Assembly (NCBI RefSeq): GCF_031082295.1
Contig: NZ_JAVHLD010000010.1
Span: 40,701 to 104,700 of the forward strand
DNA length: 64,000 nucleotides
Source: Humidesulfovibrio sp.
GTDB lineage: Bacteria; Desulfobacterota; Desulfovibrionia; Desulfovibrionales; Desulfovibrionaceae
Reading direction: 5' to 3'
Positions 1-64,000 of this stretch are shown one piece after another. The translations under genes and the position numbers were made by a program. The notes under the pieces are model-generated. The model had not been told where the DNA came from. It saw nothing but the letters and a program-made list of their open reading frames with translations, and ran no database searches. Every line of letters starts with the position of its first letter. The first letter of the stretch is position 1.

Positions 1-603
1 TCCAACTACGGCATCGATCCCGTTGCCGAGGCCAAGGCTCTCTACGCCAAGTACCCCGACCGCCTGTGCATCCACGTTGTCAGCTACGCCGACAACGCCC
101 GCGGCAAGATGGTCGTTGACGAGATCCGCGCGCTGAATCGCTGCACCGTGGTCGGCGATCCCAAGGCCCTGGCCGACGCTGGCGCCCTGAAGCAGTACGT
201 GCGCGACGTGTTCTACGATGTCGTCGAGGACGCCCCGGCCCGCTCCATGGCTCCGGCCGCCGCCTGCGAGTCCATCACCCTCGGCAACATGAACTTCGGC
301 TTCGACAAGTACGCCATCACCCCGGACATGGAGCCCGCCCTGGAGCAGGCCCTGGCAGTGCTGAAGGAGTCCTCCTGCAAGCAGTTCGTGGTTGAAGGCC
401 ACACCGACAGCATCGGCACCGTCGCCTACAACCAGAAGCTCTCCGAGCGTCGCGCCAACTCCGTGGTCAAGTGGCTCACGGGCAAGGGCTTCGACGGCTC
501 CAAGCTCGCCCCCAAGGGCATGGGCAAGCTCGCCCCCAAGTTTGACAACAAGACCGCCGAAGGCCGTCACCTGAACCGCCGCGTCGAGATCCTGAGCAAG
601 TAA
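1..603 (+). CDS. OmpA-family outer-membrane/peptidoglycan-binding protein, 3' part
   Basis: The frame is open from the first base, so the 5' end lies outside the window and 200 residues are visible. Roughly the last 105 residues form an OmpA C-terminal domain. It has the GHTDSIG motif, the NQKLSERRA helix and the closing RRVEI strand, which in this family bind peptidoglycan (diaminopimelate) in the periplasm. The first 80 visible residues look like the end of an alpha/beta domain (strands such as LCIHVVSYAD), possibly a von Willebrand-like or other N-terminal module. That part is not identified with certainty. A strong hairpin follows the stop codon. The OmpA domain is certain; the full architecture is unknown. 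Confidence 0.9.
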   Translation, partial: SNYGIDPVAEAKALYAKYPDRLCIHVVSYADNARGKMVVDEIRALNRCTVVGDPKALADAGALKQYVRDVFYDVVEDAPARSMAPAAACESITLGNMNFGFDKYAITPDMEPALEQALAVLKESSCKQFVVEGHTDSIGTVAYNQKLSERRANSVVKWLTGKGFDGSKLAPKGMGKLAPKFDNKTAEGRHLNRRVEILSK

Positions 604-622
604 GCAAGTCCATTATCGTCCG

Positions 623-652
623 CTGGCTGCGGGACACATGTTCCGCAGCCAG
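623..652 (+). other. Intergenic hairpin after the OmpA-family gene
   Basis: A perfect 10-bp inverted repeat, CTGGCTGCGG and CCGCAGCCAG, with a 10-base loop starts 20 bases after the OmpA stop codon. No T-run follows, so it is not a classical intrinsic terminator. It may protect the 3' end of an abundant ompA mRNA or reduce read-through. A second small stem (CCGGA/TCCGG, 653-665) follows at once and partly covers the ribosome binding site of the next gene. Confidence 0.55.
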
Positions 653-674
653 CCGGACCTTCCGGAGTTCCTTG

Positions 675-1187
675 ATGCGCTTGAAAACCTTCCTGACCGC
701 GCCCCTGCTCTTCCTGGCCATGGCCCCGCAGGCCCTGGCCGTGGAGCCTTTCCTCACGCTGCCCGACACGCCCTCCCAGTCGGGAAACCAGCTTGAGAGC
801 GCCCTGCCGCTTCAAGCCACCGCGCCCGTCTACATGGACCAGCTCCTGGCCCGCGAGCATGAGCGCTTCACGCAGTTCGCCACCGAGCAGATGCACCGCA
901 TGAACGCCAACATCATCGGCGGCAGGCACAGCATGCAGGTGCAGAAGCACGGCAAGAACCAGTACCGCGCGTCCTACAAGGCCATCGACGTGGAGGGCAT
1001 CGTCTGCCAGGTGCGCCGCAGCGAGAGCAACCCCAATTATTACGTGGGCAGCGTCATCTACAAGGAGCACATCCTTGAGAGCATCGCCCAGGCCCCGGAA
1101 GCCTGCCGCAAGGGCCAGTTCGTGCGCGTTTCCGAGAAGTCCAACCGCATCATCTACAGCTCCAAGCATGGCGGCGGCTGGCAATAG
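675..1187 (+). CDS. Small secreted protein of unknown function
   Basis: A 170-residue protein with a clear Sec signal peptide: MRLK, then a hydrophobic stretch ending in AQALA near residue 22. The mature part has no family I recognise. It carries a short helical region (residues about 55-80), a beta-rich segment and two cysteines (in GIVCQV and EACRKG) that could form a periplasmic disulfide. The ATG at 675 is preferred over the TTG at 672 because GGAG at 664-667 sits at normal spacing. It follows the OmpA-family gene by 70 bases on the same strand and may be co-transcribed with it. Export is well supported; function is not known. Confidence 0.8.
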   Translation: MRLKTFLTAPLLFLAMAPQALAVEPFLTLPDTPSQSGNQLESALPLQATAPVYMDQLLAREHERFTQFATEQMHRMNANIIGGRHSMQVQKHGKNQYRASYKAIDVEGIVCQVRRSESNPNYYVGSVIYKEHILESIAQAPEACRKGQFVRVSEKSNRIIYSSKHGGGWQ

Positions 1188-1213
1188 CCCCGTCCCGCCA
1201 AGGGCTTTTCCCC

Positions 1214-2053
1214 ATGTCGAGCGTCCCGACCCACGCTGATGTCCGGTTCTGGCGCGACCAGAGCCTTCCTGGCGTCGAGGCGCGCGCCTCCAGCTACACG
1301 AGCCAGGCCTTCCGCACCCACACCCACGAGAGTTGGTCCGTGGGCCTGGTCGAGTCTGGCAGCACGCGCTTCACCCTCTGCGGCGCGTCTTACGCCGCGA
1401 GCGCAGGGCAACTGGTGGTCATCGGCCCGGGCTTACCCCACGCCTGCAACCCGGACACGGCCTCGGGCATCTCCTACCGCATGTTCTACCTCGCGCCGGG
1501 CTGGCTCGCCGGGGCGTCCCCGGACAACGCTCCGCCGCGCTTCGCCAAGCCCGTGCTGGACGACCCAGGCCTCTTCGCCCTCTTTGGCCAGCTGTTCGCC
1601 GCGCTGTTCCAGGGCGCGGGCGCCGGGGACAGGCAGGCGCTGCTCCTGAGCGCCCTGCGCCTGCTGGTCGCGCGCCACGCCATTCGGCCAGGCCAGTCAG
1701 ACGGAAGCAGGGCCGAAAACCCTGCCGTGGCCAAGGCACGGAAGCGGCTGGCCGCAAATGTGGGGATTTTTGTGCCGCTGGGCGAACTGGCGCAGTCCGC
1801 CGGACTCTCGCCGCACCACTTCCTGCGGGTGTTCAAGGCCGCAACGGGCCTGCCGCCGCACGCCTATCAGATTCAGCAGGCCGTGGAGCACGCCAAGCGG
1901 CTGCTGGCCGGGGGCGCTCCCATCAGCCAGACCGCCCTGGACGCCGGGTTCGCCGACCAGAGCCACTTTTCGCGCATCTTCAGGGAATTCACGGGGGCCA
2001 CGCCCCGGCAGTACCTGACCGGCAGCGTGGGGCGCCAAGCCAAAAGCCTTTAA
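1214..2053 (+). CDS. AraC-family transcriptional regulator
   Basis: A 279-residue regulator. The N-terminal half (about residues 20-150) looks like a cupin-type effector domain, with HTHESWSVGLVESG and a PGLPHACNP segment. The last 100 residues carry the two helix-turn-helix motifs of AraC/XylS proteins: LGELAQSAGLSPHHFLRVFK, and ISQTALDAGFADQSHFSRIF followed by the family signature TGATPRQYL. The ligand and targets cannot be read from the sequence. It starts 26 bases after the preceding secreted-protein gene and ends 4 bases from lgt, which converges on it, so its neighbours give no clue to its regulon. Family assignment is firm. Confidence 0.93.
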   Translation: MSSVPTHADVRFWRDQSLPGVEARASSYTSQAFRTHTHESWSVGLVESGSTRFTLCGASYAASAGQLVVIGPGLPHACNPDTASGISYRMFYLAPGWLAGASPDNAPPRFAKPVLDDPGLFALFGQLFAALFQGAGAGDRQALLLSALRLLVARHAIRPGQSDGSRAENPAVAKARKRLAANVGIFVPLGELAQSAGLSPHHFLRVFKAATGLPPHAYQIQQAVEHAKRLLAGGAPISQTALDAGFADQSHFSRIFREFTGATPRQYLTGSVGRQAKSL

Positions 2054-2057
2054 AGTT

Positions 2058-2840
2058 TCAGGCCGCGGCGGCCCCCTTGCGCAGCATCAGGAAAAGCCCA
2101 AGGGCTATCATGGGCAGGCACAGCACCTGGCCCATGCTCATCCAGCCCATGGCCACAAAGCCCAGCTGGGCGTCCGGCTGCCGGAAGAACTCCACGGAAA
2201 AGCGGAAGGCCCCGTAGCCGATCAGAAACAGCCCGCCCACGGCGCCGGCCTTTCTCGGCCTGGTCGAGTACGCCCACAGGATGACGAACAGGGCCAGGCC
2301 CTCCAGCGCGGCCTCGTAGAGCTGCGAGGGATGGCGCGGCAGCGGCCCGCCCGTGGGGAAGACCATGGCCCAGGGCGCATCGGTGACGCGGCCCCAAAGC
2401 TCGCCGTTGATGAAGTTTCCGAGCCGACCGGCGAGCAGCCCCGGCGGCACCAGCGGCGCCACGAAGTCGCCCACCTCCAGCAGGGACTTGCCGATGCTGC
2501 GGCCATACAGCCAGGCCACCAGGATCACCCCCGCCGCCCCGCCGTGGAAGCTCATGCCACCCCGCCAGATGGAGAGGATCTGCTCGGGGTTGCTCAGGTA
2601 ATAGGACAGGTCGTAGAACAGCACGTAGCCGATGCGCCCGCCCAGCACCACGCCCGCCACGGCCCAGGTAATGAGGTCGTCCACCTGGTTGGCGGTCCAG
2701 CCGGAGCCGGGCCGGGCCGCGCGGCGGCGCGCCAGAAACCATGCGGCGGAAAAGCCCACGGCGTACATGATGCCGTACCAGCGAGCGGCCAGCGGGCCGA
2801 TCTGGAGAGCGATGGGGTTGATCACCGGATATTCGAGCAT
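2058..2840 (-). CDS. lgt: Prolipoprotein diacylglyceryl transferase
   Basis: Inner-membrane enzyme that moves diacylglycerol from phosphatidylglycerol to the lipobox cysteine of prolipoproteins, the first step of lipoprotein maturation. The 260 residues match the normal length and form several hydrophobic helices. The conserved HGG motif (MSFHGGAAG, about residue 95) and the Lgt signature GRLGNFINGELWGR (about residues 137-150) are intact. A good ribosome binding site (GAGGAGG) precedes the ATG. The gene stands alone, divergent from the unknown gene at 3061. Its substrates in this window would include Pal, the BMP protein and the two LIVBP-like lipoproteins. Confidence 0.97.
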   Translation of the reverse strand: MLEYPVINPIALQIGPLAARWYGIMYAVGFSAAWFLARRRAARPGSGWTANQVDDLITWAVAGVVLGGRIGYVLFYDLSYYLSNPEQILSIWRGGMSFHGGAAGVILVAWLYGRSIGKSLLEVGDFVAPLVPPGLLAGRLGNFINGELWGRVTDAPWAMVFPTGGPLPRHPSQLYEAALEGLALFVILWAYSTRPRKAGAVGGLFLIGYGAFRFSVEFFRQPDAQLGFVAMGWMSMGQVLCLPMIALGLFLMLRKGAAAA

Positions 2841-3060
2841 GTGCGCCTCCTCGATAACTGGGCAGGTGCGGAGCGTCCTGGCTTGCAGGCCGCGCTGGCA
2901 ACGCGTGTTTGTTTCCCGCGGAAAAATACGCTAGGGTCGCCTCCGGCCAGCCGGAACCTCTGACTTTTTCCGGCCCGCGTCAACCCCGGATGATCGGCCC
3001 AGCACATCGGCCAAGACGAAAGGCCCGGAAACATGGCCTCGGCCACGACGGAGAAGCAGC

Positions 3061-3807
3061 ATGGACGCGCACAAGGAACTGGACATACTTGAGATGCCTG
3101 TGGAGGCCCTGGCCGCCTACTGGCTCTCCATCAAAAAGCTACTGGACACGAAGAAAGACCTCTCGCTGCTGGCCATCGAGGCCGAGAACACCTCCGAGCC
3201 CTTTGTGCGCCACCTGCTCGACACCGCCCAGGCGGGCTTTTCGCCGGAACTGGCACTGACCCTGGCCAAGGCCAAGCGCGGGGTGCTCCTGACAGAATTC
3301 CGCCGCCGCATGGAGATGATGCGCCGGGCGCTCACCGGCCTGGCCGCTTCGGAAAACCCGCGCCTGACGCTGCTCGGGCTCAACGCGCTGGTCAGCACTT
3401 CGCCCTTCCACGAGCCGCGCACCTTTGAGCTGGCCACGGCGCTCATGACCACCGTGGCGCAGAAGGACGCGGACCTGCCCACCCTGCTCGGCGTGGACCA
3501 CAAGCTCAAGGACGACCGCCTGGTGGTGAAGCTGCTGTTTTACGCCATCAGCACGCGCAGAAGCGGCAAGCAGGCCCTGAACGACTTCCTGCCGCACCTG
3601 CGCGCCGGATTCTTCGCCGAGGGCCTGTCGCTCTGCGCGGACGGCTTCGAGGCAGAGTTCGTGTCGCAGCACCTGGCGAGCATCCGCGACGCCGCGCTTC
3701 TGGCCACGCGCCGCAAGATGGACATGGCCACCCAGCTGTGCCTGGCCATCAAGGCCGGGCTCTCCTACGACGACGTGTTCCGGGTGGCCCGCGCCTACAT
3801 GCTCTAG
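3061..3807 (+). CDS. Conserved-looking all-helical protein of unknown function
   Basis: A 248-residue cytoplasmic protein with no signal peptide or membrane segment. It reads as a series of amphipathic helices rich in Leu, Ala, Lys and Arg. I recognise no catalytic motif or named domain. Repeated helix pairs (for example FVRHLLDTAQAGF, RTFELATALMTTVAQ and VVKLLFYAISTRR) suggest an alpha-solenoid or helical bundle, but that is a guess from composition. It is followed after 33 bases by a lipoprotein gene on the same strand and could be co-transcribed with it. Codon usage matches the surroundings, so it looks native. Confidence 0.8.
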   Translation: MDAHKELDILEMPVEALAAYWLSIKKLLDTKKDLSLLAIEAENTSEPFVRHLLDTAQAGFSPELALTLAKAKRGVLLTEFRRRMEMMRRALTGLAASENPRLTLLGLNALVSTSPFHEPRTFELATALMTTVAQKDADLPTLLGVDHKLKDDRLVVKLLFYAISTRRSGKQALNDFLPHLRAGFFAEGLSLCADGFEAEFVSQHLASIRDAALLATRRKMDMATQLCLAIKAGLSYDDVFRVARAYML

Positions 3808-3846
3808 CCCACCTGACGCCCCAAGCCCCTTTGACGGAGGATGACC

Positions 3847-4839
3847 GTGCGCCGACTCCCCCTGCTTTTCTGCTGCCTGCTCCAGCTCTGCGCGTGCGCC
3901 GCGCCCACGGTCCAGAAGCAGGTGCTCGCCCCCGCCCCGGCGGAGGAGGTCGCACGGCTCACGCGCCTCAAGGTGGTCGCCTTTGACAACGACGCCACGG
4001 GCCAGGTCCGCGCTGCGGTGGAAAATGCCCTGGCCTCGGTGGTGGTGGAAGGTCGGCCCTACTTCACCCTGGTCGGCGCCAACGCTCCGGCAGGCGGCCT
4101 GGGCAAGCCCATGCAGTGGCTGAGCACCAGCAAGCCCACGGCCCGGCCCATCCGCTACGGTTCGGAAGGTACGGTACAAGGCAGCGTGGCCCACAACGGC
4201 TGGACAGACAACCGCTACACCGAAAAGCGCAAGGAGTGCGTGGCCGAGGACGCCAAGGGCACCTGCGTGCTCTGGGCCAACAGGAACATCCCCTGCACCC
4301 GGCGGGTGGCCCGGTTCAGCTTCACGCCCCGCGTGGTCGACAAGGACACGGGAGCCGTGCTTCTGACCCAGGAGTTCACGGAGTCCGGGCAGAGCAGCGC
4401 CTGCCATGACCGGGGCGGGCCAGCCAGCGGCGAAAGCCTGCTCTCCTCCGCTCGCGCCAAGGCCATCGCGCGCTTCCGCGACCACGTCTCCCCGCATGTG
4501 GTGACCATGGACATCCCGCTGCTGACCGACGACGACTCCGGCATGACCTCGCAGGTCAAGGCCGAGATCGCGCGCGGGGTGGACTTCGCCAAGGCCCGGC
4601 AACCCGGCAAGGCCTGCGAGCTCTGGCGCGCTGCCGCCAGCGGATACGAAGCGGGGTACGCCCTGCCCTACCTGTCGGGCGTATGCGCGGAACTCCAGGA
4701 CGACTTCGACCAGGCCGAGGGCTTCTACGCCCTGGCCCAGAGCCGCTCGCCCAAGCCCGTGCCGGAGATCGCCGCGGCCCTTTGGCGCATCAAGACCGCC
4801 CGGGCCGACCAGGACCGGCTGGAGCAGCAGCGCAAGTAG
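3847..4839 (+). CDS. Lipoprotein with C-terminal TPR-like repeats
   Basis: About 330 residues. The N-terminus is a lipoprotein signal: RR, a hydrophobic core, then LCAC, with the lipidated cysteine near residue 18. An ATG lies at 3841, but the GGAGG at 3836-3840 touches it. The in-frame GTG at 3847 has a 6-base spacer and is the better start. The region after the signal (LKVVAFDND, then VRAAVENALASVV) resembles the opening strand and helix of CsgG/TolB-N-like periplasmic domains, only as a hint. Residues about 240-315 (ACELWRAAASGYEAGYALPYLSG, then QAEGFYALAQSRSP) look like TPR or Sel1-type repeats. The role is unknown; a place in an envelope complex is plausible. Confidence 0.82.
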   Translation: MRRLPLLFCCLLQLCACAAPTVQKQVLAPAPAEEVARLTRLKVVAFDNDATGQVRAAVENALASVVVEGRPYFTLVGANAPAGGLGKPMQWLSTSKPTARPIRYGSEGTVQGSVAHNGWTDNRYTEKRKECVAEDAKGTCVLWANRNIPCTRRVARFSFTPRVVDKDTGAVLLTQEFTESGQSSACHDRGGPASGESLLSSARAKAIARFRDHVSPHVVTMDIPLLTDDDSGMTSQVKAEIARGVDFAKARQPGKACELWRAAASGYEAGYALPYLSGVCAELQDDFDQAEGFYALAQSRSPKPVPEIAAALWRIKTARADQDRLEQQRK

Positions 4840-4842
4840 CGT

Positions 4843-5361
4843 TCACAAGCGCTTCCAGTAGAATACGCTGTCCACGGCCATGACCGGAAAGGACTCCGGC
4901 AGCGCGATCTTGTCGATGCGCTCAAAACCGTTCTTTTCGTAAAAACGGTGCGCGGCCTGAAACCGTGTGGTGGTGCCAAGAAAGATGTCGCGCAGTCCGC
5001 TCGCCGCGGCATGCTTCAGCAGCGTGTGCAGCAGCGAGAAGGCAACGCCCGCGCCGCCTAGTTCAGGAGCTGAGGAATAGCCTCGGCGCCAGTCCCGCCG
5101 AACGAACATTTTCCGTAACGCGCCCTGCCCGTTCCCGATATCCAGAAGCGCGATGCTGCCGACCACCTCCCCGCCAGCCCGAGCCACCCAGAAATCGCCA
5201 CAGCCACGGCGGTAGAAGCCCGGCGCGTCCAGCAGGTCGGGTTGGTCCGCAGCCGTTATGGGCAACGCGAATTCGTTTCGCTGGATGGTGCAGATGAGGT
5301 CGAGCATGCCCTGGCGATCGGCGTCGGCATAAGCGGAGATGGCTAAGGCGCGAGCGATCAT
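4843..5361 (-). CDS. GNAT-family N-acetyltransferase
   Basis: A 172-residue acyltransferase of the GNAT fold, which transfers an acetyl group from acetyl-CoA to an amine. The core strand VVGSIALLDIGNGQGALRKM and the C-terminal AAHRFYEKNGFERIDKIALP are typical. The acetyl-CoA loop normally reads R/Q-x-x-G-x-G/A. Here it appears as RRDWRRGYSSAPELGGAGVA, with about eight extra residues (YSSAPELG), which is unusual. It begins 13 bases after the stop of the ABC transporter ATPase gene, so it may be the last gene of the importer operon. Its substrate cannot be inferred. Confidence 0.88.
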   Translation of the reverse strand: MIARALAISAYADADRQGMLDLICTIQRNEFALPITAADQPDLLDAPGFYRRGCGDFWVARAGGEVVGSIALLDIGNGQGALRKMFVRRDWRRGYSSAPELGGAGVAFSLLHTLLKHAAASGLRDIFLGTTTRFQAAHRFYEKNGFERIDKIALPESFPVMAVDSVFYWKRL

Positions 5362-5374
5362 GCCAGTCTCGGCT

Positions 5375-6928
5375 TCAGGACAGCCCGGCCATCATGGAGC
5401 CGATGCGCTCCACCTGAGCCTTGTCCGAGGCCGGGAACAGCCCCATGACGCGCCCCCGGTACAGGACCAGGATGCGGTCGGACAAAAGCAGCGCCTCGGT
5501 CAGGTCACCGGTGACCAGCAGCACGCCCGTGCTCTGGCGGGCCTTGAGCAGGAGCTGCCACACGGCCTCGGTGGCCGCGATGTCGAGCCCCTGGGTGGGC
5601 TGTTCGGCCACCAGCAGGCGGGGATGGCGGCGCATCTCGCGGCCAAGGACGAACTTCTGCAAATTGCCGCCGGAGAGCTGCCAGGCCTGCAGATCGATGC
5701 GGCCGGGCTGCACGTTGTGCGCGAGCACAATCTCTTGCGCGGCCTTGCGCGCGCGGGCCCGGTCCAGCCATATCCCGCGCGAGAAGCCCTCCCGCGTGGT
5801 CAGGAGCAGGTTGTCCGTCAGGTCCAGCGCACGGCAGGTGGCAAGCCCGGAGCGGTCCTCCGGCACCCAGGCCAACGCGCCGTCCCAGTCGTGGTGCTCG
5901 TAAAACTTGTCCCAGTTGTGGCCCAAAAGATCGAGCTGCCCGCTCTCTGGCCGAATGAGGCCGCAGACGGTCTCCACCAGCTGCTGCTGGCCGTTTCCGC
6001 CCACGCCCAGCACGCCCAGCACCTCGCCCTGGCGCAGGTCGAAGCTCACATCGTCCAAGAGCGCGCCGCCCGCGCCCTGCATGGACAGGTTGCGCACGGA
6101 AAGCACCAGGGGACCGGGCTCCACAGGTTCGCGCTCCACGGTGAGGAGCACGTCGCGCCCGACCATGCGCCGGGCCAGGTCCGCCGGGGAGGACACCTCC
6201 GAGGCCAGGAACTCGCCCTCGATGCGCCCCTTGCGCAGCACGGCGATCTCGTCCGCCACGGAGAGCACCTCCTCCAGCTTGTGGGAGATGAACACGATGG
6301 CCTTGCCCTGGGCGCTCATGTTTCGCAGGGCCTCGAACAGCGCCTCGGTCTCCCCTGGGGTGAGCACCGCCGTGGGCTCGTCGAAAATCAGCACATGGCT
6401 CTTGCGGTGCAGCAGCTTCAGAATCTCCACGCGCTGGCGCTCGCCCATGGACAGGTCGCCCACGCGGGCCGCCGGGTCGATGGCCAGCCCGAAGCGCGCG
6501 GCCAGCTCGGCCACAGTGGCCCGCATGGCCTTGGGATCAAGGACGAAGCCTCCCTCCTGTCCCAGGAGCACGTTCTCGGCCACGCTCATGTCCTCCACGA
6601 GCATGAAATGCTGGTAGACCATGCCGATGCCCGCCGCGATGGCCTGTCGCGAGGACGAGAAGGCCATGCGCTTCCCGGCCACCTCGATGTGGCCCTCGTC
6701 GGGCATGAAGCGCCCGGCCAGCATGGCCATCAGGGTGCTCTTGCCCGCGCCGTTCTCTCCCAGCAGCGCCTTGATGCGCCCGGGCATGATGGACAGGCTG
6801 ATGCAGTCGTTGGCCACCACGTGACCGAAGCGCTTGGTCACGCCCGCCAGGCGCACCAGGGGCAGCACGTCCACAGGGCCGATGTCCGGATCATGCAGAT
6901 CAAGAGAGTTGCGCATGGCCTCGCTCAC
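5375..6928 (-). CDS. BMP-type (nucleoside/purine) ABC importer, double ATPase subunit
   Basis: A 517-residue protein with two fused ABC domains, as in RbsA-like and YufO/NupO-type importers. Domain 1 has Walker A GENGAGKST (about residue 57), the signature LSMGERQRVEIL and Walker B VLIFDEPTA. Domain 2 has signature LSGGNLQKFVLGRE and Walker B LLVAEQPTQGLD. Its Walker A position reads GVGGNGQQQL, lacking the GK-S/T residues. This asymmetry is normal for the family and leaves one competent ATP site of standard type. The two permease genes and the binding-protein gene lie just upstream on the same strand with 3 bases or less between this gene and the permeases. It powers import across the inner membrane. 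Confidence 0.95.
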   Translation of the reverse strand: MSEAMRNSLDLHDPDIGPVDVLPLVRLAGVTKRFGHVVANDCISLSIMPGRIKALLGENGAGKSTLMAMLAGRFMPDEGHIEVAGKRMAFSSSRQAIAAGIGMVYQHFMLVEDMSVAENVLLGQEGGFVLDPKAMRATVAELAARFGLAIDPAARVGDLSMGERQRVEILKLLHRKSHVLIFDEPTAVLTPGETEALFEALRNMSAQGKAIVFISHKLEEVLSVADEIAVLRKGRIEGEFLASEVSSPADLARRMVGRDVLLTVEREPVEPGPLVLSVRNLSMQGAGGALLDDVSFDLRQGEVLGVLGVGGNGQQQLVETVCGLIRPESGQLDLLGHNWDKFYEHHDWDGALAWVPEDRSGLATCRALDLTDNLLLTTREGFSRGIWLDRARARKAAQEIVLAHNVQPGRIDLQAWQLSGGNLQKFVLGREMRRHPRLLVAEQPTQGLDIAATEAVWQLLLKARQSTGVLLVTGDLTEALLLSDRILVLYRGRVMGLFPASDKAQVERIGSMMAGLS

Positions 6929-6931
6929 GGC

Positions 6932-7882
6932 CTACCCCACCGGCTCGATGTTCACGCCAAGGGCCGCCGGAGCCGCGGAATTTCTCGCGGTCGGGCCGTT
7001 CTTGCGGGCGCTCCTGGCCCGCGCGGCCGAGAACACCAGCACCACGATGGTCAGCACGTAGGGCAGCATGAGCAGGAGCGACGAGGGCACGTTGGTGCCG
7101 GAGGCCTGCAGCCTGAGCTGGAAGGCCATGACCCCGCCGAAGAGATACGCTCCGGCCACGGCCCGGCCAGGACGCCAGAAGGCGAAGATCACCAGTGCCA
7201 CGGCCACCCAGCCGCGCCCGCCGGACAGGCCGGTTGTCCACAAGTGGGTGTGCGCCAGGGACAGGTATGCCCCGCCCAGGCCGCACAGCAGCCCGCCCAG
7301 CAGCACGCCCGAGAACCGCAACCGCTGCGGGTTCCGCCCTGCGGCGGAGGCGGCGTCCGGCATTTCGCCCGCGGCGCGCAGGCCCAGGCCGAAGCTGGTG
7401 CGCCAAAGCAGAAACCACACCGCCACGGGCGCGAGATAGGACAGGTAGACCAGGGCGTCCTGGCGGAAGAATATGGCGCCCAGCAGCGGGATGTCCGCAA
7501 GCAGCGGCACGGCGAACTGGTGGAAGCCGTCCGTGGACTGGCCGATGTACGGGGTGCCCAGGAAGTTGCACAAACCCACGCCGAAGATGGTCAGCGCCAG
7601 GCCCGAGACCACCTGGTTGCCCAGGAACACCTGGCAAACCACGCCGTGCAGCCCGGCCAAAAGCGCCCCGGCCAGCCCTCCGACGGCAAGGCCCAGCCAG
7701 GCCGATCCGGTCAGGTGGCAGGCCATGAACCCGGCGAAGGACGACAGGGCCATGATGCCCTCCACGCCCAGGTTGAGCACACCGGCGCGTTCGGAGATGA
7801 TCTCGCCCAGGGTGGCGTACAGGATGGGCGTGCCGGCCTGCACCGTGGCCGCCAGCAGCGCGATGATGAGTTCCGGGCTCAT
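6932..7882 (-). CDS. BMP-type ABC importer permease 2
   Basis: A 316-residue inner-membrane permease of the branched-chain/ribose/BMP superfamily (NupQ/YufQ-like). It is almost entirely hydrophobic, with about eight to ten helices. The conserved opening GTPILYATLGEIISERAGVLNLGVEGIM is the hallmark of this subunit. It starts inside the last codons of the other permease gene (4-base overlap), indicating translational coupling. It pairs with that permease to form the translocation pore used with the double ATPase and the BMP lipoprotein. Confidence 0.95.
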   Translation of the reverse strand: MSPELIIALLAATVQAGTPILYATLGEIISERAGVLNLGVEGIMALSSFAGFMACHLTGSAWLGLAVGGLAGALLAGLHGVVCQVFLGNQVVSGLALTIFGVGLCNFLGTPYIGQSTDGFHQFAVPLLADIPLLGAIFFRQDALVYLSYLAPVAVWFLLWRTSFGLGLRAAGEMPDAASAAGRNPQRLRFSGVLLGGLLCGLGGAYLSLAHTHLWTTGLSGGRGWVAVALVIFAFWRPGRAVAGAYLFGGVMAFQLRLQASGTNVPSSLLLMLPYVLTIVVLVFSAARARSARKNGPTARNSAAPAALGVNIEPVG

Positions 7883-8994
7883 GCCTGGGCCTCCTCGGGC
7901 TGGGGCGAAGCCTTGGGCGCCGCCGGACGTGCGCGCTTCAAGCTCACGGAATATGTCAGGAAAAACTGCCCGGCCAGCACGCAGAGCAGGATGGCGCCCT
8001 CCATGATCTGGCCGAAAGCCGCCGGTATCTGGAGCTCCAGCTGCATGGCCTCCACGCCCACGCGCAGCGCCGCCAGCAGAAAGGCCGTGAAGGCGATGGG
8101 CCAGGGCTTGAGCCGCGCCAGCCAGGCCACCACGATGGCCGTGTAGCCGTAGCCCACCATCAGGGTCGGCTGGAGGCGGCCGAGGGTGGCCGAGGTCTCG
8201 ATGCTCCCGGCCAGTCCGGCCAGTGCCCCGCCCAGCCCCATGACCAGCAGGACCAGGAACCCGTAGGGCAGCCGCGCGTAGCGGGCCACGCGCTCGCCCT
8301 CGCCGCAGGCGGCCAGCTCGAAGCCCAGGCGCGTGCGGTTGAGAAAAACGCTGTAGGCCACGCCCGCGAGGGGACAGGCCAGCAGGCCCCAGTGCAGTTT
8401 TCCGAGCACCCCGGGCCAGATGCGCGAGAGCTGCGCGGCAGGGGGGAACTCAGGACTCATGGGGAAGCCGAAGCTCAGGGGATCCTTCCACGCGCCGAAC
8501 ACAAGGTATTCCAGCACCAGGATGCCGACATAGTTGAGCATGAGCGAGGAGATGATCTCGTTCACGCCAAGGCGCAGGCGCAGCCAGGCGGGGATGAGCC
8601 CCCAGAGCGCGCCCAGGATGAGCGCCGAGAGCAGCATGAGCGGCATCAACACCACCGCCGGCTGCCCGCCGAAGGTGAGCGCGGCCCAGGTGGCGCCCAC
8701 CGCGCCCAGGGCGAACTGGCCCTCGGCGCCGATGTTCCATATCTGCATGCGGAAGGACAAGGCCACCCCAAGGGAGCAAAGGAAGATGGGGATGGCCTTC
8801 AGGAGCGCGTCGAGCAGGGCGTGGGTCTGGCCAAAGGCCCCCCGGAAGAGCACTGCAAGGCCACCCAGGGCGGGCTTTCCGGCCAGGGCGAGCATGAGCG
8901 CGCATACGCAAAGAGACAGGGCCAGGGCGCACAGGTAGACCACCGGTGCGCCCCGGCCCAAAGCTTCTTCGCGTTTGTGCAAGGTCAGGAGCAT
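7879..8994 (-). CDS. BMP-type ABC importer permease 1
   Basis: A 371-residue inner-membrane permease (NupP/YufP-like). After a short cytoplasmic lead it has a long run of hydrophobic helices. The segment SFRMQIWNIGAEGQFALGAVGA (about residues 80-102) is the typical conserved loop of this subunit. An excellent ribosome binding site (AAAGGAG) precedes the ATG. It follows the binding-protein gene by 14 bases and overlaps the second permease by 4. Together the four genes encode a full importer; nucleosides or purine bases are the likely cargo, from family and neighbours. Confidence 0.95.
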   Translation of the reverse strand: MLLTLHKREEALGRGAPVVYLCALALSLCVCALMLALAGKPALGGLAVLFRGAFGQTHALLDALLKAIPIFLCSLGVALSFRMQIWNIGAEGQFALGAVGATWAALTFGGQPAVVLMPLMLLSALILGALWGLIPAWLRLRLGVNEIISSLMLNYVGILVLEYLVFGAWKDPLSFGFPMSPEFPPAAQLSRIWPGVLGKLHWGLLACPLAGVAYSVFLNRTRLGFELAACGEGERVARYARLPYGFLVLLVMGLGGALAGLAGSIETSATLGRLQPTLMVGYGYTAIVVAWLARLKPWPIAFTAFLLAALRVGVEAMQLELQIPAAFGQIMEGAILLCVLAGQFFLTYSVSLKRARPAAPKASPQPEEAQA

Positions 8995-9008
8995 CTGTCT
9001 CCTTTCGG

Positions 9009-10142
9009 CTACTGCACGCTGCCGACGACGCCTTCAACAAACCACGTCATGCCGAGCAGTTCCTTGTCCTCGGCCTTGACGCCGTCGGCAATCTTGATCT
9101 TGCCGCCCTGGTCCTTGATGGGGCCGACGAAGATCTTGTCCTCGCCCTTGACCAGCTCGGCCTTCTTGGCCAGGACCTTGTCGGCGACCGCCTTGGGGAC
9201 CATGGGGCCGAAGGGCGCGATGTCCACGATGCCCTTGTCCATGCCCCACCAAATGGAACGGTTGCCGGTCCACTTGCCCTCGCGAACTTCCTTCACGATG
9301 GCCTCATACAGCGGAGCCCAGTTCCACACGGCCGAGGTCAGGTGCGCCTTGGGCGCGAACTTGGCCATGTCGGAGTTGTAGCCGATGGAGTACTTGCCGC
9401 GCTGCTGGGCGGCCTCCTGCGGGCCGGGGGAGTCCTGGTGCTGGGCGATGACGTCGGCGTTCACGTCAAGCAGGCTGATGGCGGCGTCCTTCTCCAGGGC
9501 CGGGTCGAACCAGGTCTTGGTCCAGACCACGCGCACCTGGGCCTTGGGGTTCACGCTGCGCGCGCCAAGGGTGAAGGCGTTGATGCCGCGGATGACCTCG
9601 GGGATCGGGAAGGCGGCCACGTAGCCGATGATGTTGCTCTTGGTCATGGAGCCGGCCACCATGCCGGTGAGGTAGCGCGCCTGGTAGATGCGGCCGAAGT
9701 AGTTGGAGACGTTCTCACCGGCCTTGAAGCCGGAGCAGTGCATGAACTTGACCTTCGGGAAGTCCTTGGCCACCTTCATGGTCGGGTCCATGAACCCAAA
9801 GCTGGTGGTGAAGATCAGGTCATAGCCGCTGCGGGCCATGTTCTCGATGACGCGCTCGGCGTCCGCGCCTTCCTTCACGGCCTCGACGATGGAGGCCTTG
9901 ACGTCCGGCAGCGCCTCGATGGCCATGCGGCCCTGGTCATGCGCCCAGGAGTAGCCCGCGTCGCCCACGGGCGAGGTGTACACGAAGCCGACCTTGAGTT
10001 CGCCGGTCTTGGGGCCTTCGGCGGCCGGAGCGGCCTTCTCGGCAGGCTTCTCGGCGGCCTTCTCGCAGCCGGTCAAGACAAGGGTCAGGCCCAGGGCCAG
10101 GGACAGCGCACATGCGCCAACGCTCCGCAACAGCTTTTTCAT
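9009..10142 (-). CDS. BMP-family substrate-binding lipoprotein (purine nucleoside/base uptake)
   Basis: A 377-residue periplasmic binding protein anchored as a lipoprotein: signal MKKLLRS, hydrophobic core, lipobox LTGC (cysteine about residue 25), then an Ala/Glu/Lys/Pro linker. The mature domain is the BMP/PnrA fold, with KVGFVYTSPVGDAGYSWAHDQGR near the start and DLIFTTSFGFMDP in the middle. Family members bind purine nucleosides or related bases. An upstream ATG at 10154 is in frame, but GGAGG lies within those four codons at ideal distance from the ATG at 10142, so 10142 is chosen. It is first of the four transporter genes and sits behind gpt, supporting purine salvage as the role. Confidence 0.95.
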   Translation of the reverse strand: MKKLLRSVGACALSLALGLTLVLTGCEKAAEKPAEKAAPAAEGPKTGELKVGFVYTSPVGDAGYSWAHDQGRMAIEALPDVKASIVEAVKEGADAERVIENMARSGYDLIFTTSFGFMDPTMKVAKDFPKVKFMHCSGFKAGENVSNYFGRIYQARYLTGMVAGSMTKSNIIGYVAAFPIPEVIRGINAFTLGARSVNPKAQVRVVWTKTWFDPALEKDAAISLLDVNADVIAQHQDSPGPQEAAQQRGKYSIGYNSDMAKFAPKAHLTSAVWNWAPLYEAIVKEVREGKWTGNRSIWWGMDKGIVDIAPFGPMVPKAVADKVLAKKAELVKGEDKIFVGPIKDQGGKIKIADGVKAEDKELLGMTWFVEGVVGSVQ

Positions 10143-10196
10143 GAAATCCTCCATTCTGGTGTGCCCCGGAAGCGGCCAGGGCGGCCGAGTTCAGTA

Positions 10197-10235
10197 TATA
10201 CAGCCGGCGGCCCGCACTGTTCGTCGGGCCGTATA
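10197..10235 (-). promoter_or_regulatory. Structured gpt-BMP intergenic element (two-step hairpin)
   Basis: In the 116-base gap between the gpt stop and the binding-protein start, TATAC (10197-10201) pairs with GTATA (10231-10235). Inside this, GGCCCG (10209-10214) pairs with CGGGCC (10225-10230), leaving a 7-base one-sided bulge and a 10-base loop. No T-run follows in the minus direction, so it is not a standard terminator. It could be an RNA regulatory element of the transporter or an mRNA-processing stem. It does not match the purine riboswitch core that I know. Confidence 0.4.
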
Positions 10236-10258
10236 GTCCACGTGAGGCCTGAGCGCCC

Positions 10259-10741
10259 CTACTCCTTGATCTTGGCGATGGGCGGCACGAACTGCGCGCC
10301 CGCGTCCCAGGGAAACAGAATCCAGGTGTCCTGACTGACTTCGGTGATGAAGGTGTCCACCAGGGGACGGCCTTCGGGCTTGGCGTACACCGTGGCGAAA
10401 TGCGCCTTGGGCAGCATCTCGCGCACCATGCGCGCCGTGCGTCCCGTGTCCACCAGGTCATCCACCAGCAGCCAGCCGTCGCCGTCGCCCTCGGGGCGGC
10501 TGCCGAGCAGGCAGGCTTCACCGCGCTCCTGCCAGTCATAGCTTGAGACGCAGATGGTGTCGATGTGCCGGATGTCGAGCTCACGCGCGAGGATGGCCGC
10601 GGGTACAAGGCCGCCGCGGGTGATGGCGTGGATGCCCCTGAACGGCCCGCGCTCCATGAGTCGCCAGGAGAGAGCCCGGCAGTCGCGGTGCAGTTGCTCC
10701 CAGGAGACGGGATAGATCTTGTCGTAAGGTTTCTGGTCCAC
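10259..10741 (-). CDS. gpt: Xanthine-guanine phosphoribosyltransferase-like enzyme
   Basis: A 160-residue type I phosphoribosyltransferase closely resembling E. coli Gpt (152 residues). It makes XMP, GMP or IMP from the base and PRPP. Conserved blocks are [23 protein letters not shown], the PRPP loop [16 protein letters not shown], and [20 protein letters not shown]. An in-frame ATG at 10801 would add 20 unrelated residues. The GTG at 10741 has AAGGGG at good spacing and gives the family length, so it is the chosen start. The BMP importer follows 116 bases downstream, so import and phosphoribosyl trapping of purines appear linked. Confidence 0.92.
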
Positions 10742-10811
10742 CAGGCGCCCCTTCTTGGAGGGCCGACCTATAGCCGAGAGCACGGGCAGAGGCAAGCCCA
10801 AGCGTGAAGCG

Positions 10812-10834
10812 GCCCCGCTACGGCGTTGCGGGGC
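10812..10834 (-). terminator. Candidate terminator of the glucokinase gene
   Basis: GCCCCGC (10812-10818) and GCGGGGC (10828-10834) form a 7-bp GC-only stem with a 9-base loop, 10 bases past the glucokinase stop. Only scattered T residues follow on the minus strand, so termination may be weak and some read-through into gpt is possible. Confidence 0.45.
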
Positions 10835-10844
10835 GTCGGAAAAC

Positions 10845-11816
10845 CTAGGCCCGGCGGCGCAGGCGCTGCGAGCCGAAGATGGCCGCGCCGAACACGCCGG
10901 AATCCTCGTTGATGTTCAGCATCACCGGCAGGCCGGAGAGCAGGTCGTGGTGCGAGGGCGAGAGCCGGAACTCCTCCATGAAGGCGGGGTGCTCCACCAG
11001 GATGGGATTCTTGGCCGCCACGCCGCCACAGAGGTAGACCCCGCCCAGGGCCAGCACGGACAGGGCGTAGTTGCGGGCCGCGCGGGCATAGAAGCGGGCG
11101 AACCATTCCACCGTGTGCGGAAAGTTTGGCAGGCGCGGCGCCAGCATCGCCGGGGTCAGCACCTCGCCGGCGAGAAACGCGTGCAGGCGGGAAAGCCCGG
11201 ACCCGGAAACCACGGCGTCGCCATGGCAGTAGGCCAGACCAGTGGCGCGGCGGACATATTCCCCGTAGGCGTGCTCGTTGTCGCCCACGAAGGGGAAAGC
11301 CACGTGTCCGGCCTCGGAGGGCACGGCCAGGAAACCATTGCGCCCGTCCGGCACCAGGGCGCAGTGGCCAAGCCCCGTTCCCGCGCCGATGACCGCCACG
11401 GCACCCCCCACGACGAGGCGGGCATCGGAGCGGCTGGCCTGCAGCACGCGGGCATCGCGCACGGCGCGGCTGCGGCTGGCGAAGGCCTGGGCTGCGAAGT
11501 CGTTCAGCAGCGCACCGCGCCCAAGCCCGACTTTGGTGATGTCGTACAGGTCGATGTTCCACTTGATGTTCGGCGGGCGGCAAAAGCGCCCCTGCACCGG
11601 CCCGGGGACTGCCAGCACGGCCAGGTCGCAGGAGGAGGCGGCAAAGGGCCTCTGCTCAGAAAAGAGAAGTTCCAGCAGGGCATGCAGGGACTCGGATTCC
11701 TGGGTCGGCAAGCGGGCGATGCTCAGAAGACGCGGCTCATCAGCCTCTCCGAGAAGCTCGAAGAAACCAAAACGGCTGTAGGTGCCGCCTATGTCCGCTG
11801 CAAGAATCCGCTGCAT
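10845..11816 (-). CDS. glk: Glucokinase (Glk family)
   Basis: A 323-residue sugar kinase of the bacterial Glk (non-ROK) family, which makes glucose-6-phosphate from glucose and ATP in the cytoplasm. The phosphate-1 motif [13 protein letters not shown] begins at residue 5. A sugar-binding NDF triad is seen in [23 protein letters not shown] and SEAGHVAF follow in the expected order, and LCGGVAAKN closes the ATP site. Length is normal. The promoter region upstream carries a short dyad, GTTCA-GCGT-TGAAC, at 11857-11870. The neighbours are functionally unrelated, so it is probably a single-gene unit. Confidence 0.93.
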
Positions 11817-11909
11817 GCGCCCCGCGTGGTCACGTTGAGGATAGTCGCGCCAACCCGTTCAGCGTTGAACACCTATATTAAGCTAGCAGAAGATGAGGAA
11901 AAAGACAAA

Positions 11910-11936
11910 GGGGGGAGCCAAGCTCCCCCCCCATTC
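11910..11936 (-). terminator. Intrinsic terminator of the motB-motA operon
   Basis: GGGGGGAGC (11910-11918) and GCTCCCCCC (11922-11930) form a perfect 9-bp stem with a 3-base loop. On the minus strand it is followed by a T-rich stretch (CTTTGTCTTTTT), as expected of a Rho-independent terminator just after motA. Confidence 0.8.
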
Positions 11937-11956
11937 TGCGTGCGCTGTAAAGAATG

Positions 11957-12901
11957 CTACACGGCCCGCGCCAGCGGCGACATCCGCAGGTGCCCGGGCG
12001 AGGGCATCTCCATTGGCTGCGGCATGGGCACTGCATCGTTGAAGGGCTTGGGCTCGCTGGCCTCGCGGTGTTCGTTGGCCGCGCGTTCGTTGGCAGCGCG
12101 CTGCCGGGTGATGTACTTCTTGGTGATGGCCCGCAACAGCTCGGTCTTGCCCGTGCGCTCGTCCGGAGAGAGGAAGCTCGTGAGCTTCTTTTCCAGCCGG
12201 TGCGAATTCTGCTCCTTGGCGATGGCGATGATGCCCTCCATGATGAGCTTCTGGTTCAGCATCTCGGCATTGGTGTTGAAGTTGATGCTCTCGGCGATGG
12301 GCGCCAGGATGAGGTTCGAGATGACCACGCCGTAAAGGGTCGAGATGAAGGCCACGGGGATGCTCGAAACCAGGGCCTGGGTGTCGTTGATGCCGGAGAG
12401 CATGCCGATGAGGCCGATGACGCTGCCCGCCACGCCGAAAGCCGGGGCGGCCTTGGCCATGGTCTGGAACACGCGCTCGCTCTGCTGGCGGCGGTCCTGG
12501 AAGAAGCTCATCTCCGTGTTCAGGAATTCACGGATGTCGCGCTCCTTGTAGTTGTCCACCAGGAAGGCCACGGCGCCGCGCAGGAATTCGTCGCCAATCT
12601 TCTGACGGATGGCCTCGAGGGACAGGACGCCCTCCACGCGCGACTTCACCGAAAGTTCCAGCAGCACGCGCACGATGTCGTCCGGCGTGGGCTGCTTTCT
12701 CGTGTAGCAGCTGCGGGCCACCAGGAAGGCGGTCCGGATGCGCTCGAAGGGGTAGCTCATGAACAGGGCCGCGAAGAGCCCGGCCACCACGATGAGGAAG
12801 GCCGCCATGTTCCAATACACGGCCAGACCGCCGCTCATCCAGAACCCGCCGATGAAGATGGCCGTGCACAGGCCGACGCCCAGCATGTTGCGCTTGCTCA
12901 T
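11957..12901 (-). CDS. motA: Flagellar motor stator protein MotA-like (MotA/TolQ/ExbB family)
   Basis: A 314-residue inner-membrane channel subunit. Two hydrophobic helices lie at the start (residues 7-24 and 30-50). A cytoplasmic loop follows (PFERIRTAFLVARSCYTRKQPTPDDIVRVL). A second helix pair includes the family signature AAPAFGVAGSVIGLIGML, then VAFISTLYGVVISNLILAPIAE. The last 45 residues are a Pro/Met-rich tail. It sits 11 bases after the motB-like gene and ends at a strong terminator. MotA normally precedes MotB; here the order is reversed. Assignment to the flagellar stator, rather than another TolQ-type pump, rests on length, partner and the sigma-54-like promoter. Confidence 0.85.
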   Translation of the reverse strand: MSKRNMLGVGLCTAIFIGGFWMSGGLAVYWNMAAFLIVVAGLFAALFMSYPFERIRTAFLVARSCYTRKQPTPDDIVRVLLELSVKSRVEGVLSLEAIRQKIGDEFLRGAVAFLVDNYKERDIREFLNTEMSFFQDRRQQSERVFQTMAKAAPAFGVAGSVIGLIGMLSGINDTQALVSSIPVAFISTLYGVVISNLILAPIAESINFNTNAEMLNQKLIMEGIIAIAKEQNSHRLEKKLTSFLSPDERTGKTELLRAITKKYITRQRAANERAANEHREASEPKPFNDAVPMPQPMEMPSPGHLRMSPLARAV

Positions 12902-12912
12902 AACAATCCCCC

Positions 12913-13635
12913 TTACATGTCAGTCAAGACGAGCACTTCCACCCGCCGGTTTCGCCTGCCCGCGTCTTCCGCCGAGGTCGGGACCTCAGGCTGGAACGAG
13001 CCGCGCCCGGTGACGAGGAAGCGCTTTGCATCGAGTTTCGCCGTACGGATGAAATATTCTGCCACGCTGGCGGCCCTGCGGGCAGAAAGCCCCAGGCTCT
13101 CCGCCTCGCCGCCGTCCTTGCCGCCCGCCTCGCCCTCGGCTGCATGGCCAACCACGAGCACGGCCCCGCTGCTCACGCGCAGGATCTCGGCAATGCGGGC
13201 CAGATAAGGCGCGCTGTTCTGCGCGAGGTCGGCCCCGCCGGGCGCGAAGAACAGGTCTCCGCGCAGAAACACGCGCACCTGGCGGTCGGTCTCGCGCACC
13301 ACGGAGATGCCGAGGTTGTCCGACTGGTAGTAGGTCTCGCGCTTCGCCTGGCCGGCTATGTCCTGAAAGGCCTTGCCCCCGCGAACGGGATCCTCGAGCT
13401 GGCCCAGGAAGGCCTGCATGGGATCGGTGGGGGCCTTGGTCTCCGCGACGGGCTGACGCGGCGGCGGGCTCTGGTCCTTGTGGGTGCTGGAATAGATGAA
13501 CAGCGCGGCGAAGACCACGAACATGATCATCATCAGGTCCGACCAGGGGACCGCCCAGTCGGCGAAATTTCCGCCGCCCGCTAGAATCCCCGTTCTTCCC
13601 GGACCATGTCCGCTGTGCCTCTCGCGTCTGTTCAT
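12913..13635 (-). CDS. motB: Flagellar motor stator protein MotB-like (OmpA domain)
   Basis: A 240-residue protein with a short cytoplasmic lead and one transmembrane helix (WSDLMMIMFVVFAALFIY, about residues 31-48). The helix begins with the aspartate that in MotB carries protons. A linker follows, then an OmpA-type peptidoglycan-binding domain (about residues 120-240: VLVVGHAAEGE, RAASVAEYFI, GRRNRRVEVLV). The usual GHTD reads GHAAE, a small deviation. The ATG at 13635 has GAGGTG at good spacing; upstream in-frame codons overlap another gene and look non-coding. It precedes motA and has a sigma-54-type promoter 58 bases upstream. Confidence 0.87.
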   Translation of the reverse strand: MNRRERHSGHGPGRTGILAGGGNFADWAVPWSDLMMIMFVVFAALFIYSSTHKDQSPPPRQPVAETKAPTDPMQAFLGQLEDPVRGGKAFQDIAGQAKRETYYQSDNLGISVVRETDRQVRVFLRGDLFFAPGGADLAQNSAPYLARIAEILRVSSGAVLVVGHAAEGEAGGKDGGEAESLGLSARRAASVAEYFIRTAKLDAKRFLVTGRGSFQPEVPTSAEDAGRRNRRVEVLVLTDM

Positions 13636-13692
13636 GCGCACCTCGCATCGGCTTCCGCCCTGGGATGTTCCGAGGGTCGGCGATGACATCCA

Positions 13693-13708
13693 AGCAAATT
13701 GTCTGCCA
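13693..13708 (-). promoter_or_regulatory. Sigma-54-type promoter of motB-motA
   Basis: Read on the minus strand, the site is TGGCAGACAATTTGCT. It has the invariant GG and GC at the -24/-12 spacing, and TTGCT matches the -12 element exactly. Transcription would begin near 13681, about 45 bases before the motB ATG. Sigma-54 control of polar flagellar genes is well known. Confidence 0.7.
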
Positions 13709-13833
13709 AGACTGTAATACACTGCATCGACAGCGTTATTTCCGGCAGCGCAAGGACCGGGCGGCGGAAGCGCCAAAACTCCGGCGTTCCCAAAAGGCGC
13801 GCTCCAGGCTATGCTCCGGGCCGGAGGTGAACC

Positions 13834-14748
13834 ATGCGCATCCTGCTCACCGGGGCCAGCGGTTTTCTTGGCGGGATCTTCTGCCGAGAGCTTGCGGGAG
13901 AACATGAGATAACCGGCCTGTGCCAATCGCGAGAGGTCCGCCAGCCGGGAGTCTGCGCCAGGCAGCTCGACTTGACCGACGCCCGCGCCGTGGCCGAGCT
14001 GCTCCGGGCCGGGCGCTTCGACGCCGTCGTCCACGCCGCCGCCCTGTCCAATCCCAACCAGTGCCAGCAGCAGCCGGAGCTCTCGCGCCGGGTGAACGTG
14101 GAGGCCACCACGGTCCTGGCCGACCTTTGCGCGCAAGCGGGCCTGCCCCTGGCCTTCACCTCCACGGACCTCGTGTTCGACGGCCAGGGCAGCCTCTACG
14201 CCGAGGACGCGCCCCCCTCCCCGGTATCGCTCTACGGCGAGCACAAGGCGCTGGCCGAGCAGGCCGTGCTGGCGCGCCACCCCGAGGGCGGGCTGGTCTG
14301 CCGCCTGCCGCTCATGTTCGGCCGCTCCGAGCCCGGCGCAACGTGCTTCCTGGACGGCTTCCTGGCCTGCGCGAAACGCGGCGAGCCCCTGCGCCTGTTC
14401 GAGGACGAGTTCCGCTCGCCAGCCGACGCCGCCGACGTGGCCCGCGGTTTGGTGCTGATGCTTGAGCGCGGGGCCAGGGGCATCCTGCACCTGGGCGGGC
14501 CGGAGAGGCTCTCGCGCCTGGAGTTCGGACAAAAGCTCAAGGAGGCCCTGCGCGCGCCCGGCCCCGGTGCCCATGTCGCACCGGAGCTTACGCTTGTGCC
14601 CACGCGCCAGGCCGATGTGCCCATGGCCGCACCGCGCCCGCGCGACGTGTCGCTCTCAAGCGGCCGCGCCGTGTCCCTTGGCTTCGCCCCGGCCACCGTG
14701 GCCCAGGCCTTGCCGCGCGTGCTCAGGCAAGCGCCCACGGCGGATTGA
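13834..14748 (+). CDS. NAD(P)-dependent sugar-nucleotide reductase/epimerase (RmlD-like SDR)
   Basis: A 304-residue extended short-chain dehydrogenase/reductase. The Rossmann motif GASGFLG starts at residue 7. FTSTDLVFDGQGSLYAE and the catalytic YGEHK (Tyr-x-x-x-Lys) resemble RmlD, which reduces dTDP-4-keto-rhamnose, but other RmlD-like proteins have different substrates. The usual rml partners are absent here, so the reaction is left open. GGAGG precedes the ATG. The maf gene starts 32 bases after its stop codon, so the two are probably co-transcribed. Confidence 0.88.
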   Translation: MRILLTGASGFLGGIFCRELAGEHEITGLCQSREVRQPGVCARQLDLTDARAVAELLRAGRFDAVVHAAALSNPNQCQQQPELSRRVNVEATTVLADLCAQAGLPLAFTSTDLVFDGQGSLYAEDAPPSPVSLYGEHKALAEQAVLARHPEGGLVCRLPLMFGRSEPGATCFLDGFLACAKRGEPLRLFEDEFRSPADAADVARGLVLMLERGARGILHLGGPERLSRLEFGQKLKEALRAPGPGAHVAPELTLVPTRQADVPMAAPRPRDVSLSSGRAVSLGFAPATVAQALPRVLRQAPTAD

Positions 14749-14780
14749 CTCGAACCGCAAATGGAGTCACAAGCCCCCGC

Positions 14781-15428
14781 ATGACAAACGCATATCTTTC
14801 CGATGCGCCCCTGGGCGCCTACCGCACGCTTTCGGCCCTGGTGCTGGCCTCAAACTCTCCGCGCCGCCGCGACCTGCTGGGCTCGCTCGGCCTGGCGCTG
14901 GAAATCTGCCCGAGCAACGCACCCGAGCCGCCGCCCCTGCCCCTGGAGGAGCCTTGCGACTACGCCAAGCGCATGGCCCGCATGAAGACCCTGGACGTGG
15001 CCGTGCTGTACCCGGAGTGCGCCGTGCTCGGCGCGGACACCATCGTCGTGCTGCCCGCCAGCGAGGCGGCGCCCGCCCAGATTCTCGGCAAGCCCGCGGA
15101 CGAGGCCGACGCCCTGCGCATGCTGACCCTGCTCTCGGGCCGGGCGCACCAGGTCGTCACCGGCTGCTGCCTCGCCCTGCCCGGGCAAGAGGAGCCCCTC
15201 TGCTTCGCGGAGGTGACCGAGGTCGCCATGCGCGCAAGCACCCGCGAGGAGCTCGCCGCCTACATCGCCACGGGCGAACCCGCGGACAAGGCCGGGGCGT
15301 ACGCCATCCAGGGCCTGGGCGCGTTCCTGGTGGAGCGCGTCTGCGGCTCGTACACCAACGTGGTGGGCCTGCCTGTGGCCGAGTGCGCGCGGCATCTGCT
15401 TGACAAGGGCCTCATCGCGGCGAGATAG
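14781..15428 (+). CDS. maf: Maf-family nucleoside triphosphate pyrophosphatase
   Basis: A 215-residue Maf protein. These cytoplasmic enzymes hydrolyse non-canonical or excess nucleoside triphosphates (dTTP/UTP or m7GTP types) to monophosphates. The signature LASNSPRRRDLL is near residue 21. GADTIVVLP, the GKPADEADALRML motif and YAIQGLGAFLVERVCGSYTNVVGLP complete the family pattern. A TTG at 14745 overlaps the preceding stop codon but would add 12 unconserved residues; the ATG at 14781 is preferred though its ribosome binding site is weak. It lies between the RmlD-like and methyltransferase genes on the same strand. Confidence 0.93.
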   Translation: MTNAYLSDAPLGAYRTLSALVLASNSPRRRDLLGSLGLALEICPSNAPEPPPLPLEEPCDYAKRMARMKTLDVAVLYPECAVLGADTIVVLPASEAAPAQILGKPADEADALRMLTLLSGRAHQVVTGCCLALPGQEEPLCFAEVTEVAMRASTREELAAYIATGEPADKAGAYAIQGLGAFLVERVCGSYTNVVGLPVAECARHLLDKGLIAAR

Positions 15429-15466
15429 AATGCTCTGAGCGCGTTGCCCTTGCGCCAGGAGACACC

Positions 15467-16087
15467 ATGACCGACGCTTTTGCCGACAAGGCCGCCGCCT
15501 GGGACGACAACCCTGTGCGCGTGGCCGTGGCCCGGGCTTTTTTCCATGCCGCCCTGCCCCTGGCCGGGGCCGCCGCCAGCGGAAACGTGCTGGACTTCGG
15601 CTGCGGCACCGGGCTGCTCGGCCTGCTGTTCGCGTGCGCCGCCCGCAGGGTGGACATGGTGGACACCTCGCCCGCCATGGCCCAGGTGCTGCGCGCCAAG
15701 ATCGCCAGCCAGGGCCTGGGCAACGTGGCCGTGCACGTGGGCGAGCTGACGGATCTGGCCCTGCCCGAGGCCTCCTTCGACCTCGTGATCTCACTGAACG
15801 CCCTGCACCACATCGCCGACATCCCCCCGGTGCTGGCCCAGCTCGCCCGGCTGTGCGCGCCCGGCGCGCAGGTCCTCCTCGCCGACCTGATGGCCGAGGA
15901 CGGCAGCTTCCACGGCGCGGAGACGGTCCAGCACAACGGCTTCGACCCCGACGCGCTGAAGCCTCTTTTGGAGTCGTGCGGCCTGCGCGTCCAGTCAACC
16001 CTCCAGCACCACACCATCCGCAAGCCCGACGCGGCTGGCGCCATCCGCGACTATCCGCAGTTCCTGCTGCATGCCTGCAAGCCCTGA
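15467..16087 (+). CDS. Class I SAM-dependent methyltransferase
   Basis: A 206-residue methyltransferase of the UbiE/Methyltransf_11 type. The SAM-binding motif I is VLDFGCGTGLLGLLFA (about residues 43-58). An acidic motif II follows (VDMVDTSPAM), and LPEASFDLVISLNALHHI holds motif IV. A good AGGAG site lies before the ATG. The substrate is not determined; proteins with this layout act on small molecules as well as macromolecules. It sits in a same-strand run with maf and pgpA, with gaps of about 40 bases. Confidence 0.9.
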   Translation: MTDAFADKAAAWDDNPVRVAVARAFFHAALPLAGAAASGNVLDFGCGTGLLGLLFACAARRVDMVDTSPAMAQVLRAKIASQGLGNVAVHVGELTDLALPEASFDLVISLNALHHIADIPPVLAQLARLCAPGAQVLLADLMAEDGSFHGAETVQHNGFDPDALKPLLESCGLRVQSTLQHHTIRKPDAAGAIRDYPQFLLHACKP

Positions 16088-16128
16088 CCGCATGATCCTG
16101 ACCGCCACAATCTGACAGGAGGCCCGCC

Positions 16129-16662
16129 ATGACCGCCAAGGACACGCAATTTCTCGCCCCTGATGGGCTTGTCGACCGTGTGGCGCTCGCCATCGCCACC
16201 CTGGGGCCTGCAGGCCGGATGCCCGTCGCTCCTGGCACCTGGGGTTCGGCCCTGGCGCTGATCCTCGCGCCCTGGCTGTTCACCCCGCTGCCCCTGGCCT
16301 GGCGGCTGGGCGCGCTGGCGAGCATCCTCGTGGTGGGCGCGTGGGCGGCCTCCCGCGCGGAGGAAATCCTGGGCGAGACCGACCCCGGCTGCGTGGTGGT
16401 GGACGAACTCCTGGGCCAGTGGACGGCCTTCGCGCCGTTCCACCTGTTCGCGGGCTTCGGCTGGTCGTCCAGCTGGACGGCCCAGACGCCCTGGGAGCTT
16501 CTGATTCTCTTCGGGCTGTTCCGGCTCTTCGACATCCTCAAGCCCTGGCCCATCCGCGCCGTGGAACAGAGCGTGCCGGGCGGCCTGGGCATCATGCTCG
16601 ACGACCTGGTGGCCGGGCTTTTCGCCGCCGCCGCCTTCATTCCCATTCGCCTGTTTCTTTAG
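16129..16662 (+). CDS. pgpA: Phosphatidylglycerophosphatase A
   Basis: A 177-residue inner-membrane phosphatase that converts phosphatidylglycerol phosphate to phosphatidylglycerol. PgpA hallmarks are RMPVAPGTWGSALALIL (about residues 28-44) and ETDPGCVVVDELLGQW (about residues 83-98), whose acidic residues bind the metal. DILKPWPIRAVEQ and GLGIMLDDLVAGLFA complete the family pattern. Several hydrophobic helices are present. GGAGG precedes the ATG. Its product is the diacylglycerol donor of Lgt and the head-group source for envelope lipids. Confidence 0.95.
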   Translation: MTAKDTQFLAPDGLVDRVALAIATLGPAGRMPVAPGTWGSALALILAPWLFTPLPLAWRLGALASILVVGAWAASRAEEILGETDPGCVVVDELLGQWTAFAPFHLFAGFGWSSSWTAQTPWELLILFGLFRLFDILKPWPIRAVEQSVPGGLGIMLDDLVAGLFAAAAFIPIRLFL

Positions 16663-16681
16663 CCGCCAGACTAAAGGACGC

Positions 16682-16716
16682 AAAAAAACCGCCGCAGCCC
16701 AAAAGGCCACGGCGGT
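16682..16716 (-). terminator. Terminator of the tol-pal cluster
   Basis: ACCGCCG (16688-16694) pairs with CGGCGGT (16110+600 to 16716), and the inner GCC/GGC pairs across a CAAAA loop after a CA/CA mismatch. On the minus strand the stem is followed by TTTTTTT, a classical intrinsic terminator 24 bases after the pal stop. On the plus strand (pgpA) the A-run lies before the stem, so it is mainly a minus-strand signal. Confidence 0.85.
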
Positions 16717-16739
16717 CGTCTTGCCGCGTCGGGTGCCGA

Positions 16740-17291
16740 CTAGTTCTGGATCTTGAACTCGTCGCGACGGTTCTTGGACCAGGCGGCTTCGCCCTTGCCC
16801 GGATCAAGCGGGCGCTCCTTGCCGTAGCTGACGATGGTCATGCGGCTGTCGGCGATGCCCAGCTGGTTCAGGAACTGCTGTGCGGCCTTGGCGCGGCGCT
16901 CGCCCAGGGCGAGGTTGTACTCGCTGGTGCCGCGCTCGTCGCAGTGACCTTCGATGACGATGTTGAACAGGGAATACTTCTTCAAGGTTTCGGCCTTGGA
17001 GGTGAGCACGTCGCGGCTCTCGGGGGTCAGCTCAAAGGAGTCGAAGGCGAAGAAGATCATGTTGCCGAGCTCGCGCTGGGCCTGCTCGCGCTGCTGGGCG
17101 CGGATCTCGTCCTCGGTCAGGCTGCGGGACTCAGGCGCGGCCGGCTTCTGCCAATCGGTGTCCTTGTCCGTGATTTCCACCTTGGTGGCCCCGGCGGGCA
17201 TGGAGTCGGCGGTTTTCTTGGCGCAACCGGCGCCGAAAGACACCAGCATGACGGTCAGCAGCATAAGGCCGAAAATACGTTTGGCGTTCAT
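16740..17291 (-). CDS. pal: Peptidoglycan-associated lipoprotein Pal
   Basis: A 183-residue outer-membrane lipoprotein: signal MNAKR, hydrophobic core, lipobox FGAGC (cysteine about residue 23). The C-terminal OmpA domain (about residues 75-183) has the Pal pattern: IFFAFDSFELTPESRDVL, then IVIEGHCDERGTSEYNLALGERRA, where HCDERGT is typical of Pal. It tethers the outer membrane to peptidoglycan and binds TolB. It is the last gene of tolQ-R-A-B-pal. The 135-base AT-rich gap before it and a TATAAG element suggest an additional promoter of its own. Confidence 0.96.
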   Translation of the reverse strand: MNAKRIFGLMLLTVMLVSFGAGCAKKTADSMPAGATKVEITDKDTDWQKPAAPESRSLTEDEIRAQQREQAQRELGNMIFFAFDSFELTPESRDVLTSKAETLKKYSLFNIVIEGHCDERGTSEYNLALGERRAKAAQQFLNQLGIADSRMTIVSYGKERPLDPGKGEAAWSKNRRDEFKIQN

Positions 17292-17342
17292 CTGTTCCTC
17301 CTTTGTTTTCCTGCACTTGCGTGCTCGTCGTATTGTACGAAG

Positions 17343-17425
17343 TGTTGTTCCATTAACACAGTTTCCTGCTCAATTCTTATAGCTTCCCCCTATTTTTTGG
17401 GAAAATCAAGGGCAATGTTGTTCCA
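17343..17425. repeat. 10-bp direct repeats bracketing the tolB-pal gap
   Basis: TGTTGTTCCA occurs at 17343-17352 and again at 17416-17425, 73 bases apart, in the AT-rich spacer between the tolB stop and pal. The repeats could be binding sites for a regulator or a chance duplication. A -10-like TATAAG lies between them on the minus strand. Confidence 0.4.
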
Positions 17426-17426
17426 C

Positions 17427-18731
17427 CTAATTCAAGGCCGTGGCCACGCCCCAGGCCGGGGCCATGGCGTCGCCGGGTCCGGTGGGGATGAGCCTGGCCG
17501 GATCGCCGTAGCGCGTGGTGACGTAGATCTTGGTGCCGCCCCCGCGGGAGGAGGCGAAGGACACGAAGTAGCCGTCCGGATCAAAGCTGGGGTCCTCGTC
17601 GCTGCCGGGGCCGAAGCTGATCTGCCGCTCCTGGTTCGCCACAAGGTCGCGGATGAAGATGCGGTGGCCATCGCCGGTCATCCGCGCGAAGACCACAAAG
17701 CGCCCGTCAGGGCTGAGCGAAGGCCGGGTGTTGTAGGTGCCGTCGTAGGTCACGCGGTCCACCGCGCCGGTGTCGCGGTTGAGCAGGAAGATCTGCGGGC
17801 CGCCCAGTCGGCCGGAACAGAACACCATCTTGCGGCCCGAGAGGTCGAACGAGGGCGAAACGCCGATGGCCCAGCTGGGCGCCAGCGCCTTGCCGGGGCG
17901 GAAGTCGGCGTCCAGCAGGTAGATGTCCGGGTGGCCGTTGAGCGACAGCGAGATGGCGATCTGGCCGTCCGGGGTGAAGGTGGGGCTGATGGCGATGTTG
18001 CCGGGGAACCTGCGCAGCCGCGACACGCGCGAGCCTCGGTCCCAGATGCCCAGGCGGTGGCCCAGGTCGGAGATGTTGGTGTAGGCCAGCTTGCCGCCGT
18101 CCTTGGACCAGGAGGGGCTGACGTTGAAGCCGCCGTCATGGGTGACCTGCTGCAGGCCGCGCCCGAGGGCCGAGGCCGTGAACAGCTCCTTGCCGCCGCC
18201 CACCTTCTTGGAGAAGGCCAGGGTGGAGTCGAAGAAGCCGCTCTTGCCGGTGAGCACGCGCATGAGCTGGGCGCAGAAGCGGTCCGCCACGTGCGCCACG
18301 CCGCTCTGGTCCACCTGGCTGTAGGCCTTGCCCACCAGCAGCTTGCGCGTGAAGGTCTCGTAGACCCGCGCCTCGATGTCCTGGCCCGCGCCGCTGATGG
18401 TCATGACCAAGTCGATGCGCGAGAGCTGCAGCGGCTTGAAGTCGATGTCCTCGGCCTTGACGCCCTTGCTCGGGTCGCCGCCCAGCACTTCGCTCAGGTA
18501 GGCAACGCGCAGGAACGGCAGGAAGCCGAGGTCGCCGTTGACGTACTCGCCGAAGTTGCGCGCCAGGTTGGTGGCGGGCTGGCCGCCTGCCCCGCGCGCG
18601 GGCAGAACCAGAATGTTCACGCGGCTCTGACCGGGGCCGAAAATGTCCACGGAAAGGGTCTCCGCGGCGCGGACGCTCTCGCCGGTGGCCAGCACCAGAA
18701 GCAGGGTCAGTATCCAGATTTTTGTTTTCAT
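17427..18731 (-). CDS. tolB: Tol-Pal system periplasmic protein TolB
   Basis: A 434-residue secreted protein with a signal peptide (MKTKIWILTLLLVLATGESVRAA). The N-terminal TolB domain (about residues 30-170) leads into a six-bladed beta-propeller, seen as repeated WD40-like/TolB blades: VSPSWSKDGGKLAYTN, ISPTFTPDGQIAISLS, VSPSFDLSGRKMVFCS, TRPSLSPDGRFVVFAR, EDPSFDPDGYFVSFAS. TolB binds Pal and is part of the envelope-constriction machine driven by TolQRA. It follows tolA by 20 bases. Length and motif order are normal. Confidence 0.96.
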   Translation of the reverse strand: MKTKIWILTLLLVLATGESVRAAETLSVDIFGPGQSRVNILVLPARGAGGQPATNLARNFGEYVNGDLGFLPFLRVAYLSEVLGGDPSKGVKAEDIDFKPLQLSRIDLVMTISGAGQDIEARVYETFTRKLLVGKAYSQVDQSGVAHVADRFCAQLMRVLTGKSGFFDSTLAFSKKVGGGKELFTASALGRGLQQVTHDGGFNVSPSWSKDGGKLAYTNISDLGHRLGIWDRGSRVSRLRRFPGNIAISPTFTPDGQIAISLSLNGHPDIYLLDADFRPGKALAPSWAIGVSPSFDLSGRKMVFCSGRLGGPQIFLLNRDTGAVDRVTYDGTYNTRPSLSPDGRFVVFARMTGDGHRIFIRDLVANQERQISFGPGSDEDPSFDPDGYFVSFASSRGGGTKIYVTTRYGDPARLIPTGPGDAMAPAWGVATALN

Positions 18732-18751
18732 GGCTTTTTGCGGACCGGGAA

Positions 18752-19672
18752 TTACTTCCGCAGCTCCTGCAGGTTGAAGGTTATGCGCAAGGTGTCCAGG
18801 CTCTTGGTGCGCGGCGGCGGCAGCTTCTCGGTCTCATGCACGGCGCGCAAGGCCGAGTCGTCGAAATCCGGCTTGCCCGAGGGCGTGGCCACGCGAGAGC
18901 CGGTGATCTTCCCCTGCTGGTCGATGTTGATCTCCACCACCACGGCCACGTTGGTCTCGGTGCCGAAGGCCGGGTAGCGCCAGTTCTTCTTGATGATCTG
19001 CTTCACTATGTCGCCGTAGACGCTCATGAGGCCGGAGCCGGTGCCCCCGGCGCCAGTGCCCTTGCCGCCGCCGGCGCCGCCGGGGCCGGTGCCGCCAGCG
19101 GTGAAGATGTTGCCGCCCTCCGACTTGCGCAGGGCCTCCAGCGCGCCGGAAACCTGACTCTTCTTGGCCTCCTTGGCCTTCTCCGCAGCGTTCTTGGCCG
19201 CGTCCTTGGACTTCTCCGCCACGTCCTGCTTCACGTCCTTGAGGGCCTCTTTCAGCAGCTCCTCGCGGGAAAGCTTCTTCTCCGCAGGCTGGGGCGGGGT
19301 CTCGACCTTCTTCTCTTCCTTCTTCTCCGGCTTCTTCTTTTCCTCAACCTTCTTCTCGCTGATGGCCTTGGAATCGTCGCGCACCAGCGGCTCGGGCTTC
19401 AGCTTCTCGGCCTGGGGCGGCGGTGGGATGGCCGCGGCGGAGGCGTCCTGCTGCTCGGTCGCGGCATCGGTGGGGGGCGCGCCTGCGGCCTCGCCCTTTT
19501 CCCCGGCGGCAGGGTCCTCGGAAGGATTGAGCGACACCAGATCAACGGTGTACATGGGCTTGTCCATGTCCACCTTCAGGCTGTTGCCCACGCCGAACAC
19601 CGCGGCTGCGACAAGCAGCGCGTGCAGTGCCAGCGAAAGCAAGAATCCTGTGGTCTGCCGGGTGTCGTGCAC
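18752..19672 (-). CDS. tolA: TolA/TonB-type energy transducer
   Basis: A 306-residue inner-membrane protein. One N-terminal helix (TTGFLLSLALHALLVAAAVFGV, about residues 6-27) anchors it. A long Lys/Glu/Pro/Ala-rich stretch (about residues 95-200) spans the periplasm and contains coiled-coil-like repeats such as KKKPEKKEEKK. A glycine-rich hinge follows. The C-terminal 80 residues form a TonB/TolA C domain (YGDIVKQIIKKNWRYPAFG, then GSRVATPSGKPDFDDSALRAV). Its position between tolR and tolB makes TolA the sensible name, though the C-terminal domain is TonB-like in sequence. Confidence 0.92.
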   Translation of the reverse strand: MHDTRQTTGFLLSLALHALLVAAAVFGVGNSLKVDMDKPMYTVDLVSLNPSEDPAAGEKGEAAGAPPTDAATEQQDASAAAIPPPPQAEKLKPEPLVRDDSKAISEKKVEEKKKPEKKEEKKVETPPQPAEKKLSREELLKEALKDVKQDVAEKSKDAAKNAAEKAKEAKKSQVSGALEALRKSEGGNIFTAGGTGPGGAGGGKGTGAGGTGSGLMSVYGDIVKQIIKKNWRYPAFGTETNVAVVVEINIDQQGKITGSRVATPSGKPDFDDSALRAVHETEKLPPPRTKSLDTLRITFNLQELRK

Positions 19673-19693
19673 CAGATATCTCCGCGCTCGGGC

Positions 19694-20155
19694 CTAGCTG
19701 GCCGGGGCTTTTGGACTGGCCTTGGCCGTGTCGCCAGGCTTCTGCTCATCCGCAGACTCGGCCACGATGCCCAGCTTCTCGATGCCCACGCTCTTGATCT
19801 CGCCCATGACCTTGACCACCACGCCGTAGGCCACGTCCTTGTCGGCGCGCAGGTACAACTGCTTGTTCTGCGACACCACCAGGTTCTGCAAATGGTTGCG
19901 CAGGTCCTCAAAGGGCACGTTGTACTCGTCGAGGTAGATCGCGCCGTCCTTCTTGATCGAGAGCACCAGGTGGTCGCTGCCCGCGGGCAGGGTGCGCACG
20001 CTTCTGGTCTTGGGCAGGTCCACGTCCACGCCCTGGGTCAGCATGGGCGCGGTGACCATGAAGATGATGAGGAGCACCAGCATCACGTCCACGAAGGGCG
20101 TGACGTTGATCTCGGCCATGTAGCCGCGCGGGCCTTTGCCCACAGCAGCGCCCAT
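19694..20155 (-). CDS. tolR: TolR (ExbD/TolR family proton-channel subunit)
   Basis: A 153-residue single-span inner-membrane protein. The family motif AEINVTPFVDVMLVLLIIFMV (about residues 14-34) holds the aspartate that carries protons. A periplasmic domain of about 100 residues follows (LSIKKDGAIYLDEYNVPFEDL, then VSQNKQLYLRADKDVAYG), with a short Ala/Pro/Lys-rich tail. It works with TolQ to energise TolA. The gap to tolQ is 9 bases, so the genes are tightly coupled. Confidence 0.96.
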   Translation of the reverse strand: MGAAVGKGPRGYMAEINVTPFVDVMLVLLIIFMVTAPMLTQGVDVDLPKTRSVRTLPAGSDHLVLSIKKDGAIYLDEYNVPFEDLRNHLQNLVVSQNKQLYLRADKDVAYGVVVKVMGEIKSVGIEKLGIVAESADEQKPGDTAKASPKAPAS

Positions 20156-20164
20156 GCGTTCCTC

Positions 20165-20869
20165 CTAGCCCTTGGAGCTCGAGGCCCAGGAGACCTCGCG
20201 CTCAACGCGGTTCAGGAAGGCTCCGGCGTAGTTCACCAACTCCGTCTCCACCTCGCCGAGCAGGGCCAGCAGGTAGTTGTAGGCGATGGTGGCCGGGATG
20301 GCGACCACAAGGCCGATGGCCGTGGTGACCAGTGCCTCGGAGATGCCGGGGGCGACCGTGGCCAGCGCGGCGCTCTGCGACAGGCCGATGGAGTGGAACG
20401 CGTGCATGATGCCCCAGACCGTGCCGAACAGCCCGATGAAGGGCGCGGCGTTGGCGCAGGTGGCCAGGAACGAGAGCGAGCTCGACAGGCGCTTCATCTC
20501 CTCGTTGACGCCCTGGCGCAGCACGCGGCGCAGGGTGTCCTTCACCAGCATGCGCTTGCGCTCGCGCTCAATGTCCGCCTTCTCCAGCTTGCGGAACTCG
20601 CCCACGGCGAGCAGCCCCACCCGCGACAGGGCGGTGTCGCCGTCGCGGCTCACGGCCTGCAGCCCGCCGGAGAGATCCTCGGCGTCGTTGAACAGGGTGT
20701 AGCCCTTGGTCACCTGCCGCCGGGTGCGCTTGTACAGGATGATCTTGGTGAAGATGATGGACCAGCTCCCCACGGACATGAGCACCAGCAGCGCCAGCAC
20801 CGCCTGCACTCCAAGGGTGGCCCCGAGCATCATGCCCAGTATGCCGGTTTCAGGAATCATGCGCGTCAT
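20165..20869 (-). CDS. tolQ: TolQ (MotA/TolQ/ExbB family proton-channel subunit)
   Basis: A 234-residue protein with three membrane helices: VQAVLALLVLMSVGSWSIIF near residues 21-40, and a pair in the second half. The latter includes LATCANAAPFIGLFGTVWGIMHAF (the TolQ/ExbB signature) and ALVTTAIGLVVAIPATIAYN. It forms the pentameric stator channel around TolR. First gene of the tolQ-R-A-B-pal run and preceded by an 87-base gap, so the main tol promoter probably lies there or further upstream. Confidence 0.95.
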   Translation of the reverse strand: MTRMIPETGILGMMLGATLGVQAVLALLVLMSVGSWSIIFTKIILYKRTRRQVTKGYTLFNDAEDLSGGLQAVSRDGDTALSRVGLLAVGEFRKLEKADIERERKRMLVKDTLRRVLRQGVNEEMKRLSSSLSFLATCANAAPFIGLFGTVWGIMHAFHSIGLSQSAALATVAPGISEALVTTAIGLVVAIPATIAYNYLLALLGEVETELVNYAGAFLNRVEREVSWASSSKG

Positions 20870-20956
20870 CCTCCTCGTGCGGCGGCAACTGCCGTGCCTG
20901 CCCGCGTGTGCGCCTGTCGGCCTTCGGGCCGGGGCGCGGTCTGCAGCAAAAGTTCC

Positions 20957-21613
20957 TCAGCGCTTGCCGCGGCAGCGCTGCACGATTTCCCAGGCGTTGG
21001 CCTCGGTCTGTCGATATTCCTCAAGGGTCAGCCCAGCGCCGAAGGCCACCTTCTGGCGCATCTCCGCGCTGGCAAGATCGCCGGGGGCGTGGGCGTCGTT
21101 GTCGATGACGAGCTTTGCCCCGAAGCGCCTCGCCATGGCCGCCACGTGGCCGTTGGCGTAGCTGTGGCCGCGCCGGGTGGTGATCTCGAGCGCCACGCCG
21201 AACTCCGCCGCGAGCTTGACCTCCACCTCGGTGATGAGCCCCGGGTGGGCCAGCACGTCGACCCGCGCCTCGATGGCCGCGAGGTTGGTCCCCTGGATCA
21301 CCGGCTCCACCACGGTCTCGCCGTGGCAGACCACGATCTGCGCCCCGGCGTCGCGCGCCATCTGCGCGAAGTCGGCCATGAGGGCAGGCGGCACGTGGGT
21401 CAGCTCCACCCCGGCCAGCACGTCCATGTCGAAGAAATGGGAGTACGGATCGGTGAGCTTGCGCACGCTCTCGATGATGAACTGGATGTTGCTCGCGTCG
21501 GCATGGTCGGTGATGGCCATGGCCTTGTAGCCCGCGACCTTGGCCCGACGGATGAGCTCGGCGGGGATGAGCTCGCCGTCGCTGTAGGTGGTGTGCATGT
21601 GCAGGTCGATCAT
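20957..21613 (-). CDS. PHP-domain phosphoesterase (histidinol-phosphatase-like)
   Basis: A 218-residue metal-dependent hydrolase of the PHP family. All expected metal-binding blocks are present: DLHMHTTYSDGE at the N-terminus, ITDHAD, VLAGVELTHV, IVVCHGETVVEP, VLAHPGL, and the closing VIDNDAHAP. Family members remove phosphate from small molecules or 3' nucleotides; which one applies is not clear. The ATG at 21613 starts directly at MIDLHMH, the usual beginning of the domain. It lies 7 bases after the BFN gene, so it belongs to the miaB-BFN-PHP transcription unit. Confidence 0.9.
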   Translation of the reverse strand: MIDLHMHTTYSDGELIPAELIRRAKVAGYKAMAITDHADASNIQFIIESVRKLTDPYSHFFDMDVLAGVELTHVPPALMADFAQMARDAGAQIVVCHGETVVEPVIQGTNLAAIEARVDVLAHPGLITEVEVKLAAEFGVALEITTRRGHSYANGHVAAMARRFGAKLVIDNDAHAPGDLASAEMRQKVAFGAGLTLEEYRQTEANAWEIVQRCRGKR

Positions 21614-21620
21614 TGCCGCC

Positions 21621-22127
21621 TCACATTTTGTACTTTGTCTCGTCGGTGGAGAGCTTTTCCAGCTCCTCGGTCCACTTCTCACGCTCCGGCCCGCCAAACT
21701 CGGCCTTGGCCCCGTCCAGCGTACGCGTTCCCGCCTCGGCCAGCACGCTCTCGGCCACGCGGATGGGCACTCCCGTGCGCACCGCCAGGGCGATGGCATC
21801 GGACGGGCGGCAGTCGATGCGCTTGAGCTCCATGGCCCCGGCAGGCCCGTGGGCCACCAGGATCTCGGCGTAGAAGGTGCCCTCGCGCAGGGCGACCACC
21901 TCCACGGCGGTAATCACGCCGCCCAGACCGCCCACCACGCGCACGAGCAGGTCGTGGGTCATGGGCCGGGGCGTCTCCACGGCGTTCAACACAAGCGAAA
22001 TGGCCATGGCCTCCACCGGGCCGATCCAGATGGGCAGGGCCAGATCCCTGGCCTCGTCCTTCAGGATGAGCACCGGGGACTGGGCCTTCTCGTCCAGGGC
22101 CAGGCCGAAAATCTTCATCTCTACCAT
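21621..22127 (-). CDS. Bifunctional nuclease family protein (DUF151/BFN)
   Basis: A 168-residue protein with the DUF151 fold: MKIFGLALDEKAQSPVLILKDE, LPIWIGPVEAMAISLVLN, RPMTHDLLVRVVGGLGG, and the conserved CRPSDAIALAVRTGVPI. Plant and some bacterial members have RNase/DNase activity; for most bacterial ones the role is open. The C-terminal 25 residues are a charged helical tail. The ATG at 22127 has AGGAGGTGG at 9-base spacing and overlaps the miaB stop by 7 bases, showing translational coupling. Confidence 0.92.
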   Translation of the reverse strand: MVEMKIFGLALDEKAQSPVLILKDEARDLALPIWIGPVEAMAISLVLNAVETPRPMTHDLLVRVVGGLGGVITAVEVVALREGTFYAEILVAHGPAGAMELKRIDCRPSDAIALAVRTGVPIRVAESVLAEAGTRTLDGAKAEFGGPEREKWTEELEKLSTDETKYKM

Positions 22128-23626
22128 GGCGGGGCCACCTCCTCCCCCAGCAGGGAATGGTTCTTGGCCTCGACGATGCGCGCGCGCACCATGCGTCCGC
22201 AAAGAGCCAGGCCGGACGCCTCCGCGTCTCCCCCGGCCCCTGGCAGGCGCGGCCCGCTCATGCGAACGTTGACCACGCGCCCACCCGGATCGCGCCCGCG
22301 CCAGAATTGCGCGCCTTCGTCCTGGCGGCGGCTCGGAGCCTCCAGCAGAACGTCGGCCTCGCAGCCTTCCAACGCTTTTAGACTTTCTTTAGTAATGACA
22401 TTTTGCAAAGACTGCAAGCGCAACAACCGCTCCTGGCCTATCTCGTCCGGCACCTTCGGGCTCATGCGCAGGCTGGCCACGCCGGGGCGATCGGAATAGC
22501 GGAAGGAGAAGCTCGACTCGAAGCGCACGCGCTCCATCATCTCAAGGGTTTGCGCAAAATCGTCCTCGGTTTCGCCGGGGAAGCCCACGATCAAGTCCGT
22601 GGTCAGGGCGATGTCAGGCCGGGCCTGGCGCAGGGCCTCGACGATGCCCAGATAGCGCGCGCGGTCGTACTTGCGGCCCATGCGCCTGAGCACCTCATCG
22701 CTACCCGCCTGGAGCGGCAGGTGCAGGGCCGGGCAGAGGTTCTCAAGCTCGCCGAAGGCGCGGATCACGGCGGGATCGATGTCCTTGGGGTGCGACGTGG
22801 TGAAGCGCAGCCGCAGGAGGCCGGGAAGGGCCGCCACCCGGCGCAGCAGCTCGGCAAAGCCCACGCCCGTACCGCCCGCGTCGAGGCCGTAGCTGTTGAC
22901 GTTCTGGCCGAGCAGCGTGATCTCCCGCGCGCCTTGTTCCACCCTGATGCGGCATTCGGCCAGAACGGCCTCGGCGGAGCGCGATTTCTGGCGGCCGCGC
23001 GTGTAGGGCACGATGCAGTAGGCGCAAAAGTTGTCGCAGCCCTGCATGATGTTCACGAAAGCCTGGGCCGAATGGCCGTCAGGCACGGCCTCAGGCTCGC
23101 CCGCGTCGACGTCGAAGGCGGGCTCGGGGGTCTTGGTGGACAGGGTCAGCACGTCTTCGCGCTCGGGATAAGTCCCGAGGAAATCCAGCAGGGCGATGCG
23201 CGCTCTGGCGTCCTCGGCCAGCTGGTCCAGGGCGTCCGGCGCGCCGGCGATGCCATCGGACCCGAAGACCAGGCGCACGAAGGGAAAGCGCTCGAAGAAC
23301 CCGCGGCCGATCTGCTGGGCCACGCAGCCGCCCACGGCCGCAGTGAGGCCGGGCTTGCCCCGACCAAACGCGGCCAGCCGCCCCAGCTCGCTGTAGACCT
23401 TCTGCTCGGGCTTGTCGCGCACGCTGCAGGTGTTGACCACGAACAGCCAGGCGTCCTCTTCCGGCACTTGCCGCCAGCCCCGGCTCACCAGGGCGCGGGC
23501 CAGCCAGTCGGAATCGCCGACGTTCATCTGGCAACCGAAAGTGACGATGTGGAAGGTCTTGTCCAAGGGTACTCCGTCGGGGCGATTTCCTGGCGGGTCA
23601 AACAGCCGCGCCCACGGGCGGGCCAT
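22121..23626 (-). CDS. miaB: tRNA-2-methylthio-N6-(dimethylallyl)adenosine synthase MiaB
   Basis: A radical-SAM methylthiotransferase that adds a methylthio group to i6A37 in tRNAs reading UNN codons. The N-terminal UPF0004 domain begins FHIVTFGCQMN, with further cysteines in VNTCSVRDK and AVGGCVAQ as the auxiliary cluster ligands. The radical-SAM motif CDNFCAYCIVPYTRGRQKSR (Cx3Cx2C) is intact, and a C-terminal TRAM-type segment follows. The ATG at 23626 gives 501 residues and has AAGGGG nearby. A TTG at 23566, just before DKTFHIVTFG and preceded by GGAG, gives a more typical N-terminus and may be the true start. Confidence 0.95.
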   Translation of the reverse strand: MARPWARLFDPPGNRPDGVPLDKTFHIVTFGCQMNVGDSDWLARALVSRGWRQVPEEDAWLFVVNTCSVRDKPEQKVYSELGRLAAFGRGKPGLTAAVGGCVAQQIGRGFFERFPFVRLVFGSDGIAGAPDALDQLAEDARARIALLDFLGTYPEREDVLTLSTKTPEPAFDVDAGEPEAVPDGHSAQAFVNIMQGCDNFCAYCIVPYTRGRQKSRSAEAVLAECRIRVEQGAREITLLGQNVNSYGLDAGGTGVGFAELLRRVAALPGLLRLRFTTSHPKDIDPAVIRAFGELENLCPALHLPLQAGSDEVLRRMGRKYDRARYLGIVEALRQARPDIALTTDLIVGFPGETEDDFAQTLEMMERVRFESSFSFRYSDRPGVASLRMSPKVPDEIGQERLLRLQSLQNVITKESLKALEGCEADVLLEAPSRRQDEGAQFWRGRDPGGRVVNVRMSGPRLPGAGGDAEASGLALCGRMVRARIVEAKNHSLLGEEVAPPW

Positions 23627-23647
23627 TATGCCCCTTTGCGGTCCAGG

Positions 23648-24304
23648 TCAACGCCCCCCCTGCCCCCACAGGCGGCGCGGCACGAACATGGGCACGCGGC
23701 GGGCGTAGTCAGCCCACACCGGGCCGAGCTCGCGCGAGAGGCGGCGCTCCTCGAACAGGGAGCCGACGACCATGTACAGGCAGCCGAACAGCGCGAAGAC
23801 GAAGCCGCCCAAGGTCAGGCTCGGCTGCATGGCCAGGAACAGGATGCCGCCCGCGTGCATGGGGTGGCGCACCAGATTGTAGGCCCCGGTGCTGGTGAAG
23901 TCCTTGCTCATGTCCGCCTCTTCCGGCGGGCGGCGGCGCAGCAGGCTCACCAGTTGCGTCACGCCGAGCATCTTGAGCCCGTGCATGGACATGCCCGCCC
24001 AGCCCAAAAGCGCCAGCCCGGCCAGCTGCAGCGCGTGCATGCCGTACCGGGGCAGCCCCTCCACGGCCCAGAGCAGCTGCGGCAGGTCCGGCTCCTTGGT
24101 CATCACCAGGTAGAACGTCCACAGGCTGATAGCGCTGTAGGCCGTGGGGTAGAAAACGTAGCGCGGGCCGAGAAGCAGCTCGAAGGCGGCCTTGACGCGC
24201 CGGGCGGCCATCAGGCTGTGCAACGCGCCCCAGCCCGTCCACAGGCCGAAGGCGTAGCCCGCGTTGGCGAGGACTTCCGGGGAGAACGCCTCCGGAGTCG
24301 GCAT
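23648..24304 (-). CDS. Membrane methyltransferase-like protein (ICMT/PEMT/NnrU type)
   Basis: A 218-residue membrane protein with about five hydrophobic helices. The C-terminal third carries the pattern of isoprenylcysteine/phospholipid methyltransferases: NLVRHPMHAGGILFLA (RHPxxxG), then EERRLSRELGPVWADYARRVPMFVP. Such proteins methylate lipid or prenyl substrates with SAM, but bacterial members are mostly uncharacterised. The ATG at 24304 lies just after the CysC-like stop; a GTG at 24310 overlapping that stop is an alternative. It ends 21 bases before miaB starts. Confidence 0.85.
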   Translation of the reverse strand: MPTPEAFSPEVLANAGYAFGLWTGWGALHSLMAARRVKAAFELLLGPRYVFYPTAYSAISLWTFYLVMTKEPDLPQLLWAVEGLPRYGMHALQLAGLALLGWAGMSMHGLKMLGVTQLVSLLRRRPPEEADMSKDFTSTGAYNLVRHPMHAGGILFLAMQPSLTLGGFVFALFGCLYMVVGSLFEERRLSRELGPVWADYARRVPMFVPRRLWGQGGR

Positions 24305-24306
24305 GC

Positions 24307-24924
24307 TCACGCCGCACCGCCGAAATACCCCGGCAGCCAGCCGTCGAGGAAGCGCAGCACCTGGGCCGCGTTCTCCGGCACGGGCTGCATGGCGTCGAGC
24401 ACGCACTCGGCCTCGGGGTCCACCTCAAAGGGCACGTCCACGCCCACCACCTCGCCCAGGCCGGGCACTTCCTGGCCCGTGCGCCTGCGCATGAGCGCCT
24501 TCTGGTACATGCCGGGGGTCACGGCGTAGCCGCGCGGGTGGGCCTGGCCGCGGACGGCCTCGCGGCGCATGGCCTCGGGCAGGGGGCAGTTGACGTAGAC
24601 CTCGGCGAAGCGCGGGATGAGCGCGCGGGCCTCCTGGCGCACGGACAGCCGGTGGCCGGTGGCGTCGAGGATGACGCCCATCCCCTGGGCGGCCAATTCC
24701 GCGGCCTCATGCGCGATAAGGCTGTAGGCGACCTTGCGCTCCTCCTCGGTATAGGCGGGCTTGGGGAAATAGCTCTTGCGACGCTCGTCCATGACGAGCA
24801 GGGCCACGTCGCGCCCCTGTCCCACCAGCTCCGTGTGCACGGCGCGAGCGATGGTGCTCTTGCCGCTGCCGGGCAGGCCGGTGAACCAGAGAGCCCAGCC
24901 GCTGTCCATGGTGCCTGGGGCCAT
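24307..24924 (-). CDS. Adenylylsulfate-kinase-like P-loop kinase
   Basis: A 205-residue P-loop kinase with Walker A GLPGSGKSTIA (about residues 16-26), resembling APS kinase (CysC). CysC phosphorylates adenylylsulfate to PAPS. The residues that normally follow the P-loop strand in CysC (DGDN, then NIRR) are replaced by VMDERRKSYF and ERKVAYSLI. VILDATGHRLSVRQEARAL and EVYVNCPLPEAMRREA keep the general layout. It is therefore a divergent member whose substrate may not be APS. It sits 3 bases after the APH-like kinase gene, pointing to a joint task. Confidence 0.85.
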   Translation of the reverse strand: MAPGTMDSGWALWFTGLPGSGKSTIARAVHTELVGQGRDVALLVMDERRKSYFPKPAYTEEERKVAYSLIAHEAAELAAQGMGVILDATGHRLSVRQEARALIPRFAEVYVNCPLPEAMRREAVRGQAHPRGYAVTPGMYQKALMRRRTGQEVPGLGEVVGVDVPFEVDPEAECVLDAMQPVPENAAQVLRFLDGWLPGYFGGAA

Positions 24925-24927
24925 CGC

Positions 24928-26043
24928 CTACTCCAAATACCTGTTGGGGTGCCGCCAGTCGAACACGTCGTCCTCCAGCACGCTGGTCAAGAAGCGCACC
25001 AGCGCCCGCCTCACGGGAAGCGGGTGGTCAGGATACCACTCCGGCGAAACGATGACCAGCCCCCGGAACACGAAGAACGGCGCCATGACCCGCAGCATCT
25101 CGGCATCGCCGGTGCGGTCCAGGTATTCCTCGAACAGGGCGTTCCAGAGGGCCAGGAAGGGGCCGTCCAGCGTGGCCCCGTCATGGCCGTTGTTTTGGCC
25201 GTGCAGCAGGCCGAAGAGCAGATAATTGGCCGCCAGGGTGGCCACGTCGCCCGCCGGCTCGCCCCACTCGCCCCGGCTGCGGTCGAGCACCGAGAAGCCC
25301 TTGCGCGCCTCCACCGGGCCGTCCACCAGGATGTTCCAGGGGTGGAAGTCGCCGTGGACCGCGGCCAGGCGGTGCGAAAAGCCGCGCAGCTTCCAGCGCC
25401 AGTCGATGAGGCGCTTTTCCAGGGCCATGAAGTCGGCCTCGGGCAGAAATTCGCAGGGGTGGGGGAAGGCCTCGTCGACGAGGCCCATGATGCACTCGCT
25501 GGCGCCCAGCAGGTTGCGGATGTGCCGGTAGTAGAGGTCCGGGTCGTCCTTGCGGGTGGCGTGGATCTCGGCCAGCCAGCCGGCGAAGGTCCGGGCCTGG
25601 GCAACGTCGCCGGGACGGAAGTCGCCGTGGCCGATGCGGTCCAGGTCGCGGAAGTAGTCGTAGCCCTCAAGCTTCTCGTTGAGGATGAAGAATTCCTGGG
25701 GGGTGAACACCGGAACCAGCCGGTTGCGGCCGTCCACGTAGCCCAGGCCCAGGGGCCGCACATGGCGCGGCAGCAGGGCGCTCGTCTCGTACTGGAACAG
25801 GAGGATGGCCGCGCGGTCCCAGTAGAACTGGTGGCCGTACTTGTCGCCGCGCATGACCGAGAGCACGCCCTCGCGCACCTCGCCCCCCACGCGGAAGCGC
25901 ACCAGCAGCGGCTTGCCGTAGCCGAAACGCTTGATGCCCTGCTTGTCCAGGGTGCCGATGGCGCCGAGGTCAAGCAGCTCCGCCTCGTCGCCATAGGCCT
26001 GGCGCAGGTACTCCGCAACGCTCTCCGGCTTCAGGTCGATCAT
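24928..26043 (-). CDS. Aminoglycoside-phosphotransferase-fold kinase
   Basis: A 371-residue protein of the APH/choline-kinase fold. The catalytic loop VHGDFHPWNILVDG (about residues 226-239) and the metal-binding segment SVLDRSRGEWGEPAGDVATLA (about residue 255) are present. The usual DFG/DxD aspartate appears as LDRSRGEWGEP. It is not a typical resistance enzyme; many such proteins phosphorylate sugars or cell components. GGAGG precedes the ATG at 26043; open frame further upstream overlaps the pfkB gene and is not conserved-looking. The CysC-like kinase follows after 3 bases. The two resemble split halves of known fused APH/P-loop kinase proteins. Confidence 0.85.
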   Translation of the reverse strand: MIDLKPESVAEYLRQAYGDEAELLDLGAIGTLDKQGIKRFGYGKPLLVRFRVGGEVREGVLSVMRGDKYGHQFYWDRAAILLFQYETSALLPRHVRPLGLGYVDGRNRLVPVFTPQEFFILNEKLEGYDYFRDLDRIGHGDFRPGDVAQARTFAGWLAEIHATRKDDPDLYYRHIRNLLGASECIMGLVDEAFPHPCEFLPEADFMALEKRLIDWRWKLRGFSHRLAAVHGDFHPWNILVDGPVEARKGFSVLDRSRGEWGEPAGDVATLAANYLLFGLLHGQNNGHDGATLDGPFLALWNALFEEYLDRTGDAEMLRVMAPFFVFRGLVIVSPEWYPDHPLPVRRALVRFLTSVLEDDVFDWRHPNRYLE

Positions 26044-26123
26044 GGACCCTCCTTGAAGCTCAGGTTGAAAGCAGCGGGCGCGCACCGGCGCACCGGCCCA
26101 TGGCGACGGCGGGCAGGTCGTCC

Positions 26124-27059
26124 CTAGAGGCTCCGTCCGAAATGGGTGCTCAGCTGCTCGTTGACCATGTCCAGGGTGAAGTAGTGCTCCTGGGTGCCCT
26201 TGCGCTCCACGCACCAGGCCGCGCAGATGGCGCCCAGAGCGGCGGCCTCGGCCAGGGTCTGGCCCAGGCACAGCCCTTTGAGCAGCCCGGCGCGGAAGGC
26301 GTCGCCCGCGCCCGTGGGATCCAGGGCCTTGGCCACCTTCACCGCGGGCACGCGGGTCTCCTTGTCGCCCTCGGCGATGATGCTGCCCTGCTCGCCCAGG
26401 GTGGTCACCAGCGCGCCGGTGCGCTGCAAGAGCTCGGCGCGGGATAGCCCGGTGGCCTTCATGACCATTTCGAGCTCGTAGTCGTTGGTGCACAGGGCGT
26501 ACGACCCGGTGATGGCCTGGGCCATCTGTTCACCGGTCAGCGCCGTGATCTGCTGGCCGGGGTCGAAGATGTAGGGGATGCCCGCCTGCTTGAAGTACTC
26601 GGGCAGCTCCACCATGTCGGACACGTTGCCCGGGGAGATGATGGCCATGACCTTGCCGTCGTGCTTGGCCGGGAACTTGTAGCCGCAGCGCTCGCGCATG
26701 GCGCCGGGGTTGAAGCCGGTGATCTGGTTATCGGCCTGGTCGGTGGTGATGTAGGCTCCGGCGGTGAACTGGTCGTCCACCTTGCGGATGCCCTCCTGCG
26801 ACAGCCCGAGGTCGTCCAGGCGCATGCCGTAAGGCCCGAAGTCCTTGCCCGCGCAGCCCAGGATGAGCGGCTTCTCGCCCAGGAGCGCGAGATTGTAGGC
26901 GATGTTTCCGGCGGTGCCGCCGAAGTATTCGGCCATGCCGTCCACCAGGAAGCAGACGTTCAGGATGTGGATCTTGTCCGGCAGGATGTGGTCCGCGAAT
27001 TTGCCGGGAAAATTCATGATGCGGTCAAGGGCCAGGGAACCGGAAATGTAAAGCTGCAT
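26124..27059 (-). CDS. PfkB-family carbohydrate/nucleoside kinase
   Basis: A 311-residue ribokinase-fold enzyme that phosphorylates a sugar or nucleoside with ATP. The N-terminal GGTAGNIAYNLALLG (about residues 47-61) and the C-terminal signature DPTGAGDAFRAGLLKGL (about residues 248-264), with the catalytic aspartate in GAGD, are intact. TTDQADNQITGFNPGAM resembles the adenosine-kinase-like subgroup, so adenosine or another nucleoside is a reasonable but unproven substrate. First gene of a minus-strand run with the APH-like and CysC-like kinases; the 80-base gap allows either shared or separate transcription. Confidence 0.9.
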   Translation of the reverse strand: MQLYISGSLALDRIMNFPGKFADHILPDKIHILNVCFLVDGMAEYFGGTAGNIAYNLALLGEKPLILGCAGKDFGPYGMRLDDLGLSQEGIRKVDDQFTAGAYITTDQADNQITGFNPGAMRERCGYKFPAKHDGKVMAIISPGNVSDMVELPEYFKQAGIPYIFDPGQQITALTGEQMAQAITGSYALCTNDYELEMVMKATGLSRAELLQRTGALVTTLGEQGSIIAEGDKETRVPAVKVAKALDPTGAGDAFRAGLLKGLCLGQTLAEAAALGAICAAWCVERKGTQEHYFTLDMVNEQLSTHFGRSL

Positions 27060-27124
27060 GAAAGCCTCCAGGTCGTGCGGGGAGCCCCGCCGGGTGTTCG
27101 AAAGAGTCGGCCGCGCGGGCCGGT

Positions 27125-27490
27125 TCAGCCGGTGGCGCCGGTGCCGTCAGGCTTGGCGGTCTCGGCGGCGATCCAGTCGAGAAATGCCGGGTGGCCGCCC
27201 TCGATGGGCAGCACCACCACGCACGGGCAGTCGTAGCTGTGGGCCTGCGCGATGGACCGGGTCAGCTCGTCGGCCAGGGCCTCGGTGGTCTTCAAGAGCA
27301 GCACCACCTCATCGGCCTGCTCCAGCTTGCCCTGCCACCAGTAAAGCGAGCGCATTCCGGGCAGGATGTTGGCGCAGGCGGCCAGCCGACGCTCCACGGC
27401 CAGCCGGGCCAGGGCCTCGGCCTCGGCCAGGCTCGGCGCGGTGACGTAGACCAGGCGGGCGGCCAGACTTGCGACCGGGCGGGCGGACAT
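27125..27490 (-). CDS. cutA: Divalent-cation tolerance protein CutA
   Basis: A 121-residue CutA1 protein. These form stable trimers with a ferredoxin-like fold and are linked to copper tolerance, although the molecular role is unsettled. The strand-turn LVYVTAPSLAEAEALARLAVERRLAAC is followed by ANILPGMRSLYWWQGKLEQADEVVLLLKT and HSYDCPCVVVLPI, all family blocks. The ATG at 27490 was chosen because the conserved domain begins right after it; upstream sequence overlaps the cytochrome gene. The stop of the cytochrome gene lies 17 bases upstream, so the pair is probably co-transcribed. Confidence 0.93.
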   Translation of the reverse strand: MSARPVASLAARLVYVTAPSLAEAEALARLAVERRLAACANILPGMRSLYWWQGKLEQADEVVLLLKTTEALADELTRSIAQAHSYDCPCVVVLPIEGGHPAFLDWIAAETAKPDGTGATG

Positions 27491-27507
27491 GGGGCCTGGC
27501 TCCTCGC

Positions 27508-27792
27508 CTACTGGCAGAGGGGCTTGGCCCCGGGCTTGGCCGTGCCGAGGTAGTCGGCCACGGTCTTGGCCTCGGCCTCGGTTAAGTTCGCGCCGTTTGA
27601 GACCATGCGCTGGACCGTCTGCTTCCAGACCTCGGGCGTGCGGTTGCCAAGCTTTTCGCAGATGCGGCCAGTGGAGTGACAGCCGGAGCAGCGTTCCGCC
27701 GTAAGCTTCGCAGCCCCGGCATCGGCAGAGACCAGGGAGGCAAGCAGCAGGCCAGTATACAGGCAGACGACGATAATCATCAATTTTTTCAT
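27508..27792 (-). CDS. Small periplasmic c-type cytochrome (monoheme)
   Basis: A 94-residue protein with a Sec signal peptide (MKKLMIIVVCLYTGLLLASLVSADA) and one haem c attachment motif, CSGCH (about residues 35-39). The rest is helical (TPEVWKQTVQRMVSNG, then EAEAKTVADYLG), as in small class I cytochromes, where a methionine late in the chain (here in RMVSNG) may be the second axial ligand. It would shuttle electrons in the periplasm; partners are not visible here. Start is the ATG at 27792. Tandem repeats in the upstream region could be regulator sites. Confidence 0.88.
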   Translation of the reverse strand: MKKLMIIVVCLYTGLLLASLVSADAGAAKLTAERCSGCHSTGRICEKLGNRTPEVWKQTVQRMVSNGANLTEAEAKTVADYLGTAKPGAKPLCQ

Positions 27793-27903
27793 GATGTTCC
27801 TTGTCCTCCAAAACACATTGCCGAAACGGTCGGAGCGCCCCGCATGCCGTTTTTCAACCACATATCCGGCCCGGTGGCAACGGAAATCCGCGCTCCGGCC
27901 TTG

Positions 27904-27942
27904 GCTTGCATCCAGGTTCGCCCTCGCTTGCATCCAGATTCG
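27904..27942. repeat. Tandem 17-bp direct repeats upstream of cytochrome c and nth
   Basis: GCTTGCATCCAGGTTCG (27904-27920) is repeated as GCTTGCATCCAGATTCG (27926-27942), with one mismatch and a 5-base spacer. The 22-base period places the copies on the same face of the helix, as expected for paired regulator sites. They lie in the 199-base divergent region between the cytochrome gene and nth. Confidence 0.6.
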
Positions 27943-27991
27943 TCGGATGCTACCCCACGCCAGAACAAAGCGCGCACAGGAGCACCCGACC

Positions 27992-28627
27992 ATGCCATCC
28001 GTCCGAGAGCGCAGCCAGGCCATCTTCGCCCGCCTGGCCGCCCGCTACCCCGACCCCAGGCCCGCCCTGGACTTTCGCGACGCCTGGGAGCTTCTCGTGG
28101 CGACAGTGCTGGCCGCCCAGTGCACCGACGCCCGCGTGAACCAGGTGACCCCGGTGCTCTTCGCCCGTTGGCCGATGATCGCCGACCTGGCGGCGGCCGA
28201 CGTGGCGGAAATTGAGGACGTGGTGCACTCCACCGGCTTCTTCCGCAACAAGGCCAAGAACCTGAAGGCCGCGGCCCAGCGCGTCATGGAGGTCTACGGC
28301 GGGCAGGTGCCGCGAACCATGGCCGAGCTGGTCACCCTGCCCGGCGTGGCCCGCAAGACCGCCAACATCGTGCTCGGCAGCGCGTTTCACATCAACGAAG
28401 GCATCGCCGTGGACACCCACGTGACACGCCTCGCCTTCCGCCTCGGCCTGACAACAAGCAGGGACGCCGTCATCATCGAGCGCGACCTGATGCCGCTCTT
28501 CGACCAGGCCCAATGGGCCGACATCAACCACTACCTCGTGTACTTCGGCCGCGAGGTCTGCGACGCGCGCAAGCCCAAATGCGCCGACTGCTGCCTGGCC
28601 GAGCTCTGCCCACGCAAAGGACTCTAG
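27992..28627 (+). CDS. nth: Endonuclease III
   Basis: A 211-residue DNA glycosylase/AP lyase that removes oxidised pyrimidines in base excision repair. The helix-hairpin-helix LPGVARKTANIVLGSAF (about residues 112-128) contains the catalytic lysine, and VDTHVTRLAFRLGL the catalytic aspartate. The [4Fe-4S] ligands follow the exact C-x6-C-x2-C-x5-C spacing at the C-terminus (CDARKPKC, then CADCCLAELC). The ATG at 27992 has AGGAG nine bases upstream and gives the standard length. tgt starts on the base after its stop codon, so the two are one unit. Confidence 0.97.
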   Translation: MPSVRERSQAIFARLAARYPDPRPALDFRDAWELLVATVLAAQCTDARVNQVTPVLFARWPMIADLAAADVAEIEDVVHSTGFFRNKAKNLKAAAQRVMEVYGGQVPRTMAELVTLPGVARKTANIVLGSAFHINEGIAVDTHVTRLAFRLGLTTSRDAVIIERDLMPLFDQAQWADINHYLVYFGREVCDARKPKCADCCLAELCPRKGL

Positions 28628-30417
<1,790 letters not shown>

Positions 30418-30434
30418 GGCTCTCCGGCGGGATC

Positions 30435-30905
30435 TCAGGCCTTCTTCACGTCCGTGCGGCAATCAGGGCACAGGCCATACAGGTCCATCTTGTGCCGCGC
30501 CAGCGAGAAGCCGTAGCGCCCCGCCAGTTCCTCCTGCCTGCGTTCGATGACCGGGTCCACTATCTCGATGGTGCGGCCGCAGCCCTCGCAGATGAGGTGG
30601 TCGTGGTGCTCCACCCCGAAGTGCGGCTCGTAGCGGGTGATGCTGTCGGCGAAGCTCACGGCCTGGGCCAGGCCGCACTCGGCCAGAAGCTTCAGCGTGC
30701 GGTACACCGTGGCCTGACCGATGGCCGGGTCGCGGCGCTTGACCTTGGCGTAGAGTTCCTCAGAGGAGACGTGGCCCGGCTCGCCCAGGAAGATGTCGAG
30801 GATGAGCCTGCGCTGCGGGGTGATCTTGAGGCTGTTCGCCGCGAGATAGCCGGCGAAGACCTCGTGCGGGGTCTGCCTGGGCGTAGGATGTTGTGCGGCG
30901 CTCAT
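30435..30905 (-). CDS. fur: Fur-family metalloregulator
   Basis: A 156-residue DNA-binding repressor. The winged helix occupies about residues 18-85 (ITPQRRLILDIFLGEPGHVSSEELY, then GQATVYRTLKLLAECG). The dimer/metal domain has HHDHLICEGCG, and a second cysteine pair in CPDCR forms the structural zinc site. It could be Fur (iron), PerR (peroxide) or Zur; the sequence does not decide. The promoter-like TATGAG ends only about 6 bases before the ATG at 30905, so the mRNA may be leaderless, with no clear ribosome binding site. It is divergent from the 56-residue protein gene, a likely target. Confidence 0.92.
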   Translation of the reverse strand: MSAAQHPTPRQTPHEVFAGYLAANSLKITPQRRLILDIFLGEPGHVSSEELYAKVKRRDPAIGQATVYRTLKLLAECGLAQAVSFADSITRYEPHFGVEHHDHLICEGCGRTIEIVDPVIERRQEELAGRYGFSLARHKMDLYGLCPDCRTDVKKA

Positions 30906-30911
30906 TGAAGA

Positions 30912-30941
30912 CTCATAGGGAATGCCCGCGCCCGCTGTCAA
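30912..30941 (-). promoter_or_regulatory. Promoter of fur
   Basis: On the minus strand TTGACA (30936-30941) is followed after 18 bases by TATGAG (30912-30917). The -35 box lies in GCTGTCAATGCC (30934-30945), which is the exact reverse complement of the -35 region of the divergent promoter at 30983-30994. Confidence 0.55.
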
Positions 30942-30986
30942 TGCCGTGCGAAACGCTCTTTCTCCCGTCCAAAGGCCCGGAAGGCA

Positions 30987-31028
30987 TTGACAGCCTACCC
31001 TCCCTGGGGTGTAGTGACTGCGAGTCAC
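30987..31028 (+). promoter_or_regulatory. Promoter and operator-like dyad of the 56-residue protein gene
   Basis: TTGACA (30987-30992), a 17-base spacer and TGTAGT (31010-31015) form a sigma-70 promoter. The palindrome GTGACT-GCG-AGTCAC (31014-31028) begins in the -10 box and covers the start point, a classic repressor-site location. It is not a Fur or PerR consensus that I recognise. Confidence 0.6.
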
Positions 31029-31059
31029 ACAGGTTTAGAAACCGGAGGAACAGGCTGTC

Positions 31060-31230
31060 ATGATCGAACTCTCTCTTTGGGTGCTGGGCGCGGTTGTCGC
31101 CCTGGGACTCGTGGCCTGCCGCCTTGCGCGCAAGCCGAAGAAGGAGCACGACCTGGAACTGCTGGACTTCGACTTCGACAAGATCAAGACCTACGAGAAA
31201 GACGGGCGCAAGTACCCGTTTTCCTACTAG
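31060..31230 (+). CDS. 56-residue membrane-anchored small protein
   Basis: A short gene with clear signals: promoter at 30987-31015, GGAGGA at 31044-31049 and an ATG at 31060. The product starts MIELSLWVLGAVVALGLVAC, one hydrophobic helix of about 20 residues. A basic RLARKPKKEHD stretch comes next, and the acidic-aromatic tail LELLDFDFDKIKTYEKDG ends in YPFSY. The charge pattern suggests the tail is cytoplasmic. I know no named family. Its stop codon overlaps the stop of the convergent yihY-like gene. Divergence from fur and the operator-like dyad hint at metal- or stress-linked control. Confidence 0.75.
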   Translation: MIELSLWVLGAVVALGLVACRLARKPKKEHDLELLDFDFDKIKTYEKDGRKYPFSY

Positions 31231-32609
31231 GTTTCGCCCACCACCAGTATCTTCTCCACCAGCAACGTTTCCGCGTCCTTGCGCACGAACTCCGCCAGCG
31301 TCACGTTGGCTTGGCTCTCACGCATGGCCTGGGCAAAGGTCTTGAACAGCGCGTCCACACGGCCGTCGTCTGCCAGGAGCACGTCGCAGTCGTCCCCGTT
31401 GCCGCATTCCAGCACGGTCGCGGCCACATCCGCCAGCCGGATCAGCTCGGGCGACACGGCCAGGCCATACCCCCGGTTCTCCTCCTCGCCGATCTCCACC
31501 GTCATGCCCGCCTGGGTCAACATATCCAGCACCCCGCCCAGCACATCCTCGGGCAGGCGAAGGGCCTGCGCGGTTTCCGAAAGAGGCTGCGGCGCCTGGC
31601 CGGTCTGGAAGCGCGTGGCCAGGTGCGCCAGCGCCAGCACCGCCGTCTTCTGGCGCGAGAGCGGGCTCAGGCTCTCGGAGAGGCCGCGGCGCACGTAGGA
31701 GTGCACGCGCTGGACGGCGAAGGAGATCTCCGCGCCCAGGAGCACCAGCACCCAGCTGATGTACAGCCAGACCAGGAACAACGGGAGCTGGGCGAAGCTG
31801 CCGTAAATGGCGTTGTACTTGGTGAAGCCGATCTGCCAGTTGATGTAGGCCCACTGGGCTATCTGCCACATCGTGCCGGCGATGACGCCGCCCAGGGCGG
31901 CGGACTTGAGCCTGACCGGCGTGTTGGGGATGAAGGCGTAGGCAAAAGTGAAGCCCACCCAGACCAAGACCAGGGACACGCCCTTGAGCAGGAGCTTTTC
32001 CAGCCAGTCGTAGGCCGGGTTGGTAACGAAGGCGTGCACCACGCCGGTCTTCTGCATGGCCACGGAGAAGCTGGCGGCGATGAGCACCACCAGCGGACAG
32101 ATGACGATGATGGAGAAGAAGTCCGTGAACTTGCGCCAATTGGTGCGGCCCCTCTTCACCGCCCAGATGGTGTTGAAGGCGCGCTCCACATTGCTCACCG
32201 TGGTGAACACGGTCAGCAGAAGCGCGCCCACGCCCATCCAGCCGAGGGTCTTGACGTTGGTGTTGCCGATGTACTGGAGGATCTTGTCCACGACCTCGGT
32301 TCGCCCGGCGGACACGCCCATGAGGAAGTCGCGGAAGAATTCGGCGTTCTGCAGGCCGAAACCCTTGGAGATGGAGAAGGCCACGGCCAGCAGCGGCACG
32401 ATGGAAAGGATGGTGGTGAAGGTGAGCGCCGAGGCCCGGATGATGCAATGGTCGGCCAGAAATCCAGTCACCACCATGTACAGCACCCGAGAGGCCATGT
32501 AGGCCCGCCGCCGCCAGAGGTCCAGCCCGGCCAGCTCCTTGCTCCAGATTTCCTGCCGGAAATGGCGCGCCACGCGGCCCCTGACCTTCCCAACTTTCCC
32601 CTTGACCAT
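31227..32609 (-). CDS. YihY/BrkB-family inner-membrane protein
   Basis: A 460-residue protein. The first 300 residues hold about six membrane helices of the YihY/UPF0761 family (IRASALTFTTILSIVPLLAVAFSI, then FGSFAQLP-type loop YNAIYGSFAQLPLFLVWLYISW). The last 150 residues are soluble and look like a winged-helix-type extension (LSETAQALRLPEDVLGGVLDML). It was once annotated as a ribonuclease, which is not supported; the relative YhjD has been linked to lipid A precursor export in suppressor strains. Last gene of the envelope cluster, 29 bases after the asmA-like stop. Its stop overlaps the stop of the 56-residue gene. Confidence 0.92.
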   Translation of the reverse strand: MVKGKVGKVRGRVARHFRQEIWSKELAGLDLWRRRAYMASRVLYMVVTGFLADHCIIRASALTFTTILSIVPLLAVAFSISKGFGLQNAEFFRDFLMGVSAGRTEVVDKILQYIGNTNVKTLGWMGVGALLLTVFTTVSNVERAFNTIWAVKRGRTNWRKFTDFFSIIVICPLVVLIAASFSVAMQKTGVVHAFVTNPAYDWLEKLLLKGVSLVLVWVGFTFAYAFIPNTPVRLKSAALGGVIAGTMWQIAQWAYINWQIGFTKYNAIYGSFAQLPLFLVWLYISWVLVLLGAEISFAVQRVHSYVRRGLSESLSPLSRQKTAVLALAHLATRFQTGQAPQPLSETAQALRLPEDVLGGVLDMLTQAGMTVEIGEEENRGYGLAVSPELIRLADVAATVLECGNGDDCDVLLADDGRVDALFKTFAQAMRESQANVTLAEFVRKDAETLLVEKILVVGET

Positions 32610-32638
32610 GCTCCTCCCCTGCTCCTCTCGCGCGCTGC

Positions 32639-35600
32639 TTAGAACAGCAGATCCTTGAAGAATTTTATGGGCTTGAGAGGGATGCCCAGTATTTCCTTGA
32701 GCGTGTTGTTCAGCAGCATCCCGGCCCGGATGTTCATCTCCGGGTCCTTGAGCCGCCCGTAGACCTTGATGGGCACGTCCGGCACGCCGGGCATGTTGGC
32801 GTTCAGGTTCACGTTGATGGTGTCGTCGGCAATGGAGAAGCTGCCCCGGCCGGTGACGATGTTGTCCGGCCCCTCCAGGCGGAAATCCCTGTTCCGGAAC
32901 ACCCCGTTCGACACCGAGAACTTTGCCCCGGCCTGCCAGAACGGCGTGCCGACGCGGCGTTGCGCTCCAGCCTGGGGCGTGGCCCCGGGGGGCGCGGCGC
33001 GCCTCTGCTGCGTCGTGTCGGCATTGCCCGAAAGCGTGTAGGAGCCGTCGATGATCTTGAAGGCCGCTGCTCCCTCAAGCGTCTTGAGATACTCGGTGTC
33101 CGTGTCTCCGGCGCCCGTCAGGTCCAGGGTCAGGTCAGTGCGGCCCGTGACGTACTCCTTGCCCACCCAGCCCAACATGAAGCCCCCGGCCTGGAAGCCC
33201 TTGGCCGCCAGGACCACATGCAGCCGCATGTCCTGCTGCACGGCCTGGGCCGTGATCTCGCCGTTGAGCTCCCCGCCATAGAACTCCGCGGCGAGCGGCT
33301 TGACGGTCAAGGTGCCGCCCTGGGCCGCAACGGTCGCCTTGAGGCGGCGCGCCGTGAGACCATGGATTTTGAGGCTGCGGAAGGCGATCGTGCCGTCCAG
33401 GTTCAGGCTGCGCAGATCCTCCACCGGCAAAGGCTCCGGGGCCGGGCGCTGGTCGCTTTTGGCCGAGCCCCTGGCCACTGGCTCCGGAGCGGCCCGGTAG
33501 CGATCCAGGTCGAGCTGGTTGGCCTGCAGGACGAAGGACTGCCTCGGCGCGTCAAAGTCCGTCACGGAGTAGGTTCCGCGCACACCGGTGTCGTCCACCT
33601 GGGCATTGAGGTTGGTCAGGTACACGCCCTTGGCGGTCAAGACGATGTCGGCCTCGCCGGTGACGCGGGTCATCACCTTGCGGTCGGACGGCTTGAGCGG
33701 CTTCATGTCCAGGGCCGAGACCACGCGCCTGGGGTCGCCGTCCAGGCAGCGCACGTGGCCGCTCAGGCTGTAGCCGGAGCCGAGTATCTGCGTGCCGGAG
33801 AGGCTGCCCGCCAGGTTCAGGCCGCACGATTGGGCGGTGGCGCTGGTGAGAGTCAGGGTCTGGGTGGAGAAATCCGCGCCGCCCTTGCCCGCAAAGCTGG
33901 CCTCATTCTCGCGCCTGGGCAGGAACCAGCCCTTGAGGCGCCCGGACAGGCTCAGGCCGGACAGGGCCACGCCACCCTTCTGGCCGGGCCGAGCCAGGGC
34001 CGAGAATCTGCCGTCCAGGTTCAGCACGGGCTTTGTGCCCGTCATGGCAAGGGAGCCATCCGCTTGGAGCGCCCAGTCCGCGTTCCCCGCCAAGGCCGGG
34101 CTGAACCGGGCCTGGGCGGAGAGCGACGAATAGGCCATGCTCTTGCCCTTGCCCGCTGCCTTGCCCGCGCCAGCGGCCTTGCCAAAGTCCAGGCTGCCCG
34201 GCCCGATGCTCAGGAAGGCCTCGCCGGTGGCCCGGCGAAGCAACTGCGACACTTTCTCCTTGGGCGAGGCCAGGGCCTTGCGCACCTCGGCCCGAACGCG
34301 CGCCTCAGTCCGGCCGGACAGGCCGCCCTCCGCTTTTCCGAGCCAGGGCACATGGCGCGCGTCGACGCCTTCCAGCCGCAGCCCGCCATTCACACCCAGC
34401 GTTGGGGCCTGCGGGGTTCCGGCAAAGACCGCCGCCAGCTCCCCGGCGAACAGGCCGCCCTGGGCCTTGGCCGGCCTGAGGTCCGCCCGGTGGTTGCCCT
34501 CCGAGGCGGCCCACGAGAGCTCCGCCTCCTGGGCGGTGACGCCTGCGAGCTTGAGCGTCTCAACCTTGACGAGCCCCTTGCCGGTCACGCCGCGCAGGTA
34601 GTCCAGTGGCAGGTCTTCGACCAACAAAGGCTTGCCCGTGGCGTTGGTGCTAAACGCCGCGGCGTAGGCGTCGGCATCCAGGCGGTCCGCGGCGAAATCA
34701 AAGTCCAGCCCGGGCTTGTCGCCGAAGCCGAGGCGCAGCTTTCCCTTGATGCGCGACGCGTCGAGCTTGAACCCTTCGCTCTGGAACCGCATCTCGTCCT
34801 CGTTGGCGAAGAGCTCCACCGGGCCTTCGGCGCTTGAAAGCACGCCCTGGTGCTCCGGCGGGATGGTGTTCGGGAAATAGGCGTTGATGACCGCGCGCGG
34901 GCTCACGCGGGATGCCACCACCCGCCCGCGCATCTCGAAACGGTCCAGAAAGTCCACAAAGGTCAGCTCGCCCGCAAGATCCGCGCCCAAAATTTTGATG
35001 CGCAGGTTCGACAGGTGCAGGTCCTTCTCGTCGTTCTCCAGGGTCACACCGGTGGCGACCTCGGCCCAGCGTTCCTTCTCCGGCATGAAGGTGCCGCCGA
35101 CGGTCCCCTGGGCCACGGTCTCGCTCAGGTGGAGGCGGCTCTGCGCTTCATCCCAGTGCACCTTGCCCGTCACGTCCAGGCGGCTGTCCAGGCCGGGACG
35201 GGGCCAATGGAAGGAGCAGCTCAAGGCGAAGGCCAGGGGCTTGCCGCTCTCGATGCGCCCGGTGCTCAGGCTCAGATCGGAAACCACGTAGGACTGGTTG
35301 CGCTTGTCATCGACCAGGGTGGCCTTGCCGCCCTTGATGCGCACGCCCCTGATGACCACCTTGCGGAACTTGGTGTCCTGCGCGCCCAGGGCCGTCTCGC
35401 CCTCGCGGATGCGCTTGACCAGCGCCTCCCAACTGCCTGTCCCCGCAGGGTCGATGCGCAGAGACACCTCGGCGTCCATGAACTCCACCATGTCGAGCGA
35501 CAGGCGGCGGCGAAGCAACGGGATGACCCTGATGTGCGCCGAGAGCGAGTTGGCCTTGAGCATGGGTTCCGGGCCGAAGCCCGGCGCGTTGCCCAGGGTG

Positions 35601-35818
35601 ATGCCGTTCGCGTAGATTCCCAGCCAGGGGAACACGCTGACCCCGAGTTCGCCCTCAAGACTCACGGTCTGGCCCGTGGCGTCCTGCAGGAGCCGGGCGA
35701 ATTCCGCGCGGAACTCCGGGGTGCTCATGTAGCGCGAGACGTACAGCACCGCGCCTCCGAGGAGGAGCACGAACGCGGTCAGTCCGCACAGGAGGAGGAG
35801 CAGCAGTTTCCGGCGCAT
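32639..35818 (-). CDS. AsmA-family protein (possible lipid-transport bridge)
   Basis: A protein of 1059 residues with an N-terminal anchor (MRRKLLLLLLCGLTAFVLLLGG) followed by a very long beta-rich periplasmic region. The AsmA N domain lies in about the first 250 residues (EFARLLQDATGQTVSLEGELGVSVFPWLGI). The C-terminal AsmA domain (GNADTTQQRR, then VGTPFWQAGAKFSVSNGVFRN) closes it. Large AsmA-like proteins (TamB, YhdP, YdbH) form grooved bridges that carry phospholipids to the outer membrane; that role is plausible here, next to lpx and bam genes. An ATG at 35857 adds 13 residues before the anchor and lacks a ribosome binding site, so 35818 is preferred. Confidence 0.92.
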   Translation of the reverse strand: MRRKLLLLLLCGLTAFVLLLGGAVLYVSRYMSTPEFRAEFARLLQDATGQTVSLEGELGVSVFPWLGIYANGITLGNAPGFGPEPMLKANSLSAHIRVIPLLRRRLSLDMVEFMDAEVSLRIDPAGTGSWEALVKRIREGETALGAQDTKFRKVVIRGVRIKGGKATLVDDKRNQSYVVSDLSLSTGRIESGKPLAFALSCSFHWPRPGLDSRLDVTGKVHWDEAQSRLHLSETVAQGTVGGTFMPEKERWAEVATGVTLENDEKDLHLSNLRIKILGADLAGELTFVDFLDRFEMRGRVVASRVSPRAVINAYFPNTIPPEHQGVLSSAEGPVELFANEDEMRFQSEGFKLDASRIKGKLRLGFGDKPGLDFDFAADRLDADAYAAAFSTNATGKPLLVEDLPLDYLRGVTGKGLVKVETLKLAGVTAQEAELSWAASEGNHRADLRPAKAQGGLFAGELAAVFAGTPQAPTLGVNGGLRLEGVDARHVPWLGKAEGGLSGRTEARVRAEVRKALASPKEKVSQLLRRATGEAFLSIGPGSLDFGKAAGAGKAAGKGKSMAYSSLSAQARFSPALAGNADWALQADGSLAMTGTKPVLNLDGRFSALARPGQKGGVALSGLSLSGRLKGWFLPRRENEASFAGKGGADFSTQTLTLTSATAQSCGLNLAGSLSGTQILGSGYSLSGHVRCLDGDPRRVVSALDMKPLKPSDRKVMTRVTGEADIVLTAKGVYLTNLNAQVDDTGVRGTYSVTDFDAPRQSFVLQANQLDLDRYRAAPEPVARGSAKSDQRPAPEPLPVEDLRSLNLDGTIAFRSLKIHGLTARRLKATVAAQGGTLTVKPLAAEFYGGELNGEITAQAVQQDMRLHVVLAAKGFQAGGFMLGWVGKEYVTGRTDLTLDLTGAGDTDTEYLKTLEGAAAFKIIDGSYTLSGNADTTQQRRAAPPGATPQAGAQRRVGTPFWQAGAKFSVSNGVFRNRDFRLEGPDNIVTGRGSFSIADDTINVNLNANMPGVPDVPIKVYGRLKDPEMNIRAGMLLNNTLKEILGIPLKPIKFFKDLLF

Positions 35819-35964
35819 TGGGTCAGCTCGCCTTGTGCCTCGAGAGACGTTTGACATTGCGGCGCCAGACGGCTGCCCGCGACTTGTGCTATAGCTGTTT
35901 CACGCCGCCCCGGCAAGGTCGACCGCCGCTGGGATGCGGTTCTGGCGCAGGGAGCAGCCGGGGG

Positions 35965-36807
35965 TCAGGAGGAAGGGGCGGCGTTGCCGAGCCCCTCAAG
36001 CCCGACAAGGGCGATCCCCGCCTTGTCTGCGAAGGCCACAGTGGACTCCAGATCGAAGAACAGGCTTCTGCCGGCCTCAACGCCCAGGCAGGTGGCCCCG
36101 GCCTTGGCCATGAGGCGCACCGTGTCCAGGCCGACGCTCGGCAGGTCTGCGCGCTCCTCCTGGCCGGGCTTCACCACCTTGACCACGACGCAGCCCGCTC
36201 CGGCAAGCTCGCACCCGCGCTTGATGGCGGCGTCGGTGCCTTCCAGCGCCTCCACGGCTGCCACGATGCCCTCGCGCAGGACTACGCACTGGCCGATGTC
36301 CAGGCGCCCGAGTTCGCGGGCCATGGCGGCCCCGGCGCGCAGGTCGGACCATTCGCGCTCGTCCGGGGCGCGGCGGCCCAGCACGCCCGGCGGGGTCATG
36401 AGGCCCGGCGCATAGGCCTGGGGCGGCACAACGGTGATGCTTTCCGATTCGAGCAGGGTCGTGAAGGCGCGCAGGATGGCGTCGTCGCCCTTGCCCTTGA
36501 GGGAGAAGATGAGCTTCACGGCGCGGGCGTCGAGGTGCCGGATGTCCATGACCCCCGGCTTGTTGATGGACCCGGCCATCATGGCCTCTTCCACCTTGTT
36601 TTCCTTGAAGAAGTCGAGCAGCTTGGCCAGCTGTCCCAGCTTGAGCTCGCAGGACACGTCGGCCAGGGGGTAGACTTCGGGGTTGGTGTGCCCCTTGAAG
36701 CCCACCACCACAAGGCGATGCCCGGCGTCCTTGACGCCGCGCGCCACCAGCACCGGGAACTGGCGTCCCCCGCTGATGAGTCCGACGACCTTGGCGGTTT
36801 GGTTCAT
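35965..36807 (-). CDS. lpxI: UDP-2,3-diacylglucosamine pyrophosphatase LpxI
   Basis: A 280-residue cytoplasmic enzyme (DUF1009 family) that cleaves UDP-2,3-diacylglucosamine to lipid X and UMP, the fourth step of lipid A synthesis. The opening VVGLISGGRQFPVLVARGVKDAGH and LKLGQLAKLLDFFKENKVEEAMMAGSINKP are typical. The C-terminal half has VVLREGIVAAVEALEGTDAAIKRG. Escherichia coli uses LpxH instead; LpxI is the alternative found in Caulobacter and delta-lineage bacteria. It follows lpxA by 33 bases. Confidence 0.95.
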   Translation of the reverse strand: MNQTAKVVGLISGGRQFPVLVARGVKDAGHRLVVVGFKGHTNPEVYPLADVSCELKLGQLAKLLDFFKENKVEEAMMAGSINKPGVMDIRHLDARAVKLIFSLKGKGDDAILRAFTTLLESESITVVPPQAYAPGLMTPPGVLGRRAPDEREWSDLRAGAAMARELGRLDIGQCVVLREGIVAAVEALEGTDAAIKRGCELAGAGCVVVKVVKPGQEERADLPSVGLDTVRLMAKAGATCLGVEAGRSLFFDLESTVAFADKAGIALVGLEGLGNAAPSS

Positions 36808-36840
36808 GGATTCCCCCGCGAGGCTGCGGCCCGGGTCGGG

Positions 36841-37650
36841 CTAGTCGTCGCCGCCCGTGCCTCTGCCCGCATCGCTGGTGATGCCGCGCACCGTTCCGCG
36901 CACGAACTCCACCAGCCGCTCGACCTCGGGAACGTTCGGCAGTTCCTCCAGAGCCTTGGCCAGCGCCTCGTCGCGCATGAGCCCGGAGCGGAAGATGATG
37001 CGGTAGGCCTTCTTGATGGCGCCGATGGTGGCGCTGGAGAAGCCCTTGCGCTTGAGCCCGATGAGGTTCGGGCCGTAGAGCTTGGCCCGGGTGCCCTGGG
37101 CCAGCATGTAGGGCGGAACGTCGTTGCTGTAGCCGGAAAGCCCGCCCAGGAAGGCGTACTCGCCAATGCGCGCGAACTGCTGCACGGCGGCCATGCCCGA
37201 GACGATGGTGTGGTCGCCGATGTCCACGTGCCCGGCCATGCTCACCGCGTTGGCCACGATGACGTGGTCGCCGATGCGGCAGTCGTGGGCCACGTGCGCA
37301 TACGCCATGAACAGGCAATGCGAGCCGATGGTGGTCTCGCTGTGGCCCTGGGGCGTGCCCCGGTGCACGGTGACGTACTCGCGAAAATGGTTGTCCGAGC
37401 CGATGCGAACCCAGGTCTCCTCGCCCTTGAAGCCCAGGTGCTGGGGGGCGTCGCCGATGCAGGCGTAAGAGTGGACGTGGTTGCGCGGCCCCATGCTGGT
37501 GAAGTTCTTCACCTGGGAGAAGGCGTCAAGCGTCGAGCCATCGCCGATCAGGACGTTCTCCTCGATGACGCAGTATGGTCCGACGGTGACGTCTTCGCCG
37601 AGCTTGGCGCCCGGATGCACCACCGCAGTGGCATGGATCTGTGTGGGCAC
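36841..37650 (-). CDS. lpxA: Acyl-ACP--UDP-N-acetylglucosamine O-acyltransferase LpxA
   Basis: A 269-residue enzyme that adds the first 3-hydroxyacyl chain to UDP-GlcNAc. Hexapeptide repeats form a left-handed beta-helix from residue 3 (TQIHATAVVHPGAKLGEDVTVGPYCVIEENVLIGDG). The catalytic histidine is in MAYAHVAHDCRIGDHVIVAN (about residue 125). The C-terminal helical domain begins after IGLKRKGFSSATIGAIKKAYR. It starts at the last base of fabZ (1-base overlap). Length and motifs are standard. Confidence 0.97.
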   Translation of the reverse strand: MPTQIHATAVVHPGAKLGEDVTVGPYCVIEENVLIGDGSTLDAFSQVKNFTSMGPRNHVHSYACIGDAPQHLGFKGEETWVRIGSDNHFREYVTVHRGTPQGHSETTIGSHCLFMAYAHVAHDCRIGDHVIVANAVSMAGHVDIGDHTIVSGMAAVQQFARIGEYAFLGGLSGYSNDVPPYMLAQGTRAKLYGPNLIGLKRKGFSSATIGAIKKAYRIIFRSGLMRDEALAKALEELPNVPEVERLVEFVRGTVRGITSDAGRGTGGDD

Positions 37651-38114
37651 TACATCTTCCCCTTGTCCACGACGGCGGCGGTGAAGATGCCCTCGGCCAC
37701 GAGGTCTCCGTCCACGGTGGCACGGCCCTGCATTTTCCAGATGTTCAGCTTGCGCTTGATGACGCTGGCTTCCATGTTCAGGCGGTCGCCGGGGACCACG
37801 GGACGGCGGATCTTGACTCCGTCGATGCCGGTGAAGAGGAAGAGTTTGTCCGAGGAGTCGATGCCGAGTGTCTTGACCACGAAGATGCCGCCGGTCTGCG
37901 CCAGGGCTTCAAGGATGAGCACGCCGGGCATGATGGGCTGGCCGGGGAAATGCCCCTGGAAGAAATTCTCGTTGAAGGTCACGTTCTTGTACGCCGTGAT
38001 GCCCACCCCGGACTCGAAGGAGACCACGCGGTCCACCAGCAGAAAAGGATAGCGGTGCGGCAGCATCTGCATGATGCTGCGGATGTCGTCGACAAAAGCC
38101 GGGGCGTTGCTCAT
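37650..38114 (-). CDS. fabZ: (3R)-hydroxyacyl-ACP dehydratase FabZ
   Basis: A 154-residue hot-dog-fold enzyme that dehydrates beta-hydroxyacyl-ACP in fatty-acid elongation. The catalytic histidine and glutamate are in [23 protein letters not shown] (about residues 52-75). [15 protein letters not shown] near the start is the family opening. It competes with LpxA/LpxD for hydroxyacyl-ACP, so the location between lpxD and lpxA is functional and widely conserved. It overlaps lpxD by 4 bases and lpxA by 1. Confidence 0.97.
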
Positions 38115-39133
38115 GCTTGATTCTCCTTGTCGTCTATCCCTGTGGCCTTCTCCAGCCGCCGCACGCGGCGCATGAGCTCCGGCAGCTTCGGCAAACTCTT
38201 GGAGACCTTCAGGTAGGTCATGATGTCCATGCTGGGCGAACCGCCGGCGATGTAGCCGGGCGGGAGGTCCTCGCCAACGCCGCTTTGGGCCGAAACCTGA
38301 ACGCCGTCGCCCAGGCTGATGTTGTCGCGCAGTCCCACCTGGCCGGCCAGCACCACGCCGTTGCCCAGCTTGGTGCTGCCCGCGATGCCCACCTGCGAGA
38401 TGATGAGGCAGTGCTTGCCTATCTGCACGTTGTGGGCGATCTGCGCCAGGTTGTCGACCTTGGTGCCGTCGCCAATGCGTGTGGCGTCCAGGGCGGCGCG
38501 GTCGATGGCCGTGTTGGCCCCGATTTCCACGTCGCTGCCGACCTCGACGATGCCCACCTGCGGGACCTTAACGTGTCCGGCGGGGCTTTGGGCGTAACCA
38601 TAGCCGTCGCTGCCGAGCACGGTCCCGGGATGGATGATCACGCGGTCGCCGAGAACGGTTCCGGCCATGAGCACGCTGTTGGGATACAGGGTGCAGGCCT
38701 GGCCGAGCACGCAGTCCTCGCCGACGTAGACGCCGGGGAACAGGGTCGTGCCCGCGCCGATCGACGCACGGGCGCCGATGAAGGCGAAGGGGTACACGGT
38801 GACATCGGAGGCGAGGACGGCCTCGGGGTGGACGAAGGCCTGGGGGCTCACGCCCGTCAGGCAGCCCTGTGGCCTGGCGAAGAGAGCCACCACCCGCGCC
38901 CAGTCGAGCTTCGGGTTCTGGCTCAGCAGGCAGGGGCGGTCCTGCGTCGCGAACTTCTCCTCGCACAAAACAGCGCCAGCCCGACTTTGCGCGAGCTCCG
39001 GAAGGTGCTTCTTGGTCAGCAGCGGAGCAAGCTCTGTCGGGCCGGCCAGGGCCAGCGTATTGACTGCGGCGATTTCAAGATCGTGGCCGGAGAAGGTCAA
39101 ACCGACCTTTCCGGCCACTTCGGACAAACGCAT
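38111..39133 (-). CDS. lpxD: UDP-3-O-(3-hydroxyacyl)glucosamine N-acyltransferase LpxD
   Basis: A 340-residue enzyme adding the N-linked hydroxyacyl chain in lipid A synthesis. The N-terminal uridine-binding domain ([16 protein letters not shown]) is followed by hexapeptide repeats from about residue 110 ([32 protein letters not shown]). The catalytic histidine is in [19 protein letters not shown]-terminal helix ([12 protein letters not shown]) ends it. The ATG at 39133 has GGAG seven bases upstream and begins at the usual domain start. It follows skp by 14 bases. Confidence 0.97.
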
Positions 39134-39147
39134 TGCAGGGCTCCGTC

Positions 39148-39681
39148 TTACTTCTTGGGACGCTTCGCCCAACCCTTGTTCAGCTCAAGGGTCACGATCT
39201 TGGTGATGTCGCTGGCGGGCTCCACATAGTAGGTGATGCCCGGCACCTTGGCGATGAGCAGGGTCACGCCGTTCTTGGCGCAATAGTCGCGCACCACTTC
39301 ACCCAGCACCTGCTCGATCTCGGCGAGCTTGCTGCTCTGCTCACGGTTGGCGGCGTTCTGGAAGCGGCGCATGTTTTCAGTCAGCTCGAATTCCTTGCGG
39401 CGAAGCTCGCGCTCCTTGTCCTGGCGGGCATCCGGAGCCAGGCCGAAGGCCTGCTTCTGGAAGTTCTCCTGAAGCTTGATGAACTCCTTGCGCTCACGCT
39501 CGATCTTGTCGCTCTCTGGCTTCAACTTGGCTTCAAGCTGCTTGATGGCCTCAGCGCCGGGCTCGGAATTCTTCACGGCCTCGTTGGGGTCAAACGCGGC
39601 GATCTTGACCGCTCCGCCGGCGGCAAAAGCCACGGACTGAAGCAGGAAAAGGAACAGGGCGAGGGCCAGAAACTTACGCAT
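39148..39681 (-). CDS. skp: Periplasmic chaperone Skp/OmpH family
   Basis: A 177-residue secreted protein: signal peptide [20 protein letters not shown], then strand [12 protein letters not shown], then a long charged coiled-coil arm (about residues 45-130, [24 protein letters not shown] and onward) and a final beta segment. Skp trimers hold unfolded outer-membrane proteins on the way to BamA. GGAG at 8-base spacing supports the ATG at 39681. It lies 55 bases after bamA, the usual partner order. Confidence 0.93.
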
Positions 39682-39736
39682 GTCAAATTCTCCTTTCACC
39701 GATTGTTGATACAAACTTTACAGCTTGGCTGCCGGA

Positions 39737-42472
39737 CTAGAAAGTCTGGCCCATGCTGAACTCAACCTTGGACTTGGTGCTTTCGTAAAGTTCATCCAGA
39801 CCGTAGCCGAACTCAAGCTTCAGCGGCCCCATGGGCGAGAACCACTGGATGCCGACTCCAACGCTCTTATAGAGGCCAAGCGGCGGAGCAGCCAACCTGC
39901 GTGTCGGGCCGCTGAACGGCATCTCGCCTTCCTTCCAGGAGTTGCCCATGTCAAAGAACACGGAGCTGATGATGCCCATCTTCTTGCTCAAGGGGTACAG
40001 CAGATCAAGATTGTTGAAGAACATCTTGTCGCCGCCAATGGCTTGCCCCGTGGCATCATCAAGGGGTGAAATCTTGCGCTGGGAGTAGCCGCGCACAGTG
40101 CCCACGCCGCCCAGCGTAAAACGTTCACCAAGGGGAACCTTGGCGTTGGTCCAGTTTCTGCCCACCCAAGCGGTGGCCGCATGGTTCTTAATCACCAGGT
40201 CGCCGATGAGCCCCTGATAGACAGTGAAGTCGTAGCCGAGTTTGATGTAGTTATCGTGCCCGCCCAAGATGGCGCCGCCGTTTGTTACACTGACGGTATT
40301 GATCGTCCCTTCCGTGGGGAGAGTCATACCGCCGCCATTGGTGGTATTGCGCGACAAACTGGCCGTCGCGGCGCTTGCGATGTGCACGCCTTCCGCATCG
40401 ACAATGGACGAGGCCGCGCCAGTGGCGACGTCGTAGATGTCGTAGCGGTCCAGGCGGTAGCTCCACGAAAGGGTGGTGTACTCGCCAACAGGGTAGGCAA
40501 AGTTCAGCGTGGTGCCGATGGTGGAGCGCTGGTAGTCGGTGTAGCTCTCATCCTTATTGTACGCCTGGAGGCCAACGCCCAGGTTGCTGTCATCCCAGCG
40601 CGGATTGAAGACATTAAAGGTGTAGCTTGTCTTCTTCTTGCCCCACTGCCCGGCAAGCCCTGCCCCCCAGCCCTTGCCGAACATGTTCTGCTCGTCAAGC
40701 GCGCCTGCGAAATAGACACCGTCGTAGGTTGAATAGCCGATGCCGCCGCCGATCTTGCCGGTATCCTTGTCCTTGACCCTGATCTTCAGGTCCATTTCCT
40801 CGGGGTTGCCGGTGGGAACGGGCTCGATGTCCACAGCGGAGAAGTAGCCGATCTTGTCCAGGCGCTCGGTGGAGCGTTTCAACAGCTTCCCATTGAAAAG
40901 AGCACCGTCCGCAAGGCGCATCTCACGCAGGATGACGTTGTCGCGGGTCTTGGTGTTGCCCTCGATGAGTACCCGACGGATGTAAACCTTCTGCAGCTTG
41001 CGCATGACATAGATCACGTCCACGGTCTTCTCTTCCGGGTGGTCGTTCATGCGCACATTGGCTTCAGCGTAGGCGTAACCGAAGTTGTTATAGTACTCGG
41101 TCAAGGCCTTCAGGTCGTCGCGCACCAGGGAGCGGTCGAGGTAGTCTTTCTTGTTGGCGGCAAGGCTCAGCTTGGTCTCGGCAAGGAGCTTGTCCTGGTC
41201 GGCGATGAGATCGCCCTCGATGGTGACCTTCTCCACACGGAAGCGCGCGCCTTCCTCCACCTTGAAGGTGATGTAGATGCCGTCTTCCTTGAACTGGATG
41301 TCAGGGCTGCCGACCTTGGCGTCGATGAAGCCGCGGTTGTTGTAGTAGGCGGCCAGCGCGGAGGTGTCGCGCTCAAGCATGTCCTCTTTAAGGATACCGC
41401 CCTGGCTGAACCAGGAGAACAACCCGCGCTCCTTGAGCACCATGTCGTCCTTGAGCTCGCTCTCAGACAACTGCTTGGCACCCTCGATGGTGATTTTTTT
41501 GATGTAGAGCTTCTGACCTTCCTCAATGACGAAGTTCAAGCGCGCCTGGCCCTGCCCTGCAGACTCGATCTCGTGGGAAACCTTGATGTTGTAGTAGCCG
41601 TCTTTGCGGTAGAGCTCACGGATGGCGGCAATGTCCTCGGCCAGAACCTTCGGATTCAGCACCGCGCCCTTGCGGGAATTGACCACTTTGAGCACGGTGT
41701 CGGAAGACTTTTCAGAGGCGCCCTTGACGCCCAGCGCCAGAATGCGCGGCTTCTCCACCACCTGGACGACCATCTTCTTGCCCCCGGCGACATCACGCAG
41801 GAGGATCTTCACATCGTCAAAATATCCCAGGTCATACACGGCCTTGAGGTCCGTGTTGACGGCCTTTGCGTCCAGGACCTCGCCTTTCTTGGTGGTCAGG
41901 CGCAGCAGCACGACGTCCTTGTCCAGGGCGTTGGTGCCCTCGACGTCGATGTCGACGATGCGCTCCAGTCCGAGCAGGTCGCCCTTCATCTTGGTGACGA
42001 GGTCGTCCACGGCGGGCAGAAGGTTGATGAGTCCCTCGCGTGAGGTGAACACGGGCATGGGGGCCTTGAGGCCGAAAGGATCGGTGACGCGGGCGTCAAT
42101 GGACAGGGTCTCGCCCAGCTTGCTGAAGCTGCCGGTGATGGCGTAGCCGGCGTTGGTCAGCAGTGCGACCTCTTTCGCCGCGGAAGGGGCGGACGCGTCG
42201 AGTCCCTTGGAGGCCAGGGCCTTTTGCACGGTGTCCTTGTCGATGACGGTGAAGCCCGCCTCGCGAAGGCGGTCCGCAAGAAGATCAGGAAGCCCCTGTC
42301 GCAGGTACTTCAAGTCTTCTCCGGCGTTCACCTCAAACGGCATCACGACCACTGTGACCTCGCGAGGCGAGGTGACTGCGGCGCGCAAGGACCGTGGCGC
42401 GGCGCTCACGGCCAGGAAGGCCGTCAAGAACGCCAGCGCGAGGAAAAATTTTGTGCTGCTACCCCTGGGCAT
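39737..42472 (-). CDS. bamA: Outer-membrane protein assembly factor BamA with extra N-terminal domain
   Basis: A 911-residue protein, about 100 longer than E. coli BamA. After the signal peptide (ending near AVSAAPRSLRAA) comes an extra domain of about 130 residues (VTVVVMPFEVNAGEDLKYLRQGLPDLLADRLREAGFTVIDKD). It resembles TolB-N/CsgG-like periplasmic modules, not a POTRA. Five POTRA domains follow from about residue 170 to 580 (for example VYIRRVLIEGNTKTRDNVILREM). The 16-strand barrel then holds the VRGY lid-lock motif (GGVGTVRGYSQRKI) and a terminal phenylalanine (MGQTF), the usual barrel end. It inserts beta-barrels into the outer membrane. It overlaps the lolD end by 14 bases. Confidence 0.96.
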   Translation of the reverse strand: MPRGSSTKFFLALAFLTAFLAVSAAPRSLRAAVTSPREVTVVVMPFEVNAGEDLKYLRQGLPDLLADRLREAGFTVIDKDTVQKALASKGLDASAPSAAKEVALLTNAGYAITGSFSKLGETLSIDARVTDPFGLKAPMPVFTSREGLINLLPAVDDLVTKMKGDLLGLERIVDIDVEGTNALDKDVVLLRLTTKKGEVLDAKAVNTDLKAVYDLGYFDDVKILLRDVAGGKKMVVQVVEKPRILALGVKGASEKSSDTVLKVVNSRKGAVLNPKVLAEDIAAIRELYRKDGYYNIKVSHEIESAGQGQARLNFVIEEGQKLYIKKITIEGAKQLSESELKDDMVLKERGLFSWFSQGGILKEDMLERDTSALAAYYNNRGFIDAKVGSPDIQFKEDGIYITFKVEEGARFRVEKVTIEGDLIADQDKLLAETKLSLAANKKDYLDRSLVRDDLKALTEYYNNFGYAYAEANVRMNDHPEEKTVDVIYVMRKLQKVYIRRVLIEGNTKTRDNVILREMRLADGALFNGKLLKRSTERLDKIGYFSAVDIEPVPTGNPEEMDLKIRVKDKDTGKIGGGIGYSTYDGVYFAGALDEQNMFGKGWGAGLAGQWGKKKTSYTFNVFNPRWDDSNLGVGLQAYNKDESYTDYQRSTIGTTLNFAYPVGEYTTLSWSYRLDRYDIYDVATGAASSIVDAEGVHIASAATASLSRNTTNGGGMTLPTEGTINTVSVTNGGAILGGHDNYIKLGYDFTVYQGLIGDLVIKNHAATAWVGRNWTNAKVPLGERFTLGGVGTVRGYSQRKISPLDDATGQAIGGDKMFFNNLDLLYPLSKKMGIISSVFFDMGNSWKEGEMPFSGPTRRLAAPPLGLYKSVGVGIQWFSPMGPLKLEFGYGLDELYESTKSKVEFSMGQTF

Positions 42473-43145
42473 AGAGAACTCCCGAACGCAACTCGAACCG
42501 CCGTCCCATGACGCCGGCCAGTTCTATGTTATGCGTTACGACCACGAATGTCATCCCCAAGTCCCTGTTCAGGGACACCAGGAGTTCGCCGACCATTCTG
42601 CCCGTTTTTTCGTCCAGGTTTCCGGTGGGCTCGTCGGCCAGCAGGGCCTTCGGGCGGAGCAGGATGGCCCTTGCGATGGCCGCCCTCTGGCGTTCTCCGC
42701 CGGAAAGGGTCGTCACCGCGTGGTCCATGCGCTGCCGCATTCCCACCATCACCAGGGCCTCTCGGGCCATTTCCAGGGCTTCGGCCCTGGTCTTCCCGGC
42801 GATGATGCCGGGCATGGCGACGTTCTCCAGGGTCGTAAACTCCGGCAGCAGGTGGTGGAACTGAAAGACGAATCCCATGTCCCTGTTGCGCAGAACGGCC
42901 CTGCGCCGTGCGTCCAAGACCGCCAGATTCTCGCCGCTGAAGAAAATTTCTCCACTTGTCGGCGCGTCCAGAGACCCCAGAAGGTGCAGGAGGGTCGTCT
43001 TCCCGGAACCCGAGGCGCCTAGTATGGCAATGGATTCCCCAGGGTCCACGGTCAGATCGATCCCGTCAAGCACCCGCAGGCGCTCCCCTGGCCCAGCAAA
43101 TTCCTTGCCAACCTTGACCAAGCGGTATAGCGGCTCTTTACTCAT
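42459..43145 (-). CDS. lolD: Lipoprotein-releasing system ATPase LolD
   Basis: A 228-residue ABC ATPase. Walker A GASGSGKTTLL (about residue 44), the Q-loop VFQFHHLLPEFT, the signature LSGGERQRAAIARA, Walker B ALLADEPTGNLD and the H-loop VVVTHN are all intact. FHHLLPEFTTLENV is typical of LolD. With the LolC/E permease it extracts outer-membrane lipoproteins from the inner membrane. The ATG at 43145 overlaps the permease stop by 8 bases. Upstream in-frame sequence inside the permease gene is not a plausible extension. Confidence 0.96.
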   Translation of the reverse strand: MSKEPLYRLVKVGKEFAGPGERLRVLDGIDLTVDPGESIAILGASGSGKTTLLHLLGSLDAPTSGEIFFSGENLAVLDARRRAVLRNRDMGFVFQFHHLLPEFTTLENVAMPGIIAGKTRAEALEMAREALVMVGMRQRMDHAVTTLSGGERQRAAIARAILLRPKALLADEPTGNLDEKTGRMVGELLVSLNRDLGMTFVVVTHNIELAGVMGRRFELRSGVLYAQG

Positions 43146-44366
43146 AACGCAAGGCATCCGAAGGCTTAAGGGCCGCAGCGCGCCTGGCCGGGTAGATCGT
43201 CGAGAGGTAGCACAAGGCAAGCGCCGCCACGCCGATCAGCGCCATGTCAAAAAATTCAAGCCTTACGGGTAGATAGTCCACGGGATAGACATCGCTCGGC
43301 AGTTTGATGAACTGGTACTTCTTGAGCAGCAGGGCCACCGGGATGCCGATGCCGTAGCCGAGCGCCGTGCCCACCGCCCCGATGAAGCTGCCCTGGTACA
43401 TGAAGATGCGCCGGATGTTCGTCTCGTCCGCGCCCATGGCCATGAGCACCGCGATGTCCTTTGTCTTCTGCATCACCAGCATCACCAACATGGTCACGAT
43501 GCTGAAGGAACCCACCAGCACGATCATGGCCAGGATGATGAACATGGCCGTCTTCTCAAGCTCCAAGGCGGCGAAAAGATTGGCGTTCATCTCCTGCCAG
43601 TTGCGGACGAACACGGGAAAATCGTGCAGCCTGGCACGAATCTGGTCACTCACGGTCCCGGCGGCGTACACATCCGCCAGCCGCACCTCCAGCCCGGAGA
43701 CGACATCGCCCTTGAATCCCAACAAATTTCTGGCGGCGTCCACGGTCACGTAGCCCAGGGTGGCGTCGTACTCGAACATGCCGGTTTTAAATATCCCGGC
43801 CACCCGGAAGATCTTGATCTTCGGCGTAAAGCCGACTGCGCTCTGGGTTCCCGTGGGCGAAAGCAGGTTCACGGAGTCTCCCAGGACAAGGCCCAGGCGC
43901 TTGGCCATCTCCGCGCCGATGATCACGCCGGGCAGATCCTCGTCTTTCTCCTCCAAATCCTTGACGCTTCCCGAAACCATGTCGCGGGTCAGGCTCAGTA
44001 CCTGGTCGGCTGTGGAGGGCTCGATGCCGCGCAGAACCACGCCCTTGACCCCGCCCTTGGCCGACAGCATGACCTCGGAGTACACGAACGGGGTGACGCC
44101 AGTGACGCCCGGCACCTGCCGGCACAGCTCGGCCATGAGCTGCGGCTGGCGGATGCCGCCGGAAAAGGCGCTCACCAGCACGTGGGCGTTGACGCCCAGG
44201 ATCTTGTCGCGCAGGTCCTTGGTGAACCCGTTCATGACGCCGATGACCACGATGAGCGCGGCGACGCCAAGGGCCACGCCGCATACGGCGAACAGCGAAA
44301 TGATGGCGATGAAGGACTGTTTGCGGAGCGCGAAAATGTAGCGCAGGGCGATGAACAGTTCGAAGT

Positions 44367-44370
<4 letters not shown>
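43138..44370 (-). CDS. lolC: Lipoprotein-releasing system permease LolC/LolE
   Basis: A 410-residue inner-membrane permease of the MacB/FtsX superfamily. One N-terminal helix (FIAIISLFAVCGVALGVAALIVVIGVMNGF) is followed by a periplasmic domain (about residues 50-260). Three C-terminal helices follow: AMFIILAMIVLVGSFSIVTMLVML; SFIGAVGTALGYGIGIPVALLL; FFDMALIGVAALALCYLSTIY. Only one LolC/E gene is present, so the complex is probably a homodimer-type LolF arrangement, as in other non-enteric bacteria. It overlaps lysS by 4 bases and lolD by 8. Confidence 0.94.
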
Positions 44371-45998
<1,628 letters not shown>

Positions 45999-46185
45999 AA
46001 CGGGTATCTCCCTGGGTGTGCGGACTCTAAAAAAAGTCTTAAGCCTAGCGCCTGCGCTGGTAGTCTGCCTAAGCCATCCGCCCTTGGCAGTCAAGGCGGA
46101 GATACTCCCCGGCGCTTGCGAAGTCAAAGCAAAGATGGCGCGGGAAGTCCGCGGAAGGTCTTTGCGCCTGGGCACGAAAAAAACC

Positions 46186-46214
46186 TTGACCCTGCCCGCT
46201 AGTTTTGCTTAAAG
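46186..46214 (+). promoter_or_regulatory. Promoter of tRNA-Asn
   Basis: TTGACC (46186-46191), a 17-base spacer and TTAAAG (46209-46214, preceded by TG) form a sigma-70-type promoter. Transcription would start near 46221, about 20 bases before the tRNA. The -10 match is modest. Confidence 0.5.
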
Positions 46215-46240
46215 AAGCCTCCGCCGCATCAAGCGGCCAT

Positions 46241-46316
46241 TCCCCGGTAGCTCAATCGGCAGAGCGGGTGGCTGTTAACCACTAGGTTCGCGGTTCAAGT
46301 CCGTGCCGGGGAGCCA
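46241..46316 (+). tRNA. tRNA-Asn (GTT)
   Basis: A 76-base tRNA with all arms. The acceptor stem pairs TCCCCGG with CCGGGGA. The D arm has GCTC and GAGC, the anticodon loop is CTGTTAA with GTT at 46274-46276, and the T loop is GTTCAAGTC. The CCA end is encoded (46314-46316). G34 of this tRNA is a substrate of Tgt, also in the window. A terminator follows immediately. Confidence 0.97.
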
Positions 46317-46324
46317 GAAGCATC

Positions 46325-46357
46325 AGGCCCGGAAGATGAAAGTCTTCCGGGCCTTTT
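46325..46357 (+). terminator. Intrinsic terminator of tRNA-Asn
   Basis: GGCCCGGAAGA (46326-46336) and TCTTCCGGGCC (46343-46353) form a perfect 11-bp stem with a 6-base loop, followed by TTTT. It sits 9 bases after the tRNA. Reading the other way, it could also serve the convergent cysteine-desulfidase gene. Confidence 0.85.
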
Positions 46358-46370
46358 CGCGTGGTGCGGC

Positions 46371-47699
46371 CTAGACGTACCCGGCCAGCTTCTTGTCGAT
46401 CATGATGGCCAGGATGGTGCGGTCGGTCTCCACCATGCCCTGGGTGGAGAGCTGGCCAACGTTGCGCATGGTCTGCTCCGGCGACTCGGCGATGATGCCG
46501 TCCGTGGCGCGGATGCGCATGCCGTGGAGCGAGAACAGCGCCGCCTGCACCGCCGTGCCCGCCGCCGTGGCCAGCTTCAGCGCGCACCCGGCCTTGGCCC
46601 CGTCGCAGATGACACCGGCCAGGTCCTCGATGAGGATCTTGATGGCTCCGGCGATGTGGTGCAGATCGCCGCCCAGAAGCGCGGCCACGCCCGCCGTCGC
46701 CCCGGCCCCGGCGGCAACGGAGCAGCCGCACACGGCGGAAAGCCTGCCCGTATGCGCCTTCACCGAGGCCGTGACGATGTGCGACAGCCCGATGGCCCGA
46801 AGCGCGTCATCGCGCCCGCACTCCAGAAAGTCCTTCACCGCCCAGATGGGCAGCACCGCCGTCAGGCCGTGGTTGCCGCTTCCGGCGCTGCTCATGGCCG
46901 GGAGCTTCACCCCGTCCATGCGCGCGTCCGCCGCGGCGCTCGTGAGCATGCGCGCGGCAAGGCTCATGTCCCGCGTCATGAGCTTCTGCCGGGCCAGGCG
47001 CTCGAAGGTTTTGCCGACCCCCATGCCGCAGCCCGTCTTGAGCCCATGCTCGGCCAGGCGCAGGTTGTGGCGCACGCCCTCCTCCAGAAATGCCAGGTCC
47101 TCGGCGTCCAACTCGTCGGTCAGGGCGATGAGCTTGGAGAGCGGCAGGTCGCGCAGCCAGGCCTCCAGCTCGGCCATCTCGTTGCCTCCCGGCCCCTTGC
47201 CCTTGAGCAGCGCGCTGTCCGCCACGTCCTTGCCGTCCAGGCTCAGGGACACGATGGCGTCGTGCTGGCCCTCCACCACGGCCTCGGCCAGACGGTCGTC
47301 CAGGCGGGCAAGGGCGCGGATGTGCAGGCCTCGGCGCTCGGAAAGCAGGTTCAAGGCCACGCGGCCCTGGCGCAGCATGTCCTTCGCGGCCTCGACAACG
47401 ACCTCAGTGACCGGATCAAGCACCTCCAGGCCCAGGACCGGGTCGCCGCCCAGCGCCCCCAGGGCGGCGGCGGTGTCCAGGCCGCTCAAGCCCCCGGTGC
47501 CGGGGATGGTCACGGCCAGCCCGTTCTTATAGACGTTGGGGTCCACCCAGACCTCCAGCTTGAGCCGCGAGCGGTCCGCCTGGCCGACGCACAAGAGCGA
47601 CGACGACGCCGCCGCTGCCAGGGCCACGGCCACGGGCTCGGTGCAGCCCAACGCCGGGGCCACCTGCAAACGCAACACATCCTTTACGCTGAACGCCAT
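46371..47699 (-). CDS. L-cysteine desulfidase-like protein (CyuA/UPF0597)
   Basis: A 442-residue member of the serine dehydratase alpha/UPF0597 family. Characterised members split L-cysteine into pyruvate, ammonia and sulfide using a [4Fe-4S] cluster. Candidate cluster cysteines are in APALGCTEP (residue about 20), VCGCSVAAGAG, and the pair CDGAKAGC near residue 355. Gly-rich SSAGSGNHGLTA is also conserved. The ATG at 47699 has GAGAGGTGG five bases upstream; a GTG three codons earlier is less likely. No cysteine transporter or regulator lies next to it; it stands between tRNA-Asn and the flagellar operon. Confidence 0.9.
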   Translation of the reverse strand: MAFSVKDVLRLQVAPALGCTEPVAVALAAAASSSLLCVGQADRSRLKLEVWVDPNVYKNGLAVTIPGTGGLSGLDTAAALGALGGDPVLGLEVLDPVTEVVVEAAKDMLRQGRVALNLLSERRGLHIRALARLDDRLAEAVVEGQHDAIVSLSLDGKDVADSALLKGKGPGGNEMAELEAWLRDLPLSKLIALTDELDAEDLAFLEEGVRHNLRLAEHGLKTGCGMGVGKTFERLARQKLMTRDMSLAARMLTSAAADARMDGVKLPAMSSAGSGNHGLTAVLPIWAVKDFLECGRDDALRAIGLSHIVTASVKAHTGRLSAVCGCSVAAGAGATAGVAALLGGDLHHIAGAIKILIEDLAGVICDGAKAGCALKLATAAGTAVQAALFSLHGMRIRATDGIIAESPEQTMRNVGQLSTQGMVETDRTILAIMIDKKLAGYV

Positions 47700-47862
47700 G
47701 GAATCCACCTCTCGGGCTGAGTGCTCAGACTGGCGCGAGGCTATGCGCCGGGCAGACCCCAGTCAAGATCGCAGACCCCTTGCCACGGCCGCGAGGGAAG
47801 TATTTTCCCCTTTTGAAGCACGGGGCGTGTGCGCAAACACTTGAAATATCAACACTCAAACT

Positions 47863-47878
47863 TGGCACGGCACTTGAA
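47863..47878 (+). promoter_or_regulatory. Sigma-54-type promoter of fliK-flgD-flgE
   Basis: TGGCACGGCACTTGAA matches the -24 element TGGCACG exactly and keeps TTG of the -12 element at the right spacing, but has GA where GC is usual. Start of transcription would fall near 47890, just before the fliK ribosome binding site. The weak -12 base lowers confidence. Confidence 0.55.
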
Positions 47879-47903
47879 ACATGGCGGACCAAAGGAGCAC
47901 GCC

Positions 47904-49664
47904 ATGCAGGAAATTCCCGCCGTCAAGGCCAAGTCCAGCGACATATACGACCAGCTGCGCTCCGCAGCCCTGGTGGACATGTCCTCCCAGTCCCGCGCTT
48001 TCTCAGACTTCCTGAGCCTCATGGATCGCCCGGCTGCGGGCAAGTCCGGCTCCAAGTCCGACGAGATGAATCTGCTGCAGGACGCCCCCGTGCGCGTGGA
48101 GACCGTGTCCCAGAAGGTGGAGTCCGCCCCCGTCCAGGATGCCGCGAACACCGTGCGCGCCACGGCGGAGGCCTCGACCCAAGCCGCCCAGGCTGCCGTG
48201 CAGACCACCGCCCAGACTGCCGCGCAGACGGCCGCGCAAGCGGCTCAGACCGCTGCAACGGCCAAGGCCAACGGGCAGGACTCGCGCCTGAACGCCGCCA
48301 AGAACGTCCCGGTTTCCCGGGAGGCCTTCGAGGAAATCCGCCCCGCCCTGGCCAGCCTCGGCATGTCCGACAAGGACATCGAGGGCTTGAGCGCGCGCGT
48401 CAAGGCCGGCCAGCTCACCTGGGGCCAGCTCGTTCACACCGTTTCCTCGGGCCTGACCGGCGCGAAGAAGCCGGTGCAGCTTTCCACCAGCCAGGGCCTG
48501 GACCTGCAGTCGCTCTTCCAGAAGCTCGGGTTTGACCCGAACACCTCCAAGGGCCTGGTGGCCAGCGTGGCCAAGGGCGAAGGCGTCAAGGTGCTCGCCC
48601 AGATCCAGCAGAAGCTTTCCACCATGCCCGAAGACCAGACCCTGAACCTGGACAGCAAGGAAATGGCCACCCTGTTCAAGGCCCTGCGCCTGCCCGAGGG
48701 CTCGGCCAACAAGCTCGCCAGCCTGCTCGGCCCGGACACCACCGTGGCAGGGCTCAAGGGAGCACTGGACCTGGTGGGGCAGGAGATGCTCCAGCAGCGC
48801 GTCGCGGGCGAGACCAAGGACACCGAGCTCCTGCGCTCCCTGGGCAACGTCATGAAGAAGGACGTGGACAAGGTGCGCCGCGAGGCTGGCCTGGCCACGT
48901 CCAGCACCGGCCAGCAGGCCAAGGACTCCGACCAGCCGCGCATCACCGTCGAGGTGAAGACCCCGGACCGCAACGACACCAAGTGGTTCGACAAGCACGA
49001 CCAGAAGAAGCGCTCCGCCGGCGAGGAAGCCGCCTGGAACGATTTCCTGACCCGCGTGAAGAACGACGACAGCACGGGCAAGACCGGCGCCCTCGGCCAG
49101 AGCGCCAAGGACTCCCTCGACGCGCTGCTCGGCAAGACCCAGAACCAGGTGAACGCCCAGCAGGCCAGAACCGAAACAAGCCAGCAGGGCAAGGCCTGGG
49201 AAAAAGTTGCCGCGCCCAAGCTGCTGAACCAGGTTCAGGAAGCCATGCTCAAGGATCTGGGCCAGGGCCGCAAGCAGATGACCCTCGACCTTGACCCGGC
49301 CAACCTGGGCAAGCTGCAGGTCATGCTGCAAGTGAAGGACAAGGACGTGCACGCCGTGCTGCGGGCCGACGACCCGGAAACCGCGAGGATGCTCTCCGGC
49401 CAGCTGGAGACCATCAAGAAGGCTCTGGAAGATCAGGGGCTTAAGGTGCAGAGCCTGGAAGTGCAGACCGGTTTGGCTTCGCGCCAGGACCAGCATTTCT
49501 TCAGCGCCGACCAGCACAATCAGGCCCAGGAGCGCCAGGACCTCTCGAATCTTTTCACGCGGCTCAGAAACCTCCGCTCCGATGGCACGGGGCTGGCCCA
49601 GGAAATGCAAAATGTTGGCATGCAGGCAATTCTTTCCGACAAGGGCCTGCACGTCATCGCTTAA
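47904..49664 (+). CDS. fliK: Flagellar hook-length control protein FliK
   Basis: A 586-residue protein exported by the flagellar type III system; it measures hook length and triggers the switch to filament export. The N-terminal two thirds is low in conservation and includes an Ala/Gln/Thr-rich run (about residues 90-125) typical of the flexible ruler. The Flg_hook domain is near the C-terminus (about residues 440-540: KQMTLDLDPANLGKLQVMLQVKD, then LSGQLETIKKALEDQGLKV). AAAGGAG six bases upstream sets the ATG at 47904; 25 more in-frame codons upstream cross the promoter and are rejected. First gene of the hook operon. Confidence 0.93.
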   Translation: MQEIPAVKAKSSDIYDQLRSAALVDMSSQSRAFSDFLSLMDRPAAGKSGSKSDEMNLLQDAPVRVETVSQKVESAPVQDAANTVRATAEASTQAAQAAVQTTAQTAAQTAAQAAQTAATAKANGQDSRLNAAKNVPVSREAFEEIRPALASLGMSDKDIEGLSARVKAGQLTWGQLVHTVSSGLTGAKKPVQLSTSQGLDLQSLFQKLGFDPNTSKGLVASVAKGEGVKVLAQIQQKLSTMPEDQTLNLDSKEMATLFKALRLPEGSANKLASLLGPDTTVAGLKGALDLVGQEMLQQRVAGETKDTELLRSLGNVMKKDVDKVRREAGLATSSTGQQAKDSDQPRITVEVKTPDRNDTKWFDKHDQKKRSAGEEAAWNDFLTRVKNDDSTGKTGALGQSAKDSLDALLGKTQNQVNAQQARTETSQQGKAWEKVAAPKLLNQVQEAMLKDLGQGRKQMTLDLDPANLGKLQVMLQVKDKDVHAVLRADDPETARMLSGQLETIKKALEDQGLKVQSLEVQTGLASRQDQHFFSADQHNQAQERQDLSNLFTRLRNLRSDGTGLAQEMQNVGMQAILSDKGLHVIA

Positions 49665-49679
49665 CAGGGGGGCCATATC

Positions 49680-50384
49680 ATGAGCGTCGTCGCAAATACC
49701 GGAATCCTTGGTCAGTACGACACCACGTCGACCAAGAGCACCACCAAGAGCAAGGCCACAATGGACCAGGATGCCTACCTGAAGCTCCTGGTGGCCCAGC
49801 TGGAGCACCAGGATCCGCTGAATCCCATGGACGACAAGGACATGACCAGCCAGCTCTCCCAGTTCTCAAGCCTTGAGCAGCTGACCAACATCAACACCGG
49901 CATCAAGTCCCTGGTCAGCTCGCAGAGCAGCAGCAACATGCTGAACGCCGTGAGCTTCATCGGCAAGGGCGTCAAGGCTAACGGCTACAACTTGAGCAAG
50001 TCCGGCGACACCACCAGCACGGTTTACTACAGCCTTGGCGAGAGCGTCTCCAACATGCAGGTGAACATCTACGCCTCGGACGGCACCCTGGTGCGCACCG
50101 ACGCCCTTGGCCCCAGCCAGGCTGGCGAGTTCCAGTACAACTGGGACGGCAAGGACACCAACGGCACCAAGCTGGCCGACGGCACCTACGGCGTGGCCAT
50201 CGTCGCCGAGGACACCTCTGGAGCGCCGGTGCTCGTACAGTCCAAGATCAGCGGCGAGGTGTCCGGCCTGCTCACCCAGAACGGCACCACCATGCTCCAG
50301 CTCAAGGACGGCCGCACCATCGAACTCTCAAGCGTCACGGAGATCGTGGCTCCGAGTACTTCAACCACAACGACGACCCAATAA
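49680..50384 (+). CDS. flgD: Flagellar hook-capping protein FlgD
   Basis: A 234-residue scaffold that caps the growing hook and is lost when it is complete. The N-terminal FlgD motif MDQDAYLKLLVAQLEHQDPLNPMDDKDM and SQLSQFSSLEQLTNI (about residues 24-72) is intact. The C-terminal half has the FlgD Ig-like/tudor region (LGPSQAGEFQYNWDGKDTNG and LADGTYGVAIVAED). It ends in a Ser/Thr-rich tail. Spacing to fliK is 15 bases and to flgE 61, with AGGAGGT before flgE, so all three are one operon. Confidence 0.96.
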   Translation: MSVVANTGILGQYDTTSTKSTTKSKATMDQDAYLKLLVAQLEHQDPLNPMDDKDMTSQLSQFSSLEQLTNINTGIKSLVSSQSSSNMLNAVSFIGKGVKANGYNLSKSGDTTSTVYYSLGESVSNMQVNIYASDGTLVRTDALGPSQAGEFQYNWDGKDTNGTKLADGTYGVAIVAEDTSGAPVLVQSKISGEVSGLLTQNGTTMLQLKDGRTIELSSVTEIVAPSTSTTTTTQ

Positions 50385-50445
50385 TTCGGTCTGGGTCGGC
50401 GTTACAAAGTCTTAAAAAGAATTTCGAAGGGATAGGAGGTTTACA

Positions 50446-52113
50446 ATGTCGCTTTCTTCCTCACTGTACCAGGGAATCACCGGCCTGCAGGCCCACAGCG
50501 AAAAGATTTCCGTCATCGGCAACAACCTGGCCAACGTCAGCACCGTGGGCTTCAAGGGCGCGCGCATGCACTTTGAGGACGTCATGAGCCAGGACACGTA
50601 CACTTCCGCAGGCGTGGCCCAGGTCGGCCGCGGCGTGCGCGTGGCCGCCATCTACTCCGACTTCGCCCAGGGCTCCTTTGAGAGCACCTCGGAGTCCACG
50701 GACATGGCCATCGGCGGCAGCGGCTTCTTCACCGTGAAGCCGCAGAACACCGACAACACCTACTACACCCGCGCCGGCAACTTCCGCTTCGACAAGGACG
50801 GCTACCTGACCGACCCGCACGGCTACGTTCTGCAGGGATGGGCCATGGTCAAGGCCTCCACCGCCGCCGCCACCGGCGCCACCACCAGCACGGCCAACGT
50901 CAACACCTTCTCCATCACGGGCAGCCCCACGGACATCCGCATCAACAATTTCCAGTCCCCGCCCGAGGCCACCAGCAACATCAGCGTCATCACCAACCTG
51001 GACCCGAACAACGCGAGCAAGTCCAACTCCTCCACCAACCCGTACTTCGCCATGTTCAACAACTGGGACGGCACCGCCACCACGCCACTGGCCAGCACGG
51101 CCTACGGCTACAGCTCCACCCTCAAGGTGTACGACGCTGTTGGCGCGGCCCACAACCTGACCGTCTACTACGACCAGGTGACCCTCAGCAACGCCGGTGG
51201 CAACACCGTGTGGGAGTACATGGTCACCAGCACCCCCAGCGAGGACGGCCGCATCCTGTCCGGCGCCAACGGCAGCCTCACCAGCGTCAACGCCACCTCG
51301 GCGGCGGGCGTGCTGATGATCGGCACCATGACCTTCCGCGCCGGCGCCCTGGTGAGCGAAAGCGCCTACACGCTGAAGAGCAACGGCGGCACACTGGGCA
51401 TGAAGAACCTGACCTCCTGGCAGTTGGCGGACTTCTCCACCGGCGGCTACCCGCTCATCACCCCGAACTTCATCCAGGCCTCCAACGCCTCCATCGCCAC
51501 CGCCACCGACGCCACGCCCATCGCCGTGAACTTCGGCATCCGCAATACCGACCTGACCAGCAACGGCTCTGGCATCCTCGGTTGGAGCCAGGCCAAGGGC
51601 ACCCTGGCCAACACCGCCGCCGCGGTCGGCCCGATGATCAGCAACGTGGGTTGGGTGCCGGGCTTCAAGTCGCCCGTCATCGACGCCATGACCACCCAGT
51701 CCTACGACACCGGCGGCTCCAGCACCCTGTTCCAGAGCCAGGACGGCTACACCGCCGGCTTCCTGCAGAGCATCTCGGTCTCGCGTGAGGGCATCCTCAC
51801 CGGCCGCTACTCCAACGGCCAGGTGCTGGACCTCTACTCGCTGACCCTGACGAGCTTCACCAACCAGTGGGGCCTGCGGCGCGAGGGCGGCAACCTCTTC
51901 AGCGAGACCAGAGAGTCCGGACCGGCCCTGACCGGCGAGGCCAACTCTCCGGGCAAGGGCACCATCGCCTCCAGCACGCTGGAACAGTCCAACGTCGACA
52001 TGGGCTCCGAGTTCGTGCAAATGATCACCGCCCAGCGAGGCTTCCAGGCCAACACCAAGGTGATCACCACGGCGGACAGCATGCTCGGCGAAATCATCGC
52101 AATGAAGCGCTAA
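50446..52113 (+). CDS. flgE: Flagellar hook protein FlgE
   Basis: A 555-residue hook subunit. The N-terminal rod-type motif LYQGITGLQAHSEKISVIGNNLANVSTVGFKG and the C-terminal GSEFVQMITAQRGFQANTKVITTADSML form the conserved coiled-coil D0 domain. FLQSISVSREGILTGRYSNGQ is the usual FlgE block. The central part (about residues 130-400) is Ser/Thr/Asn/Gly-rich and surface exposed, longer than in enteric FlgE. Such regions can be glycosylated, and two glycosyltransferase genes follow on the other strand. A strong terminator ends the operon. Confidence 0.97.
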   Translation: MSLSSSLYQGITGLQAHSEKISVIGNNLANVSTVGFKGARMHFEDVMSQDTYTSAGVAQVGRGVRVAAIYSDFAQGSFESTSESTDMAIGGSGFFTVKPQNTDNTYYTRAGNFRFDKDGYLTDPHGYVLQGWAMVKASTAAATGATTSTANVNTFSITGSPTDIRINNFQSPPEATSNISVITNLDPNNASKSNSSTNPYFAMFNNWDGTATTPLASTAYGYSSTLKVYDAVGAAHNLTVYYDQVTLSNAGGNTVWEYMVTSTPSEDGRILSGANGSLTSVNATSAAGVLMIGTMTFRAGALVSESAYTLKSNGGTLGMKNLTSWQLADFSTGGYPLITPNFIQASNASIATATDATPIAVNFGIRNTDLTSNGSGILGWSQAKGTLANTAAAVGPMISNVGWVPGFKSPVIDAMTTQSYDTGGSSTLFQSQDGYTAGFLQSISVSREGILTGRYSNGQVLDLYSLTLTSFTNQWGLRREGGNLFSETRESGPALTGEANSPGKGTIASSTLEQSNVDMGSEFVQMITAQRGFQANTKVITTADSMLGEIIAMKR

Positions 52114-52140
52114 GCTCAAGAGAGTCTCCATCCCGAGGAT

Positions 52141-52178
52141 GACCCCGCCTGGCTTGACCGACCAGGCGGGGTCTCTTT
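52141..52178 (+). terminator. Intrinsic terminator of the hook operon
   Basis: GACCCCGCCTGG (52141-52152) pairs with CCAGGCGGGGTC (52162-52173) in a 12-bp perfect stem with a 9-base loop, followed by TCTTTCT. It lies 27 bases after the flgE stop. Confidence 0.88.
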
Positions 52179-52269
52179 CTGCGTGGGCCGACCCCCCAAG
52201 GGGCGACCCGGCAAATTTTTCCATGGGACGAAGGCGGCGGCGCAGGCGCAAGGGCGCATCAGCCGAGGA

Positions 52270-53724
52270 TCAAAGCAGCGGGGCCAGGGCCTCCAGATGT
52301 TCCAGGCAGCGGCTGGTGGAGTCCGCCGTGGCGTCCTCGTTCTCCAGGGCCACCTCAAGATATCCGGCCAGGGGTCTCCAGAAGGGCGGGGTCGCGGCCA
52401 GCAGGCTGCGCGGCGGGCCGAGACCCTCCGCAGCGAGCTTGGCGGCGCGGCGTCCAAGCCCTGGCAGGGACCGGCGCAGGCTCTCGGCCAGGCGCGGTTG
52501 CGCGGAGGCCAGCGCGGCCCAGGCGGCGCGCACGGGTTCCGCCTCCGCGCGGGCCAACCGCCAAAGGAAAAAGGCGCGCCAGAAATCCCCGGCCTTTTCG
52601 TCCACGTCCACCGCGCACCCGGCCCGGCCACCACCTTTGGGGCCAACCTCCGTCAGGCCCAGGCGGCGCATGCCGAACAGCCCCTCGGGCGTGCGGATGG
52701 TGCCGCGCAGCGTCAGCCCCGGCATCTGCATGCGCTCCAGGCGCTCGGCCGGGCCGCGCAGGATGGTGGCGGCCAAGGCTGCCACGCGGCGCGGGGTCAG
52801 GGCCTGACGGCAGTGCCCGCCCCCGTGCGAGCAGGCCCAGCAGCCGTGGGCGCAGGAGGCGTTCGAGCGCAGCACCAGGTGCCCCGGCTGGTACGGGCCG
52901 GTCTCCCAGGGGTTCACGTTCCCCACCGAGATGTTCAAGGTCTTCAGCCCCGTCCAGGCGGCCACGTGCATCGGCCCGGTGTCCGGGGTGATGAGCAGCT
53001 CAAGGGTGCGGCCAGCGGACACCATCTCCGCAAGGGAGAGCTTGCCCACCAGGTCGAGGGCCGGGTGGTCGAACACCGCGCGGATGTCCCTGGCCACGGG
53101 CACGTCGTCCGGCCCGCCCAGAAGCACGGGCCGGAGGCCCCGGTCCAGCAGCTCGCGCACAAGCCCGGCGTAAAAAAGCGCGTCCGGACGCTTGCCGGGC
53201 TCGCTGGCGCCCACGAACACGCCAACGCTCCTGGCCTCCTGCCCCACCGCCTCGCGCGGGGGGGCGAAATTTGTGGCCTGCGTGGCCGAAAAGGGAATCA
53301 TGTCCAGGGCGTTCAGGTCGGCCCAGTGGAAGCGGTTGTGGCGGTTGTTCTCCACCAGGCTGGCGCGGTAGAGCTGCCAGGCCCCGCGCACGCGCAGCGC
53401 GCCATCGGGCTCCAGCACCGGCCCGACCTTGATGTCCGAGTTGAGCTGCCCGGCCAGGCGCGCCGCCTCCTCGCGGATGCTCAAGTTGACCACCAGGCGG
53501 TAGTCGGTGCCGTGGAGCGCGCCGGAGGCGGCCTCGGCCCAGGTGATATAGGCGGCAGGCGGGCTCACGGGCAATAGCGGGGTGAAGAAGCGTTCCTCCC
53601 CGACAACATGGAGCTGGTGGCCGGGATAGCAGCGCCGGAGCCAGAGCAACAGCGGAAAGGTCAGCACAAGATCGCCCATGCGCTGCATCTGCAGCACCAG
53701 GACCGGCCCGCTGGAGATGCCCAT
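52270..53724 (-). CDS. Glycosyltransferase family 9 (heptosyltransferase-like)
   Basis: A 484-residue protein. The first 330 residues are a GT9 transferase: VLVLQMQRMGDLVLTFPLLLWLRR at the start, VGVFVGASEPGKRPD in the middle, and the donor-site motif ITPDTGPMHVAAWTG (about residues 240-255). A cysteine cluster (CAHGCWACSHGGGHC, about residues 285-300) is also present, a position where GT9 proteins often have cysteines. The last 150 residues are an unusual helical Ala/Arg/Leu-rich extension with no domain I recognise. It overlaps nothing and is followed upstream by the CgeB-like gene (1-base gap), so both are co-transcribed. LPS or flagellar sugars are possible targets. Confidence 0.9.
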   Translation of the reverse strand: MGISSGPVLVLQMQRMGDLVLTFPLLLWLRRCYPGHQLHVVGEERFFTPLLPVSPPAAYITWAEAASGALHGTDYRLVVNLSIREEAARLAGQLNSDIKVGPVLEPDGALRVRGAWQLYRASLVENNRHNRFHWADLNALDMIPFSATQATNFAPPREAVGQEARSVGVFVGASEPGKRPDALFYAGLVRELLDRGLRPVLLGGPDDVPVARDIRAVFDHPALDLVGKLSLAEMVSAGRTLELLITPDTGPMHVAAWTGLKTLNISVGNVNPWETGPYQPGHLVLRSNASCAHGCWACSHGGGHCRQALTPRRVAALAATILRGPAERLERMQMPGLTLRGTIRTPEGLFGMRRLGLTEVGPKGGGRAGCAVDVDEKAGDFWRAFFLWRLARAEAEPVRAAWAALASAQPRLAESLRRSLPGLGRRAAKLAAEGLGPPRSLLAATPPFWRPLAGYLEVALENEDATADSTSRCLEHLEALAPLL

Positions 53725-53725
53725 G

Positions 53726-54937
53726 CTAGCGAACCCGCCCGGGGAAGGACTGCTCGATGGCCGCCATGAGCGCGCTCAAGCGGTGCTCGTAGGTGTGCTC
53801 CGCCAGCACCCGCGCGCGCCCGGCCCCGGCGATGCGCTCGCGGGCCTCGGGATCGGCCAGGAAGCGCTCCACCAGCGGCCGTATCTCCTCGACATCGCGA
53901 TACAGCGCGATCTCTGTCTCCGGCTCGAACAGGCGCTCGATCTGCCTGCGGTGGTCTGTGAGCAGAAAGGCCCCGGCTGCGGGCACGTCGAACACGCGCT
54001 GGTTTACCGCGCCCTTCATCTGCAGGCTGGTGCAGTTGAAGTTCACCTCGCTGGCCGGATAAAAACCGGGCAGGTCTTCATAATAGCTCAGCTCCCTGAG
54101 CAGGCGCTGTCCCGCGCCCTCGGGCAGCAGCTGGCTCCAGCCGGAGTCCCCGGCGATGAGCGGGCCGAAGGGTAGGGTCCGGGCCACGCAGCCCAGGCGA
54201 TATTCCAGGGTGGAATGCCAGACCACCGCCGTGGCGTAGGCCACGCGCTGCAAGACCGGCAGCGCGGCCAGCTCCGAGCGGAGTTCCGGTCTGGACGCGG
54301 CCAGGAAGGCCTCCACCGAGCGCTCGCCCGACTGCCCGAAAGCGCGCGCCAGCTCGGCGAAAGCCGCGAGCAACGCCGGGCCGGGCATTGCGGCCTTGAG
54401 GCGGCTGGCGGTCTTGGCGACCATGGAGTTGCCCACGAAGGACACCCGCGAGCGCCACTCGGGCCTGCCCGTGCGCCCCGGGCTGAAGCGCTGCGGGTCG
54501 GCACCCAGCGGCAGCCAGAAGACGTTGGTGAAGCCGAAGCCGCGCACGGCATCCAGGCTGTCGGCGTCCCAGGTCAAGATGAGCGTGCTTTGGGGGTCTG
54601 GCTTGGGGTACAGCGGCAGGATGAACTCCGGGTTGTCCACGAACCACGACACCAGCGGCAGCTTGAGTTCCCCGGCCAGGGCGTAGAGCACGCCCTCATG
54701 GTCCACGCCCAGGTGGTTCACCGTGACGATGGCGTCTGGCTTGAAGGTCGCCACCGTCTCGCGCACGGTGCGGATGAACATCTCGCGGTCCACGCTGCGG
54801 GAGGCGAAGTCCAGCAGCAGGTGCGGGACATCGAGGCGCTGGCAGGCGGCCTTGAGCTCGCCCAGCAGAAAATAGGCGCTGGTCAAGAGGAGCAGGCGTG
54901 GGGTGCGGCCGCGATGGCGCAGAGGAAGGGCGTCCAT
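53726..54937 (-). CDS. CgeB/DUF3880-type glycosyltransferase
   Basis: A 403-residue predicted GT-B glycosyltransferase. The N-terminal half has SWFVDNPEFILPLYP, typical of DUF3880. The C-terminal half holds the donor domain: YYEDLPGFYPASEVNFNCTSLQMKGAVNQRVFDVPAAGAF, then DVEEIRPLVERFLADPEARERIAGAGRARVL, which matches Glyco_trans_1_2/CgeB. The sugar and acceptor are unknown. Position next to the hook operon and in a pair with a GT9 gene suggests surface or flagellar glycosylation. First gene of this two-gene operon; the upstream region to 55106 is AT-rich and probably carries divergent promoters. Confidence 0.9.
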   Translation of the reverse strand: MDALPLRHRGRTPRLLLLTSAYFLLGELKAACQRLDVPHLLLDFASRSVDREMFIRTVRETVATFKPDAIVTVNHLGVDHEGVLYALAGELKLPLVSWFVDNPEFILPLYPKPDPQSTLILTWDADSLDAVRGFGFTNVFWLPLGADPQRFSPGRTGRPEWRSRVSFVGNSMVAKTASRLKAAMPGPALLAAFAELARAFGQSGERSVEAFLAASRPELRSELAALPVLQRVAYATAVVWHSTLEYRLGCVARTLPFGPLIAGDSGWSQLLPEGAGQRLLRELSYYEDLPGFYPASEVNFNCTSLQMKGAVNQRVFDVPAAGAFLLTDHRRQIERLFEPETEIALYRDVEEIRPLVERFLADPEARERIAGAGRARVLAEHTYEHRLSALMAAIEQSFPGRVR

Positions 54938-55106
54938 GAGGCGGAACCCTAGCCGGGTACGTGGGCGCTGTAAAGCAGCCGAAGCCCGGCGTTATGCAAT
55001 ATTGAAAAAAGTAAACATTAATTCTTGGCTTCAAGGCATAAACAAAATCATTCGCCTGGCCGAAGACAACGCATTGCGCAGCACCACAAAAGGACGCGGG
55101 ACGGCC

Positions 55107-56795
55107 ATGAGCGATCTTGCAACCCTACTCGTCGAGACGGCTCACCACTGGGAACTCCTTGAGGACCTTGACGGCACCGTGGTCTATTGCTCGCCCGCCT
55201 GCCGGGAGATCACCGGATTCGACCCGGCGCATTTCCAGGGCCGGGCCGACGCCCTGGGGCGCATCGCCCACCCCGGCTCCAGAACCCTCGTTTCAGACTT
55301 CACGCGGGAGATGCGCGGCGCCGCACCCGGCGTCCGCCGCTGCCTTGAGCTGTGCATCCAGGTCCAGGACGGCGGGGTGCGCTGGCTGCGCTGCCACTCG
55401 CGCCTGATCACCGGGCCTGACGGCGCGTCCTACCTGCGCTCCACCCTGCGCGACATCTCAAGCCGCAAGGCGCTCGACCTGGAGATGGAGCTCTCCCGGC
55501 TCTCGGACCCGTTGACCCGCCTGTACAACCGGGCCTTCTGCCTGGAGAGCATCCAGCGCCTGCTGGACAGAGGCTCCCTGGCCGAGGACTTCGCCGTGGT
55601 GGCCCTCGACATCGACCGCTTGAAAAAGGTCAATGAGACCCTGGGGCCGACCTACGGCGACGATTTGGTACGCATCGCGGCGGAGCGCATCGCCTCGGCC
55701 GTCACCGCGCCCGACGTGGCCTGCCGCCTCTCGGGAGACGGGTTTGCGGTGATCATGCAGGGCAAGACCCCGCGCGAGATGATGGCCTTCGTGCACAAGG
55801 TGCTCTCCCTGCTGGACCGGCCCTTCATCCTGCGCGGACATGAGGTCAACGTGACGCCCAGCGCCGGGGTGCTCCTTGGCCCCGCCCTGTACGACCAGCC
55901 CGAGGACCTCCTGCGCAACGTCAGCATCGCGCTCCGGCGCGCGCGGGAGAGCCGAAACAACCGCTGCAAGGTCTTCCACTCGCGCCTTTTCGTCGACGCC
56001 TCGCGCCAGCACGAGATTGAGATAGACCTGCACGCGGGCCTGCGCTGCGGCCAGTTCTTCCTGGCCTACCAGCCCATCGTCTGCCTGGAGACCAACACCG
56101 TCACCAGCATCGAGGCCCTGCTGCGCTGGAACCACCCCCGCCACGGGCTCATGCAGCCCGCCGAGTTCCTCGGCGTGGCCGAGGCCACGGACTTCATCGT
56201 GCCGCTGGGCGAATGGGTGCTGAAGCAGGCCTGCCACGACATGGTGGAGACCCTGGTTCAGCGCACCGACATGGGCGCCGTGACCATGAGCGTGAACATT
56301 TCCGCCCGTCAGCTGGCCCACCACAGCATCTGCAACACCGTGGCCCGGGTGCTGCGCCAGTCGGGGCTGCCGCCGGAGAACCTCAAGCTCGAGATCACCG
56401 AGACAGTGGCCATGGAAAACCCCGTGCTCACGGCCCAGCGCCTGCACGCCATCAAGGCCCTGGGGGTCAAGATCAGCATCGACGACTTCGGCACAGGGTA
56501 CTCGTCCCTGGCCTCGCTGCAGAACTTTCCCATCGACACGCTCAAGGTCGACAAGAGCTTCGTGGGCATGATGGATTCGAGCACCGAACAGCGCAAGATC
56601 GTTCGCACCATCATCGCCCTTGCCCACAGCCTGAACCTGGAGGTGGTGGCCGAGGGCATCGAGCAGCAGGAACAGTGGTCCATGCTCAAGATGCTCGACT
56701 GCCAGAGCGGCCAGGGCTTTCTGTTCTCGCACCCGGTGGATGCGGACACCATGCGCGCGTTCATCTGCAAGGAAAGACCGCAGCTCAGGCAATAG
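55107..56795 (+). CDS. PAS-GGDEF-EAL protein, predicted c-di-GMP phosphodiesterase
   Basis: A 562-residue cytoplasmic protein. An N-terminal PAS domain (about residues 10-125) is followed by GGDEF (about 135-295) and EAL (about 310-560). The GGDEF motif reads SGDGF (RLSGDGFAV), so diguanylate cyclase activity is unlikely; such domains can still bind GTP as a regulator. The EAL domain keeps the catalytic set: IEALLRW, LEITET, SIDDFGTGYSSL, LKVDKSF, VVAEGIEQQEQ and QGFLFS. It should therefore break down c-di-GMP. AAAAGGA lies 12 bases before the ATG. It converges on the diguanylate cyclase gene with an 8-base gap. Confidence 0.94.
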   Translation: MSDLATLLVETAHHWELLEDLDGTVVYCSPACREITGFDPAHFQGRADALGRIAHPGSRTLVSDFTREMRGAAPGVRRCLELCIQVQDGGVRWLRCHSRLITGPDGASYLRSTLRDISSRKALDLEMELSRLSDPLTRLYNRAFCLESIQRLLDRGSLAEDFAVVALDIDRLKKVNETLGPTYGDDLVRIAAERIASAVTAPDVACRLSGDGFAVIMQGKTPREMMAFVHKVLSLLDRPFILRGHEVNVTPSAGVLLGPALYDQPEDLLRNVSIALRRARESRNNRCKVFHSRLFVDASRQHEIEIDLHAGLRCGQFFLAYQPIVCLETNTVTSIEALLRWNHPRHGLMQPAEFLGVAEATDFIVPLGEWVLKQACHDMVETLVQRTDMGAVTMSVNISARQLAHHSICNTVARVLRQSGLPPENLKLEITETVAMENPVLTAQRLHAIKALGVKISIDDFGTGYSSLASLQNFPIDTLKVDKSFVGMMDSSTEQRKIVRTIIALAHSLNLEVVAEGIEQQEQWSMLKMLDCQSGQGFLFSHPVDADTMRAFICKERPQLRQ

Positions 56796-56803
56796 GCGGG
56801 AGA

Positions 56804-58774
56804 TCAGGAGGGCGTACCGGCCATCCGGTAGGCGTTGCCCCCCGCGCGCTTGGCCGCGTACATGGCCGCGTCGGCCTTGGAAAGCAGGCTGTCCTGGTCC
56901 TCGCCGTTGACCGGGTAGCAGGCCACCCCCACCGAAGCGCCCAGGAACATGTTTCCGCCAGCCGCGTCCGGATCATGCAACGTATCCAGCACCTTCTCGG
57001 CCACGGCCTTGGCGTCCGCCGCTCCGGGCAAATCAGACAGAACGATGACGAACTCGTCGCCGCCCAGGCGAGCCACGGTGTCGGACTCGCGCACGCAGGC
57101 CTTGAGCCTCAAGGCGGTCTCCACCAGCACGCGATCGCCGTGGGCGTGGCCGTGGGCGTCGTTCAGGGCCTTGAAGTGGTCCAGGTCGATGTACAGCAGA
57201 CCCACGCCGGAGTTGTTGCGCCGCGCCCGGCGCAGGGCCTGCTCCAAGCGGTCGGCGAAGAGCTGGCGGTTGGGCAGGCCGGTGAGGGAGTCGTGCAGGG
57301 CCATGTGCCGCACGCGCTCCTCGCTGGCCTTGAGCGCGCTGACATCCTGGGCGTTTATCACCACCCGCCCGCCGGGCATGCGCGAGACCCTCATGCGGCA
57401 CCAGCACTGGCCGCCGTCGCGGTGCAGGAAGGCGAACACGCGCTCCGGCGGATTCTCCTGCAGCATGTCGTTCATGAGGTTGACCACGAAGCTCTGGCGG
57501 TCCTCCGGCGCCGGGAAGATGCGATCGGCCAGGGCCGCGAGCGAAGGCACCTCGCTGACGGAGTAGCCGAACAGGCGCTGCATTCCGGGGTTGTTGAAGA
57601 CGAGCTCGCCGCTCTTCTCGGCCAGGGCGATTCCGTCAAAGGAGCTCTGCAGGATCGCCCCGCGCTCCCGTCCTTCCAGCTCAAGCCTCGAGTAGAGGTT
57701 GGAGAGGTCATTGGTCATGGCGTTGAAGGCCTTGGCCAGGTTGCCCAGCTCGTCCCTGGTGGCCACCGGCGCGCGCGCCGACAAATCGCCCCCGGCCACG
57801 GCCATGGCGGCCTTGGTCACGGAGAGGATGGGCCGGGCCATCCGCCGGGAGAACACGTACACTCCGAGGCACAGCAGCGCGGCCACGGCCAGCCCCACCA
57901 GCACGCTGACCAGCGCCAGCCGCCCGGCGGAGGCGAAGGCCTCGTCCTGCGACATCTCGGCCAGCAAGGCCATCTGGTAGGGCGCCAGCCAGCGGTAGAC
58001 CCCGACCACCGGCACCCCGGCGTCGTTCAGGTACTGGCCGTGCCCGCTGCCCCCGGCCAGGGCGCGCTCGATGCCCTCGGTATGGGCCTGCCGCCCGGAA
58101 TGCAGAAGCCCCTTGCGCCCGGAGGCCACCAGGGTGTTCGAAGAGTCCACAAGGTAGGTCTCGCCCGTTTCGCCCAGGCCGGCCCGGGAGCGGATGATCT
58201 GGTCGATACGCTCAAGCCCGAGGTGCACCGCCAGCACGCCGAGCAGCTCGCCGGACTCGTCCTTCAGGGGCATGCTCACTGTGATGGTCGGCCGCAAGGA
58301 CTCCGGCGAGGGATACACGCTCTGGACCGTCGCCCCCTGGCGCCCCTGGGTGTAGTAATTGTAGCTGGCCCGGTAGCCTCCCACCTGCGCGGGATCGGTG
58401 GAGAGCAGCACACGGCCGCCCGTGGGGGCCAGCACAAGCACCTCGCGCACGTCTGCCTGGGCAGCCATGTAGTCGCGCAGGTGCGAGAGCAGCCGTTGGG
58501 TTTCACGCTCGTCCAGCCCGGCCTTGCCGGCATACTGGCGGGCGACGGTGGCGCCCACGAACTGCAGATCGCGCAGACGCTCCTCTATCCACAACCCCAG
58601 GTCTGTCTCCTTTTGGCGGCTGGCGGACTGCAGGCGGTCCACCGCTGCCTGGCGCAGAAAGGCCCGGCCGACCAGATAGCTGGCCGCGCCCATGCCTGCC
58701 ACGCCCAGCAGCGAGAACACCAGATAGGTGCTCACCAGTCGGGCCACCAGGCTTTTTTGGATGAAGCCCATCAT
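56804..58774 (-). CDS. Membrane diguanylate cyclase (Cache-HAMP-PAS-GGDEF)
   Basis: A 656-residue sensor enzyme. Helix 1 (about residues 9-33) and helix 2 (about 300-325, LVSVLVGLAVAALLCLGVYVF) bracket a periplasmic double-Cache domain (VREVLVLAPTGGRVLLST, then RPTITVSMPLKDESGELLGVLAVHLGL). HAMP (about 325-378), PAS (about 385-490) and GGDEF (about 500-656) follow. RLGGDEFVIVLSD is intact, and RESD five residues upstream is a product-inhibition I-site, so it should make c-di-GMP and be feedback-limited. GAGG six bases before the ATG at 58774 fixes the start. It is third in an operon after two binding lipoproteins. Confidence 0.95.
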   Translation of the reverse strand: MMGFIQKSLVARLVSTYLVFSLLGVAGMGAASYLVGRAFLRQAAVDRLQSASRQKETDLGLWIEERLRDLQFVGATVARQYAGKAGLDERETQRLLSHLRDYMAAQADVREVLVLAPTGGRVLLSTDPAQVGGYRASYNYYTQGRQGATVQSVYPSPESLRPTITVSMPLKDESGELLGVLAVHLGLERIDQIIRSRAGLGETGETYLVDSSNTLVASGRKGLLHSGRQAHTEGIERALAGGSGHGQYLNDAGVPVVGVYRWLAPYQMALLAEMSQDEAFASAGRLALVSVLVGLAVAALLCLGVYVFSRRMARPILSVTKAAMAVAGGDLSARAPVATRDELGNLAKAFNAMTNDLSNLYSRLELEGRERGAILQSSFDGIALAEKSGELVFNNPGMQRLFGYSVSEVPSLAALADRIFPAPEDRQSFVVNLMNDMLQENPPERVFAFLHRDGGQCWCRMRVSRMPGGRVVINAQDVSALKASEERVRHMALHDSLTGLPNRQLFADRLEQALRRARRNNSGVGLLYIDLDHFKALNDAHGHAHGDRVLVETALRLKACVRESDTVARLGGDEFVIVLSDLPGAADAKAVAEKVLDTLHDPDAAGGNMFLGASVGVACYPVNGEDQDSLLSKADAAMYAAKRAGGNAYRMAGTPS

Positions 58775-58793
58775 GCGCGCCTCGTTCCCCTGC

Positions 58794-59978
58794 TCATGAC
58801 GCGGGCTCCAACACCTTGCGGCTGCGGGCCTGCCCGCCTTCGATGAACATGATGTGCGCGCCGCGCACCGCGTCTCCCCCGCGCTCAAACGACAGCCGCC
58901 CGGAGAACCCCTCGTAGTCTCGCAGAGAGGCTATGCCTGCGCGCAGCGACACCGGGGCCACGCTGCCCACGGCCTGGGCTGCGGCCAGGACCACGCCCAG
59001 GGCGTCCAGCACCATGGCTCCGTCGCTGTCCATGGGAACTCCCGCAACGCTCTCCAAGTGCTCTGCCTGCCGACGCACGGCCTCGCCCATGGCCCCATGC
59101 GCAAAGTTCGCGGTGAAGAACGAGCCCTGCGCCGCCGACAATTCGAGGACACTTGTGCCCTCCTCCCAGGAGTCGCCTCCGAGAAAGACTCCGCTAAACC
59201 CGGCCCGCCTGGCCTGAGCCATCTGCAGGACCACATCCTGAACGTAGTTGGGCAGATACAACGCCTGGGCCTTGGCAGCCCGAATGCGCCCAAGCTGTAT
59301 GGAGAAGTCCGTCACGCCTCCAGGATACCCTTCCTGCGCCACAACCTTTCCACCGAGCGCCACAAAGGCATCGGCAAAATACCGGGCAAGCCCTTGGGGA
59401 TAGGTATCAGACTCGTCATAGAGCACCGCGATGCTGCGCAGGCCGAGAACCTGGAACGCATACTGGGCCATGAACCGCCCCTGCACCGTGTCCACCAGAC
59501 AGACACTGAAGGCGTACTTGCGGCCCAAAGTCACCTGCGGGTTGCTCGCCGTGGGGCTGACCATGGGCACCTGCGCGTCCTCGGTCGCGTTGGCTACGAA
59601 GATGGCGTCCCGGCTGTAGTAGGGACCCACAAGGGCGGCTACCCGCTCCTGGCGGATGAGCCGGACAGCGGCGCTCAGAGTGCGCTCCACATGGCCTCCT
59701 GTGTCTTCCACCAGCAGCCGGACCTTGATACGCCTGCCGCCCACAGCCAGACCGCCCCCGGCGTTGACGCGCGCCACAAGCGCCTCGGCAGCGTCTTTTG
59801 CCGTAACGATGTTGGGGGGGCCGGACAGGGGTACCAGCAGGCCGATGCGAAACTCGTCGTCCTCAGCCCCTGCCCCTGCCCCTGCCCCGGAGCAGGCGGA
59901 CATAACCGCCAACGCCCCCAGGGCCAGACACAGCGCCACACCGAGCAGGCATCGCCGCGCAAAGGTTCCGCTCCTCAC
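58794..59978 (-). CDS. Orphan LIVBP-type binding lipoprotein 1
   Basis: A 394-residue periplasmic binding protein of the Leu/Ile/Val-binding (type 1) fold. Signal peptide and lipobox MSAC (cysteine about residue 29) are followed by a GAGAGAGA linker encoded by a six-base repeat. Then come FRIGLLVPLSGPPNIV, VALVGPYYSRDAIFVANATED, VPMVSPTASNPQVT and VVAQEGYPGGVTDFSIQLGRI, all family blocks. No permease or ATPase gene is near, so uptake is unlikely. It lies between the second binding protein (4-base overlap) and the diguanylate cyclase (19 bases away), suggesting a sensing role. The ligand is unknown; amino acids or aromatic acids are typical. Confidence 0.93.
   Translation of the reverse strand: MRSGTFARRCLLGVALCLALGALAVMSACSGAGAGAGAEDDEFRIGLLVPLSGPPNIVTAKDAAEALVARVNAGGGLAVGGRRIKVRLLVEDTGGHVERTLSAAVRLIRQERVAALVGPYYSRDAIFVANATEDAQVPMVSPTASNPQVTLGRKYAFSVCLVDTVQGRFMAQYAFQVLGLRSIAVLYDESDTYPQGLARYFADAFVALGGKVVAQEGYPGGVTDFSIQLGRIRAAKAQALYLPNYVQDVVLQMAQARRAGFSGVFLGGDSWEEGTSVLELSAAQGSFFTANFAHGAMGEAVRRQAEHLESVAGVPMDSDGAMVLDALGVVLAAAQAVGSVAPVSLRAGIASLRDYEGFSGRLSFERGGDAVRGAHIMFIEGGQARSRKVLEPAS
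59866..59888. repeat. Six-base tandem repeat in the lipoprotein linker
   Basis: GCCCCT is repeated three times and followed by GCCCC. In the minus-strand gene it encodes alternating Gly-Ala right after the lipidated cysteine. Gain or loss of units would keep the frame and only change linker length. Confidence 0.6.
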
Positions 59979-61180
59979 TGCACCACCTCCGCATCCCCAG
60001 AGCCTTCGCCCGTCGCGATGCTCAGAACTGTCCCGGCGCGCTGCAACCCCCGGGAGGAGATCTCCAGTATCTGGGCATCGCGCGCGGGCGTGCCCATGGA
60101 ATAGCGCCCGTAGCCGACCACGCCAGAAAATTCCGTCACGTCGCGCAAGGCCGCTGCCAGCACTTGGGGATCAAAGCCCCGCGCCTGCCTGGCGGCCCGG
60201 AACAGGAGGCCGAAAGCATCATAAACCTGCGCCGAAACCGAGTTCGGCTGACGACCGAAGGCCGCGGTGTAGCGTTCAAGAAAGCCGCGCGCCACTTCCG
60301 TCTGCTGCCCGGAAGGATGCCAGACCACCAGAAAACGCGCGCCCGTCATGCCCTCCATGTCGACGTTGCGAAGCAGGTCCCAGCCGTCCGTCCCAAGCAC
60401 CTCGCCCCTGAAGCCCAGCGCTCGCGCCTGACGCACCAGCAGCGGGGCATCAACGTGGTAAACGGGCAGAAACAACACCTCTGGGCGGGAGCGCAGGAGC
60501 GTGCGCAACAGGGGAGCGCCGTCCTTCGCGTCCAGGTATCCGGCCAGTTCGGCCTGCTTGCCGCCCCGGGCGATGAAGGCCTGCTTGAATTCCGCGGCCA
60601 GGGTGCGGGAGTAGATGTTCCCCTGGTCGAAGAGCACCGCGGCGCGCTGCGCTCCGCCGTCGCGGCACAGGCGGGCGACGGCTCGGGCCTGGAAGGCGTC
60701 GGAATAGGGAATGCGGAATGCGTAGTTGCGGCTCGTGGTAAGCTGCGGGGTGGTGGCCCCGGGGCTGATGAAGGGGACGCGGCTCTCCTCGGCCAAGGCG
60801 GCCATGGGCAGCGCCTGCTCCGAGGTGGCCCCGCCGATGACGCACACCGCCCCGGAAGCCAAAGCCTTGCGCATGGCTCGCAAGCCGTCCTCAACGCCGG
60901 GGCCGTGGGTCAGCGTCTCCAACCTGAGGGGCACGCGCCCGTTCGGGGTGGCGATGCCGCCCGCCAGGACCGCCTCTCGGCGCACCATCTCGGCAGCGTT
61001 GCGATACTCGCTTTCCATGCCCAGGGCCCCGCCCTCGACCACCAGAAGCGCCACGGCCAGCTCCTCCTGGGGATTGTTGGGTCTGGAGCCGCAGGAAGCA
61101 GCCAGAAACGCCACGCACACGAGCAGAAACACGGCCTTCAGCCGCGCTGCCGCTCTTTGCACGTGTCTTTCCTGCGCCAT
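59975..61180 (-). CDS. Orphan LIVBP-type binding lipoprotein 2
   Basis: A 401-residue relative of the neighbouring binding protein. A signal peptide (AVFLLVCVAFLAASC, lipidated cysteine about residue 30) precedes a type 1 periplasmic binding domain: VALLVVEGGALGMESEYRNAAEMVRREAVLAGGI, VCVIGGATSEQALPMAALAEE, VPFISPGATTPQLTTSRNYAFRIPYSD, and VLFLPVYHVDAPLLVRQARALGF. No transporter genes accompany it. Its end overlaps the next lipoprotein gene by 4 bases and the cyclase follows, so the three form one operon. A hairpin of 40 bases ends 10 bases before the ATG. Confidence 0.93.
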   Translation of the reverse strand: MAQERHVQRAAARLKAVFLLVCVAFLAASCGSRPNNPQEELAVALLVVEGGALGMESEYRNAAEMVRREAVLAGGIATPNGRVPLRLETLTHGPGVEDGLRAMRKALASGAVCVIGGATSEQALPMAALAEESRVPFISPGATTPQLTTSRNYAFRIPYSDAFQARAVARLCRDGGAQRAAVLFDQGNIYSRTLAAEFKQAFIARGGKQAELAGYLDAKDGAPLLRTLLRSRPEVLFLPVYHVDAPLLVRQARALGFRGEVLGTDGWDLLRNVDMEGMTGARFLVVWHPSGQQTEVARGFLERYTAAFGRQPNSVSAQVYDAFGLLFRAARQARGFDPQVLAAALRDVTEFSGVVGYGRYSMGTPARDAQILEISSRGLQRAGTVLSIATGEGSGDAEVVQ

Positions 61181-61190
61181 GCCCAGCCCC

Positions 61191-61230
61191 TTGGCTCATG
61201 TCGGCGACCTTGATCGCCCCCATGAGCCAA
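61191..61230 (-). promoter_or_regulatory. Hairpin in the leader of the binding-lipoprotein/cyclase operon
   Basis: TTGGCTCATG (61191-61200) pairs perfectly with CATGAGCCAA (61221-61230). After a TC/CC internal loop, GGCGA (61203-61207) pairs with TCGCC (61214-61218) around a six-base loop. No T-run follows on the minus strand, so it is not an intrinsic terminator of murJ. It sits just before the ribosome binding site and could control translation or be a dyad for a regulator. It has no GEMM (c-di-GMP riboswitch) core. Confidence 0.6.
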
Positions 61231-61287
61231 CACTATCTCACACCGGGGAAGTTTGACAAGAAAAGCTCAGAGATCAGCGAGAAATAA

Positions 61288-62820
61288 TCACCCACGCCGA
61301 CGCACGCGCCGCGCCAGGGCGTCCACCAGCATGCGCGCTTCGTCCAGGCCCAGGCGGCGGGCCAGCAGAAAATACAGCACCGCCCACAGCGGGATCAGCA
61401 GCAGCCAGACAAGGCGCGTGCCCGAGCTGCCCCAGGCCAGCAGCCCGATGACGAGGCTGGGCGCGCCGCACTTGAGCCAGGTGGACAGGCACATGGGCCA
61501 GGCCCCCAGACGGCGGCGCAAGAGCAGGGACAGGAGCGTCACGTTGACGCAGCTGGCCAAGGACACGGCCAGGGCCAGCCCCACGTGGGCCAGTTGCTGC
61601 ATGAGCGCCCAGCCCAGCAGGATGTTCACGGCCACGCACAGGGTGGCCACCAGCACCGGGGTGCGCGTGTCCTCCAGGGCGTAGAAGGCCCCCACCAGCG
61701 GCCGCACCAGGGCGATGGCGGGCAGCCCCAGGCCGTAGGCCATGAGCGCATGCGACGTGGCCCGGATGGCCTCCGGCCCGAAGGCGCCGCGCCCGAACAG
61801 CAGCGCGATGAGCGGCTCGGAGAGGGCGACCAGCCCCGCCATGGCTGGCAGGCTGATGGTCAGCGACAGGCGCAGGGAGGAACGGATGACGGACAGGAAT
61901 TCTTCGGGCGTGCCCTCGGCGCACAGGCGAGAGAGGCTGGGCAGGGCCGCAGTGCTCACCGCCAGCCCGAAAACCCCCACCGGGAACTGCACAAGGCGGT
62001 CGGCGTAGTACAGGTACGAGATGCTGCCCACAGGCAGGAACGACGCCAGGAGCGTGCCCAGCAGCAGGTTGAGCTGGTACACGCCGCTGCCGAACACCGA
62101 GGGCAGCATGAGCCTGCCCATGCGCAGCACCGCCGGGTCGAACCAGCGCCACGGCCCGCGCCAGGAAAAGCCAAGCCGCCGCAGGTAGGGCTGCTGGAAC
62201 AGCCACTGCCCCAGGCCGGAGGCCAAAACGCCCCAAGCCAGGCAATAGGCCACGTTGAGCTCGAAATGCCAGCCGACGAGCGCGAAGCTGATGAACCCGA
62301 TGTTCAGGATGCACGGGGCGAAGGCCGGGGCGAAGAAATGGTCCAGGGCGTTCAGAACGCCCATGCACAGCCCCACGCCCGAGATGAAGATGATGTACGG
62401 GAAGCAGATGCGAAGCAGGCTCGCCGTGGTGGCGTGCAGCTCGGGATTGCGCTCGAAGCCCGGCGCGATGAGCCCCGTGAGCTCCGGCGCGAAGTACATG
62501 GCCAGGAGCGTGATGGCCGTCAGGATGCTCACGAGCCAGGCCAGCACCGCCCGGGCCATCTCCCTGGCGCGCTCCTCGCCCTCCTCCGCCCGCACCCGCG
62601 AGAACGCAGGGATGAAGGCCATGGTCAGGGAGCCCTCGGCGAACAGGCTGCGCAAGAGGTTCGGGATGCGGAAGGCCACGAAGAAGGCATCCGCGAACAG
62701 GCCCGCCCCCAGGGTGAAGGCAGTGATGAGGTCGCGCACGAAGCCCAGCATCCGCGAAACCAGGGTGGCCCCGCCGACGGTGGCGGCGCGGCGGGCTATG
62801 TGGCGGGATTCGGCGTTCAT
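61288..62820 (-). CDS. murJ: Lipid II flippase MurJ
   Basis: A 510-residue polytopic membrane protein of the MOP superfamily that flips lipid II across the inner membrane for peptidoglycan synthesis. About 14 helices are visible. Conserved parts include ATVGGATLVSRMLGFVRDLITAFTLGAG at the start, DAFFVAFRIPNLLRSLFAEGSLTMAFIPAFS, and LPSLSRLCAEGTPEEFLSVIRSSL. Arginines expected in the central cavity lie in the first segments (SRMLGFVRD). Length is standard. It is 55 bases from gluQ upstream and may be co-transcribed with it. Confidence 0.96.
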   Translation of the reverse strand: MNAESRHIARRAATVGGATLVSRMLGFVRDLITAFTLGAGLFADAFFVAFRIPNLLRSLFAEGSLTMAFIPAFSRVRAEEGEERAREMARAVLAWLVSILTAITLLAMYFAPELTGLIAPGFERNPELHATTASLLRICFPYIIFISGVGLCMGVLNALDHFFAPAFAPCILNIGFISFALVGWHFELNVAYCLAWGVLASGLGQWLFQQPYLRRLGFSWRGPWRWFDPAVLRMGRLMLPSVFGSGVYQLNLLLGTLLASFLPVGSISYLYYADRLVQFPVGVFGLAVSTAALPSLSRLCAEGTPEEFLSVIRSSLRLSLTISLPAMAGLVALSEPLIALLFGRGAFGPEAIRATSHALMAYGLGLPAIALVRPLVGAFYALEDTRTPVLVATLCVAVNILLGWALMQQLAHVGLALAVSLASCVNVTLLSLLLRRRLGAWPMCLSTWLKCGAPSLVIGLLAWGSSGTRLVWLLLIPLWAVLYFLLARRLGLDEARMLVDALARRVRRRG

Positions 62821-62875
62821 CTGAGGGGGCTATAGCGCATGCGGTCGGCGCTGTCATCACGCCCCGGCGGTGCGC

Positions 62876-63877
62876 CTACCCCAAAGCGGCCAGCACACCG
62901 GCGATGTCGGCGGGCAGGCGCACCGCCTCGCGGGGCAGCAGCGAAAGGTCGAACCCGGCCACCAGCTCCCGGGGCAGCACCGGGCGGGGGCTGTCGACGA
63001 GCCCACCGCGCCAGGCCAGGTAGCCGACGATGGCCGGGGCCGAAACGCCCGCATCGCGCAGGGCGGCCAGGGTCAGGGAGTCGTGGCGCTTGGCCAGGCG
63101 CTCGCCGTCGGCGTCGAGCACCAGAGGCAGGTGCGCATGCCGCGGCGGCGGCGCGCCGAAAAGCTCGTACAACAGGAGCTGGCGCGGCGTGCTCGTGAGG
63201 ATGTCGTCGCCGCGCACCACCTGGGTGATGTTCATTTCCATGTCGTCCAGCACCACGGCCAACTGGTAGGCGAACACGCCGTCGGACCGGCGCAGGGCGA
63301 AGTCGCCGCCGCAGTCGGCCATGGTGAAGCGCTGCGGCCCGGCGACGAGGTCGTGGAAGGCCAGTTCGCCCTGGCCGCAGCTCAGGCGCAGGGCGGGCCG
63401 CCGCCCCTGGCGCAGAAGCCCCTCGCGCTCCTCCGCTCCCAGGCGCAGGCAGGTGCCGGGGTAGATGGGCGAGCCGTCGCCGGCGTGCGGCGCGCTGGCC
63501 AGGCCGCGCAGCTCCTTGCGTGTGCAGAAGCACGGATAGGCCAGCCCGGCGCGCTCCAGCCCTTCGACGGCAGCGGCGTAACGCTCCAGCCGGGCGCTCT
63601 GCTCGTAGGGGCCGTGCGCTCCGCCCACGTCCGGCCCCTCGTCCCAGTCCAGGCCGAGCCAGCGCAGGTCGCGCAGGATGGCGTCCGCGAACTCCGGGCG
63701 CGAGCGGTCCGGGTCGATGTCCTCCATGCGCAGGACCACCTCCCCTTCCGCCGAGCGGGCCGCCAGCCAGGCCATGAGAAAGGCCCAGGCGTTGCCCAGG
63801 TGGATGTGTCCGGTGGGGCTGGGGGCCAGGCGGCCCCGGACCCGATTCCCGGCAGGTTGCGCCGTGTCATTCTGCAT
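62876..63877 (-). CDS. gluQ: Glutamyl-Q tRNA(Asp) synthetase
   Basis: A 333-residue paralogue of the glutamyl-tRNA synthetase catalytic domain, lacking the anticodon-binding part, which attaches glutamate to queuosine 34 of tRNA-Asp. The HIGH-type motif is HIHLGNAW (about residues 19-26), in RLAPSPTGHIHLGNAWAF. The KMSKS-type motif is LAKRHDS (about residue 270). CFCTRKEL supplies two cysteines of the family zinc site. It depends on queuosine made through Tgt, also in this window but in another operon. Slightly longer than E. coli GluQ (308). Confidence 0.94.
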   Translation of the reverse strand: MQNDTAQPAGNRVRGRLAPSPTGHIHLGNAWAFLMAWLAARSAEGEVVLRMEDIDPDRSRPEFADAILRDLRWLGLDWDEGPDVGGAHGPYEQSARLERYAAAVEGLERAGLAYPCFCTRKELRGLASAPHAGDGSPIYPGTCLRLGAEEREGLLRQGRRPALRLSCGQGELAFHDLVAGPQRFTMADCGGDFALRRSDGVFAYQLAVVLDDMEMNITQVVRGDDILTSTPRQLLLYELFGAPPPRHAHLPLVLDADGERLAKRHDSLTLAALRDAGVSAPAIVGYLAWRGGLVDSPRPVLPRELVAGFDLSLLPREAVRLPADIAGVLAALG

Positions 63878-63938
63878 CGCTCTGCGGCACCATCATCCGC
63901 CGCGAATGTCAAGGGCTCTGAGCCCATTCAACCTGAAT

Positions 63939-63976
63939 CCGCCGCTCCGGCGCGGCTTTGCGCGCCGGAGCGGCGG
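63939..63976. other. 16-bp perfect inverted repeat near the window end
   Basis: CCGCCGCTCCGGCGCG (63939-63954) and CGCGCCGGAGCGGCGG (63961-63976) form a very stable stem with a GCTTTG loop. No T-run follows on either side. It may end transcription of a gene beyond the window or be a regulatory structure upstream of gluQ. The last 120 bases hold no gene that I can see. Confidence 0.55.
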
Positions 63977-64000
63977 GAACGGGGTCAAGGGGACTCGTCC

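Follow-up and report, generated by a model that had tools for sequence, protein, structure and literature searches.

We find that the three genes at positions 56804 to 61180 of the window (the whole stretch of DNA analysed, 64,000 nucleotides from a sulfate-reducing Humidesulfovibrio sp.) are best read as a sensory operon, in which a periplasmic binding protein likely docks on the dCache domain of a predicted membrane diguanylate cyclase and so would set the level of c-di-GMP, a reading to which we would give a probability of roughly 0.7. The core of this unit is one binding protein, SBP_B, together with the cyclase, and SBP_B lies directly before the cyclase in all 16 readable loci, in three genera. 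Farther afield, the nearest relatives of the cyclase's outer sensor domain are mostly encoded just after a binding-protein gene, and the families of these binding proteins differ; as such the domain likely reads a protein rather than the nutrient itself.

Gene organization and predicted activity of the cyclase

All three genes are intact and lie on the minus strand, in the transcription order SBP_A, SBP_B, cyclase (Table 1). The layout given in the first-pass annotation, with its intact cyclase, 4-base overlap and 19-base gap between SBP_B and the cyclase ATG at 58774, is borne out by the coordinates and by Pfam. Its remark that no permease or ATPase genes accompany the binding proteins also stands: a search of the 12.7 kb surrounding the three genes turned up neither a Liv-type permease nor an ABC ATPase, and the operon carries neither of these genes of a HAAT/Liv ABC importer. 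A promoter-like site between murJ and SBP_A matches the consensus at 9 of 12 positions, with one such site in the region against 0.3 expected from shuffles, and is in keeping with a separate transcript.

Table 1. Features of the three-gene unit and its immediate surroundings, in positions of the window.
Feature	Positions	Strand	Description or basis
SBP_A	59975..61180	-	Peripla_BP_6 (LIVBP-type) lipoprotein, 401 aa; accessory second binding protein
SBP_B	58794..59978	-	Peripla_BP_6 (LIVBP-type) lipoprotein, 394 aa, GTG start; core partner of the cyclase
SBP_A stop / SBP_B start overlap	59975..59978	-	GTGA, 4 bases; sequence
Predicted membrane diguanylate cyclase	56804..58774	-	dCache_1-HAMP-PAS-GGDEF, 656 aa; Pfam, GGDEF and RxxD motifs
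Cyclase TM1, dCache and TM2 part	57830..58774	-	residues 1-315
Promoter-like site ahead of SBP_A	61232..61259	-	TTGTCA-16-GATAGT, TG before second hexamer; consensus match only
Weak terminator-like stem, end of murJ	61293..61308	-	5 in region vs 2.2 expected
Convergent PAS-GGDEF-EAL protein, candidate c-di-GMP phosphodiesterase	55107..56795	+	neighbour, outside the operon

Pfam assigns to the cyclase a dCache_1 domain (4.7e-16; 59.5 bits against a cut-off of 45), a HAMP domain (4.4e-15), a PAS domain and a GGDEF domain (4.4e-50). The model of the sensor part, which sits between two transmembrane helices, has long first and last helices and matches a double Cache fold. The output domain carries RLGGDEF, an RxxD motif five residues ahead of it and the aspartate of GHxxGD. 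A degenerate GGDEF is ruled out by the intact motif, and the enzyme is predicted to make c-di-GMP. A LapG-type protease (PF06035) gave no match in the same genome, and no c-di-GMP effector was placed.

Conservation of the unit

Within the genus we sampled 15 genomes and their fetched loci, and SBP_B stands directly before the cyclase in all 12 loci that have upstream sequence, including two (L041 and L047) where a contig end truncates one gene or the other; in L048 and L049 the contig ends before SBP_B, and in one genome that is 81% complete (G010) neither gene was found. Outside the genus, three loci (L139, L140 and L204) show the full order SBP_A-SBP_B-cyclase and a fourth (L141) shows SBP_B-cyclase. 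The conserved adjacency that the first-pass annotation proposed to look for thus holds for SBP_B and the cyclase, a binding-protein gene beside a membrane c-di-GMP enzyme at every one of the 16 readable loci, and a record of this kind indicates that the arrangement is more than chance.

The tandem pair, which the same annotation had treated as the unit, fared less evenly. Both binding proteins are present at all three loci of the second genus (and SBP_A at three of the four loci of other genera), and among the 12 Humidesulfovibrio loci with a readable interval between murJ and SBP_B, SBP_A is present in four (L035-L038) and SBP_B stands alone in eight (L039-L046). A tandem conserved throughout is accordingly ruled out.

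Genes for murJ and a glycosyltransferase are conserved neighbours across the genus, and one could therefore suppose that the binding proteins and the cyclase merely share a housekeeping neighbourhood by chance and have no joint function. We consider this very improbable, as the unit stays intact in L139, L140 and L141, where no murJ match lies beside it, and the same order recurs in Chloroflexota with the same binding-protein family and in cyanobacteria with another. In L139 a seryl-tRNA synthetase gene adjoins SBP_A, and L139 and L140 each carry an ABC ATPase gene about 1.6 kb away from SBP_A, with another gene between.

Across the family, the sensor part was matched at E 1e-30 in 18 of 288 genomes and 4 of 44 genera, so the system is patchy in its distribution. 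The fourth of these genera (G218, L183) contributes a partial sensor match, with no binding protein found beside it.

Identity and descent of the binding proteins

Both binding proteins belong to Peripla_BP_6 (SBP_A, 6.6e-36 and 125.1 bits; SBP_B, 4.8e-51 and 174.9 bits; curated cut-off 31.7), are about 30% identical to one another and carry a lipobox pattern (LAASC in SBP_A). They have the binding-protein fold with amino-acid pocket positions, which are conserved in SBP_B. No NCBIfam equivalog lies above its cut-off among their matches, and the Liv-type subfamily model scores them at 41 and 80 bits against a cut-off of 477.

The genome holds 14 Peripla_BP_6 matches, one of which is an LppC-like protein of 676 aa; the remaining 13 divide into seven in five Liv operons and six in five signalling operons, that of SBP_A and SBP_B included. 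LivH-, LivM- and LivF-like genes were found in all five Liv operons with C71 as the query. Given these operons, and an identity of 33-35% between SBP_B and the C71 Liv binding protein, it could be argued that SBP_A and SBP_B serve a Liv-type transporter encoded elsewhere, with the cyclase co-regulated and not contacted. This is improbable in our estimation: each of the Liv operons comes with a binding protein of its own, a scan of the unit loci (L035-L047 and L139-L141) turned up no Liv permease, and SBP_A and SBP_B form a separate group in a tree of 44 sequences. In that tree the SBP_A clade (100/99) and the SBP_B clade (91/87) join in one group (95/93), which lies outside a nine-member clade (100/100) that includes the C71 protein and whose members all adjoin a LivH-type permease gene. 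Membership of a Liv operon is thereby excluded for the pair, and homologues placed beside LivHMGF instead, the outcome that the first-pass annotation had named as contrary to its proposal, were looked for and not found.

Since SBP_A and SBP_B group across genera and apart from the Liv clade, the pair is not recent. On this grouping, it is either older than the two genera or exchanged between them, and SBP_A, whose orthologues (53-65% identity) were found in 3 of 14 other genus genomes, is by the same evidence a gene lost, or passed on, unevenly.

The four other signalling operons of the genome resemble the unit in that a Peripla_BP_6 gene overlaps a signalling gene (overlaps from gene-caller starts) and no Liv genes were found around them. 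The partner is an sCache_3_2-HAMP-PAS-GGDEF-EAL gene in C66 (4-base overlap), a GGDEF gene with HAMP below cut-off in C2 (4 bases), a PAS-GAF-kinase-receiver gene with dCache_1 below cut-off in C9 (1 base) and an sCache_3_2-PAS-kinase gene, accompanied by a receiver-STAS gene, in C8 (4 bases). They differ from the unit in their sensor parts, which are of other types or unassigned, and in outputs that comprise GGDEF, GGDEF-EAL and kinases. This genome seems to make a habit of wiring binding proteins to receptors.

Relatives of the dCache sensor

Named genomes were scanned with 12 aligned cyclase sensor parts (A1) as the query, and 79 loci were examined out of the best 80 of 458 confirmed matches. 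Ten of these are Humidesulfovibrio-like, and in nine of the ten a binding protein precedes the receptor, the tenth being cut; the other 69 come from Chloroflexota, cyanobacteria, Spirochaetales, Patescibacteria, Woesearchaeota and further groups. Most of the 69 stem from metagenome bins with possibly erroneous titles, and several are near-copies (e.g. L112, L118, L120, L122) or cut by contig ends. An upstream open reading frame was taken if it had at least 120 aa and ended between 400 bases before and 120 after the estimated receptor start; 62 of the 69 loci had one (the search also took in L142), and the frames were classed by BLAST clustering with Pfam on representatives. With all misses counted, the gene before the receptor encodes a binding protein in 49 of the 69 loci and none was found in the searched position in 20, a proportion that speaks for the nearest relatives only, the loci being the best 80 of 458. 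At L081 and L106, a binding protein is encoded at a greater distance upstream.

The 49 upstream proteins fall into seven Pfam groupings, namely NMT1 (23), SBP_bac_1/8 (17), Peripla_BP_6 (4), SBP_bac_5 (2) and Phosphonate-bd, Bmp and Peripla_BP_4 (1 each). A lipobox pattern is present in 37, and the contig start truncates another three. Of the 49 stretches (3.6-13.2 kb each), only that of L086 yielded an ABC ATPase, permeases being sought with Liv-type models only, and so the paired binding proteins look like orphans and not like parts of transporters. The receptors lead to kinases in 30 cases and to GGDEF in 2 (by HMM) and to GAF in 3 (by Pfam), with 13 unassigned and one, L075, having its kinase in the next frame.

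Two controls, both drawn from Desulfovibrionales only (the test loci came from many phyla), gave a different picture. The first comprised 40 dCache loci, 39 chosen weaker matches and L183, which is also the fourth genus of the family count, and a binding protein of the four classes for which we built HMMs was found beside the receptor in none of them; Pfam, run on 28 of 31 upstream frames (three short ones dropped), found no binding protein and one ABC permease among the 25 of 39 families listed. In the second, 20 loci from a second search of the order yielded no binding protein of seven HMM classes; three genomes (G193, G089 and G152) are in both controls, and the sequence available upstream is close to nil in L198 and 0.5 kb in L193. 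By eye, a frame about 1.9 kb upstream in L201, a locus of the second control, starts like a binding protein. Near homologues without an adjoining binding protein were sought deliberately and do occur (L142 at E 4.5e-86, L143, L194 and L193 with its short upstream stretch). In a quick dCache tree the binding-protein neighbour label changes 23 times against a shuffled mean of 57.9, consistent with clustering, the sole use made of this tree, in which 29 of 91 forks are open and 12 of 23 usable controls stand.

Possible ligand binding by the dCache domain

We take R126 to be part of the amino-acid motif of PctA. Other residues of that motif, W128, Y129 and D173, are named in excerpts of a published account (PMC11245519). 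By our reading of the alignment, the cyclase has Y138, Y140 and H184 at the R126, W128 and D173 columns, and among 55 alignment rows R.[WF][WFY] occurs in none and an aspartate at the D173 column in five. The amino-acid sensor type, dCache_1AA, is thus ruled out for this domain.

It is conceivable, if unlikely, that the cyclase dCache senses a small ligand of its own and that the binding proteins stay undocked, merely buffering that ligand in the periplasm or delivering it. The PDB commonly shows dCache domains with a small ligand bound, for instance that of a diguanylate cyclase with proline (7k5n), and excerpts of PMC8694187 place under cytosine the dCache of 5ere, a protein in which this module is fused to a binding protein, so a dCache of this sort can recognise a ligand directly. 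The missing motif speaks against this as far as amino acids are concerned; and if only the ligand counted, neighbours from several binding-protein families would be hard to account for.

Discussion

In the mechanism that we favour, the lipid-anchored SBP_B would close on an amino-acid-like solute, its pocket presumably accepting an alpha-amino acid or something similar, and in its loaded (or empty) form would dock on the dCache dimer, from which the signal would travel via HAMP and PAS to GGDEF. SBP_A may serve as an optional second key for the same socket, either widening the ligand range or competing for the site. The earlier proposal that the binding proteins feed the Cache domain is well supported by indirect evidence, namely the 16 adjacent pairs, the varied families elsewhere and the existence of a natural protein that fuses both modules; it needs correcting on two points, as the tandem is not the core and the kind is not new. 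Gene adjacency is no proof of interaction, as excerpts of PMC11113362 make clear for AgtS and AruS, which did not bind their neighbouring binding proteins. Points that weigh against docking are the near homologues that lack a binding protein (the partial match in the fourth genus among them), the 20 of 69 loci with none in the searched position, the cytosine listing of the 5ere dCache, the absence of SBP_A from 8 of 12 genus loci, the patchy spread in the family and the drawing of the controls from a single order.

More broadly, the dCache subfamily probably acts as a docking readout in which an exchangeable binding protein gives specificity and the output domain is exchangeable too. We raise tentatively, at somewhat below even odds, the notion that it forms a universal socket, able to read docked binding proteins from at least seven Pfam groupings, of which the Humidesulfovibrio tandem would be a two-input version. 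With similar reserve, one might extend this across Desulfovibrionaceae, Chloroflexota, cyanobacteria, Spirochaetales, Patescibacteria and Woesearchaeota, new senses perhaps arising by a swap of the binding-protein gene while the socket and the outputs (cyclase, kinase, GAF) are kept.

The polyamine-binding protein NspS belongs to another family than the LIVBP type. In excerpts of the literature, NspS-MbaA of Vibrio cholerae and Sinorhizobium meliloti, a pair called bifunctional, places a c-di-GMP enzyme of the membrane under the control of a periplasmic binding protein. Our unit would share this pairing and differs in having GGDEF alone and one or two LIVBP-type lipoproteins, the two in tandem. 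ArtI is part of an arginine transporter. For STM1987, a dCache_1 cyclase of Salmonella, the response to L-arginine needs ArtI, a putative periplasmic arginine-binding protein (excerpts of PMC8846402); the lipoproteins described here are, in contrast, orphans within the cyclase's own operon. The LuxP-LuxQ pair is comparable to the proposed unit, as a periplasmic Cache domain there reads a binding protein, and differs from it in its kinase output, the LuxP family and autoinducer-2. LuxQ is placed under Cache without cofactor or ligand in excerpts of PMC8694187. Binding proteins also control chemoreceptors, kinases and others, according to excerpts of the literature. NspS-MbaA and ArtI-STM1987 are thus precedents for c-di-GMP enzymes under binding-protein control. 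The first-pass annotation called a tandem pair wired to a diguanylate cyclase little described, and a full-text search of the open-licence literature found no tandem LIVBP pair before a cyclase, and no dCache subfamily whose members are systematically coupled to binding proteins from several families.

A structural parallel is Dret_0059 of Desulfohalobium retbaense (PDB 5ere), a solved protein that shares with our unit the order Desulfovibrionales and both modules, Peripla_BP_6 and dCache, and differs in holding them in one chain, not two, and in a dCache filed under cytosine. Its dCache gave no sequence match to the cyclase dCache subfamily at E 0.01, and its sequence was absent among the matches listed by phmmer for the C2 and C66 binding proteins; its absence from the best 50 entries of the VIA list for SBP_B carries no weight. 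The fusion provides a solved picture of both modules in one chain, as a guide for mutants.

Most dCache receptors, to our knowledge, have no known signal. If the subfamily does read binding proteins, the adjoining gene would name a partner to test for dozens of bacterial and archaeal receptors, and its family would point to the likely ligand class. Dedicated lipid-anchored sensors of the amino-acid type would then join the few known binding-protein inputs to c-di-GMP, and a tandem would let a single cyclase integrate two signals.

A last observation concerns the convergent neighbour of the cyclase, which is found in the same place at 6 of 12 readable genus loci, the present one included. Its EAL domain is strongly matched by Pfam (7.5e-72, on the longer frame 54903-56795), EALLR and DDFGTG are present and SGDGF replaces GGDEF, and the protein may be a source of activity opposing that of the cyclase.

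Genomic neighborhood and lipobox of the unit

The cyclase gene faces a convergent gene whose PAS-GGDEF-EAL product reads SGDGF at the GGDEF position and keeps its EAL motifs. Among the Humidesulfovibrio loci of the unit, such a gene occupies the equivalent position in L036, L038, L039, L040 and L049, and is absent from that position in L037, L043-L045, L047 and L048. The residue after the lipobox Cys of SBP_A is Gly in the window, Asp in the L036 and L038 orthologues and Glu in that of L037; under the E. coli rule, Asp there would retain a lipoprotein at the inner membrane.

Related arrangements elsewhere

Four further Peripla_BP_6 genes of the same genome are each followed by a signalling gene with which they share 1-4 bases, and no Liv genes were found near these pairs. 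At locus L051, one Liv transporter operon is preceded by three Peripla_BP_6 genes.

Coordinates of the features discussed (window, or fetched locus L)
Feature	Location	Strand
PAS-GGDEF-EAL protein	window 55107-56795	+
Peripla_BP_6 + signalling gene, pair C66	L053:3452-7683	
Same, pair C2	L054:3842-6717	
Same, pair C9	L052:2352-6877	
Same, pair C8	L058:3432-7424	
Tandem Peripla_BP_6 genes at Liv operon	L051:7020-10755	
FIST gene before dCache receptor, Patescibacteria	L095:4531-5850	
Split dCache receptor, Chloroflexaceae	L075:5950-8345	
Tandem dCache receptors	L081:4310-7209	
Tandem dCache receptors	L087:4681-7365	

The near dCache homologues of L193 and L194 carry kinase modules, and directly upstream of them lies a CheR methyltransferase-like ORF (read by eye), with no binding protein there. 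In the patescibacterial locus the FIST-domain protein gene stands in place of a binding protein. The chloroflexacean receptor, which follows a Peripla_BP_6 gene, is divided into two overlapping frames (dCache, then HAMP-PAS-kinase), and in L081 a single SBP_bac_8-type gene precedes both receptors.
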